Source: Prototheca cutis (Eukaryota; Chlorophyta; Trebouxiophyceae; Chlorellales; Chlorellaceae). Taken from it: a stretch of DNA of 64,000 nt. The stretch spans positions 373,170 through 437,169 of the forward strand of contig BCIH01000009.1 of the NCBI GenBank assembly GCA_002897115.2. Direction: 5' to 3'. How positions within the stretch are numbered: position 1 is the first letter of the stretch; each line of letters opens with the position of its first letter. Position numbers and translations under genes: made by a program. This document shows, one piece after another, positions 1 through 64,000 of this stretch. The notes under the pieces are model-generated. The model was not told the DNA's origin and searched no databases. It worked only from the letters and a program-made list of their open reading frames with translations.

Positions 1-2078
1 CTCCTGTGGCGACGAGCAGACCCGCTCGGCTCGCTACGACCAGGGAGACCGCGGCCTGTCGCCGCAAAAGCGACAACGGCTCGGGCCGCCGAGCTCTGTG
101 GATGGCCGGGTGCCATCAAGCCGTGCACCAGGGACCCAAGCCTGGCTGGGCTTGCCTGAGCAGCCCAGACGGGCGTCAATACCAGGGGCGCAGCAGCCGA
201 TAGGGCCGGCCACCTCGGCGAACCCGACGGAGGCCACAGGCGCCCCCCAAGCTTTGACGAGCTTCACGCCGCTGCACGACGAGATGCTCGCATATGCTGA
301 GGCCCTTGAACCCAGCGACGCGGACGTGGCGATGCTGCGGGCTGCACTGAACTTGGTACAGGAAGCAGCGAGCTCGCTCTGGACAAGAGCGCATGCCATC
401 ATGTTTGGGAGTCAGGTACGCGGCCCGAGGGTTGCGGTCTTTCTTTCTTTCTTTCTTTCTTTCTCTTTTGGGGTTTTGACTCACAGTGGATGCAGGAGGA
501 CCCGGAAAGCCCTTGTGCTCGTGGTGGTAGACATGCGCAGCGGCAAGCATGCGATGAAGGTAAGCGTCGATGTGAGGACATGGCGCAGCCTGCCACGTTC
601 CAAAATGCCCCACTCCGACAGGCAACCGGCCTGGCCCTGGACGGGACAGGCCTGGACATTGTCATCCAGGATACCCCTCACCCCACCAAGCTCGGCGACG
701 GGGCCAGCCAAACAAACGTGCGCAGCGGGGCACTGGGTTGGGCTGGCTGCGACCCGGGAATGCCGTACCGAGGGTGGCTGCCAAGGGCAGCTTTGGGGTG
801 AGACGACGGGCGCTGCGCGGTTATTGAACAGCGCTGCATGGAGATGTGCGGCCCCCTCATCTGCATGGCACTGACCGGCTTCCTTCTCCCCTTGCACCTC
901 TGCTTCAGCTCGAGGCTGTCCCGGCAAAGCTGCAGCTCCTGCTACAAGTGTTGCAGCAGCGAGGCAGGATTGTGGGGCCTGCAACCATCACCCCCGCGCC
1001 CATGCCCATTTTACCATGCATTCTGGCGACCCGCCGCCGCGGCGGCCTGGTTGCCAACATTTCTCTGCTTGCACTCAGTGGCGTTTGCAGCGCCGCCTAC
1101 GTTCGGGCTCAGCTCTGTCAAATCCCGGAAGTGCGCCCGGTCTACCTCGTGCTCAAAGCGGCGCTCGGGATTGCCGGTCTGAACGCCGTCGGCACCGACA
1201 CCGGGGGGTCCTCCACGCTCTTCACCATGGTGCGTGTGAGGGCATGAATGGATGGCACGGCTGCATATCGTGCCACAGTTCGAAGGCCGCAGATGCATGC
1301 ACGCACGCCTGTAGGCGCATGCACACATGCGCTTGACCAAGGAAACAACCACAACGGCCCGCCCAAGAACACCACCGCAGGTGCTGGGGTTCCTGGTGCG
1401 GGAGGGAAGCGAGCTGGCCCCAGTCGAGGATGTGAGCAAGCGGTTTGACCGAGACCGCGCGTTTGACGTGTTTGGCTACCTGGCAAGCCGGCCCTGGCGG
1501 CAGTCCAGGCCAAAGGCTGACTTGGGAAAGCTTCTCTGGCGGCTGTGCACGTTTTATGGCTCGGAATTCGACCCGGCAAAGCACGTGGTGGACGTGCGTC
1601 GCGGGGGTATCGTCGAGGCACCGGAGAATGACCCAGGCACGACAGGACCCGGCGAACGCCTGCTGGGGGACCTTCGGGTCATGGACCCCCAGGTCCCAGG
1701 CCAGATCTTGATCAGCGGTATGTGCCGCACAACAGGTGCGGGACGGGGGTCTGGGTGGACGTTTGAGGCCTGCGGATGCCCCATTGACATGTCGGCAATT
1801 TGATTCTAGTGCGTGTCAAGCATGCATTCCTCACCACTGCACACAAGCAAAGCCCAATTGCACGTGTAGATGTGCTGGCGTGCTTCCGGGAGTTTGCCGA
1901 GCTGATTGGGGAGACACTGGAGGACTGGGCATCCACGGGAGGCTACGCTGGTGACCAGGGCCGGCCCGACATCCTCCCAGGCATCTGGGAGCTCGCCGAG
2001 GCCCTGGGGGAGCGCTTCACTGCGCAGGATACCTCGGAACGTGAGCAGAAAGAAGATGTGGGCCCAGAGGCTGTGTGA
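1..2078 (+). CDS. TRF4/5-like non-canonical poly(A) polymerase paralogue, copy A (5' end outside window)
   Basis: The proposed exons are <2-415, 622-717, 909-1229, 1381-1735 and 1870-2078; phases agree and the last ends in TGA. They encode a nucleotidyltransferase core (GSQ, then GLDIVI, then a GGL..NIS segment and a TGGSS..FT helix) followed by a PAP-associated domain (LGKLLWRLCTFYGSEF). The order and spacing match TRF4/PAPD5 enzymes, which add short A tails to nuclear RNAs for exosome decay. Two of three metal-binding aspartates are replaced: Gly at 649-651 for the first, and Asn at 1056-1058 for the third; Asp 655-657 remains. Catalysis is therefore unlikely. The open frame runs off the left edge into a disordered linker like that of copy C, so an N-terminal repeat module probably lies upstream. 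The donor at 718 (GTGCGC) is inferred, because the site used in copy C reads CT here. Confidence 0.72.
437..464 (+). repeat. (TTTC)n microsatellite in an intron of copy A
   Basis: A short tetranucleotide repeat close to the 5' end of the intron 416-621 that splits the GSQ / ATGL boundary of copy A. Confidence 0.85.
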
Positions 2079-3028
2079 GGGCGATCTTGTGCATGCACAT
2101 GCACTTCCCCTCCGTATCGCGTGGACACCGAACGATGTTCGGGAAGGCCACCTGGTATGTGTTGTCCAGAGTATCAGCCGGTATTGGGTCCTATACATGT
2201 GGTAGACCACCAGCCGAGACGTTCCATTCCCTGGCTGTGAATGATCCACTGCCTCGTGGGCAATGTTTGCTGAATTGGGCTGGGCAGTTGCGAGCGGTCC
2301 GGACAGCAGAGACTTTTGTTCATTCCGGATAAACTGAGAGAGCACTGAATGAGACGTTGAACGGTGGTCCGAGACGATTCATCAAGACATTCCTCAGCCC
2401 CTGCGCATTGGAGTGCTTGGGGGGGGGGGGGGGGGGTCGCGGAATTGAGATGCTCAGCGGCGGTGACATCGGACCAATGACGGGGACGCAAAAGTGGCCT
2501 GTGTGATCACGATGCATGCGGGATCCATCGAAGGCTCCTTTCTCACCCAAGGATCCATGTGGCATGCAACAATAGCTTGATGTTTCATTATGTTTGATTG
2601 CAACATGATGGCGCCATCTGTATTGTCGGCGCTCTCCCGCTCCTGGTGTCGGTAAATCGAGGCTTGGGCCTAGCAACAAGGCCGCCTCACCGCAATTGCG
2701 GGGACCTGCCCTGCCATGGGCCACGCGCTAGGCAACTCCTTGCCAGCCACAGAGTAGAAGGAAGAGTGCATGGCGTACGATGGATCGGTAGAAATGGTGG
2801 ATGTCGGCATGGAGCTGGGCAACACTGTTCTGGCGCCTCAGGCAGCGGCGTCTGCCCCAGCCATGCCTTCCACGCCTCCCCCCAAGGTGTGCATCTGTGA
2901 GGGAGGGAGACACGGGGACACTTGGGTGAGGTATGTCTTTTGATGATCCAGAACAGCCTCGTGTAATGGTCCGGAATCTCGTCAACTAGTGTTGGGTGTG
3001 CGACGATGAGTGGTTCCTGCGACTGCAT
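2079..3028. other. Intergenic region between copy A and the B/C fusion
   Basis: About 950 bp with no convincing gene. It must hold the 3' UTR of copy A and the promoter or 5' UTR (perhaps a first exon) of the fused gene. The only marked feature is a run of 18 G at 2419-2436. Confidence 0.5.
2419..2436 (+). repeat. Poly-G run
   Basis: Eighteen G in the gap between copy A and the fused B/C gene. Confidence 0.9.
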
Positions 3029-6000
3029 ATGCTCCGGCCAGCGTATCGCGGGGTTTGCCACTACCTATTTGCCAACGCTCTTGTCGACGACCGACCACCA
3101 CCTGATGCTGTTTCGGGTAAACAGGGGTTACTGACAGGAGGCAATCCCGGCGACCAGACGAGACCGCCGGTGGATGGCCAACAGGCCACGCTCCAGGAGC
3201 TCAGCTTCGCGGTGACCAAGGCTCTGCGAGATTTTGCGCTTTCCGGGCTGTCACCAGCGTCTGACGAGCCAGCTTTACCTGGTGACCCGCAATGCGTACC
3301 CCCGACGACGCTGTTCCAGCTCTTCATGCGGCTGCCCCAGGCCGCAGAGATCGGCCTCCCGGTCATGCAGGCCGCAGTCCGCGATCTTGCTGATGATTTC
3401 CGGCGAGTTCCCATGCAAGGGTTCGACTTGGCGCGACTGTTCCCAGGCCTTGGAATGCCCCAGTCCCCAGCCGGCTCGGACTCCCCTGCGGGGACAGATA
3501 TGCTGAGCCCGCTCGATGCAGAGACGGTGCAGATAATCCTGCAGGCCACACGTGCCATCGCTGCGGAGGCCACTGGCGGGACATGCAAGGAGGAACTCCG
3601 TCGTGTGGTGGCCAGCGAACCGTGGCTCAAGACGGTGTTTGGCACGGGCATTCAAGGCGTATTGAAGCGTGTCCTGGCATCCGGCAAGGTGCATCAAGAG
3701 CCGCTGCACTTGCAGCTGCCCAACAGCGAGACGCAGGGGGGGGACCGACTCGTGCCGGCTTCTGCAGCGGGCGAGGACGGCGCGGCTACGGGTCCATGCT
3801 CGGGCGAGGATGGTGCCGGCACGTGTCTCCGTTCTGCCCAGGAAGAGACGCAGCGCGCGCAGCGCTGGGTTGACGGGCTGGAGGAACTGCTAGCCCCACT
3901 GCAGGGCATCGACGGCCACCGGGCGTTTTGCGAAGCGCACAGCCAAGAGACCGACAGTGCGCCGGCCCAGGCACGGACCGGCCCACCGACCGGCACCAGA
4001 CGGCGGCAACGCAGGCGGGAGCTTGCGTCCGAGGTGAAATCAAGGGGGGACGCTGAGGAGGATGGCGCCCGACCATCTTCAATACTGCCATCGCAGGCTC
4101 CTTCAGGTGCTGCTTCCCTAGAGGCGTCGGTGGAGAGTGAACAGGCTGACCATCCCCAAAGGGCTCGAAAGGCCCACCTGAGTGCAGCTGGTAGGAAGCT
4201 TCAGGAGGACGTGATGACACTGCTGATCCAGCTGCTCTCACTTCCGCGCACAGCCTCTCAAGTTGTGCTTGCGTCCATCTGCAGTGCTGCACGGCCCTGT
4301 TGCAATGCCAGGAAGCAGCAGGAACACTTTGGTGCCGCCATAGACGTGGCGTTGCAGATGGGGGCGCTGCGGCTCGCCACACTGCCGGTCCCGCACGCTG
4401 TGTTCACGGGTGCACCCCGGTATGAGCTTGGCGACCCCATTGTCATCGCAACCGTGAGCCGGCCGTCGGAGCAGCTTTTGTTTGAAGTCCGTGATGTCAC
4501 AACTGCTCTGCATGCGGGGTTGCAGCGTGCCATGCGAGCACTGATGGACGGGGAGGCTCCCATTCAGCCTGTTTCGGGGGCTCCCTGTGCGTGGCCACAG
4601 GTGCCACTGCTGCCAGACCCGGCCGGCGCCTTGCCCGCCATGCCTGCCGGGGCAACCACGCACAAGCGCAGGAGGAGCCAGCTGGAACTGTCACCGTACG
4701 AGGATTCCGGCGATATGGTGCTGGCTCCCAGCGGCCACGGGCAGAGCTTCTCGGTTCCTTGCGCTCAAAGCGATCCTGGCACGTTGCCTCGCAAGCAGCC
4801 CAGGCTTGAGCCGGCCAGTTCTACAGTTGTCGAGCCGCTGCCAAGCCACGGATCTTGGATGCAAGCCTTGCCGGAATGGCCTGCGGAACCCGCCGCAGCA
4901 GCGACAAGCTTCACGCCGCTGCATGGTGAGATGCTGGCATTTGCAGAGGCGTGCGAGCCCAGCGATGTGGACGTGGCGACATTAATGGGTGTGCTGGGGA
5001 CGGTGCAGGGAGTGGCCCACGAAACGGACAGGTCTCTCAGTGCTGTCATGGCTGGCAGTCAGGCGGTTGGTCTGGCTCTTCCCGGGGCCAACCTGGACAT
5101 TGTCATCTGTACCGCCCCGCAGCCCAAAAATAGTACCAGAGCATACGCGGTACGAAATGGGGGGATTTTGCCGCACTCTGTGATAATTCCTGTGCTCTGC
5201 AATAATGCCCTGTTCGGTAATAATGCCGTCTCATTTGGGGAATGCTGAAGAGTGCTGCGGGTCAGCAATGGCGTGCGTCTGCCAAGCCGTGCCTCCGCGT
5301 GCTTGCTGCACCGAGAATGCGACGGCTGTCCAGGCACCACTCACCCAGGCTCCTCCCCCCAAACATGAGCGTTCACCACAGCGCATCGGCGCGCAAACCC
5401 AAGTGGAGAAGCTGCTGCAGCTGCTGAATAAGAAGGATTGCATCATCGGAGCTCCGGAGATCATCCGCGCAAGGCTGCCCATCGTGCGCTGCACGATGGC
5501 GGCCCGGCGGCCCGGCGGCCTGGCCGTGGACATCTCGGTCGTGCCAGCCACCGGCATCTCTGCTGCTGGCTATATCCGGGCCCAGATCCGCCAGTTCCCG
5601 GAAGCAAGGCCACTCTACCTGGTGCTCAAGAAAGCATTCAGAATTGCTGGCCTGGACAAGGCTGACATTGGAGGCCTGGGATCGTATTCGCTCTTCATCA
5701 TGGTACGTGGGTGTGGGTGGGGGATGGGGTAATTCCTGCACATGCATAGATGAATAGACCCCCAACGCGAACTAGTCCTTGAATTGCTACCACAGATCCT
5801 AGGGTTCCTGGTGAGGGAGGGGCGGGAGCTGGTCAAGCTCCAGGATCCACGGTCCCGGTTTGCCGAAGATTGCAAGTTTAATGCGTTTCAGTACCTTGCA
5901 AACCGAACCTGGCGGCAGGCCATCCCGGCTGAAGATTTGGGGAAGCTTCTCTGGCAGCTGTGCACATTTTACGGCTCCGAGTTCAACCCTGTGGAACACG

Positions 6001-9000
6001 TGGTGGATGTGCGCCGTGGTGGCATCGTCGAGGAGCCACAGGAGCCCACGGGCCCCGGTGCAGGGCCTGGCAAGATCTGGCGGGGGGACCTGCGCGTCAT
6101 GGATCCAGAGTCTCGCGGGCAGATTTTGAGCAGGGGCGCGTACCGGGCAAAAGGTGTGTGGGAGGGGGTTTCCAGGTGGGCATTTGTGCTGGCTGTCATC
6201 CCGCTGACCTGTTGGCAAGTGCATCCCGATGCGTGTGTCAAGCAAGCATCTTCTAGGCACCCAACCACTCCGCACACCGAAATATGCACAATTGCACATG
6301 TAGATGTGCTGGTGTGCTTCCAGGAGCTCTCCGACCTGATTGGGAAGGTGCTGGGGGCCCGGACATCCAGTGGCGGCCACGCTGGCGACCAGGCCCGGCT
6401 CGACATCCTGCCGGGCATGTGGGACCTCGCCCAGGCCCTGGGAGAGCGTCTGGCGGAGGGGCCCCCAAAGAAAAATGCGCTCCAACCTGCCAGCATGGCA
6501 GCGCCAGAGCAGAGCCTGCTGCAGCCTGCGGATGACCGTGCCCGCAAGGCCCTTCCCGGGGTAGAGGACGGCATGGCACCCAGGCCTACCAGGCAGCCTG
6601 AAGCCAGGGGCCAGGACGATGCGATCCTTGGTAGGGTGGACAAGCCGCCGCATGTCACTGACCGCCCTGATGTCCAGCCACACGCGGCGGACATCAGAGC
6701 TCGTCTGGCAGAGGCGATCAGGGAGACGGATGCGCAAGCAGGCTCGATGCAACCCAATCCTGACGGCCAGCCAGCGGCCAATGGCGCCGGAGATAGCCAG
6801 AGGGACCCGCCGGAGGCTGGCCCACAGCCGATGCTCCAGGAGCTCAACCGCGCAGTGACCAAGGCCCTGAGGAAATACATGGATTTGACGCTGTCAGAGA
6901 AGCCCTTGGCGCCTTGTTGTTCGCGGGGCGACCTGCGGCCCATCATGCCCCGCGCAACACTGTTCCAGCTTCTCATGGGGCTGCCCCAGGCCGCGCAGGT
7001 GGGCCTGTCGAGCATGCACACCGCGGTCGGCAACCTTGGCCATCTTTTACGGCACTCTCCCACAAAAGGGTTGAACATGGCGGCGCTGATCGCGGGCCTG
7101 GGGGCACCCGGCTGGCGGCTCGACACGTCAGGACGGGGGCCCAGGTATCTTGTGGCCGTTGCTGACGCGGCGACAGTGCAGGCAATACTGCAGGCCATGC
7201 GCACGATTGCTGCTCGCGCCAGTGGCGGGACTTGCCAGGAGGAGCTTACGCATCTGGTAGCCAGCGAGCCGCGGCTACAGACGCTGTTTGCTCCCGGCGT
7301 TCAGGACGCGTTGAACCGGGTTCTGGCGGCCGGTGTGGTGCGCCAGGAGCTGCTGCGCTTGCCGCTGCCAGATGGCGGCGTGCATGAGGTGGCCCAGCTT
7401 GTGCCAGCTGGTGCAGTAAGCGAGGGTGCGGAGACTGCGACATCCTCTTCAGCCCAACCAGGGGCACAACTGGGTCAGCACTGGGCATTCCGGTTGGAGG
7501 AACTGTTGGCCCCGCTGCAGGGCGTCAATGGTTGCAGGACGTCTTGTGGGAGAACGATCGCAGAGGATGGCAGTGTGTCGACCGATGCCGGATGGCGCCA
7601 GCAAGCAGCCGGGCGCGATTCCGGTGTGGAACCGATGGTCGAGGACGATGCTGTATGGGCCCTCAAACCAGCTTCGACAGCACCAGTCCAGGATCCCACT
7701 GCCAGCGCAAGCCCAAGCATGCCAGCAAACCAGCCGCAAGACGACGAGGCCAAGCATCAGCAGAATGCTCAGCTTGACGAAGCCGACAGGAAATTGCAGG
7801 AGGAAGTGCTGACGCTGCTAATTCAGCTGCTCTCGCTGCCCAAAACGGCCTCTCGAGTTGTGCTTGCCTCTGTCTGCAGTGATGCACACCTGGTGATCAA
7901 CCCCGCAGAACATTCGGAGCGTTTCGTTGCTGCCGTGGACGGGGCGCTGCAGGCGGGCGCGCTGCGGATCGCCACGCCGCTGGGCCCGCACGATGTGACC
8001 AAGCATCTCGTCCGGTACAAGCTCAACGACTCCGCGGTCATTGCGAATGCAAGTCGATCATCAGCGCAGCCCGATATTGATTGCCACGATGTCATTGCTG
8101 CGCTGCGCATGGCGTGGAGCTCTGTCATCAGCGAGCTGCCCACAGCGATCGCCACTGTTTGGCCTGCACCAGAGGAACCTGGCGGTCCAGCGGCTCCCTG
8201 GGCGTGGCCGCTCGCGCTGCCAGCCTCTGGTCTGCCCAGGAAGCCCGATGCGGTCAAGCCCGCCCTGGTCAAACCCGGCGCGGTAGGGCCGGCGCCGGCC
8301 GGCCCGCGGCCGAAACGCCGGAAGTATGGTCCCGCGATGGCTGGTCCTGTGCGAGTGTTCGTGGAAACGATGCTGGCCACGCACCACGGACTGTGGCCTC
8401 TGCCCTCTGGCCGACAGCCCACGCCCTACCCGACGCTGCTCCAGCTCCTCGTGCGGATGCCGGAGGCCGCAGATCTTGGCCTGGCAGCCTTGGAAGCCGC
8501 GGTCAGTGAGCTCAAACGATACTACGGACGCAATACCACAAAGGGATTGTTTCCGATGCCGCTCTTCTGGGGCCTGCAAACATCCATGGGCAGACTCAGC
8601 ATGGCTGTGGCCAAAGGCAGCGAGCCCCCAAGCTCAGCCAACGCACGGAGGGTGCAGGTGCTCCTGGATGCCATGCGCGCCATCGCGGCGCATGCCACCG
8701 GCGGGACGTGCCAGGACGAACTGGCCCAACTGGTGGCCAAAGAGCCACGGCTCCAGACAGTGCTTGGCAAGGACGTGGGCGCTGTGCTGCAGCGGCTCCT
8801 GGACGACGGCGCAGTGCGATGGGATGCTCTGCGTGTGCCGGTGCCAGGCGCTACTAAGCTGGTGATGGCCTTGCTCGTGCCGGGCGCCGCAGCACGCGAG
8901 GACGACGAGAGCGTGGCACCCCAGTCCCCCCAGAGCATGGCAAGACAGGCGCAGTGCTGGATAGACAAGTTGGAAGATTTGCTGACACCACTTGATCGCA

Positions 9001-11852
9001 TCAGCGGGCACGACGCGTTTCTGCGGGAGCACAACCTGGAGACTGGTAGTGTTCCAGTTGAACAAGGGCCTGGCCCGTTGACTTCATCGACGGGCCTGGG
9101 CCAGCGGCGACCCATTGCGGAGGCTGCACCTGCACGGGAATCGGCGGTTGATGCCAAGGAGGAGGACTCCCCGAAACCCGCAACACCGCCTGTGTGGGCT
9201 CTGAGGGGCACCGCTGACCCACAGCCACCTGCGGGCAACGAGCTGGCAGGCCAGCCCAAGGGATGCCAGCTGAATGGAGCCGGCAGGAAGCTACAGGAAG
9301 ACGTACTAGCCCTGCTGGTGCAGCTCCTCTCGCTCCCGCGCACAGCCTCTTGGATCGAGCTCAACTTTGCCTGCCGCCGCGGGGCCTCCGCCGGCGACAA
9401 CAGCATCCTGGGTGGCCCATTCCGCGCTGCCCTGGACTTGGCACTGCAGGTGGACGCGCTGCGGATGGCGCGGCCGCCGGTCCCGCACGCAGTCTTTGCG
9501 CTTGTGGATCGGTACGAGCTTGGCCCGCCCCTCGTGGTTGCCAACGTGAGCAGGCCGCTGGAGCAGCTCGAGTTTCGGGGCCGCGGTCCCATGGACGCGC
9601 TGAGTAGTGTGTGGCAGAATGTCATAGACAAGGTAAAGGAGGAAAAGGCTGGGGCCTCGGAGCAGGACATGTCAGTCATCCATCCGGGGCCCTACCCGTC
9701 TCGTGTCGTGCCCACCGGGCCTGTCGGCACAGCCACACGCAAGCATGACGGGAGCCAGCTTCCACTGCCGGTGTTTGAAGATGCCCGGGGCGTGCAACTT
9801 GCTCCCTGCGGCGACCAGCGGAGCCTGCCGCTTGCAGACTGCCAGTACAAGTACGACCCCCACGTGGATTTCTTCAAGCGACCGCGGTTTGAGCCGCCCA
9901 GTTCCATGGCTGGCTTGCCGCTCCCCCGCCCCGCACTGGCCACCCCTCCCTTGTTTTCGGCTACCTGGGCCCCCGATGCTCCGGAGAACCTCACGCCGCT
10001 GCACGACGAGATGCTGGCATATGCAGAGGCCCTGGAACCCAGCGACGCACACCTAGCAATGCTGCGGGTTGCGGTCGCGTTCGTGGAGGAAGCCGCGGCC
10101 TCAGTGTGGGGAAAGGCTCAAATCATCGTAATTGGGAGCCAGGTGCGTGCAGACTGTGGGAAGTGGGGCGTTGGGGGGCCGGCTGGGTCAGGTCGGTAGC
10201 AGTGACGGTTGTGGGAGGACCCGGGAAGCTGCTGCGCTTCTGGTGCGGGCGATGCCCAGCGCCATGCACGACTTGGATGGAAAGCAGCGTGGCATGAAGA
10301 GATTGGGCACACTGCCACGTCCCAAGCCGCCCCACTCCCACAGGCAACCGGCCTGGCCATGGACGGAGCAGACCTAGACATCGTCATCATTGATGCTGTT
10401 TCACATACCAAGGTCGGTGACAACACCAGCCGAATGAACATGTGCAGGCGGGAACCGGTTTTGGTTTGCTATGCTCGGGGGATGCCATCCCCTGGTGGGA
10501 GCCTGCCAGTTGGGCCCGGATGATGGGTGCTGCAGATAGGAAATGACTCTGGACAGAAATTTGAGGGCCCGCATTTGGATGGTACTGACCAGGGGCCCCC
10601 GTCGTGTCCCGTTGTTCCCTCTCCCCCAGTACGATACCGTCCATGCCAGGCTTCAGCTACTGTTAGAGCTGTTGCAGCGGCGGGGCTGTGTCATGGGTGC
10701 TGGGGCTGTGTGTCCCACGCCCATTCCCACCCTGCGCTGCACACTGGCGGCCCCACGCCGCGGCGGCCAGGTTGTCAACATTTTTCAAATGCCAGTCGAT
10801 GGCACGTGCTCCACCGCCTGGATCCGGGCCGAGCTTCATGATCTCCCGGAAGCACGCCCGCTCTACCTCGTCCTCAAGAAAGCATTCAGAATTGCTGGCC
10901 TGAACAACATCGACAGCGGCGGCCTGGGATCCTTCACGATCCTAGTCTTGGTGGGCGTGGGTGGGTGTTGGGCTGAGCTGTCTCGTTGGCATATGGTCCT
11001 AAGGAAACAACCCCCTCCTTCCCTCCCTCCCAACCAACACACGCGCGCGCGCGCGAGAGCAATTCCCCCACCCACGAACTCCGCTCACTCACGCCTGAAA
11101 CCGGCCTCACAGGTGCTGGGGTTCTTGAGGGTGTCGGGCCGCCGTGATGACAGGCTCCCAGGAGGCACTCACTACTTTTCAAGCGAAGCCAGCTTTGATG
11201 TGTTTGGCTACCTGAAGCGTCGGACCTGGAGGCAGGCCGCGGCAAACGCGGACCTCGGAATACTTCTCTGGCAGCTCTGTGTGTTTTACGGCTTTGCGTT
11301 TGACCGGTCAAAGCATGTGGTGGATGCGTTCCAGGGTGGCATCATCTACGAACCGCAGGAGCTCCTGCCTGCCGGTTCGTCTGGGGAATGCCCACTGGGG
11401 GACCTGCGCATCATGGATCCAGACGAACCAGACAGGAACATGATCGGGGACACATGCCGCACGCAAGGTGTGGGTGGGTGGGTGGGTGGGCGGGTGCATG
11501 TGTGGGTAGAGGGGGCGGGGGGGCTGGATGAGGGTTGGCGTGCCGTGTTGGCCTGCTGGCAATTGCATCTTGAGGCATGCAAACGCGCATTTTCAAGGCA
11601 ACCAACCATTCATCACCCAACAATCCTGCAATGGCGGCTGCAGATGTGTTTGTGTGCTTCCGCGAGTTGGCCAAACTGATTGGCGAAAAACTGCAGGACT
11701 GGCCTTCCACGGGCGGCCACACGGGCGACCCGGTCCGACCCAAGATCCTGTCGGGCATCTGGGACCTTTCCAAGGCCCTGGGGGGCCGCTTGACGGAGCA
11801 GAATGTCTTGGAACGTGCCATGGAAGTGGATGCAGACACCAACACCACATGA
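3029..11852 (+). CDS. Fused double TRF4/5-like nucleotidyltransferase gene (copies B and C), about 2,530 aa
   Basis: The proposed exons are 3029-5149, 5382-5702, 5796-6153, 6304-10142, 10344-10412, 10630-10950, 11113-11467 and 11644-11852. All phases agree and give 2,530 codons. The order is N-terminal module, nucleotidyltransferase B, PAP-associated domain B, two more N-terminal modules, nucleotidyltransferase C, PAP-associated domain C. Where copies A and C stop, B reads on through the 3.8-kb exon 6304-10142, fusing two units. Copy B has Asn (5090-5092) for the first metal Asp but keeps Asp 5529-5531. Copy C keeps Asp-Leu-Asp (10371-10379) but has Asn (10777-10779) for the third. The PAP-associated signatures are intact. 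The ATG at 3029 is the first in-frame one after an upstream GTG; an upstream exon is possible. A pseudoenzyme or scaffold role is inference. Two separate transcripts cannot be excluded. Confidence 0.68.
3183..4560 (+). repeat. N-terminal repeat module, unit 1
   Basis: This coding module of about 450 residues lies upstream of nucleotidyltransferase B. It holds, in order, an LQEL..AVTKAL helix, a TLFQLFMRLPQAAE.GL segment, a TGGTCKEELRRVVASEP segment, a WVDGLEELLAPLQGI segment and a LLIQLLSLPRTAS segment followed by a PHAVF..RYELG strand region. Related units recur at about 6838-8140 and 8340-9620. The helix-rich segments ending in short strands resemble winged helices, but I cannot assign them to a family. 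Confidence 0.75.
6838..8140 (+). repeat. N-terminal repeat module, unit 2
   Basis: This second copy lies between PAP-associated domain B and unit 3 inside the long exon. It keeps the same order of motifs: LQELNRAVTKAL, TLFQLLMGLPQAAQVGL, SGGTCQEELTHLVASEP, RLEELLAPLQGV and LLIQLLSLPKTAS. The linkers between motifs are acidic or Pro/Ala-rich and diverge in length. Confidence 0.75.
8340..9620 (+). repeat. N-terminal repeat module, unit 3
   Basis: This third copy follows unit 2 after a Pro/Ala/Gly-rich linker. Its opening is divergent (an FVETMLATHHG segment replaces LQEL), followed by TLLQLLVRMPEAADLGL, TGGTCQDELAQLVAKEP, KLEDLLTPLDRI, LLVQLLSLPRTAS and PHAVF..RYELG. A linker with KRPRFEPPSS then leads into nucleotidyltransferase C. 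Confidence 0.75.
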
Positions 11853-12351
11853 GGACAGACGTCCCGCTGGCGGTCTGGGCTAGGACAGCTGTGTGCAAGA
11901 CCCAAAGACCCAGGGCAGTCATTCAAAGGATGGACCACAGGAACGCCAAGCCCTGTTGGCCCGTGTTATGGGCGTGGGCGCTGGACACTGACTTGATGAT
12001 GTGGACCTGGGGTGTCCGAGGTTAAACATAGGCCTCTGGGCCACCATTGGTGACGCAGGTTTCAATCTCTTCAATGGTAACCCATTGCTGACTGCTTGTC
12101 TGCCATATTAAAGGTCCATTGTAGCAACATGACACAACTCAACCGGGGGAAAACTGTCAAGGAATTGGGAGCCTCCCTGCACTGGGCAGGGGGGTTTTGG
12201 TGGCTGATGACTAAAAACTCCCTGTCGATGCATCTGATGGCGATGCATCTGGTAGCCAAGTCATTCTGGCACTCGGCCCAGAGGTACAAAGCGCACGCGT
12301 TCATTCTGCATGCACTGCCTTGCATTGCTCGCTCGCTGGAGGTGCAAAACA
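11853..12351. other. Intergenic region upstream of FabG
   Basis: About 500 bp between the stop of the fused nucleotidyltransferase gene and the FabG start. The only hint of a promoter is a weak TATTAAAG about 250 bp upstream of the ATG. Nothing else is recognisable. Confidence 0.4.
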
Positions 12352-13891
<1,540 letters not shown>

Positions 13892-14498
13892 GGTGGATGT
13901 GTGTTGTTTAGCTGGTTTGAACGCTGTGTGTGGTGGTAATGAATTGCACAGTCAGGGTGCTCGCCCACCCATCCACACACACACACACCAGCCGACAGCA
14001 GAAACGACCAGGTACCCCTCCTGCTGTATTTCTATTCCTTTTGCTGCACTCACGTGCACCCTGCAATGCCACACCCGTGCTTCAAAGGGTGTCGAGAAGA
14101 CCAATTACCTCTGTGCCTGATCCATGCAGCCTGCATGGGGCCCCTGGGTGCCTACTACCGCTGTGCCCGGGCGAGAGGCCAGCAGCCTTTCTCTTTTCAC
14201 TTTGTGAATTCCAGTTGGATGACTGTAGGTCATGAGGATGCTGGGTGTGTTTTCTTGTTGAGTGATGCTCGGAAACAAATGCCAGCTCAACGCAGTCGAG
14301 ATCGCATTATTTTAGCAATGGTCTCGGGGCTTTCCTACGCCCACCAGCCTCGTCAGATGCACGACAGTTTTACTCCAGAGCACTGACGCAATGGGCGGGC
14401 ACCTCTGGAATGGAAGTGGGCGTGTCTGCACGCAGTTCCCCTCCGAAGCACCCCCGGAGCGCCGTACCACGGATCGGGCCCTTTGAACAGCGCGGATC
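13892..14498. other. Intergenic region after FabG
   Basis: About 600 bp without a convincing ORF. A CA-rich stretch lies near 13973-13986. It presumably includes the FabG 3' UTR. Confidence 0.4.
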
Positions 14499-14636
14499 AT
14501 GAACGCACTCCTCCCCCGGTTGGTCGGCACGAGCCACAGTCCCATCCAGCTGATGGGCCCCTCGGGCGGCTCAACCACGGGGAAGATCGGCATCGCCACT
14601 GTGCTCTTCCTCAGCCTCCTCGGCCATAGTAAATAA
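14499..14636 (+). CDS. Candidate 45-residue membrane protein
   Basis: An ATG-to-TAA frame of 45 codons, too short for usual ORF cut-offs. The first half is Ser/Gly/Pro-rich with a few basic residues. Residues about 29-42 form a hydrophobic stretch (IGIATVLFLSLL) able to span a membrane, followed by a short basic tail. This looks like the small single-helix subunits of organellar membrane complexes, but I recognise no family. It could also be the last exon of a longer gene. Confidence 0.3.
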   Translation: MNALLPRLVGTSHSPIQLMGPSGGSTTGKIGIATVLFLSLLGHSK

Positions 14637-14963
14637 TTTTCTGCATAAAATGAAGAATATTCGAGCGGTAGACAACAGCTGTGAGATAGCCAGTTTGAGA
14701 ATTCGACAGCACCCGAACCGAAAGGAAAGGAAAGGTCAAAACAGTGACGCCCCCGTAGCTGAGTGGGGCGGTTGAATTTTCAGTCTCGGGAAGCAGGCAG
14801 CGCCAGGTTCAACCGCCCAGCGCCCCAACCAGTCTCAAAAATCGGAGTTGACGAATTGCACGATGATAATAGTAAATTAAAAGGTCGACTGGGGCGTCTA
14901 GATTGCTCGTCGCAGTTCCCAAGGGCGTCGCAACCGGGTGGACTGTGGAACGACCCTGCCACC
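14637..14963. other. Intergenic region with a tRNA-like hairpin
   Basis: About 330 bp upstream of the coiled-coil gene. It holds an 11-bp perfect inverted repeat (14766-14776 with 14808-14818) preceded by an A-box-like TAGCTGAGTGGG at 14756-14767. No acceptor stem closes, so it is not called a tRNA. Confidence 0.45.
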
Positions 14964-16194
14964 ATGTATCCCTTGAGCTCCAGTCGGCCCAGTATCCTGC
15001 GCATGCCCGCGCGGCAGGTGACGGCCACTGCGAATGTGGAGACCACGGAGCAGCAGTACGCGCGGGAGCAGGCCAAGCTGCGGGCCAGGGCGGAACAGTT
15101 GGCCCAGCAAGAGTCCAGGCTCTACGAGAGCATCTACGCGCTCCCAGCCGATGCACGCCGCATAGCGTAAGATGGTGCAATGATATTGGTTTATGAATGT
15201 CTTGGATGATCATACTGTATCGCTGGCGCGCATCTGTTTTTGCGTTCTTCCTCTGGGCACGCACATCAGTCAGTTCCAACCCCCCAAAACTGATCACGAC
15301 TCCACCNCCCCTTNCCCTCCCGCCTGTGCAGCGAGGAGCGGCGGCAGGAGATGGACGCCCACCTCGAGTCTCGGGTCCAGGCCCGGGCACAGGAAGCAGC
15401 CGAAGAGCAGCGGTGGGTGTCGCAGCCTTCGACCATCCAGCAACCGCAACGAGCCCCAGCCTGCCCCTGGTCCGCCACCGTGACGACTTATACCCTCGCG
15501 CCTGCCGAAGAGGTGCGGCCGCTGCTGGCAGGGGATTGTGTGTGACCCAAAGACCAGGCACGCTGCAAACATGACGCAGTGACGTTCATCCACCTCAAAC
15601 CCCCACATCTCTCCCACAGGCTGCCGCACGCCGGGCTCAGGCGGCCCAGGCAGCTGCGGCGAATGCAGAGATTCTTCGCCAGCGGCGGCTGCAGGATCTA
15701 CGGGACCGCCGGGCTGAGCAGGCCTCTACCAGGTCCATGCATGACAGCGAGGTGGGCAGAACGTTGTGTGACTTTGGGATGTGGCAGCCTGCTGCATACC
15801 AGCGCACCAATGCGGGTTGTCCCCGTACAACAGCAGCAGCTTCCTTGACAGGCACCGACATGATCTCCTCCCCAACGCACACCCCCACCCCCACCCCACA
15901 CGACCCACAAAACCCTCCCAGGACGGGTGGTGGAACCGGGGGGCCTCTCGTGAGGACTGGCTGCCCGAGAATCTTCGGCTGCGGCACGCCAATCCGCTCA
16001 CAAGCCCTGCACCCAGCGCCGAAAATGCACCAGAGGCAGGCGCGCGGCGGGCACGGGCGGCGCGGGACGCCGGGTCGGGCGCCTGGGAGCTTCTCCGTCC
16101 GCAAGAGGCCATCGCCCCCCGGCCGACTCATGCCGGCCCCCAAAAATCTGCACGTCCAGTGTCCGCGACATGTCCCTGGGCCACCGATGCATGA
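14964..16194 (+). CDS. Ala/Arg/Gln-rich coiled-coil protein, function unknown
   Basis: Four exons: 14964-15166, 15332-15416, 15620-15751 and 15922-16194 (230 aa). The N-terminal 35 residues are basic and Ser-rich. Residues about 35-140 are a long charged helix rich in Glu, Gln, Ala and Arg (for example EQQYAREQAKLRARAEQLAQQE), predicted to form a coiled coil. The C-terminal 90 residues start with a DGWWNRGASREDWLPE segment and become Ala/Pro-rich and disordered. The donor at 15417 (GTGTCG) was preferred over GTGGGT four bases upstream because it keeps the coiled-coil frame in exon 3. Two ambiguous bases fall in intron 1. It might be cytoskeletal or ciliary, but no family is recognised. Confidence 0.62.
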
Positions 16195-16535
16195 TTGGAT
16201 TCGGGTGACAATCACGGGAATGATTATGTAAGGGTTGGAGTTGATGCCATAATCTGATGGGCAGTGACTATCCAAAAACTTGCCCACCAACACTCCCTCC
16301 ATTTTGCGGTCATGAACGGATTCCTTTACAACGACAAGATCACATGTGCATACGGTTGGCCGGGCAGTGGGCAGTGGACCCCAAAATCTCGCCGGGCAAT
16401 GGCCCTCTTGTTGGTCTGGCAGCATCAAGGGCCGCGGCGGCACACATCAAAACTGGCGGCTGTCGTGTCGTCCTTTCTTTCCAACCCGGGTACGCAGCCG
16501 TGCGTATGGAAAACAACTCCGGACGTGACGTCCCA
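16195..16535. other. Convergent intergenic region
   Basis: About 340 bp between the 3' ends of the coiled-coil gene (plus) and the FabG-like reductase (minus). No gene is seen. It should hold both polyadenylation sites. Confidence 0.4.
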
Positions 16536-17767
16536 TCAGAGCCAGCCGCCACCGTTGATTTCGACCGACTGGCCTGTAATGTAGCTGGCATAGGGTGAGG
16601 CGAGCATGAGCATGGCCCCCGCACCTTCCTCGGGGCTCCCCGTTCGTCCCAGGGCGACCATGGAGTTCACGTCCATGGCGTCCTTTAGGGCCGAGGGAAT
16701 GCCCAGCTTGATGGTCTCGCCATCGACGGTGATGGTCTCGCCGGCCTCGCGCGCCGCCACCAGGCGCGTGCTGATGTGCCCGAACGTCACCGCGTTGCAG
16801 CGGATGTTAAACGCTCCCCACTCGCGTGCGACGGTCTTGGTCATGCCGACGACACCGGCCTTGGCCGTGGAGTAGTTGATCTGGCCCGCGCTGCCGTGAG
16901 TGCCCGACACGGACGACACGTTGACGATGCAACGGGGGCGCGCGCGCCCTCCCGCCTTCATCTCGCGCTTGGCCGCGTCGCGCATGGCCGGCGCCGCGGC
17001 GCGGATCAACCTGAAAGGCGCGGTGCAGTGCACCTCCAGCATCTTTTCCCACTGCCGGTCCGACATGTTGTGGATGACGCCGTCCCACGTGAATCCGGCA
17101 TTGTTCACGAGGATGTGCAGGCCGCCAAAGGCAGACAGCGCCGCCAACACCGCACGGTCGGGAAAGGCAGGGTCGCACACGTCCCCCGCCAGGGCAATGG
17201 CCGTGCCACTCGAGTTGCGGATGAAATCCGCCGTCGCCTGCGCCTTGTCGGCATCGAGGTCAGACACCACCACGCGAGCACCATGCTGCGCAAACAAGAT
17301 CGCCGCGGCCTTGCCCAGGCCTTGCCCCGCTCCCGTGATGATGGCCACCTGTGCGGAACAGTGGTCGTTGTCGTACAGGGGTCAGGCGGGTGGCTATGTT
17401 GACCGGCGGCGTTGACAAACATGAGCACGCTACTGCCATGCGCGGCAGGACATTTTGCTGCTCTTATTTACTCATGCCATTTCAGACAAAATCTGGCAAG
17501 AGGAATTCCAGGCGGCCAAGCAACAGCCAAGGGTTGACAGTGACGACTCCAAAGCCAGTCCCCAACCGATGATCACCAGAACAGCCACGGCAACCTCGCC
17601 ATACTGCCAAGGCCCACCTGGTTCAGCAGCAGACGACCAGGCTCATAGCTGTAGCACTGCTCGTGGAAGGCATCACCGCTGGTCTCGCTGGGTTGCACGC
17701 CCGGGCTGCCGTTGTCGGAGAGGAGGTGCGCCGCGAGACGACCCACCCGGCTTGCTGCTGCCTCCAT
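16536..17767 (-). CDS. FabG-like short-chain dehydrogenase/reductase
   Basis: Two exons, 17618-17767 and 16536-17348 (320 aa), joined in phase 0 so that GRLLLNQ runs into VAIITGAGQGLG, the usual entry to the first strand. The protein has the TGxxxGxG cofactor loop, a DLDADK segment after the second strand (Asp there suggests NAD(H) preference), NNAG, the VSSVSG / YSTAKAG catalytic residues and a C-terminal SYITGQSVEINGG. A 50-residue N-terminal extension precedes the Rossmann fold and is not clearly a transit peptide. It is closest to multifunctional-enzyme or FabG-type 3-oxoacyl/3-hydroxyacyl reductases, so a mitochondrial or peroxisomal fatty acid role is possible but inferred. It is much diverged from the plastid FabG 3 kb away. 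Confidence 0.82.
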
Positions 17768-18002
17768 GACGAGAAAAAGGCCCAGAAAACGCGCAGGTTT
17801 TCGTGGCACACACACAAAAATACGTCGGTCTACACAGTGCCAATGTGTATGATGTGAGAAACCGGGGTGGATGATCTGGATATGCACATTTTGATAAACA
17901 GTGCTTACGCGATAGGGGTGATTCTGCGTCCGAGACCCCGACACCGCGATCGGCCGAGTCATCGACTCGTTCGTTTCTGTTTTCATGGCGCGCCATGACC
18001 GT

Positions 18003-18007
18003 TTACA
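18003..18007 (-). promoter_or_regulatory. TGTAA polyadenylation signal, MCM3
   Basis: TGTAA on the minus strand about 40 nt after the MCM3 stop. This is the standard green-algal nuclear polyadenylation motif at a typical distance. Confidence 0.65.
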
Positions 18008-18044
18008 GTACAGGGCAGCAAGGGAAAGCCACGTTACCAAAAGA

Positions 18045-21697
<3,653 letters not shown>

Positions 21698-22080
21698 GCT
21701 GGCCGGCCCTGCGATCGATCCAGACCCGCGTCAAAGTCTCTATGCACTTTGTTCTCAAACGCGAAAAACCGCGCTCCTTGATTTCCAACGCGTGGACTGG
21801 CCACTGCAGCTGAACGGACCTCCCCATGACGTCCAGCACGGGATTTGAAAATTCCTCTCGGGTTGCGGTACCCACCCAGTACCGCGCAATCCCCCGGGGG
21901 GGCCTTGGCCCCTCCCAATCCCATTCCCCATGAGCGTCACCCAGCGTGCTCACCGAGCCGTGGCCAAACAGCGCCACAGACACCAAGGAAATCATCGGCA
22001 CGTTTATTTGAATATTATAGGGTTGATTACGCGCGCACCACGTTGGTGGTTGGGAGGGTCGGCCACCGAACTGTTGCTCC
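21698..22080. promoter_or_regulatory. Divergent promoter region, MCM3 / uS15
   Basis: About 380 bp separate the start codons of two divergent genes, so both promoters must lie here. No TATA box or clear E2F-like site was recognised by eye. Confidence 0.5.
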
Positions 22081-23058
22081 ATGCTTGCTACTACTGGCCT
22101 GGCCATCAGGGGCGCCCTGAGCGCGGCATTGGAGTCGGCATGTAGCACGAGCGGAAGGGTGGAATGCGTTCGCCGCATTGCGACCAGCGCCCGGTCTGAG
22201 CGGATTGTGCTGGCCCCCAACCTGGACGTCCGCCCGGTGGACGGTGAGCCTTGGTGTTGGCACCAGGAGCACGGGATGTGGAGTCCTTGGGACAACTTGG
22301 CGCGATCGTCGGCGCTCGATTGATGAGTCCATTTGCCCATTGTTATTGCCACTCAGGTGATGCTGAACTGCCGCCCACACAGCCCGAGCTTGTAGATAAG
22401 GTGGGTGGCCACTGTGGTGGCCCCAGGGTGGGCGGCACGGGGCACTGCAGGTTGGATGGCGCATGCAGGCCCTATGGCTTTCCCCAACGCCTGGCACGGC
22501 TCCTCGCCCTCCTGCAGTACCTCGACATCACCATGCTGCCAAAGCGGAAGCAGCAACACATCAAGCTGCAGGACGCCATCAAGGATTTCCAACGCTTCCC
22601 CGGCGACGTGGGCTCCTCCGAGGTCCAAAGTAGGTCTCTAGATGTGGATACGGACTGGAGGTTTGCGGTGAATACTGGATATCACTGGCCACGTGGTGAT
22701 GCGCCATTCATGTGTCCAGGGATTGTGTTCCGACTGCTCTGTTGACAACAAACCCGAGGGTCATTTTCCCAAAAAGCAAAATGAAACCCCGGTTGCAGTC
22801 GCCCGGCTGACGCGGAAGATCAAGGACCTGGCGCAGCATCTGGATCAGCACCGCAAGGACCACAGCTCGCGGCGGGGCCTGCTGGCCATGCTGAACCAGC
22901 GCCGCAGCCTGCTGCAGTACCTGCGCCGCAGCAACTTTGATGCCTACGCCATGACCATCAGCAAGCTGGGCCTCAAGGACAACTACGCCCAGCACGACCG
23001 ATACACCGTGCGGTACAGGCCCGCGGTGCGCAGCGCAGACGGCGAAGCCCAGCTGTGA
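22081..23058 (+). CDS. Organellar 30S ribosomal protein uS15
   Basis: Four exons: 22081-22243, 22357-22400, 22518-22629 and 22799-23058 (192 aa). uS15 binds 16S-type rRNA early in small-subunit assembly. The last 100 residues contain the bacterial-type core: FQRFPGDVGSSEVQ, the helix IARLTRKIKDLAQHLDQHRKD, HSSRRGLLAMLNQRRSLLQYL and the KLGL end. Residues 1-45 (ATTG, SAALESACSTSGRVECVRR) are basic and Ser/Ala-rich, fitting an organelle-targeting peptide. Plastid versus mitochondrial location cannot be decided from this. A TGTAA signal lies 75 nt after the stop. Confidence 0.9.
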
Positions 23059-23398
23059 GCTCGGAGGTGCTGGGTGCATGGAGACCGAGCCTCCTCCCAA
23101 CGCATGCTGGTGCAAGCCTGCCGGAGGAACTGTGTAAAGGAAAAGCACTTTTGAATGCCGGCATTGTATCAATCGAATGAAGCTCTGGTTTCTCTGGGAG
23201 ACCTGCTGCTGAGAAACCTATATCCTATATTTGACGGACTGCGAGGCAGGTTGGGCGGCGGCCGCCACGGCCGCACCGGCCGGCCCGCCATCTCTGGCTG
23301 TGCCGACCATTGAGGAGCTGCGGCATGGCTTGCATGCAGCCAGAGAGCGCCATGCAAGGATCCTATAATCGAGCGCTGATCCCTGAGCTCAGTATGAA
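23059..23398. other. Intergenic region, uS15 / GNAT
   Basis: About 340 bp with the uS15 3' end and the GNAT promoter. No further gene was recognised. Confidence 0.4.
23133..23137 (+). promoter_or_regulatory. TGTAA polyadenylation signal, uS15
   Basis: TGTAA 75 nt downstream of the uS15 stop, the chlorophyte-type 3' end motif. Confidence 0.6.
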
Positions 23399-25202
23399 AT
23401 GGTCACCGTGCGAGCCCTGCAGGATCGGGCGGACTGCGAGCGGGTCGTGGAGTTGACTGCCTCGGCGTTCCCCGAGGAAGTGCGAGGCTCGGGCCTGACA
23501 GCCAGCTGGCGCGACTTGGAGCTCGAGGATCTCCTTAGACAGCAATGGTGCTGGCCGAGCATTGGTAAGCCCGCTTGACTGGAGCAGTCAGCACTCGGTC
23601 GACCTCGTGTGCTGCACCCGGTTTCGGGCCGCATGTCGATGGGACTGGCAACCGGAATGCATCACGAATTCCGTTCGATGTGGTGGTCGAAGGCCTCTGA
23701 GATACATCAACGGATACATCCCTTGCTAAACCCGAACTGCCGCAGGAGTGGCATGCGGCGAGGATGGCAGCCTGCTCGGGGCCATCGTGCTGGCCCTCCC
23801 AGGTGATCCGGACACCGGCATCACGTACTCTGACGTCCGGCAAAGGGTCGGCTGCTTCTCCACGATCTGGAACTGGGCGTACGACCAGGTTCTGGAAGCA
23901 GAGCTAAAGGTCAGTATCCCATTTGTGTGACGCTGTGTTGTTGGGGGTCCGCGGACCAGCAGCCGGCACGAGGAGGAGTGCATGGTTTGCCTTTGGGAAG
24001 GACCCCGTAACGGCTCGGGTCCAGGGATGGATAAATTGCACAATCAGGGCCCCCACTTTAACTCCTCGACAATCCTACCCATGCCTCACCCCAGGATTAT
24101 GAGTGCCTGGTGGAGTTTATCGCGGTGTCCTTCCATGCGCGGGGCAAAGGCGTGGGCTCGGCCCTCTTGCGCTGGGCGGAGACATTTGCAACCCGTGCGC
24201 TCCTCATGCGCTGGCCCTCCACCGTTTCAGCACGTGGAAGCATCCGAATGACGCTTTGGGTGAGTGGGCACGGATTGGGGTCGGCTGGCTGGTTGAATGT
24301 CTAAGACAAAGCAAGACCCTGGTGTGTGGAGAATCACGACGTCTGACAGAGGTGGTGCAAACCACAGGAAGCTGTTGTTCAAACCCTCTTACCTCATCCA
24401 CAACCCTACAATTCACAAACAAACAATGGCGTCCTGTGTGGGACACATTTGCTGGCAGGTCGCTGAGGACAATGCAGACGCGCTGCGGCTGTATGCACGG
24501 CAGGGTTACGCTGTGCAGGCCCGGACCGACTGTGGGGCATGCGCGTGCCTGCAGGCCCGACTTCTCAACAGCTTCCTGGGCCACCCCGTGTGGGTCCACA
24601 TGGCAAAGCCCGTGATGGTGCCGGCCTCGCTCCTGCCAGCATTCCAGGCGCCCCCGGGCCTGCATGCCAGCCGGGTGGGGCAGGAAGAGGGGGGCCTAGT
24701 GGTGGTTCCCCTGGAAGATTCTCGCTGGCAGGACGGGGGCAGCCTGCCGGCACCCCTCCGGGATGGCGCGCTGCGGTTGCAGCCGCAGGAGATTGCCCTG
24801 GTTCCTCAGACCAAGTACAGCAACCTGGCTGGCATTGGACTGCTAGCTAATGCCCGGGCTACAGCCCAGGCCCCGAATTTCTTCGTCGCTGCCAGCCCAT
24901 CGGCTGCCGCTACAATGCCCAAGGCGGTGTGGAGGGGCAGCAGCGAGGACCCCGCGACTCCCCTGGTGCTCTACGCCGTGCATGAGCCACGGGAGAGGAG
25001 CACGAGCTGCGAGGGATCCACTGGCCGGGCACACGCCTTCCTGGACGCCGGGCCGTCGTCCACAGCTGGCGGCGCGGCGGTGCCAGTGGCGGAGGAAGAA
25101 ACCGTGGTGCCAGACGCGCAGCAGCAGATGGACCTGGCGGAGAGTGACCCAAGCAAAGTCAGCCATCGCTCAGCGCAGGAGATGAGCCATATGCAGGAGT
25201 GA
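23399..25202 (+). CDS. GNAT-family N-acetyltransferase with a long C-terminal extension
   Basis: Four exons: 23399-23564, 23746-23909, 24095-24259 and 24459-25202 (412 aa). The GNAT fold transfers acetyl from acetyl-CoA to an amine. Residues about 85-140 carry the strand and CoA-binding loop VEFIAVSFHARGKGVGSALL. The next exon supplies VAEDNADALRLYARQGYAV, the typical final helix and strand. The N-terminal exon fits the first strand and helices (VTVRALQDRADCERVVELTASAFPEE). After about residue 200 follow more than 200 residues rich in Ala, Pro, Ser and acids without recognisable domains. The substrate is unknown. Confidence 0.82.
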
Positions 25203-25471
25203 CCCGCCCATGAACAATCCCCTGTCCACACCACCTCTGCATCTTCCGATCAAAATCAATTCTTTATAGAGCCTAACATGTTGGCACAATTTTGTGTGTG
25301 AGGAAAGACACATAGGAAAGGCACACCATCCACCACCAGGCGTGTGACAGGGACCATTCCAATCCAAAGCAACAGAACGTCCGCGGCCAAGCTGCGGGAT
25401 TCAGAGCCAGCCTGCCTGCATTCTGTGTCGACTGGGGATCAATCGGGCAGTGTGTGTAACCACCAAGCCAC

Positions 25472-28400
25472 TCAGGTCCCGGCCACGGCCCTGAGGACGC
25501 TGGCGATGGCGGCAGATGTGGCAGCCTGCGGCAGCCAGACAACGACACGCTTTCCAGCTAGAATTTCGCCTGGAGTCGCGGCAAGGCAAGGGTCGGTGTT
25601 CTTCTTGCGGATGCCTCCCGCAAGGCCCAGCTCGAGCCAGCTGTCCCCCCGCGCAGCTCCGTCCATGGCCAGCAGCCCGTCGCACAGCGCCAGCGCCCAG
25701 GCGGCCGGGCCTGCGCCTGGCGACCCTGGCCCATCCAGACCAGTGGCGACGTTGGCGCGGGGCGTACCGCGTCGGAGCCGCCCAAACCGCAGTGCCAGAC
25801 GCGTCAGACCGCCCACGTACCCGCCGACTTCGAGTTCCACGGCCCGGCCTCCCTGGCACACCTGCACCGCCACCGTCTGAGGCGCCAGGCCCAGCCGCGA
25901 CCTCTGGTTGTTGCTGTGGGGTCGTTGGGCGACCATTCGAACGCCTGGGTCAGCATCGCCCGACTGCACATCAGCTCGGCCGGTCAACGTGCACACTGGA
26001 GCCCCGAGCCAGCGGCGGGCAGCGGGAAGCAACTCCGAAGCACGGAGCGCGGCGTCGCTCAGGGCTCCGGCCGCCGCGACTGCCACGGCTGTCGTCGCCG
26101 CCAGGCCGTCCAGGAACGCCGCCTCGTCGCCCCGCTCCACTGCGGCCTCCAGCGCCGTCGTCAGCGCCTCTGGCAGCGCCGGTGTGCTTTGAATCCGGCA
26201 GGCCACAAAGGTTTTGGTAGGTGCTGTTGAAGTGCCGGGTGGCAGCGCAGGAGCGCGACGTGCGGCGTCGCCAGACGCCGCAGGCACCCACTCCACCTTC
26301 ACGCGGAGTGTGCCGGGCTTCTGACCGGATTTCGTGCTGGATTTAGGGCCTGACTCTGTTGAAATCAGCGTCGTTCCGTTCTGAGCAGGAGCTCCAGCTC
26401 TGGACCCATCATCGCACCAGGCGTCTGCACAGGGCGCTGACACAGCAAACTCTGCCCTGTGCAATGACGTCAAGACGAGCTGGCAGCTTCCGCCGCCGGG
26501 TACCGTCCAGACTATGCCACTGGTTGGCATTCTGCCGCCGTCGGCAGGAGGTGGCTCATTCATCGTCACCTGGGGCTGCCCCTCTGCAGCAGGCATGGCA
26601 GACCCGTTCTCCACAGCCTCTGGCACAGGAGCACTGTCACGACCACCACCATGGTGGCCGTTGGGCATGTCAGGGTCCACAAGGACATTTGCCTCACCAT
26701 GCGCATGTGTGCCCCCGACCAGCTCGCAGGCAGTCACCACTCGAGACAGGAAGCAGTGCAGCCGGATCGCAGAGAGCAAGCCCGCCGTTCCCGCCAGCAC
26801 ACTCTCGCCTGGGAAAAGGGGGATTCATAATCGAGTGATTGATCGGTATGTTCAACGCAGTACGCGCAAAGAGATCCATGCCCACACAGGCATCGACGGC
26901 CTGCGACCCAGTCCCCAGTCGCCCATGCGCATGCATGCCGTGCGGAAAAAACCCCCACTCGCCATCCCAGGCACACGCACGCACCATCGGCAAAGGTGCC
27001 GGCAAAGGCCAGGCCGTCTGCCGTCTGCTGCAGCATTGGCGGCGACTGGACGAGTGGTCTGCCGCTCCGTGAGGTCCAAGGCACGTTTTCGTCATTGTCG
27101 CCAGGGAGAATGGTGGAACCCACCCGCTGTGCTGCGCATGAACCGGTGGTTTTATCAGCGGGCACCGGCTCCTCGGCCGGCTCCACATCCACCCCGAGTT
27201 CCCGGAACCGGCGCTGCCAGGAGGCAAAGTACCCCGACGGCACGGCAGCCTCCCAGGCGCCGTGCTCGCAGTCGCGCACGGTAAATGTGACCGAGCCGTC
27301 CCCGGGCCGCCGGCCCTCCTTGATCTTCCCCTGCGGGGCATGCATGTCCGAGGCCATGTCACTGCACGGCTCACTGCAGTCCTGCGGCTTGGCGTCAGCA
27401 CGCTCCCTTGCAGCCATGTCCCGGGACCGAGCCCAGGCATCCAGTGCCAGGAGGCCCCGCGGTGCGGGAACCACGGCGGAACGCCGGAAATGCCTGCCAA
27501 CTGCATCCCACAGCCACGCTTCGCGGGCCGCCAGGCGAAGCGCCGCCAGCTGCACCGCGAGTTGGCACCAGGCCCTCATCGACCGCGCCAGGCCGACCGC
27601 TCCGACCAGATCTAACGCCGGGGAGGTCGTGATGGTTGCTGCGGCGGTGCTCACCAATGAAGACTGGCTTTCCTTGTCGAGTTTTGCCTCACCTGCCTCC
27701 TCTCGACCACGTTTCCTGAGCCCCAACGGCCGTCCCTGATCGGGCACGGTCTTCATCACCTCACCGTCAGGCAACCTCGCATCCGGCTGGAAAGGGAGAA
27801 CGCCCAGCACGCGCAGCGGCACGGCACCGCGCGAGCTGCACTCTTGTAGCAGCACGTCGCAGCGCAGGTGCGGCGCTTGACCCCGAGAGACCATCAGGCG
27901 CAGCAGCACACTGGCGAGTACGGGACCACAAGTCCTGCGCTGGCGGTGTCGCCGCTCAGCTGCATCCTTTGCTACCAAGGCTGCACCGGCGCTGTGACTG
28001 CGACACGCCTGTCGCAGCCAGGCATCCAGAGCCGCGTCGCCCGGCCAGGAGGGCAGGTCCACCGCCAGCGCCCCAGAATGCGACGCACTTCCGTGACTGT
28101 CCTCTGTTTGCCGGCGGCGTTCGGCATGGGATGGTGTCATTGCAGCAGCCGCCATCTCCAGCCCTGGCTCTGCCACTGCCATGCCCTCCATGGACACCGC
28201 ATTTTCACCCGCAGCAGCCATGGCCTCGGCAGTCACATATGCGTCCAGCACGCGGGAAGGCACGGCCCGTGTCGCTGCGCTCTCTCCCAGCACGCGCCGC
28301 ACGTGCTCCTGCAGCCGCGCCGCGGCGGCTCTCCAGTCTGCGGCCAGAACGTGCCGTCCCACGGCCTCGGTCGCCAGGCCGACATACGCTAGACCTGGTC

Positions 28401-31355
28401 CGGCCGCAGCCAACCCCGGTGGCGTGTCTGCCTTTGCCGTGCGCCCCGCCGCTTCCAGCCACCCACGCAGCGGCGCCAGGTTTTCTGTTCCCGTGTCATT
28501 GCCAGATGATTCCAGCACAAACAGGCCCGTCGTGTTGTCCACGACGATCACCGCATCGGCTGGAAGGTGGGGCCTCATTGTCGTCGTCGGCCCTGCAGTC
28601 CGCACTGCACACCGCACTCCCCCGGCATCAGTGGCAAGGGTGACCCGGAGGCGTGGTGGGTCGAGCTGGAGCTCAAACATCGGCACCGCAGGCGGGGCAT
28701 CGCCCCGTGCTAGGCTGCCCGGGTCACCACCATTCTCACCATAACCACGCCTGTCGCCTCCCCAGCGCCAGACGAGCGCGGCACGGAGCGCCGACAGCTG
28801 TTGTGCCGCGGCGGCCGCGCACACGCGGCGCAGCAGCGCGGGCAGGTCCGGTGTCGCGGCCGTGACGCCCGCGCGCAGGGGCACGGCGCTCCCGGCCGCA
28901 GGGTCGCCTAGTTCAGGGCTCACACTCACGGCCAGGCCGTCCTCGTCCTCGGCCAGGCCGAGCTCCAGCACAAGACCCCTGTCTCGGGTGGGCATTGACC
29001 CTGCGTCCCCAGCGCCCCGTCGTTCAGTAGTGGCGGGGGGGCCAGCAGCGGCAGCTTGCGTTTCCGGGGCCGCCTTGCTCGGGCCTGGGGTGCTGCTCTC
29101 CGGCACAGCCAGCGAGATTCCCCCATTGGCCGCAGTGCCATTGCCACCAATATCACCACCGTCCCCCCCACAACAAAGGCGTGACAGCTCGCCGGCGGAA
29201 ACCAGAGCCACACTGGGCCAGAGGCGGAGGCGGATGCCCGTGCCGACGTCGCGCGCTCGCTCCAGGGACAGTTGTCCCGCCCAAGGCCCCTCGGCCTCCA
29301 GCTGACGCGCGGCCGGCACGAGCGCCGCGCCCAGCGCCGACCGAACCGCTGCGCGGTGCAGCACCCGGTGCATCAGCACCAGCGGCTGCGCCAGTTCTGG
29401 AGAAAAGCCCGGCGGAAGGTTCGGTGGTACCGTTGCAGTACTGCTGCCGCTGGCATTGGATCGTTGTCGACCGGTGGTTCGGTAGTCTACCGTCGTCGGC
29501 AGCTGCTGGCTGCCGGGTGCCGAGGCATCCTCAGCCTCCTTCACCGCCGGCACCTCCTCTTCTTCCTTGACCGGGGCAAGCCTGGCAACCGCGGCCCCAC
29601 CACCGCCATGCTGGGAATCTGACAGCCCCAGCGAAGCGGTAGGGACGCCGCTGCTGGTCGCCGGCGCCCCGCCACCCGCGCGCCGGGGCTGCTCGGGGAA
29701 ACGCACGAGGTCCAGCCTGCCCAAGGAAGAAAGTGCGGCCAGGTCCGAGGCCACCCACATGCGCTGCTCCACCATGGACCGGATCCACTCCTCCAGCGCC
29801 ACTGCGGTTTTTGACGCCGGTGAGGGCGGCGTGGCATGTTCGTTGTCGCCGTCTGATCCAGCCGCGCCTTGCCGGCGGCGGTGCCAGTCGGGAAGGAGCT
29901 CGATGCTCAGCACACGCCAGCGCCACTCATTCGTCGAGTGGCGGGTGTCGTGGGACGGAACAGACGGATCGGCAGCGCCCGCTGCGGCGGAATCCACACC
30001 CTTGCCTGCTGTCTCAGGCGCTCCATTTCCCTCGCCGTCTCTGGCGTCGGGTGGTGTCTGCACCGCGGGACCAAGCACATCGCCGCCGCCCGCCTCATGG
30101 GGGGAAACGACTTCAGCGCCACCACCGACAGTCACGGTCCGCCCTTCCTTGCTGTCCGTCTCCCCGCCGTACTGGGCCAGGGTCACCTCCGGCGTGGGCG
30201 CGGGGACCAGGGTCAAACGCACCACATACGTCCCCTGTGCACTGGCCAGCGTCGCCACGGGGCCATCCAGGCTCTGCACCCTGAGGGCTTCCGGCCGAGT
30301 CTCCTGTGCCAGAATTTTCAAGAGCCGGCATTTCATCAGAGCACAGACACCGTTACGAATGGGATCGCACAATGCTGAGCATCACACCAATTTCGTGCAC
30401 GGCGTACGTGCCATTCCACCAATGTCCCCCCGCCCCAAGTCCAACACTCGGCAGTGCTTGCCATACCTCAAGAAGCTTGCTGCGGAGGAGCATGCCCAAC
30501 TGCCCCGCAGCTGCCGCTGCATCCTCGGGTGCCTCTGGTTTCGGGGGCATCCCCGCCAACTCCTCTATGCACTTTGGCAGCAGCTCGTATGACCCTGGCG
30601 AGATTTGAGTTGGATCGGGGTGTCCCACGTGAGGCGTGCACCGACAATCACCAGTGCTGGCTCAGGCCGGCCAGGGCAATGAATGGCACGGTCTGACAAC
30701 AGCTCGAGCGCAAGCATGACACCCTAGAAATAACAGCTTATAACCCCTTCCCAACCGACCCACCATGCTCGACGACGTGCAGCGCCGTCGGCACATCATA
30801 GGCCGGCGCAGTCGTGGCCGCGAGCTCGCCATGCAGGAATGCCAGCTGGTCCGCGCTTTCTTGCAGCGCTGCACCGTGCAGCGCGGCGGCTTCCAGTACG
30901 CGCCTGCATTCGGCCACCGCCCGTGCCTTGGCCGACCACGCGGTGGCCACTGCCAGGCGCTGGAGTTGCTGCCGGGAGGCATGGAGCTGGGCCAGCAGGG
31001 CACGCTTGCTGCATGGGAGAGATGGGATTTCAGGGTGGCTGTGTGTGATGTCAACATGCTGCGACCACGCCACGACCAACCAAGGTCGCTCTCACCTCCG
31101 TTCACGTGCATGCACCCAGGCTGGTTGTGCATCCCCCATCCATGAGCACGGCAGGTGCTGTGTCCATGCAATGATCATGCATGGCATCGGGGAGCGCCAG
31201 ATCCCATCACGTGGCCCCGACGCGCACCGTTCATGGTCCGGGAGCCCCGGGAGCGCTCGGGCCACGGTGTGCAAGCCGTCGTGCGCCTGCCGCACCACCT
31301 CTTCGAGCAGCCCGCGCAGCTCCAGCAGGCGCAGAGAGGTGATGGTGTCCCCCAT
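25472..31355 (-). CDS. MED14: Mediator complex subunit 14 (MED14)
   Basis: Five exons: 31228-31355, 30764-31008, 30467-30594, 26985-30303 and 25472-26808, all in phase, giving 1,718 aa. MED14 is the backbone of Mediator, linking head, middle and tail for RNA polymerase II initiation. The N-terminus aligns with plant MED14: LPDHERKRALLAQL, then PAYDVPTALHVVEHGSYELL, PKCIEEL, LLRSKLLE, and after the next junction a TRPEALRVQSLDG strand and WRWRVLSIELLPD. The middle is long, Gly/Ala/Pro-rich and poorly conserved. The C-terminal exon includes a HCFLSRVVTACELVGG helix. The start at 31355 gives a short N-terminus normal for algae. The gene is divergent from DIS3 across about 500 bp. Confidence 0.9.
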
Positions 31356-31863
31356 GGGACAAGGAGGTGGACCCTCACCGCATCGCGATCCGTGCCGTCA
31401 TGACCAACCCGTGAGGGCCCGAGTGATCCTGTGGACCCCTGTGTCCTCCGCGCCGCCACAACAACGTCCTATTCCGCGCTGAAATCGGTAGCTGGGTATC
31501 GATTTCTGACTTGCAGGGAGGATTAGCTTGGGATTCTAGCCACACCTGCTGCGTGGGCACGCAAATCGTCGGGCGGAGTCTGTCGAGCGGTCCCCCGCCC
31601 CAGTTCAACAAGACATCGAGCCGCCCTGTTTTGAGGCCAGGCCGGGCCTACATGCATGGATCGCGTGCAGATACCAGCACAGCCTGCTTTCACAGCAGAC
31701 GTTTATGAACGTGTGTAATAGCTCCATTAGATATTGATTCCATTACCGCTGCTTGGTTGTAGCGCAAGCCCGCCGAGACGCACTGCCCCTCGGGCTGTTC
31801 CCATGTGTTGGAGGTAGATAGACTTCAGCAGCATCCCCTTCCCGAGCAGCGAGGCGAGCCAAG
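31356..31863. promoter_or_regulatory. Divergent promoter region, MED14 / DIS3
   Basis: About 510 bp between the two start codons, so both promoters lie here. No TATA box or other definite element was identified. Confidence 0.5.
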
Positions 31864-34800
31864 ATGCTGCACTCCAAGACTTTCCTGAAAAAGACCAAGC
31901 GGGGTCAGATTATGAAGGTGGGATAGCACGGCTGGGAGCATGCCTGGCGGCAAGCTGAGGGAATGGGCTGCGCTCTTGACAATACCGGCTGGTCCTTCAG
32001 GCAGACAGGCTGCAGTCCGTGTGCACGCTGCTGCTGGCTTGGTGCGGTTACATGCACATGATGTCTCACTGGGCACGAAGAGCCTGCCACATACCCTGGT
32101 GCGCCTGCCTTCACCCTGGTTTGCCGCCTTCCCCACTGCGCAGGTGGTGAGGGAACACTACCTGCGAGAGGACATCTATTCTGGCAGCCCATTGGACCCG
32201 GAGTGTGACCCCTCGGCCTACACGCTGAGCCCTGATGCCGACCGCTACATTGTCATCGACACCAACGTGGCACTACACCAGGTGTGCTGGTTCTGTGCAG
32301 GTCGTGGGTTGGATTAGTCGGGCGGGATGGGCAGCTGAACGGGTGGCTGTGGCAGTGCAAGATGGCTGGTGCTGCCCCCGACCAACAAAGGGCTCCTTAC
32401 CAAGCAATGGCAGGGAGTTTGAGGACATGCACGGTATTATTACTGGTAACATTCCTCACAATTAGAACACTCTGGATGTACTCCCACAGATGGATTTGCT
32501 GGAGCATGCTGCCGTGACGGATGTCGTCGTGCCAGCGGTTGTGCTGGAGGAAGTCCGGGCTCGGAATCAATCCGTGTTTCAGCGGCTCAAGGCACTGACT
32601 ACAAACGGTGCAAAGCGGTTTTACGTCTTTGCCAACGAAAACCACAAGTACGTGGCTTGCCTGTTTTGGGGGGGGGGTTTTGCCGCAGGATGTGTTTCTC
32701 TCGGGGAGGCAAAACACATGGTTCCTCCCGGGTGCCTTTGCGCGCCCTGGTGGGGGGGATCACCTGATGACCCCAGCCTGTCTCCCTATCATCCATCCAC
32801 ACGCTGCAGGGACACGTACGTCAAGCAGGAGGCCGGGGAGTCACCCAATGACCGCAACGACCGTGCCATTCGCCGGACAGCCGAGTGGTACGCGCAGCGG
32901 CTTCCTGACAAGCCCATCCTGCTCCTGACAGACGATGCCGCCAACAGGGTCAAAGCCACGGAGGCCGGCCTCACAGCTAAAAGCTGCATCGTGAGTGGAC
33001 CTTGAGGAAGGTGTTTGCGGGTCTGTTGGCATCGGTGGATTGGCAGGTCTGCTGACTTTGCATGCGCATTCAATAACGGCGGGTAGTAGGTGAACTCCTC
33101 CCCCTGCCCAATGCCCCGATGTTGTCGCCGGAGCTGCTCTGCATGCTCGTAACTCGAGAGTGATTGGAAGCGTGCAGCAAACTTCCCTGAACAAACACGC
33201 TGACAACTGGGTGACACAACCGTCAACCCAGGAGTATGCTCGGATGCGGGAGGACGTCCCGGAGCTGGCGGATGTTGTGAGCGCAGGATTGGCCACCGCG
33301 GCAGAGGAGAGCACAGGTGCGCAGGGTTTGGGGTGCTGGCCGGAGGGGTTGGATGCAGAGCAGCGTGTGTGGCGTGGCATGGCGGCCATGGCGGGATGGG
33401 ATGCGGAGTGCGGTGGCAGGTCTAAAGGCGGCAGGAAGCTTGATGATGCCGTGACCTGACCAGGCGCCTCTCGAGAAGGGGCACACCGTGCGATGCTGGT
33501 GCTTGTGCAGCGTTGCCTAAACTTACCCTCTACCGAGCCTCCGACTCCCCCAACCAAACCTGCACAGCCCTGCGTGCTGCGGGGGGCCAGAAGAAGCGGC
33601 GGGTCTACGAGGACCACCGCCCGCTGTCCGAGGTGATGGCCGGGGTCAAATCCGGGCGCTACCACCAGGGCGCGATACGCGTGTCGCGGTTCAACCCCTG
33701 GGAGGGCTACGTCGGCTGCGAGGGCGTCGACGGGGACATCCTGCTCAGCGGCCGAACCGCACTCAACCGTGCCTTTGACGGCGACGTCGTCGCTGGTGAG
33801 TAGGGGTTGGTTAGTCAGCTGAGTGGTCTGTTGTGGGATCTTGTTTTTGGTTACAAGGGTTGCGCTCGCATTGGAGGGAGTGTGCCACGCAGGAACGAAT
33901 GCGTGACGTGTGCAGGGTTTCAGTGCGGGCTTCCAAGGGAGAGAGTGTCGTTCATTCAGGCAGGGACATTCTGAAGAGCATTGCAAGTTGTGGGCCCCAC
34001 CTCGGCCAACAAAGCCTGCGCGTCACCGATACCAGCCCCCATTCTTCTGCAGTGGAGCTTCTGCCCGAGGAGCAGTGGCGCGGGGCATCGGCCCGTCTGC
34101 CGACCGCGGCGGAGCTGGACCAGGCCGCAAGCGAGGAGGAAAGCGCGGAATCCGGCGCCGATGGGGTGCGTGTGGTTGCAGTGGAGACGGCCGACGAGGT
34201 GCCTGATCGGGAGCTGGAGGGCGGGACCAAGCTCCCCACGGGCCGCGTGGTCGGCATCATCAAGCGCAACTGGCGCAGCCGGGGGTACGCCGCCGCCCTG
34301 CTCCCACCAAAGGACGGCCGGGCTGCTGTTGCAAGCGGCGCGACGGTGTCAATACTCGTCTGCCCCGTCGAGCGGAGGTACCCTTTCATCCGCATCCATA
34401 CCCGCCAGGCGGCGACGCTGGCCGACAAGCGCATCGTCGTGGCGCTGGATGGCTGGGAAGCGGACTCACTGTACCCGACTGGGCACTATGTCCGCACGTT
34501 GGGCACCATCGGCGACCGCGAGACCGAGACAGAGGTGTTGCTGCTCGAGAACGACATCAACACCGACCCTTTCACGCCCGCGGTCCACGCCTGTGTGCCG
34601 CATTTGCCCTGGAGCGTGACTGACTCAGACCGCGCCGACGCTTCCCGTGTCGATCTTCGCCACCTGCCCGTCTGCTCCGTCGATCCGCCGGGGTGCAAGG
34701 ACATTGACGACGCGCTCCACGTTCGCAAGTTGGAAAATGGAAACTTGGAATTGGGCGTCCACATCGCCGACGTCACCCATTTCCTCAAGCCCGACACCGC

Positions 34801-36748
34801 TATGGACGAGGAGGCCATGCGCAGGTGCGCGTGGGGGGGGGGGGGGGGGGCATGTTGGCAGCGTTTGTTCTGGACATGTATCCTTGTGCGGAGTGTCAAG
34901 GAAGGGAGAGCACCCCCACCCCAGCAACACCACCGCCATGCTGATGACTCCCTCCCTTCCTCCCAAGCTGACGCAAAGTTTACCCCAAACCCAAATGCTA
35001 CTGTACGCAGGGCGACGACGGTGTACCTTGTCCAGCGCCGGATTGACATGCTGCCCAAGCCGCTGACCGAGGACATTTGCTCGCTGCGGGCGGATGTGGA
35101 GCGTCTGGCCTTTTCCGTGCTGTGGGAGGTCACTTCCGACGCCCAGGTTTGGCTGTCGTTGGGCCGATTGATTGCTCTGGTGTGGATGGCACGTATGATG
35201 GCTCCAGGCGGCGGCAGCGGTCCTTTCAAGGCTGTCGCCTGGCCATGAGATGCATGCACGCCCTTTTCATACATGTGTTCAGAGTTCCCACATAATACCT
35301 CCAATTGCCTCTCATCCCCTCCCCTCCCAACAACCGCCACAACAGATTGTGTCGACCCAGTTCACAAAGAGTATCATCCGGAGTCGGGCGGCGCTGACGT
35401 ACGCCGAGGCGCAGACGCGGATGGAGGACCCTCGCATGACGGACGAGATCACGAGCTCCCTGCGTGAGATGAACCGCCTTGCCAAACTGCTTCGGCAGCA
35501 GCGGACGGACCGCGGCGCGCTGAGCCTGGCGTCGCCCGAGGTCAAATTTGAAATTGATACCGAGACGCACGACCCGCTGGACGTGGGCATGTACCAAGTC
35601 CGGGAGGCCAACCAGATGGTGGAGGAGATGATGCTGCTGGCAAACTGCTCCGTTGCCGCTGCCACACTGGCCTCGTTCCCGGCCTGCGCCCTGCTGCGAC
35701 ACCACGCCACGCCGCCTCCCCGCCAGTTCCAACCCCTGCTCAAGGCCGCTGCCGCCACAGGGTTCTCCATCGATGTCTCCTCCAACAAGGTGCATTTGGC
35801 TTTGTCGCCTCGTGTTGGCCGAGGCAGGAAGTTTTTTGATTGACCAAATATGATTGGGTTGTGATGTGCATGGTTGATTGGGTGGTCCAGGTGATGTGCA
35901 TGGTTGATTGGGTGGTCCAGGTGATGTGCGGAACCTGCTGCTGCTGTGCCGCCGCGCCTGTTCGTTGCTATCCCCTCGGCAACTGGGATGATGACGCTGG
36001 GGTTTGTAGAAATCAACCACCATTACCATCGCCATGACTAAACCCAAACAAAAACAATGTATAGGCCCTGGCCGCGAGCTTGGACAAGGCGGTGCGCCCA
36101 TCGGATCCGTACTTTTCCAAACTCATCCGGATCATGGCAACGCGGTGCATGACCACGGCACTGTATTTCTCCTCGGGCGAGGCGTCAGAGCCTGAGTACT
36201 ATCACTACGGCCTGGCCGCGCCTATCTACACCCACTTCACCTCCCCCATCCGGCGCTACGCCGACGTGGTGGTGCACCGTGTGCTCATGGCCACGCTGGG
36301 CCTGGCGCCCCTGCCGGCGTCGATGCGCGACCGGGCCCGGACGGCAGCCACGGTGGACAACCTCAACCTCCGCCACCGCAACGCGCAGATGGCGGGGCGG
36401 GCGAGCGTCGAGCTCCACACCCTCATCTTCTTTAGAGGGAAGACGGTGCTCGCCGACGCCCGCGTGGTCAAAGTCCGTGCAAACGGTATGCTGGTCTTTG
36501 TGCCGAAATACGGCATTGAGGGCCCCGTGCACTGGGGCGACGTCGATGACGGCAAGAACCCCGCCAACAATCTGGTCTACGACGAGGAGAAGCAGCAAGT
36601 GGCGGCGGCAGACGGCTCGCTGGCCTTTACCATTTTTGACCCGTGCGCCGTCGCCATCTCTGTGGAAGAAGGGTTTGCCAACCGCCGCACGCTGCGGCTG
36701 CGTCTTGTGGACCGGAGCAGTCTGCCCGAGGCCGACCGCATGGGCTGA
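31864..36748 (+). CDS. DIS3: Exosome exo/endoribonuclease DIS3 (RRP44)
   Basis: Ten exons: 31864-31917, 32144-32281, 32490-32647, 32810-32990, 33232-33316, 33568-33795, 34053-34824, 35011-35146, 35346-35789 and 36065-36748, all in phase, giving 959 aa. DIS3 is the 3'-5' RNase II subunit of the exosome. The PIN endonuclease domain (residues about 50-185) keeps its acidic residues in YIVIDTN, VLEEVR and TDDAANR. Cold-shock domains follow (HQGAIRVSRFNPWEGYVG; GRVVGIIKRNWRSRGY). The RNB catalytic motif DPPGCKDIDDALH is intact near residue 490, and an S1 domain closes the protein (GMLVFVPKYGIEG). Both nuclease centres look active. The intron 34825-35010 begins near an 18-G run, and intron 35790-36064 holds a 30-bp tandem repeat. 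Confidence 0.95.
34833..34850 (+). repeat. Poly-G run in a DIS3 intron
   Basis: Eighteen consecutive G, eight bases after the intron's donor (34825). It is as long as the run at 2419-2436. Confidence 0.9.
35861..35929 (+). repeat. 30-bp tandem repeat in a DIS3 intron
   Basis: Two exact 30-bp units (35861-35890 and 35891-35920) plus 9 bp of a third. Each unit ends in TCCAG and the next begins GTGATG, so every border looks like an acceptor joined to a donor. It lies inside the intron 35790-36064. Confidence 0.9.
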
Positions 36749-36866
36749 ATTGTCATAGGAGAATTCCTCCATGCAACCTTGCCAGGTGTGCAGCCCCCCT
36801 CTTTGGTGGGTGTGCACTGGTGCCGTGCACGTAATGATGAGAAAATCGACCCCAATCAACCTGCTG

Positions 36867-36871
36867 TGTAA
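36867..36871 (+). promoter_or_regulatory. TGTAA polyadenylation signal, DIS3
   Basis: TGTAA about 120 nt downstream of the DIS3 stop in the convergent gap with NTF2. Confidence 0.55.
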
Positions 36872-37005
36872 TAATACGGCATCGATCACCCAAAGGGAAG
36901 GAACGGGATCGATGTGGGCTGGAACCTGTCGCTCTTTTCTTTTGGACAGCTGTGATGAACACCACCCCACCCGGCGCTCAGGAGGCCATGCCTACAACAG
37001 CAGCG

Positions 37006-37010
37006 TTACA
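37006..37010 (-). promoter_or_regulatory. TGTAA polyadenylation signal, NTF2
   Basis: TGTAA on the minus strand 59 nt after the NTF2 stop. Confidence 0.6.
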
Positions 37011-37068
37011 AGCCCATCGGCACCCCACCAACTGAGATGGACTCGGCGCCCCAACCGTGCTGCCATCC

Positions 37069-37984
37069 TCACGCGTAGTTGAGCCGGAACAGATCTGCGG
37101 GATGGCAATCGATGCCAGACGGATGGATGGGTGTCTGTTGATCGCCAGAATGTTCAACTCGCCTGCCCTCGCATGCATGCATTGCCACTGCCTTGAACAG
37201 CGGTCAAGCCAGATTACCCCGCAAAAACCTACCAGCTCACCATTTGTGACGACAAAGCTGCCGTTCAGTGGTGCCAGGTGGAACGTCTGGCTAAACTTGA
37301 GCGGGTTGCTCTCGCCCTCAGTCTGTAAGGGGCGGTGGCGCATTTCATCAGTGTACTGTTGAGGGCGATGCATGACATGACCCGAGAGCCGCATGGTGCC
37401 CATTTCGCAACATCCAGAGGTCCCCTGGCCCGTTTCCTAAGACAAACGCCATACAACAACCAGTCCCCTCACCAGCAGCTGGCCGGTGGCGAAGACAATC
37501 ACGCCGCCCGACACGGAGGGTTGGGCGTCGAGGGAGGAGATCCGGTGTTGGCATTGCTGGAACGGCAGCGACGCCAGCTTCTGGACAATCTGCACGTTTG
37601 TTGCGCGGGTGGAAACAAGGGAAATGGCGTTGCAGCCTGAAAACAGAATGTCATGATTTCTGACTCCCCAATTCTCGACACAAACATACATTACGGGTCC
37701 ATTCCAGGGACCCAATGACGTCCAAAATGACATCACCTGCTGAGCTCCCTGGAACTTTTGGCCCTCGAACGTCAGCAGGGACTGATCCTGGTACAGGCCC
37801 ACCAGGTTGGCCCGGTTGGAGTCAAATGTGGCGTAGTAGTGGTCCGTGAAGGCCTGCGTAAAGTGAGAGCGTGGGCATGGAGGTCTGCGGGGGCACGGAG
37901 CGGTGGAGCCGCAGCTAGGTTCGAACGCAGGCGGGCACGCTGGCATGCGTCGCGCACCTTGGCCACAGCCTCGGGGTCCGCCAT
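37069..37984 (-). CDS. NTF2: Nuclear transport factor 2 (NTF2)
   Basis: Five exons: 37958-37984, 37737-37853, 37473-37589, 37241-37322 and 37069-37094, in phase, giving 122 aa, the normal length. NTF2 is a homodimer that carries RanGDP into the nucleus through FG nucleoporins. Almost every block matches plant NTF2: AFTDHYYATFDSNRANLVGLYQD, split as usual; SLLTFEGQKFQG; LASLPFQQCQHRISSLDAQPS; LKFSQTFHL; and the C-terminal NDLFRLNYA. No targeting peptide is present. It is divergent from the LSD1-like gene. Confidence 0.95.
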
Positions 37985-38363
37985 GGTGATGATTGATCTG
38001 GAAACTGAAAACTCCTGGGACTGGAATAAGTGTCTTTGCGTACCCCCTGCGCTTCTTGCTATAGCCGCACACCCGCGTGTGTCTCCGCGAGATTTCGCGG
38101 ATTTCCCATCTTCAGAGCCCTGAGCGATCCTTGATCTTCAAACCCTGCATGCAGACCGATACAATGCCAGGCGAATCAGAGACTGCAGTATGCTCTCGAA
38201 ACAAAATGCAAACTTTGCATGTCATCCCAGGATGTAGAATGCTATGACGGAGCGTGCGTGTGCAGGAGCGTCCTGAGAACGGCGTGGCAGTGTCGACCGG
38301 CCACCGCCACCCAGCCACCCCGGCGGCCTCATAAGCCTAGCCGTTGCGTTGCATTCTTTAGAG
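37985..38363. promoter_or_regulatory. Divergent promoter region, NTF2 / LSD1-like
   Basis: About 380 bp between two start codons on opposite strands. No recognisable core promoter element was found. Confidence 0.45.
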
Positions 38364-41300
38364 ATGGCATTTGATGCAGCAGGATACTCTGGAGGCTATG
38401 GCCTGCGGCAGAGGTTGAGTCCACAGTCTGCTGCAGCCCCTGGAGGGGATGCCACCCACCCGGCAGCTGAGGCCACAGTGGCCGTGGGCTGCCGGCCACG
38501 CACGCTGACGCGGGCCGAGCAGCTCCGCTTCTCGGCATTCAGCACGAGCTATTTGGAAGCAAGGTGGGTTTAGTTCTGGCGTTCCATGGTGTGGAGTGGA
38601 ACTAGGGGATTGTGCAGGGTGCACAACAGGCGCGCTCCACAGTCTCCATTCTAGAGTAACAGGAGACGTGTGCAGCGGCAACAGCAGCAGCGGCAGCGTC
38701 CCTCTGAATACAGAGCTCAAAGCCTTTTCATAAATACTCTCGGTCTCCAGGAACCACGTGCTGATGCGGTGGCACGAGCATGTCTGCAGAAAGCTCACCG
38801 AAGCCGACTGCGTAGGTGAGTATCGAGCTTGGAACCCTTGGGGACTCCTGGAGTAAACTCTCGATGTATGTGCTCCTGATTTGAGCAATGTTGTTGTGGA
38901 GCCCAATGGTGCTGTCCTGCTGTGGTCTACTGGCACCATTCTTGGGTGCTCACAGCCACAGGAGGAGACTGCCTTTCCTGACAACATCCCATTGCAGCAT
39001 CTGGGCTGGCGGCGGGACTCTCGGAGCAGCGTGTGCGGGATGCCTTTCGATTCCTGGACAGACAAGGCCTCATTAATTTCGGGCTGCTCGACCTGAAAAA
39101 GCAGGATGCCGGAAACGGCGGCGCGGCAAGCGGTACGGCCGAGGTCTCTGAAGATGCCATCGAAGGTGCTCTGTATGAGCTCCTGGAAGGCGCGGACATG
39201 CAGGTGAACCCTAGGGATTGTGTGTGGGAAATGCTGCTGCAGTCGACTATGGATGCCTGGATGGCATTTAGAATGGTGGTCGGGCGTTGAGTTCTGTTGA
39301 TAGGGCCTGCACAAATGGGCGACTCTGCAGGGGCTTGGAACGAGCCCACAGCGGTATCATAGCTTGATTGCCAAGCGCCGCTGCAATCCTGGCCCTCTGG
39401 ACTCTGCAGGAAGTCACGGAGAAGTCGCTGCGGCAGCAGGTAGGGGAGAAGCTCGGCGCCGACATGGCCCCCTACAAGAAGCTGGTCAAGTCCCTGGTGC
39501 GTAGCAGTGGTTGAGGTTCCACAATTTGCAGGGCTGCTGGAAAGCAGGCTGTGTTAGGGGGGCTGGGTTCCGGGACTGGCAACGGGGTGTTGGGGTCTGC
39601 GACTGCCTCCCAACAGGCCCAGACGCCGTCTGGTAGGTGGTATTTCCATCTCCGGCCCTGGCAACACCGACACTCTAAACCGATAGGTGATGGGTTTTCT
39701 GGAGCGTGGTGGTCCAGACCCGGCTTTCGTGGCCCGGCAGAACAAAGCGAAGAAACGGGCCGCCACGGCCGCAGCAGGGGCAGAGGCCGAGAAGAGAAAG
39801 GTCTTTGTCATCGGAGCCGGACCCGCTGGATTGACTGCCGCCCTGCACCTCCAGGTGACTCACTTGGACGGTTTGCTCCTTGTCATTGACGGCAGCACAT
39901 GTGTGCGTGCCCCATTCACTCGCTTCCTCCATACAGTGACGCAGCAACGAAGTAAGCATTCCTGTGCCCTCCTTCACAACGATCTACAGAACCAAGGCGT
40001 GGACGTGACGGTGTTGGAGGCACGGGAACGTGTGGGCGGCCGCGTGCACTCGTTTTCTGGTGGCGGTCTTGGGGTGCCAGTGGATCTGGGTGCCTCCATC
40101 GTCACGGGGATCGCGTCGGATGTGAGCAAGGGCCTGCGTCCCGACCCTTCGGCCGTGCTGTTCCGCCAGCTGGGTATCGAGTTGAACAAGCTGGGCAAGG
40201 ACCTGCCCCTGTTTGTGAGCCCCCAGCCCCTTGATGCCAAGCTTGACGCCCGGATAGAAGGGTGCGTACATGGTGGGGACTTGTGCTTTTGCGTATTATG
40301 TGGCCTGTCCGTCCCTTTTTTTGGGCAGAATGGCGGTCCAAGGTTGGGCCAATACAGCCCCCCATTCCAACCATGAACATGAAATCTGCAGGCTTCAGAA
40401 CCGGCTGATGGACGATGTGGCGGCGCGGCTGGAGGCCCTGCCCGAGAAGGAAAGCGAGGCACTGAGCTACGGTGCAGCCTTGGAGCGTGCGCTGCGGCGG
40501 CGGCAGCGCCGCGGCACGCTGTTCGAGGGCGAGGGTGAAGATGATGCTCGAAGCCGGCCATTGGGGGGAGTGGAACCTCGGGCAGAACCGGCCGCAAATG
40601 ACGGTACAGTGGAGATCGTGCTTGGCACCACAGAGAACACCAGTGTCGCGGCACAGGTCGAGGCATGTGTGGACGGCATCGTGGCGCAGGTCTGCGGCGC
40701 CGACGGCGGGGTCCCTGCCGAGCCCCTGCCAGCTGCCCTGCCACCGAGCCCCGATGCCGAGCCTCAGGCGGCCGAGCCTCACGCGGCCGAGCCTCACGCG
40801 GCCGATGGAGGCCTCACGGCAGAGGAGGAAGCCATCCTGCAGTGGCACTGGGCAAACCTGGAGTACGGCTGCAGCGCCTCCCTGCACGAGGTGAGTGGGT
40901 GGGGGCGGCGTTGGCTGTGGCGAGGGTGATGATGATGATGTGTAATGATGCAGTTTTGATCTAGGGACGCACCCATGCTGCTTTGGACGAGGAAACCTCT
41001 CCCCCAATAAATACAGTGAGCTCAAACCCCCCCACCCCGAGCCACCCGCCTACGCGTCGATCAGCCCCCTCCATCCAAAACAACTTCTGACACAGATCTC
41101 GGCGGTGCACTGGAACCAGGACGAGGAGTTTGGCGGGTTTGGGGGCCCGCACGCCATGGTCCCAGGTGGCTTTGACGCTGCATTTCGGGCCGTGGCCGCC
41201 GCGCTGCGCGACGTGCGACTGGGCTGCCGCGTGCGCATCGTGCGCAGCGTGGGCGACCGGCGCGTGGCGCTGGAGCTGGAAGGGTCGAGTGAAGTACTGG

Positions 41301-43334
41301 AAGGAGATGCAGTGATCATCACCGTGCCGTTGGGCGTGCTCAAAGCCGGCGGTCTCGCCTTCCGCCCGCCGCTGCCCGACTGGAAGGCTGGCGCGGTGGC
41401 ACGACTGGGGTTCGGGTGTCTGAACAAGATCGTCATGCGTTTCCCCTCCCTTTTCTGGGACCGCACGCTCGATTATTTCGGCGCGGTCCGGCCCGCGGGG
41501 GAGGCGACACGCGGAAACGCGTTTATGTTTTGGAACCTGGCGCGGCACACAGACGGTGCGCCGCTGTTGACGGCACTGGTCTCTGGCCGCGCGGCGCGGG
41601 ATCTCGAACGCGAGAAGAGCGACGACGGTGCTGTGAGGGCTGCGCTGGCCGCGCTGCGAGCGCTGTTCCCGGAAGGCACGGTGCCCGAGCCCGAGGCTGC
41701 AGTTGTAACGCGCTGGGCGTCTGATCCTGACGCGCGGGGGAGCTACAGCTACGTTGCGGTCGGCGCGACGGGTGCCGACTATGACGTGCTGGCGCTGCCC
41801 GTCCGTCGCCGACTGCTTTTTGCCGGCGAGCACACTGCCCGCGCGCACCCAGACACCGTCGGCGGTGCCATGCTCAGTGGTCTGCGCGAGGCTGTCCGCG
41901 CGCTGGCGCTGCTGCAGGGTGGCGACGAAGGGGAGGAAGAAGCTGCAAACATGGTTGGCGACGAACAACGTGCGGCCAAGCGGCTTAAACGGGGTGGTGT
42001 TGGCACAGCCGGTGACGTCGAGAAGGAAGGTCGTGAATGGGAGGACTATGGTTCGGACGGGGAGGAGCTTTTGTCTGAGGCACGGGCGCTTGCACGGAAC
42101 CGTGCGCTGGAGTCGGCACTGGGCGCGGACGTGGCAAAACGGATGGAGGAACAGCGTCGGCGCGAGTCGGCGCGCGACGCGCAAAGGGCGACTGCCCGGG
42201 CCCTGCTGCTTGCCGGCGCCGGCGACTGCATGCCCGTGCTGGAGATGATGCGGGACGCTGGTACCGCAGCGCAGCGTGCGAATCTTTCTTCGGGAATTGC
42301 GCAGGCCGACGACGGTGCGAAGAGAGCGTTGTCCACAAATGCTGCCTTCTTGGTCGAGCTGCGGGGGTGGTTGGACCAGGGCGCGGGCAACCCGTTGCAC
42401 AGCCCTGCACTGGAAGCCGTGCTTCGTGCGCTGCGAACGCTGCCCTGGGGAACGGTGTCTGCGGAGGTTTTACAATCCACTGGCCTGTTGGAGACCGTGC
42501 GGGGGCCCGCGCTGCGGCGGCACGCCGACCCGGACGTCGCGAAGGCTGTGGCGCGGGTGCTCGAAGCCTGGAGCCCTGTGCTGGAAAGCAGCAGCGGGGG
42601 TGCTGATGCCGATGCTGCTACCGAGGCGGAGTTGGAAAGGAAGAAAAAGGTCGTGGCCATTGCTGCTGCGGTGCGGCCGGTGGAACTGGACGCCGAGGCA
42701 AAAGCTGCTCTTGAGAAGGCCCAAGCCGAAGCTGCAGCTGCTGCCGAGGCAGCTGCAGCCGCAGCGGCGGCCGTGGCGGCGCGGGTATCGCAACTGACCG
42801 ATGCGACGACCGGGGGTGGCACTGATGCCATGATGCTCGAAAGCTTCGAGTCCTTCTCCCGGAAAGCCGGCGTGAGCGGCAGCCGACGGTCGAGGGCTGC
42901 CGAGGCGCCGGGACCCTCGGTGGCTGGAGACAGCGGAGAGGCCAAGCCGCGGCGGCGCGAGCCAGAGGACCTGCCCAGCCTCGTCGAGTCGCGTACGTTT
43001 GGGAGCACAGGTCGCGGTGATTCTGCTGATGGACTTGTGGGTCATGATGGGCATCGCCTGGGCAGTCTTTCCAACCAAACCTCCCCCTTGCACGCACTTG
43101 CCAACCAATGCCGCCACCAAGCCGCCCCAATAATTGCCTGCCTGTACTAATGCAGTGCTCAAGCCGATGTTCAAGTCGGGCCAGATCAGCAAGGAGCAGT
43201 ACAAGCTGGTGGCACGCAAGGCCGTGGCGCGGCTCAAGCACGAACACACCGGGGACGTGAAGCACTGGCTCGTGCCGAAGCGAAAGGCAAAGGTCCAGGA
43301 CCTCATCCACAAAATCATTTCGCAAAAGCTGTGA
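38364..43334 (+). CDS. LSD1-like histone lysine demethylase with SRI-type C-terminus
   Basis: Nine exons: 38364-38563, 38751-38815, 38998-39203, 39410-39496, 39687-39854, 39990-40261, 40392-40890, 41096-43010 and 43156-43334, in phase, giving 1,196 aa. LSD1-type flavoenzymes demethylate mono- and dimethyl-lysine on histone H3. A SWIRM domain (ARNHVLMRWHEHV ... AFRFLDRQGLINFGLL) is followed by the FAD motif VFVIGAGPAGLTAALHL and EARERVGGRV, the substrate lobe with LANLEYGC-like and HWNQDEEFGGFGG segments, and GCLNKIVMRF, whose Lys matches the catalytic LSD1 lysine. An acidic Ala/Pro insert of about 110 residues lies where animals carry the tower. The last exon encodes a separate module, VLKPMFKSGQISKEQYKLVA and following residues, like the CTD-binding SRI-type end of PHRF1 and SCAF proteins, as in plant LDL3. 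Confidence 0.9.
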
Positions 43335-43384
43335 TGTGCCTGTTCGCGCCCTGTAGGGGGTGCCCTGAACTGTCTGCAGTGTTC

Positions 43385-43389
43385 TGTAA
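43385..43389 (+). promoter_or_regulatory. TGTAA polyadenylation signal, LSD1-like gene
   Basis: TGTAA 51 nt downstream of the LSD1-like stop. Confidence 0.6.
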
Positions 43390-43599
43390 CTGGCAGAGAA
43401 AGGCCAGTGGATTTTGGGTCCCGCAAGAGTGCGCCGGAGGAAACTCCAGGGAATGACTCCGGCGGTGCATCAATAACAGGCACCAGAATGTTCCCTTGCA
43501 TTTATGTCATACCTGTTTAAAGGTTGACATTGCAAGTAACCGCCGTAGTGTGGACTCGAAAGCATGGATCACTTGCATTGCTGTAGTGGTCGGGGGTGG

Positions 43600-44402
43600 G
43601 CATGCCAACCCTCACGCCTGCAGCTCCAGCTCGTCTTCACGCATCAGAAGAGCGCGCCGAGTACGAGAAAATTTGTGTCGAGGAGATGGACTGGGAGTGT
43701 GGCCAGATGTGGCCATGATCAAGTGGCATGGAGTTGGTACGAAGATGCTCCAGAAGTGAACGAGGAACCCATACTCCCGGCAACTCCCGGTGGGAGGTAC
43801 TCCATCCCCATGAAGCGGCCAGCCCGCCCCTGCACACGGTGTGCTGGGACGGGCAGGACGACCTGCGGCTACTGCAGGTAAGCTTTGTGATAGTGCATGA
43901 GGGTGCTTGGCCTGAAAATGCACGGCAGCATTTCCTGTCTGTGTTGGGCTTGGGTGTGGGGATGTGGCAGCAGGCCGGGTGGCATGAATCCTCATCGAGG
44001 GCATGTCTGCATCGAAGCGACACACACACAGTGCACTCTTGCGTGTTGAAATCTGGACGCCAACAATCCTGCACTGCAGTGGCAAGGGCAGGGTCAACAG
44101 GCCCGAGGCAACCATGCTGCCCCCGGGGGAGCGGCCGCTGTGGTGCTCAGCATGCCGAGGATCAGGCCGCTGGTACTGTGGGACATGCTATGGATCCGGC
44201 AGCTTCAGGTGCGTCTGCCTGGTTCGGTGGTGCTGTTGCATCTGGCAACGCCAGTTTGATGCAAGGGACGGGGCTAGAATGTTTACTGAGCATCTGATGA
44301 GGCAGGTGAAGGCGTTGACACCGGATCAACAATCTGAGCGAAATATTGGTACCGCGATATCCATGCAGGGAGACAATGGGGTTCAGAATACCAGCAAGTT
44401 GA
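43600..44402 (+). CDS. DnaJ-type zinc-finger (CxxCxGxG) protein, BSD2-like
   Basis: Three 3' segments are resolved: an exon ending at 43877, then 44080-44208, then 44369-44402 with a TGA. They join in phase and give four zinc-binding repeats in order: CTRCAGTG, CGYCSGKG, CSACRGSG and CGTCYGSG, followed by a short FRETMGFRIPAS tail. This is the stand-alone DnaJ cysteine-rich domain of plant plastid proteins related to BSD2, without a J domain. RVNRPEATMLPPGERPLWC between repeats is typical of that group. The 5' end is not resolved: 43625-43690 contains a plausible EERAEYEKICVEEMDWECG exon in another frame. The given start is approximate. Plastid location is inferred from the family. Confidence 0.72.
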
Positions 44403-44813
44403 CGAAATCCTCAACGTGCTGCAGTTGTGGGGGTCCCTGTCGGGGTGTGGACGTGAGTCTTTGGTGCGGCCCTTACGTGGCACCGAAGGGTGGCGCAATT
44501 ATGTGATGGCCGGAGGGAGCCTCAGTCAGTTCTGTCATGCCGGCGCGGGTCTTGTTGCCCGTAATTAGAACGACGACGTGATCGCAACCCGCCCTCCCAT
44601 CTCACACATCTTGGATGAACCATACAATCCATTAGGTTCCTATTTCGTGGGTTAAAGTTGGTCTGCACCGCAGAAATCTGTGCTGCGTGGCCCGTGGGTT
44701 TAAAGGTGGTGGCCGCGCAGGGCCAGCGCCCCACTCCTCCATTTTTCATTGGTGCACGAGCGGTTCGCCGCCAGTTTCTGATACCGATGCACTTTTTTGA
44801 AGAAACCATATCA
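44403..44813. other. Intergenic region before the DHRS7-like gene
   Basis: About 410 bp. An in-frame ATG at 44787 would add nine residues to the next protein. Nothing else was recognised. Confidence 0.4.
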
Positions 44814-46356
44814 ATGGCCACGGCGTCCCCTGCGCTGACGCTGGCGGGGGCGGGCTTGGCCTATCTCGTGTACACGCTGTTCCGATTTGCTCGGTGCGTC
44901 GCGCAGCGGTGCCGGCGCTCCCGGATGCGTGTATGCGCGGTTGTGGCGCATGCTTTGCTCCGCGGTCTTGTCCATGAGCTGGATTATGTAAACCTTTGGC
45001 TGTTGAGCACCCCTTCTCATGCAGCTCGGACGCGTCGCTGGGCTTGCTGTCGGCCCGGCCAATCCCCGCCAGGGCCTTTGAGGGCAAGGTTGTGTGGATC
45101 GTGGGGTCCAGCCAGGGCCTGGGGGAGGCCATGGCCATCTACCTCGCTACGCATGGAGCAAAACTCATCCTCTCCTCCCGCTCCCAAAGGAAACTGGAGG
45201 TGCGCACGTGTGGTTGCGCTTTCGTTGTTGGGGGTGGGGTTTGGGGGGCCCTAGCCGAAGGGATGTCCTGCGGCATGCAGTAGACTTGCTGTGATGTTGT
45301 CTGAAAGACACACCACCACCAATATAAACGTATCGCATTCATGGCACAGGCGGTGAAGGNAAAATGTAGTCAGTACGTTCCCGCGGAGCACGTCGTGCTG
45401 CTGCGGCTGGACGTGCTGGGCCCCAACCCGACGCTGGTGGCGGCGGTGGAGACGGCGTTTGCGGCGTTTGATGGCGCGGGGGTGGACTTCATCTTCCATA
45501 ATGCCGGAGCAAGCCAGCACGCTGTGGTGGAGGAAACCACACAAAGCGTGGCGACGGAGCTCCTGCACCTGAACCTCCATGCGGCCATCAATGTAGCGCG
45601 GGCCAGCCTGCCGGCCATGCTCAAGGGGGGCAAGGGTTGGCACGTCGTCATTGCATCCATGGCGGGCGTCGTGCCCAGTCCCGGCCAAGCCGTCTACGCG
45701 GCCGCCAAGGCCGGGCTCCGGGCGTACTTTGGCAGCCTCAAGGCCGAGATGGCGGGGTCGGGCATCGGCGCCACCATCTGCTGCCCGGGGCCCGTGGCCA
45801 CGGGCCTGGACGGCAATGCCCGGCTCGTGTATGGTCCCGTGGGCCTGATGGAGACCCTGGGTCAAACCGAGGAGCCCACCAGTCCCAGCGGCGACGGAGA
45901 GGGCTCGCAACTCGTCGCCAAGCACTCCTCCGCGGGGCGGACCCCGGTGCCGCGGGCCGTCGAGCTCATCATGCGAGCCGCCTACCACAAGATGGATGAA
46001 GTCTGGATCGCACGCCACCCCGTTCTCTTCATTGGTGGGCGTTTGTGGGTGTGGGATCTGTGAGGGATTTCTTTTACAGTTTTTGCAGGGCTGCATTCCC
46101 TGGAACATGACCAAAGCATCTGGAGCTTGCGTGTCGCCGTTTCTTCGCACCCACCTACCGTGCATGCAACCCTACAACTCCCAGGCCCTCTAACGACTCT
46201 GCTGCAGGGTACCTGACACAGTACATGCCCTTTTTGTCGTGGTGGATCCTGAAGAAGATCGGGCCCGGCCGGGCCCGGAAACTGAAGGAGGGTGGCGACG
46301 GCTACAGCCTCAAGCTCTTCTCCTTAAAGGGTGCCCAGAAACCAGCGGCCGCATGA
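44814..46356 (+). CDS. Membrane-anchored DHRS7-like short-chain dehydrogenase
   Basis: Four exons: 44814-44893, 45025-45199, 45350-46034 and 46208-46356, in phase, giving 362 aa. An N-terminal hydrophobic helix (LTLAGAGLAYLVYTLF) followed by basic residues is a type III or signal-anchor segment typical of ER DHRS7 enzymes. The Rossmann part has EGKVVWIVGSSQGLG, LSSRSQRKLE, HNAGASQ, ASMAGVV and YAAAKAGL. The segment IARHPVLFIG then YLTQYMPFLSWW near the end forms a second hydrophobic region. One codon (45359-45361) contains an ambiguous base. The substrate is unknown; animal DHRS7 proteins act on steroids or retinoids. The next ATG upstream (44787) is in frame, so the start may be nine codons earlier. 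Confidence 0.85.
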
Positions 46357-46379
46357 GGAGTTGCAGGCAACAGGCAAAG

Positions 46380-46463
<84 letters not shown>
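46380..46463 (+). repeat. 84-nt poly-C tract
   Basis: Eighty-four uninterrupted C, starting 24 bp after the stop of the DHRS7-like gene. It is the longest homopolymer in the window and would lie in that gene's 3' UTR. Confidence 0.95.
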
Positions 46464-46907
46464 ATCTTTCTCCCTCCTCTCCATGGACCCGATACTGTGC
46501 TCGGCAGTGCCTGTGTCATCCCTGCCACTTCTGTCAGTGCGTGCGTGGCGCTTTTTGGTCCTTGCGCCCTCTCACGCGGTTTTTGTTGCTGCCGTTGACC
46601 ACGAATCGGCACGCCCAGGCCGGGCATTTCTCTTCCTCCTCATATCGCAGTCGGCAGTTTTGCCAGCAGGCAGCTCGGAACCTGCCCTTGGGTTTCCCGT
46701 TGCTGCTTTCCAAGGGCGTTTTCTTCATCTTATTCTTTTCTTGAACACACAGAACACTGCTAGTGCGTCTGACAGCTGATTGCTTGCTTGCTTGTAGAGG
46801 CACCGCGTAGAGATCATCGAGAATGGCGAGTGAGGGGGTTGTGGGGAGCGACGTGCACCGCGTGTGCAGAGGGCAGCGGTGGCCACACACTACAGCTCCA
46901 GAACATT

Positions 46908-46912
46908 TTACA
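46908..46912 (-). promoter_or_regulatory. TGTAA polyadenylation signal, M32 carboxypeptidase
   Basis: TGTAA on the minus strand 62 nt after the stop of the carboxypeptidase gene. Confidence 0.6.
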
Positions 46913-46973
46913 GACACCAAGCAGCTCCTCGGCCAGATCCAGCACATCCACAATGAGATCTACCACCAGCTCT

Positions 46974-49905
46974 TTAAAGACTGTACAGTTCCGAGTACTT
47001 GGTCTTCAGGTGGTCCAGGAAAGCATCGGGGTCGAGGGGTTTGCCCGTGACCTTTTCGAGCAGCTCGTCCGCCGACGGGTACAGGGTGCCCACCTGCGCA
47101 GCGAATTGGAAAGCGCGAACAGTGAGTGAGATGTGGCTCGGTGCGGGTGCGGTGGCCGTGCTTGGCACAGCCTGTGGGCCCCGGGTGAGTCGATGCAGGC
47201 CGCTTGGGTGCTCCCAGCAACCTGGGTGCAATCCTGAGACCATGCGCAGCTGCTCCCAACCAGTGGTTCACCAGCTCCCATCCCGCCAGGGCCCACCACG
47301 ACCACGCGGTCCCTGACCTTGTGGATGTTTTCGTTGAGCCAGGACTTGAGCTTGGAAAAGTCCCCGGCCGCCGTGTCAGCGTCCAGGCCGGGCAGTGCCG
47401 CCTGTGCGGCCCGGAAAATCTGGACCGCCATCATCGCGCCCAAAGAATACGTGGGGAAATACCTGCATGAACAGGTGTGGCGTCGGATTTCAGCACACAA
47501 TTTCCAAAAAGAGCAAGGGAATTTTGAACCGTGGCCGAGGGTTCCCTCAATCTTCTGTGCGCCCTCGTTGCCGTCATCACCTACGCCAGCCTCCCCATCA
47601 CAAGGCAAACACTGTCCAGAACTCACCCAAACGCTCCATAAGACCAGTGCACGTCCTGCAAGACACCCTGGGCATCGCTCTCAGGCTCCACTCCGAGGTA
47701 TTCCTTCATTTTCTGCGTCAAGAACAGCAGCCGGGGTCAAAAAGAATGCAGGGCAGTGCGGAATTTCTCCTCGATCAAGGCAAACACCACCAGGTCACAA
47801 CAAGAACATGCAGTCGCTCCTTCAAGCACCAGCATCCACCATCAATGTGACGCATAGCACCAGGAACAAACTAATCTGTCCCCACCCCCCACATCAACAC
47901 CGCCTTGCCTGGTTCCAGAGGCGGGGCAGGTCGGCCACGGCGATGTCGCCACGCACGAGCGCGCTTTCCAGTTCGTAGCGGAGGATGATGTGCATGGGGT
48001 AGGTCACCTCGTCGGCTTCCACCCGGATCAACGACCTTGGCAGGACCAGGTTCTCGGCACGGTACAGGTCCTCTGCAGATCTGTCCCCGGGGAGCTGCGG
48101 GAAGGCGGCCTGCAGCTTGGGCAGCAGGTAGGCCGCAAACGGCCGGCTCAGGCCCACCATTCGCTCCCACAGCAGGCTCTGGCTCTCATGCACCGCCATG
48201 CCCGCAGCCTGTTTGGGTTTTGGGGGTGGGTGGGGTTGAGGGTCGGGGGCCCAGGGGCGGGAGCCACCTGTGAAATGCCAGGTGTGTGGGCACGTCTTCC
48301 CAGAACATGCTGCTGCAGCCCAGAGAGGACGCCAGGCAGCGTACCTCGTTCACGGGCAAGCCGTCGTATTCCAGGTTTCTTCCCTGTTCATACAGCGCGT
48401 GCCCCGTCTCGTGCACCGTGCCCGTGAGGCCTTCCAGCAGCGAGTCCTTCTTGAACCGAGTCGTCATCCGGACATCCGTTGGGTGGGAGCCTACGCTCGT
48501 GGGGTGTTGAGGTGCCGGCGTGTGCGCGGACGCAACAAGCTTTGCATGCTGAGGTTGGTTCCGAGCACAAACCATCCGTGGGCTGTGTGGTCCATGTACT
48601 GCGTGGCACACTCCGGACCCCTACCTTCCAAACGACAACCCACCCCACTCCATATTTCTAAAGGATGGAAAGCTCGACCCAATGCATCTCCCCAAAAGAG
48701 AACCTCTGTACGTACCGCCCGTGAATGGGTGGACAGAAACGTCAAGGCGACCCTTGTTGAGGTCAAACCCCAGGTTCAGGGCAACTTCCCTGCACAACAC
48801 GGCCTGTGCCTCGGGGTCAAAATCGCCGGTGAGCCAGGCAGCATCCGGCGCCGTGCCCCTGGCGCGAATGTCAGCCAACAGGGGCACCAGACCTGCTTTA
48901 ACCTGGCCAAACACGTCGTCCAGTCGGGCAGCGGTCAGTCCAGGCTGATGGTCGTCCAGCAGCACGTCGTAGACAGGCTTGCCGGGGTCAATCAGCGCCG
49001 CGCGCTCGCGCCGCAGCGCGACCCATTTCTCCAACGCCGGCGCAAACATCGAAAAGTCGGCGGCCTGCCGAGCCCTGATCCACGCCTGTTTGTTTTATTG
49101 TATGCAAGATTTTGTGGTGGTGTGGGAATGAATGCTCAACAGCATAATCTTTGGAGCTCGGATGGATCGTCTCCTGTCCCTTGAGAAAAATGGACCCCCG
49201 TTCTCCCCCCTCCCCCCAGTCTCTTCAAGCACACAACTCAACCCCAGCACCCCCAATCCCGCCGACCAACCTGGTAGGCTTCGGTCTCATGCTCGGCCTC
49301 CCTGCGGGCCAGGTCTTTCGTGACGGCGGTCACCTTGCGATACTCCCGAGCCGCCTCGCGGAGCGCCGCCGCACGAACCGGATCCGGCTCCCCCGCCGCC
49401 TGCAGGTCTTGCAGCAGGCGCCCGATCTCTGGGTCGGTCTTTCGCTCGTGGAGCACGCCGGCCAGCGCCGCCTTTTGCGCGCCGCGGCAGCCGGCTGCAC
49501 CTTCCGGCATCATCACCATCTCGTCCCAGCCCAGCAGACCACTGATGCCTGACAGTGCCTGGATGTCCTTCAGCTTGGCCGCAAGTGCATCAAAGGCCTG
49601 CAATGGGGTTGAGGGCGTCGAACAATATAAGAGTAATATGAGTGTGAAGAACCTCGGCAAGGGTTGTGGGGGTGGGCCTGAAGATTTGGAGCCCTGCAGA
49701 ACCCAGGCAGGTGGTAATGCTCATCCCGGACAACCAGACCAATTGCAAGGCAACCCACCTTTGGCTGCTCAGCCAAGTTCACGGCTGCTGTGGCGGTCAT
49801 TCTGCGACTAAAGACGAGTGCACGTTTGAGAATGGTCGCTGATGCAGCACGCTGGGTGCAGGGAGCCGGGATCGCGCGGGCCAAGCCGATCCTGGAACCC
49901 AGCAT
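46974..49905 (-). CDS. M32-family (Taq-type) metallocarboxypeptidase
   Basis: Eight exons: 49759-49905, 49271-49597, 48716-49085, 48345-48490, 47909-48208, 47627-47712, 47318-47462 and 46974-47093, in phase, giving 546 aa from the ATG at 49905 or 511 aa from the in-frame ATG at 49800. M32 enzymes remove C-terminal residues using a divalent metal. The domain shows [32 protein letters not shown], the zinc motif HETGH, the second-ligand region HESQSLLWE, and [19 protein letters not shown]. All metal ligands are present. The longer start adds 35 residues rich in Arg, Ala and Ser with no acids, a good organelle-targeting peptide. The intron after 47909 (minus strand) uses a GC donor. Confidence 0.9.
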
Positions 49906-50501
49906 GCACGCTCCTGATCCCGAGGACAGGAGACGCCCGAACCAATGACACAGCGCGTAGTACCGAGTCTATGTAATGGCACACAAAGTATAATCAACTT
50001 GATGGCGATCGACAATCCCTCTGGGCGCAGCAGGAAGAGCGGGGAGCTCCCGCATCCCGTTCTCCCGGTACGCTTTGCCTGGCAAAAATCAGGTTGCGGT
50101 CACAGCACTACCTTCCTCCCTCCCTGCTGGTGCGGGAATGGCCATCGGCAGGGCCTGTCAGCATAGGATCGCCAACAGGAACGTTTATCGACGTTTTTAA
50201 TTAGGTTCATTATTGTTTCGACTGCCTTTGTGTTCAGCTGCATTGCAGGTGGTGACAGCACACGCCTAAGTCGGCAGAGGTTCAGGTGGGCCCCCGGCTG
50301 CTGAGGCTGGTGGATGCGCGCCATCACATTTGAAGACGGCGCATCAGGAATAATAGTTTAATTGGATGCCATTCACTTGGGTGCAGGTGCTCTGCACCGG
50401 CGGCAGGGACCTTCGGACGCACGTCCGGACGGATACCCCTTTGCCCCACCTCGTACGAGGACACCCCACGCGCATGAGCCAGCGACGACAGTGACATCGA
50501 C
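49906..50501. promoter_or_regulatory. Divergent promoter region, carboxypeptidase / arabinosyltransferase
   Basis: About 600 bp between divergent start codons. No TATA box or other motif was identified, and no further ORF is convincing. Confidence 0.45.
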
Positions 50502-52692
50502 ATGATGTGGGTTGAACAGATGGCGTCCTCGACGAGAGGGCGCATGTTTGGCATTGCCGCGGTGGCCATGCTGACATTCCTCTACTCCGTCAGTTCAGTC
50601 CACCAGCTCTCCGCGTCCGTGAGTGCGGAGCCCAAGCTTTTTGCCAGGGATGTCGACGCAGGTGTCGCCACCCGCATCCAGACTGGTGAGCTGTCGGTTG
50701 AATGGGCGGGTGGGCCAGGGAAGTGGTGGAAGGGGCATGGCTATGGATGGCCAGGCCGTCCGATGCCAGCAAGTTGTGTGGATGGGAGAGTTTCTGAAGA
50801 GCATCCCCAGGAAGCCTGATCCGAGGGTCAAAGCACACTCGCATCCCTTGCAGAGCATTCGGGCGAACTGACGGACAATGCTCCCGTGGCGACCACGACC
50901 GGCACGGTTTCTTCAGCGCAGCTTGGGGGATCAGGAAAGAGCGCGCCGCTGGTGACCGGGGAAGCCGTCCCTGCAAAGCAGGCCACGCCCAAGACTGACG
51001 TGGCTGTGGCAAAGCACGCAGACAAGCCGGAGGAGGAGAAGAAGAGTGTGGACCTGCCCGATACCTGCGGCACTGTGTCGCACCACACAGAGTGCGTCGC
51101 GGCTGAAAAGCGGGGCAGTGCATGCGAGTGGACACTCCTTACAATGCATGCGCTGGTCCTCCAGTGACGACCACCGCCACCACCAAAGCGGACCAATGCT
51201 TTCCTCTCCACACGTGCCCTCCCGCCACCACAGTTCGTGGGGCGATGCGCTGGAGGGAGGCATGACGGTGGCCAGTGCGGCAGAGTGCTGCGACAAGTGC
51301 AACAACTACGTGCCCAGCGCCGACCATGACTTTTTGGACTGCAATGGTGGGGCGCTTGGTTTCGTGGTGGTGCTGCTGGGTGGAGTGGGAGCAAGGTGCT
51401 TTGAGCGTCCGACCTCGCAGCATCTTAGGTTCACAGACAACTATCTTCATCAGCAAACAATGACAATAGCAACACCCCCTTCTCCTTCTTCCAAAAATTT
51501 AGTCTGGGTGTACTGTGAGGATGCCAAGCTGTGTGGCCCCCAGCACCGGCACTGCTGGCTCAAGCACCTGCCCCACCCCGAGGCGGTCAAGCCATCAAAC
51601 CAGGGTCCGAAGGTCGGCTGGATGACCGGCAAGAAGCTGGCCCAGAGCCAGCTGGAACCCGTGCACGTGGTGCGTCAGTTGGGAGTTAGTTGAACATGGG
51701 GGAGTGAGGAGGTTTGGCAGCTGTTGTGGCTGTGGTGATTGTCAGAGCTGTTGTGGCTGTGGTGATTGTCAGAGCTGATGGCGATGGCTTTTGTGTGTAT
51801 ATGTATTCATTTATTTTTTCGTGCCTGTTGTGCACGCATGGGGATTGCCTCTGGACTGCAGGGCAGGCCAGCTTTCCAGTGGAGAAAGCCCCTGTCCTAA
51901 ACACATGAATACCCGCCGACACATGCACAGGACCCCAGTGAGGATCGGCGGTACCACGTGGTCATCACGGCTCAGGGCAGTGCCGTGCACTGGCAGTCGC
52001 GGGTAGGGTACTACTGGTACCTCAAGACGAAAAAGGCCTGTGAGGCGGCCGGCAAGTGCGATGTGAGTTTGAGCGAGGTGTTGCTGAGATGACGAATTGG
52101 AGGAGGCAGGGAACCTGTCGAGGGCCGCAGTCTGCTGGATCACCGGAGTGGGCTGGTTCCTCCCGAGACCCTCACCAAGTCTTGGGTTCAGCGCCGGACC
52201 ACAGCCTTTTGCAATGGGGCCTTGCAATAGCGAATGTCATCACCCATTCAATCCACGACTTGATCAATCAATTCCCCCGCGCACAGATGGGTGGCTTCAC
52301 GCGGGTGCTGCACTCTGGCAAGGCCGATGATCTCATGACCGAGATCCCCACATTTGTGGCCAACCCCCTGCCACCAGAACACCCAGACCATGGGTGAGTG
52401 CACGGTGGCGAGTGTCGTGTTTTGTGCATGGGTGCGTTTATGAGCATGTGCGAGCGCATGGGAAACGTCGGTGCAGTCCGAGTCGTGGTTGCTTCGCCGG
52501 GTTCTCCCAAGACTGCCGTCCTCCAACCACGACCACCCACCCGCTCTCCTGGCAGGTACGTGGTGCTGAACCGGCCCTACGCACTGCTGCAGTGGGTGCA
52601 GCAGGTCACCATCGACGAAAAGTATGTCCTGATGAGCGAACCCGATCACATCTGGCTCAAGCCCATGCCCAACCTCATGACCGGTGACAGGT

Positions 52693-52747
<55 letters not shown>

Positions 52748-54394
52748 GGGGGGGAGATGAGGAGGATGACTGGGAAGGGTGCCACTCGGGGAGGGAGTCT
52801 GGCATGCCATGTATTATGAATGCAATTCTCTGTCCCTGCCAATGCAAGCCCCACACCCACACCTCCCACCCTGTAGGCCGGCGGCATTCCCGTTCTTCTA
52901 CATTGAGCCATGGAAACAGGAATTCCTGCCCATTACTGCCAAGTTCACTGGCAATCTCACCCGCATGGAGGCGGAGGAGATTGCCCCGATCGGTGAGTCT
53001 ATTGTGTGTGTGTGGGGGGGGGAGATACGTGCTCCTTCTCGCAATAAATGCATTTTGTTGTCCTCCCACTATACCGTTCCCCACATCCTTTTTTGTCCAT
53101 CGAAACCACGCAGGCAATGCGCCGACGATGATGTCGTTTGATGACATGAAAAAGGTGATGCCCATCTGGTTCAACGTCTCCATCGCAGTGCACAACGACC
53201 CAGATGCATCCAAGGTCAGTGCATGGCGGGCGGCGCCTCCCTTTCTGTGGTTGAATGTGGTGGGAAATGATGGGAGGAAGGGTTCGAGGGGTGGATGTGT
53301 CCGAGGGTCACAGGGAAGGATGGCCGTGCCTGGGATGCACGCAGATTGGATGCCAGCCCAGGGTGTACCTAGAATCACTGGAGCTTGACCCCAGGACAAC
53401 CCCCCTTTGTTGCAGGCATGGGGATGGGTGCAGGAAATGTATGCCTTCACCATCTCCTGCTACAAGGCCGGCATCCGCGGCATCTCCCTCTTCCTCGAGG
53501 TATGTTTGCGTGGGTGGACGTAGAGCAGGGGTTGGCCGGGTGGGGTGATGTGTGGAGTGCCAGCAGGACCTTGGGCGGGGGGGTCCAACGCACGGGGCCC
53601 CCGGCCCATGCCTTACACAGCCAGACCCCCTGCCACGCGCTTGCGACCACAGATGGCTGCTCAGCCGCCATGGGACACAAAGATGGAGCCCTACTACATT
53701 CTACACTACACATATGGCAACGACTACACCAAAGAGGGCGTGTTCACACCCGGTGCGCGGAAGGGGGGGGGGTCCGGAGCTGGGAATCTGTCCTTGGCAA
53801 GGCAGAGTTGGAGTTGATGCAGCACTGAGGCCCGGGACGGCTGCCTCCTTGCGCCTTGCATGGGAGCGAGCTTGTCTAGACCCCGGTCCGTCTACCGCAA
53901 ACTGGGTATCTCGCAGGCAAGATTGGCGAGTGGCGGTTTGACAAGCGGTCATACAGCAGTAGACCACCACCAAAGGGCGGCCTGTCGGAGCCCCCAAAGG
54001 GCATGACAAACGAACTGGTGTGTCATCTTTTATTTCTTTTTTGGAGAATGCGTTGAAGGCGGAGCGGGGATGGGTTGCTGTATGCTGCATGGAACTGGAG
54101 GTGAGTAACCCAAGGTGCATGCCCTCGGTCAAGGGTGTCTCCGGGCCCGCCACTGGCGGTCTCGAGTGACCCACCCCTGCATCCTTGATGACTCACCTCA
54201 CCAGGGACACCCCCCCGGTAAATGTGCATCCCCTGACCGACACCTCCTTAACCTCACCACAGGTGCGACACCTCATTCACGCTATCAACGAGGCCAGCAA
54301 CACCATTCCCGGTTGGGAGCAGTACGAGAAGACGGGCGTGGCGACAGAGTTTTGGGATGCCAAGACGTTTGCCGAGGACCTCACATCCCAGTGA
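50502..54394 (+). CDS. HPAT: Hydroxyproline O-arabinosyltransferase with N-terminal PAN/apple-like region
   Basis: Thirteen exons: 50502-50685, 50854-51127, 51234-51346, 51503-51669, 51931-52062, 52287-52393, 52556-52690, 52877-52992, 53114-53214, 53416-53499, 53653-53752, 53917-54017 and 54263-54394, in phase, giving 581 aa. HPATs add the first arabinose to hydroxyproline of cell-wall glycoproteins in the Golgi. A signal anchor (residues about 15-35) makes it a type II protein. Residues about 140-215 are Cys-rich (AECCDKCNNY ... CEDAKLCG ... CWLK), like a PAN/apple domain. The GT95 part is clear: SRVGYYWYLKTKK, DMGGFTRVLHSG, GYVVLNRPYALLQW, EPDHIWLKP, AAFPFFYIEPWK, HYTYGNDYTKEG and GKIGEWRFDKRS. 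Introns contain (GT)n and 27-bp repeats. Confidence 0.92.
51721..51774 (+). repeat. 27-bp tandem repeat in an HPAT intron
   Basis: Two exact 27-bp units (51721-51747 and 51748-51774) in the intron between the PAN-like region and the glycosyltransferase domain. Confidence 0.85.
52696..52741 (+). repeat. (GT)n microsatellite in an HPAT intron
   Basis: About 23 GT dinucleotides starting just after the donor at 52691, followed directly by a short G run. Confidence 0.95.
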
Positions 54395-55457
54395 GGGGTG
54401 GGCACGCTCTTATCGCCCCCGGATGCGACCTCGGGAACGTCACCTCTCTTGTCAGTTTTCCTGGCAGGAGTCGGTTCAGTTGGCCTTGCTTGCACTGTGG
54501 TGCGCCATGTCGCGAGCAGGGTCCCAGCGAGGAGCCGGACAAGACTCAGTGCCGCAGAACCCTCTGTCGCACGTGGTACATGCAGCACCCATGTCCTTGG
54601 GCCCCTCGACACCCACACCTCATCCTTCTTGCATTTCGTTCATTGAACAGCACGTTTCTTGAAAATGGACAAGCCAAACAGAGCATGGCAGTGCATACCA
54701 AGTGCCATCTACTGCTGAGGCCAAGTGCTTGTCGAGATGGATGGCGGTATGGAGTGGATGCCACAGATGTGCAGGCAGAGCCAGGCAGGGGCCTGGCCCG
54801 CTCGGTGCGGCTGCGACGGCATGCTGCTGCATATAAAAGAGGAGCAATGTGGGTGGTTGGACATTTCAGGGCATGGCTCCCTGGCCACCCCCTCCCCAGG
54901 TACACTGAGAGTGCTACGACAGGCAGAAGGGAGCGAGCTGGGGTGTGTGTTGGTGTTTCACCCCATCGCAAGGCAAGGCGACGGGCAAATCGAGGACAAG
55001 GCTCGCCAATCGCGCTGGAGATTGCCGGCGGCCCGCAGGAGGGCTGATGTCGGCGCCGCGTGGTTACCAGGGCATCAAGCGCCAGCGCGCAGTGCCCGTG
55101 GCTCGGACACCGCACGCCCCTCGACGGAATGGTGCCCCGACAAAATATAAGACGTAAACAGTAAGAAGAGATACAGATCAACAGAGTATGGCATGGAGGC
55201 CGACGAGGATGTTGTTCCTTTTTCCCCATCATTCTGTGGGCGGCAGTTGGGTAGACCGAGAAACCAAGAAGCAGAGGAAAGGGGGATGTTCTGGTACGCA
55301 AACTATGCGTGCAAGTTGCGTATGGTAAGGTTTGAGGCCCATTATGACCGTCCATGGCCCCATGACAGTGTGTGCATTGGATCGAGCCTGCCCAGGGCTT
55401 TTGCAGACGAAATTGGGTCTCCCGTCGACAGAGATACTAATCCTATGCGTCCGTCCC
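54395..55457. other. Convergent intergenic region, HPAT / receptor kinase
   Basis: About 1.06 kb between two 3' ends. Frames across it show no family resemblance. It contains a consensus TATAAAAG (54832-54839) not next to any annotated start. Confidence 0.45.
54832..54839 (+). promoter_or_regulatory. Isolated TATA-box consensus
   Basis: TATAAAAG on the plus strand in a convergent gap where no promoter is expected. It could drive an unannotated RNA or be chance. Confidence 0.25.
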
Positions 55458-58400
55458 TCAGACGAGGTCGTCGGGGCCCCGGGGCGTGCCGCGCTTGGAG
55501 ACCACGGAGCCGCTCTTCTCAGACTCGACGGTAGGACTGGAGCCGCTGGTGTTCGCGCCTGGTCGGCGGCCGTCCGTCGCTGCCGCGGCGGCACCCTCGA
55601 CGTCGTCAAAGTGACGCAGGCGCTGCTGGATCTGGGAGACGATGGCGTGGAGCTTTGGCGAAATGGCGCGCTTGACCGCGCCTGCCGTCCGACTCGTGGC
55701 CTGCACCGCCGAGTCGAAAGCGCCGTGCCCGCTCCAAGTGCGACCCGATGCCCCCGACTGTGTGGCGGTGGTGACGACGGGGTCGACGCGGCCACGGATG
55801 TCGTCCGTGGCCGCCGCGGCCGCCGCTTTCCCCGCCGCTGCCGCGGCCCAGTGGCCCGTGGCGACCGCCGGCGGTGGGCCTCCTCCCAGGCCGTTGCCGT
55901 TGTTGGTGGCATTGGAGAAGGCGCCGCCACGGTTGCTGGACAGACTGTTGTCGTTCGACCGCCCCGTGCCGTTGGGAAGCACGGCGCCGCGTGCAGCGGC
56001 GGCATAGAACGGCCCGTCGGCGAGGACGCCACGTGGCGAGGGCAGCATGGCATTCAGCGGCCCGCTGCTGTCGGCAGAGTCGGGCCCCGATGCCGACTCC
56101 GTGGCCGACCCCGTCCCCGAGCCGCCGCCGTCGGCGGCCAGGCGCCCGACGTCCTCGTAGCCGTCGAGCGGCGGCGCGGCCAGGAGCATGTTGTAGACCT
56201 GCCGCGCCGAGGGCCGGTCGCGCGGGTTGTGGGCCATGCACGCGTGGATGATGTCGACGACCTCCTGCGGGCACTCCTCGGGCACCGCGGGGGGGCGCAG
56301 CATGCCCCGCATCGGCATCTCCTGCGTCACGATCTCCCACAGCACCGTGCCCAGAGACCAAATGTCCACACGCTCGTTGCATGGCTGGCCCATGAGCAGC
56401 TCGGGCGCCGCCCAGGCAAACGTCCCCACGAAACCGTCGCTCTGCTGCTGCTCCTCCAGGATCCGCGCCAGGCCGACGTCCCCCAGCTGTGGCAGGGTGT
56501 TGGTGCGTGCGGGGGGGGGTTGGTTCATCGGCGGGGGTTGTTGCTGTCACCTTGGTTTCAATACACCCAGAGGAAACAAAGCAAACCTTGGCACGGCCGT
56601 CGCGAGTCAGGAGCACGTTGGAGGACTTGATGTCGCGGTGGGAGACGCGGGAGGTGTGGAGAAAATGCAGGCCTCGGGTGATGTCGAGCGCGACGGCCTT
56701 GCCACCCGCGCGCCACGCCAGGCGGCTCTTGAGATCGGCGGTCAGCGCCTTGCGCAGGTCGCCGCCCTCCATGTACTCAAACACGAGCATGAGCGACTTG
56801 GCGCCCACGACAGCGCCGTAAAACTGGACAACGTTGGGGTCCCGCGAGACAAACCGCATCATCGCAATCTCGCGCACGAATTGGTCCCGGGGCCCGCCGC
56901 CGTCGCAGCGCACCGTCTTGACCGCGACGACCTGGATGCCGTCTTTCACGGCCTTGTACACCTTGCCGTAGCTGCCCTCGCCCAGGTGCCACAGCTCGCC
57001 GTCCTCGGGCCGCCGCACAATCTCGATCCGGGACTCGTCAATCTCCCAGTCGTCGCCCTCGCCCGAGAGCGACGCGCCACGGGCCAAAGGCTCCGCATCG
57101 CGCCGCTTCCGCCGCCGCTTTGCCAGCACGACAAACACGGCCAGAGCCGCGAGCACGGCCGCGGCGGCGACGCCGACGGCCAAGCCCGCGGCCGCGCCTG
57201 CGCTGAGCGAGCTCGACCCGGTCGTCGACGGCGTGCCGGCGGACGTAGTGTTTGTGGAATTCGCCACCATGTCGCTGAATGCCATGAGATTCACCGATTC
57301 CGGGCCCACCTGCAGCAGCTCGTCCGCCGTCGCGAGGCCCTGCAGCGCCGCCCGGACCTCCAGCCCCGTCGCCGTGGGGTGCGCGCTCAAGTACTGCGCC
57401 GCGATCCCCGTCACCAACCATGCCGCTCCAAACGCCCTGTGCGGCGTTGTCATGGGGGCAGGCGGTCCATTCTTCCTAGGGTTTGCCCTGTCCAGGCGTT
57501 TTGGTAGTTTGTTTCAGTGGCCACCACCCCCTCCCCCAAAAAGCTAAATAAAACCAGCACCCGAGCGGCAACCACACCTGGTAATGACGGAGTTGTAGCC
57601 GCCGCCGGCCATGGCGCCCAGGACGCCGACGCCCAGCCCACCTCCGGGGCCGTAGACGTCGATGCAGGACGAGTTGCTCGCGCCAAAGATGGTCAGGCGG
57701 TCGAAATCGTCGACGCCCGAAACGGAGATGGTGGCCGGGTGCGCGGCAAGGACGTTGTCGCACACCGGCGCGTCCCCAAACCCGGCCGGCACGATGACCG
57801 TTATGTTGGCGGCGGCCGCCTGGTCCAGCCGGCTGTTCAGGGCCTGCTCGATCCAGTCGTCGTCGTCGGACGAGAAACGGTCGCGCGACCACCACGTGTC
57901 GATGATCATGACCGCGGGGGCCTCGGCCGTGGACAGCACCGCGTCGATGGCAGAGGGCAGGCCCCCCGGGGCCCAGATGTTCGGCGACTCCAGCATGCAC
58001 GACGACCGGAACCGCACGCTGGTCATGCTCGCGTTGCGCGCCACGCCCAGCGTGTTGCCACCAATCATCGACGCCGCAAACGTTCCGAAACCGTACCAGG
58101 CAAACGCGTCGGGGCAGTCTTGCAGGGGGTCGGTCCCATTGTAACCCCACCCAGCCTTGATCCGCGTGCCTGACCTTCCGTCGGGCCACGCAAACTCGGG
58201 GTGGGTCGCGTCCACACCGCTGGACAGGATGTACACGTTCACCCCGTCGCCACCGGCCGTCGCCGTGTACAGCCCGTCCAGGGGCAGGTCCCGCTGGTCC
58301 AGCCGGTCCAGGTGCCAGGGCACTGTCGCGTTGGCCACCATCAGTGGCACCGTTGTCGACTCGGCCTGCAGAGCCGTGGAGGAACTCACGCCGTCGACTG

Positions 58401-59853
58401 ACGCGTTCGACACGCCGCCGCCTACCTCTGCAGCCGGCGACGATAACGTTGATGTTGATGCTGAGGCGGGGGGAGGGCTTGGATTCAGCGCTGGCGAGGA
58501 CTCCGCTCCAGAGTCCGACTCCGATCCGGAAGTGTCGTTGCCAGCTGGTCTGGGCCAGGTGGTCATGCCGTTGTACCCCGAGGTGCCGACGGGCCGCGCG
58601 GTAGGCGTAGGCCGCAGGCGCAGGCCTGCCAGGGCCAGCGAGGTGATGTTTTCATCCGCGAGATGCCCCACCAGCTCGGGCGAGGCAAACAGCTCGAGCA
58701 GCTCCACCCGCAGCGTGCCCAGCGCGCAGGCCTCCCACGTCGAAGCATTCTCCCCCGCGCACGCCGGCAGTGAAATGTCCAGGACCATGAGCTGCGCCCC
58801 GGCCTCTGCCGCGGCCGCCGCGTCAAAGTAACTCAGCGCGTTGTCGCTGTGCCACGCCATCACGTCCACATGCGCGCCTGTGAGCGCGCCGAGCTCACCC
58901 GCGACGGTCGAGGCCTGCGTCGCGGTCAGTGCACTGCCATCCGTTGTCCCTACATCCACCAGCACTTCCACAGGGATCACGGGGTAGAGGTCGACGGTAT
59001 GTGTCAGGACCATTTCATTGATGTTGATGCTCATCAGCTTGACTGTCGCGTTGAGGCCCAGCGACTGTGCCTTGGCGCCCCACATCAAAAACACAGTGAA
59101 TTCGTCCGTCCACGCCTGCGTCCACGTGTCGCTGACGTTCAGGTTAGGCATGCTGCGGTTAAACAGGTGGTACAGGTTGCCCGCGAAGTCGACGTATGGC
59201 TCTGTCGTGTCCCACGGGTCAGAGTAGCCAGGCTTGGGGTAACTCTCGCGGTAGCTCACAATCTGCACCGGACCTGCATGCACGGGGGCCACAGGGATAC
59301 CAATGCACATGAGAAAGGGCAGGTTCCGCGAGATCCACCCAGCTCCCATACCCAAGGCCCGGCCCTCTGGATCCGGCAGGCCCTGGCGACCGTCACGGGG
59401 AAAACTCAGCTCGAGACCAGGCCCCCCCTGCTCTGGGAGCCTCTACGCGCCCGCTTGTCCCACCTAGTGCCGGGATGACGACCTCCTCGAATGCCTGAGT
59501 CAGGATTTCCTGGGTCTCCAGCGTGAAGGGCACGATGCTGGGGCCCGAAAATCGGACGACGAGGGCCTCGTGCAGCGCCAGCACCCCCCCGGTCTCCCTG
59601 CAGGGGCCAGCGGGGACATGGTCAGCCAGTGTCTGCACTGTGGGGCATAACACGACACAACGCCGGCGGACATGCTCCCTCCGGGCGCCACCTACTTGAT
59701 TAACTGCGCCCAACGCTGCTGAGCGGCAATGGGTTCCGCGCTCCACGACGCGTTCGTCGGCTGGTTGCGGAAGCCATTGTCGTCATATTGCGCAGTAATC
59801 GACCCAATGCACAGGGTGAGCACAAGCAATGCAGAGCCGATGGGCCCCCGCAT
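55458..59853 (-). CDS. Receptor-like kinase with an inactive proteinase K-like subtilase ectodomain
   Basis: Five exons: 59696-59853, 59464-59597, 57578-59273, 56587-57436 and 55458-56486, in phase, giving 1,288 aa. The order is signal peptide (SALLVLTLCIGSITA), an unknown extracellular region with an RFSGPSIVPF segment (to about residue 400), an S8 subtilase-like domain (about 430-735), one membrane helix (about 737-760) with a KRRRKRR stop, and a TKL-type kinase (about 790-1060) with a Ser/Gly/Ala-rich tail. The kinase has GEGSYGKVYKA, VAVKTV, HRDIKSSN and FAWAAPE; DFG reads DVG. The subtilase fold is evident, but the expected Asp, His, Asn and Ser are Ser, Phe, Phe and Phe. It is probably a surface receptor in which the protease fold serves for binding; that is inference. 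Confidence 0.85.
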
Positions 59854-61382
59854 CCTGCCCGCCCAGAGGCAGGGGGGGCCTGCCGAAGCGAGGGCCAGTC
59901 TCAGCGGTACAGCAACAGAATCCTTGGCCCGCAAAACCTCGCGCACTATGGTGCCATAGTGCAAAATTCAAGTGCAGAAAACGGTGACGCGAAAATGCTG
60001 AGTGTGCAGTTTGCAAAAAACGTCCCGGGCTGGGGCTCTCGGCGGTCATGAGCTCACCAAACACGTGCATCCAAGGGCGGGAAGTATCAGGAAGGAATTC
60101 CGGTGCCTGAAGCTTCAAGGAAGCCTATCTTCCTTCAACGCGTTCATTAACGTGGTAACAAGTGCTCAAAGGTCATCCAAGGGCACAGATGGTCGTCTTA
60201 GGCTTGTTCCATGGGTGGGGTTTTGCCGGTTCCGTGAGAGTACCTCGCGCAACTGCGCAGGCCTGCGAGCTCCGGAGTCACGAGAGGCATGATCCAGGTG
60301 CAGGTACCCATCCACGACATCGCCCATGCTGTGTTTAATGACATTAGGGTCATGAAGGGGCCCAGGGAAAACCCAGGACAGCAGTCGACTGCAGGTAATG
60401 TCCGGTGCGGCGGTTCTCCGGTTGGTGCCGTCGCATAGACGCCTGATCATACCCGACCAGAGACGATAGGCTGCTCTGGAGTGGCCAACTGTGTGTATTT
60501 CGTGAAACAAAGCCACATGGCTTTCTTCCCTGCGAACTGCATTCCGGGATCCAAAAGCTCGCCTCGTGTCGTACGGCACGGGCCCACTCGGAGCTCTGCG
60601 GGCCTCCCATTGGACCCACATTCTCTTCTCTCTGAATGTTCCTCCGGGGGGACTCGTGTGCTCGTAGCCTGGACACCAGCAGCCAGATCCAAACAGTTCT
60701 TTGTCTCAGACATGCATGACTGCAGCTTCAACACATTTGAAACGCCTTCGGTACGGTTAGGGGCTGCTCACACGGCGGGAGAAGAGCGACCGAAAGGGAT
60801 CCAGGCCCCGATGCCACATGGAGCAGACTGCGCATTGTGGACAGCCGACCTCACGCATTACCAAGAAGTGCCATGGACGTTATGGCGTGGTATTTCGGAT
60901 GGATTCTGCCACATGGAGCTTGCCTAGGCTGTTGTCGTGCAAGTTCCGTACAGCCCTGCTAAGGTTCCAGGAGAAAATCCAGGGGAATGAAGGGCCAGCG
61001 TCACGTGACAGGCAACTCCCCCCCCGCACGCACCACCCCGACCGATCCAGCAAGCGACAGTCAAGCTGCATTCGCGTATCACACCCAGTAACAACAAGAT
61101 AAAATGAAATGATTTGGCAGCACAGCACAGCAACAGACATTAGGGAGGATGTGCATCTGGTAGGGGCCGTCATGAAGGGCAGTGCTATGTGGTAGGCAGA
61201 CGCTATGTGCCCGGTGGGTTTTGTGAGGGGTGCACCATGTATCTCATGGGCAGGGGTTGTGAAGGTTTGGCAACGGCGTGGTCGGGGAGCGGCAAGATTC
61301 CGGATGTGTCAGTCGGTTTCAAACCCCTACACCCCTCCGCGCGTACACCAAGAACGAACTTGTTTGTTTTTTTAGCGGTGCT
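59854..61382. other. Intergenic region, receptor kinase / GCN2
   Basis: About 1.5 kb, the longest gene-free stretch. It must contain the receptor kinase promoter and the GCN2 3' end. Several frames of 90-150 codons exist, but none resembles a protein family or has matching splice sites, and base composition is more even than in the genes. Confidence 0.45.
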
Positions 61383-64000
61383 TCACCCCCAGCCGCCAGC
61401 CCAGCGGCTGGAATGTTCGCGGTGGCGGCGCTCCCGCTCGCGCTCGCGCCGGCCCGCAGCCCAGTCCTCCTCGATCGGCGGTGGCGCGGTATCAAGGGCA
61501 CTCACGCTGCCGCCGCCGCCACTGTTGCCATGGCTGGTCCGGCCGTGCGCACGGATGTGGGCCACCAGCGCCTCGGCCGGCACGACGGCTTCGGCGCGGC
61601 ACAGTCGGCACCGTGCATGCACGGCGGCGTCGGCGGCGTGCGAGGGGTGCAGCACCACGAGCCACGGCACGCCGCGCGAGGCGGCATAGTCGTGCTGCGC
61701 CGTCATGCTGGGTGCCGGGGAACGGAGCGTCTCCGCCGCGACGCCGGCCTCACGCAGTGCACGGACGAGCGTGCGTCGTTCCTGCAGCATGCCGCCACCG
61801 CCGCGGGCCGCCACCAGCACCTCTGCCTCCGACAGCCGCGCCGGCAGATCCAGAGCTGCTGTAGCAGGCCCGGCGCCACCCGGCGCTGTGTGCCAGCCGC
61901 CGTGGCTATGCAGCGCTGTTCCACCAGGTGCTCCCGGGCCACCGGCCCAGGCACCACCATGACCGGTGCTGCCACCACCCGCCGACACCGTCGTCATCAG
62001 CGACACGACGCGCTCGACGTTGATGGATGCCCCCGCCGCGCCCAGCGGCGCGGGCGGCAGCCTGGCCGCCGAGCTCGGGCCATCGCCACCGCCACCGTCG
62101 CTCCCGCCGCCCACGCCCCGGCGCCACAGCGTGCGCAGCAGCGGGTCGTAGCGCGCGGCGACGGCCAGCGGCGTGCACGCGCCCAGGCCGTCCCGTCCCG
62201 CCGCGTACCAGGCCAGCAACGGTCCCGCAAAGTACGGCGCGTGCGGGGGCAGGAACGGGTCGAGCAGGACCGTCACCCCGCCCACGCCGGCGTCGGCCAG
62301 CGCCGTCACGAGCGCCGCCAGTTCCTCCAGCACCGCCCGTGCCCGCTCCGCAGGGGGCGGTGGGGTGGGGGGTGCGGTTCTCGGTGCCGAGCCGTGCCGG
62401 TTCGCGGCGTTTGCGCCGCCGCTTGTGCTGGTACCACCATGGGCACTACCTGTCCCAAGAACATTCCCCACGCCACCCCCACCACCAACAGCATCGTCGT
62501 CTCCCGCACGGAGTCTTGCAAGCGTGGTCCCGAGCCATCGAAGAGCGTTTTCCGGCTCGCCCGCACCGGACAGCGCGGCCTGGCGGCACCGCGCCGCGGC
62601 TTCGGTGGGGACACCCAGCCCCAGCAGACCCGCGCGGATGGCTGGCCACCGCGCTGCGCGGTCCCCCGGCTGCGCGGGCGACGCGGAAGCCGCGGTGCAC
62701 AGCAGGCGCAGCGCCCCCGCCTGCAGCCCCGGCGCGACGCCCGCGTGCTGCAGCAGCAGCCCCGGCAGCACGCGGTGCCCGAGCCGCAGCTCCAGCGCCC
62801 TACCAGTGGGAACACTGGACAACGCCGCGCTGACGCTGGCGGCCACGTCTGTCAGCGGCAGCAGGGCTTCAGCCACGCACGTTGGTGGCGGGAAGACCAC
62901 GTCGACGTCACAGACCGTCGCGGCACGCGGCGCCCCACGCGCCGCCGGCAACGCCACGCGCGCCAGCTCCCACCGCGCAAACCCGCCGTCGGCGAGCGTC
63001 GCGGCCCGGCGGAGCGCCCACAGCGCGAACCCAGGCCGAAGCTCTGACCGCAGCGCCAGCGACCCGCCCGACGACGTCAGCAGCCGCACCGCCGGCTGGC
63101 CTGTCGCCAGCGCGGCCACCTGCCCGACAGCCGCTGGTGCCGGTGGGGTGCTGGTGCCGTCCAGAGGAGGATCCCCTCCTGGCGCAAAAGGTTTGCCGCC
63201 ACCAGGGCCATCGTTGAGGCCACCGACTGTGGTGCCGGGGCCCATCTCCAGCACAAACCCCAGGCCAAACTCGGAGCTGCGCTGCCTCACCGCACCCATC
63301 AGCGAAAATGCCCGAGACATCGCCTCTGTAACCTTGTTCCATGCGTGCAACTGCAAGATTATTTCGTGTGGTCGTCGTTGTGAGAGGCTTGGTCGTTGGG
63401 TTCAGGGGCGGGGGCTTGTCAATAACAACCAGACGCGCAGACAGACAAGCATGCAGACGAGGCCCCCAAGGGAACCAACCACGACTATTGCCGTTGACGC
63501 ACGTCCATCGGGAGGGGCGTGCCTGCCGGCTCCAGGCCCAGGGACTGCCCCCCCGGCCCACCGCTGCCCGCGAGGCGGAACAGGGCGTCCAGCACACGCT
63601 GCTGGCGCGCAGGGGCCTCTGGCAGCGAGCGGAGCAGGTCGTCGAGCTCGGCATCGCCGACGGCCGGGGGCAGGAGGTCCGAGGACAGCACCCGCCGCGC
63701 GGTGGGGCGGTCGGCGGGGCTGCGCGCCAGGAGCCAGCGGATGAGCCGGCACACCGCGGGCTGCGAGGCCTCCAGCTCTGCAGGGATGACCCCACGCTCA
63801 CGCAGGTCACGCAGTAACACCGCCCGCTCCATGCCCGTTCGCATGGGCATCCACAGCTCAAACACCACCACGCCCAGCGAGTACAGGTCAACGCGCTCGT
63901 CGTAGCTGGCCCACCCATCCGCAATCTCCGGACTGTGTTTTTTTTGTTTTGTTTCGGAGGGGGTGTTTTTGGTGGGGGGGGGGGGGGGGGGGGGGGGGGG
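61383..64000 (-). CDS. GCN2: eIF2-alpha kinase GCN2, C-terminal part (5' end outside window)
   Basis: Two exons lie in the window, 63503-63932 and 61383-63350; the upstream exon lies beyond the edge. GCN2 phosphorylates eIF2-alpha when uncharged tRNA accumulates. The first exon holds the end of the kinase domain: RVDLYSLGVVVFELWMPMRT, GMERAVLLRDLRERG, and IRWLLARSPADRPTARRVL followed by SSDLLPP, a phrase typical of GCN2. The second encodes the HisRS-like regulatory region: LHAWNKVTEAMSRAFSLMGA, FVLEMGPGT, LRPGFALWALR and VLLDPFLPPHAPYFAGPLLA, then a C-terminal anticodon-binding-like fold (ARLSEAEVLVAARGG). Several Gly/Ala-rich inserts are algal features. The exon junction at 63503 (GTGCGT donor) is inferred from phase. 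Confidence 0.85.
63974..64000 (+). repeat. Poly-G run at the window end
   Basis: Twenty-seven G up to the last base of the window, inside the GCN2 intron upstream of the exon starting at 63932 (minus strand). Its true length is unknown. Confidence 0.95.

Follow-up and report, generated by a model that had tools for sequence, protein, structure and literature searches.

What does a gene of the green alga Prototheca cutis encode when a protease-like domain stripped of its catalytic residues lies beside a kinase, and what could such a protein do? The window, the whole 64,000-nucleotide stretch of contig BCIH01000009.1 analysed here (GC 62.6%), belongs to a genome of 19.9 Mb in 23 contigs. An initial annotation had placed a proteinase K-like ectodomain at 57233-58300, and all of its motifs (VYILSSGVDATHPEF, GFGTFAASMIGG, VIVPAGF, FGAAWLVTGIAAQYL and VNLMAF) were found there on the reverse strand. 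Motifs and coordinates were correct, but the domain has slightly different limits and is one part of a much longer predicted gene (Table 1). Elsewhere in the window, three ordinary neighbours lie on the forward strand: at 5754-10196 a reading frame that matches PAP_assoc (Cid1-type poly(A) polymerase), at 33815-35245 a Dis3-like RNB exonuclease, and at 40949-43147 a flavin amine oxidase.

All four introns of the gene model have GT..AG borders, the reading frame is unbroken from exon to exon, and the model aligns with its relatives over its length. The intron at 57577-57437, just before the nucleophile helix of the pseudo-subtilase domain, contains in-frame stops. Its removal joins the protein as ...VITRAFGAAWLVTG..., a stretch that is continuous in all nine aligned relatives. 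A sequencing or gene-model error has next to no probability: the model is a prediction, but 13 relatives from other sources have the same order of parts and the same replacements, the gene contains no N, and its exons contain only two homopolymers of at least 7 bases. The subtilase domain, membrane helix, and kinase were in one predicted protein in each of these 13 relatives, which argues against separate protease and kinase transcripts. The sequence evidence therefore supports a gene that would encode a receptor kinase with a pseudo-subtilase ectodomain. The proposed order of domain, membrane helix, and kinase was right, but the connection is not direct, since a stem of ~24 Ser/Thr/Gly-rich residues separates domain and helix. 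Nor is the pseudo-subtilase the entire ectodomain, as a further part of ~290 residues lies upstream of it. The linker between these two parts is much shorter in the closest relative, P0001 from Auxenochlorella, than in the window protein.

Table 1. Predicted gene, protein parts, and former catalytic positions, in window coordinates (residue numbers of the window protein).
Feature	Position	Strand	Remarks
Whole gene	55458..59853	-	five coding exons, 1288 aa, stop TGA; predicted
Coding exons 1-5	59853-59696, 59597-59464, 59273-57578, 57436-56587, 56486-55458	-	
Signal peptide, ~residues 1-21	59791..59853	-	putative, by sequence; hydrophobic N-terminus MRGPIGSALLVLTLCIGSITA
N-terminal ectodomain, ~residues 60-318	58612..59578	-	interrupted by intron 59463-59274
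Ser/Pro/Thr-rich linker, residues 319-410	58336..58611	-	assigned by sequence
Pseudo-subtilase domain, residues 414-719	57268..58326	-	split by intron 57577-57437
Ser448, catalytic Asp position	58222..58224	-	S 13/14, T 1/14
Phe493, catalytic His position	58087..58089	-	F 10, Y 2, S 1, I 1 (n = 14)
IDTWW (555-559), replaces MSLG substrate-binding strand	57889..57903	-	Trp558 14/14
Phe596, oxyanion Asn position	57778..57780	-	Asn 0/14; V 4, F 2, Y 2, A 2, P 2, T 1, G 1
Phe665, nucleophile Ser position	57430..57432	-	F 9; H, D, W, R, A 1 each (n = 14)
Membrane helix, ~residues 744-769	57118..57195	-	basic stretch after it
Kinase domain, residues 813-1047	56184..56988	-	split by intron 56586-56487; Pkinase, Pfam 1.7e-52
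Cytoplasmic tail, residues 1048-1288	55461..56183	-	poorly conserved, 14-47% identity vs relatives

The isolated domain matched Pfam Peptidase_S8 (E 8.7e-6, 25.7 bits against a cut-off of 21.8) and 81 distinct PDB sequences at E ≤ 1, the five best being proteinase K-like enzymes at 3.1e-23 to 1.3e-20. These values rule out a chance likeness, and by homologous sequence and fold the domain is a proteinase K-type S8 subtilase. The full-length window protein had no Pfam S8 match at E ≤ 1 and the locus was absent from a whole-genome S8 search at E ≤ 0.001, so the domain has diverged; S8 was found at E ≤ 0.1 in all nine full-length relatives scanned. Four Cys are invariant in the family, which we take to correspond to the two disulfides of aqualysin-type enzymes. 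A first structure model from 9 alignment rows (pLDDT 48.5) was dropped and replaced by a 39-row model of P0001 (pLDDT 77.0). Matches in a fold search of this model were dominated by subtilases and kinases, though its fold was partly steered by active enzymes, since 26 rows came from outside the family, 23 of them with all four catalytic residues.

As an enzyme, the domain lacks the triad and the oxyanion Asn that define an S8 peptidase. Alignment placed Ser, Phe, Phe, and Phe where active enzymes have Asp, His, the oxyanion Asn, and Ser, as first described, and no alignment restored the triad: all four sites are replaced in all 14 family members. The P0001 model puts the Asp site at a strand end, the His site at a helix start, the oxyanion site just past a strand, and the Ser site at a helix start. 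Catalytic residues of the subtilase fold sit at such strand and helix ends.

The ectodomain search returned 11 proteins, nine with a kinase, and when the query was the subtilase domain of one of the Myrmecia proteins, 42 were returned; 11 of these had a kinase, four of them new. Including the window protein, the family comprises 14 members: one from an Auxenochlorella hybrid, three each from Myrmecia bisecta and Parachlorella kessleri, one from Nannochloris, and five from metagenomes. Myrmecia (Trebouxiales) and Parachlorella (Chlorellales) are both Trebouxiophyceae. The family surely has more than 14 members, because the subtilase-domain search overlooked P0004 and P0008, which were already known to belong to it. 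When eight full-length relatives were used for a profile search, P0005 was the sole family member among the best 120 of 202 matches, the rest being unrelated kinases and proteases; this is uninformative about further members, as the search words probably came from the Gln-rich start.

In the subtilase-domain search, the 11 kinase-bearing matches all lacked the four residues, while 29/31 kinase-less matches kept all four. All four were also present in 36/39 comparison rows, a count of sequences and not of independent events because several rows are near-copies; the exceptions were P0135 (Ser to Thr), P0153 (Asn to Asp), and P0012 (three of four lost). In a tree of 53 rows (midpoint root; long branches P0012 and P0164), a branch supported at 100/100 set the 14 receptors apart from all other rows, which makes a single loss of catalysis before the family spread the simplest account. 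Since relatives in other green algae share the loss, this looks like an old conserved sensor and not like a broken gene. P0012, a eukaryotic transcriptome protein of 622 aa, is a pseudo-subtilase in which no kinase was found; it has Ser at the Asp site, Leu at the His site, and Asn at the Ser site, and keeps the oxyanion Asn. It fell outside the receptor clade, with unsure placement.

Conservation within the family bears on whether the dead domain still does anything. Identity to the window protein was 41-74% in the subtilase domain, 47-87% in the kinase, and 21-67% in the N-terminal part, or 21-26% there when the two closest relatives are excepted. That the kinase alone functions and the protease is evolutionary ballast or a spacer would fit the drift of the catalytic loops (F, Y, V, A, P, T, or G at the oxyanion site), but the domain is better kept than the N-terminal part, and the four Cys, Trp558, and the Ser at the Asp site are held, making such a relic highly improbable. 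A window-by-window comparison of 12 family with 33 active-type rows (near-duplicates P0132 and P0008 left out of the family, and P0033, P0150, P0155, P0157, P0158, and the atypical P0012 left out on the comparison side) put the Ser segment (11/291 windows as low) and the oxyanion segment (11/292) among the most relaxed. The MSLG/IDTWW strand was among the most tightened (16/289 windows as high), with the top windows inflated because family-specific insertions were scored as mismatches in the comparison set. The cleft edge opposite this strand stood at 31/283 windows, and the Asp-site and His-site segments were unshifted (209/293 and 222/291 windows as high). The six cleft segments, placed by proteinase K anatomy and scored with the same rows left out, showed no significant family conservation when pooled (40/298 shifted placements as high; active enzymes 51/298). 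By the window-by-window comparison, constraint has shifted from Ser/oxyanion chemistry to neighbouring structure, and it may have shifted specifically onto ligand binding. Stretches near GGLPSAID and CPDAFAWY were conserved in the family and not in active enzymes.

The N-terminal ectodomain had no Pfam match at E ≤ 1. It is modelled in P0001 as two beta-alpha-beta-beta-alpha-beta units (residues 61-320, blocks mostly at pLDDT 85-96 and four at 64-77), and its Cys 269 and 280 are invariant in all 14 members. Two candidate identities for these units found no profile support: comparison with I9 propeptides gave an hhalign probability <1% for both, and comparison of the units as possible copies of each other gave E 0.095.

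A hydrophobic 21-mer lies between the subtilase domain and the kinase in 14/14 members, and in every one N-glycosylation sequons are denser before it than after (0.86-2.47 vs 0-0.58 per 100 residues). The window protein thus has the predicted layout of a receptor kinase, with signal peptide, ectodomain, single membrane helix, and cytoplasmic kinase; a strongly hydrophobic start is missing from 5/14 gene models (12-mer score <1.5). All 14 members retain the key kinase residues: the Lys, the Glu of alpha-C, the Asp of HRD, the Asn of the catalytic loop, the Asp of DxG, and the Glu of APE. In the window kinase, Lys836 and the HRD Asp931 are intact as originally reported, Glu975 is the APE residue, and the expected DFG reads DVG (Asp949); the family has DVG in 12/14 members and DIG in two. 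P0134 is missing the third glycine of the kinase loop, the P0009 model is missing ~29 kinase residues, and P0007 has an insertion in the catalytic loop, the latter two perhaps being gene-model errors. A second kinase-like domain, with HFD instead of HRD, follows the first in P0004, P0007, and P0008 (Parachlorella kessleri). Among kinases of solved structure, plant CTR1 is nearest in sequence (1.1e-31), and FES and CTR1 tied as closest to the modelled structure. Two more kinases, each preceded by a hydrophobic helix and ~50% identical to the window kinase in the kinase domain, lie on opposite strands with ~1.5 kb between the kinase matches (G000:C6:593039-596193; L015, L017). They have HLD for HRD in the catalytic loop and no subtilase match. 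The kinase chassis therefore seems common to several ectodomains, given a membrane-type helix without a subtilase.

We consider the gene a member of a conserved trebouxiophyte family of single-pass receptor kinases in which the dead subtilase domain would be a ligand-sensing module that switches the kinase on, at a rough probability of 0.6. The sequences support that a proteinase K-type domain lost all of its catalytic machinery, in the simplest account in a single event that preceded the spread of the sampled family, and that it stayed folded on the predicted outer side of the membrane helix, with a Raf/CTR1-like kinase with intact motifs on the inner side. The domain would then be the sensing module of a receptor and not an enzyme. 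Its ligand, in all likelihood a peptide or a segment of a protein, may bind within the former substrate cleft or next to it. In this cleft, aromatic residues occupy most of the catalytic sites, and the substrate strand is fixed as IDTWW. Binding would change receptor association and so switch on the Raf-like kinase. The aromatic residues could also plug the cleft, with another surface binding instead.

The same genome encodes an intact subtilase (C2:1156874-1157725) that keeps Asp, His, Asn, and Ser and served as a control; across their matching region it shares 35% identity with the domain. The dead domain might accordingly mimic the alga's secreted subtilases as a decoy or guard, bound by their inhibitors or propeptides, with the kinase reporting attack or protease balance. 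We regard this as unlikely, because a target-like cleft would be expected but the change from MSLG to IDTWW and the aromatic residues alter the site. It is likewise rather improbable that the domain pairs with itself, a relative, or an active subtilase, so that contact is sensed and not a cleft ligand. Such pairing has a precedent in the pseudo-subtilases CspC and CspA, reported to form a signal-transducing heterodimer (PMC12880746). Myrmecia and Parachlorella have three members each among the ectodomain-search matches, and the conserved stretches around GGLPSAID and CPDAFAWY could be an interface. Against it, no second pseudo-subtilase receptor was found in the genome of the window, where the three further matches all retain the catalytic Asp, so that a partner would have to come from self-association or be an ordinary subtilase.

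To our knowledge, hardly any ligands of green-algal receptors are known. A search of the genome for light-harvesting proteins, PsbO, and the Rubisco small subunit gave zero matches, and the alga is apparently non-photosynthetic. The receptor was kept in an alga that apparently lost photosynthesis, so its job is not tied to that process. Prototheca includes opportunistic pathogens, and how its cells sense their surroundings is thus of practical interest. The 14 receptors, with most simply one catalytic loss, are a natural series on how an enzyme turns into a receptor.

A receptor kinase with a pseudo-subtilase ectodomain was not found in the best-ranked literature matches, a set with subscription papers and preprints mostly outside it. 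The union seems undescribed and would be a new combination, receptor kinases and pseudo-subtilase sensors each being known already. The domain has fold and sequence relation in common with proteinase K-type subtilases (aqualysin I, 1s2n, 2b6n). It differs from them in the loss of all four catalytic residues and in its fusion to a membrane helix and kinase, and the window protein has no profile-recognised I9 propeptide. PCSK9 keeps its triad and cleaves itself once; unlike the window protein, it is soluble.

Among pseudo-subtilases, CspC of Clostridioides difficile is a soluble protein implicated in germinant sensing (PMC6636752), and the heterodimer it forms with CspA is reported to pass signals on towards CspB, an active protease (PMC12880746). 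Like the window domain, CspC and CspA have a subtilase fold without a functional triad, and they relay environmental signals; unlike it, they are soluble bacterial spore proteins that work via CspB and have no kinase. By its predicted layout, with membrane helix and kinase in the same protein, the window protein is not a soluble controller of a partner protease. Plasmodium PIMMS2, also eukaryotic, is a subtilisin-like pseudoenzyme that has both a signal peptide and a membrane helix; no kinase is described there, and whether the triad residues are kept or lost varies between species (PMC5520436). Like the window protein, plant receptor-like kinases combine an ectodomain with a membrane helix and a kinase (PMC10834447). 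The cited survey, which covers receptor-like proteins across 350 genomes of the plant lineage, has no words in 'subtil-' or 'peptidase-' in its main text. Of all kinases with solved structures, CTR1 is the best sequence match of the window kinase. Tentatively, and at somewhat less than even odds, trebouxiophyte algae may have a separate receptor class in which the cleft of a secreted proteinase K became a ligand site wired to a Raf-like kinase, a form of peptide sensing unrelated to the leucine-rich-repeat receptors of land plants.
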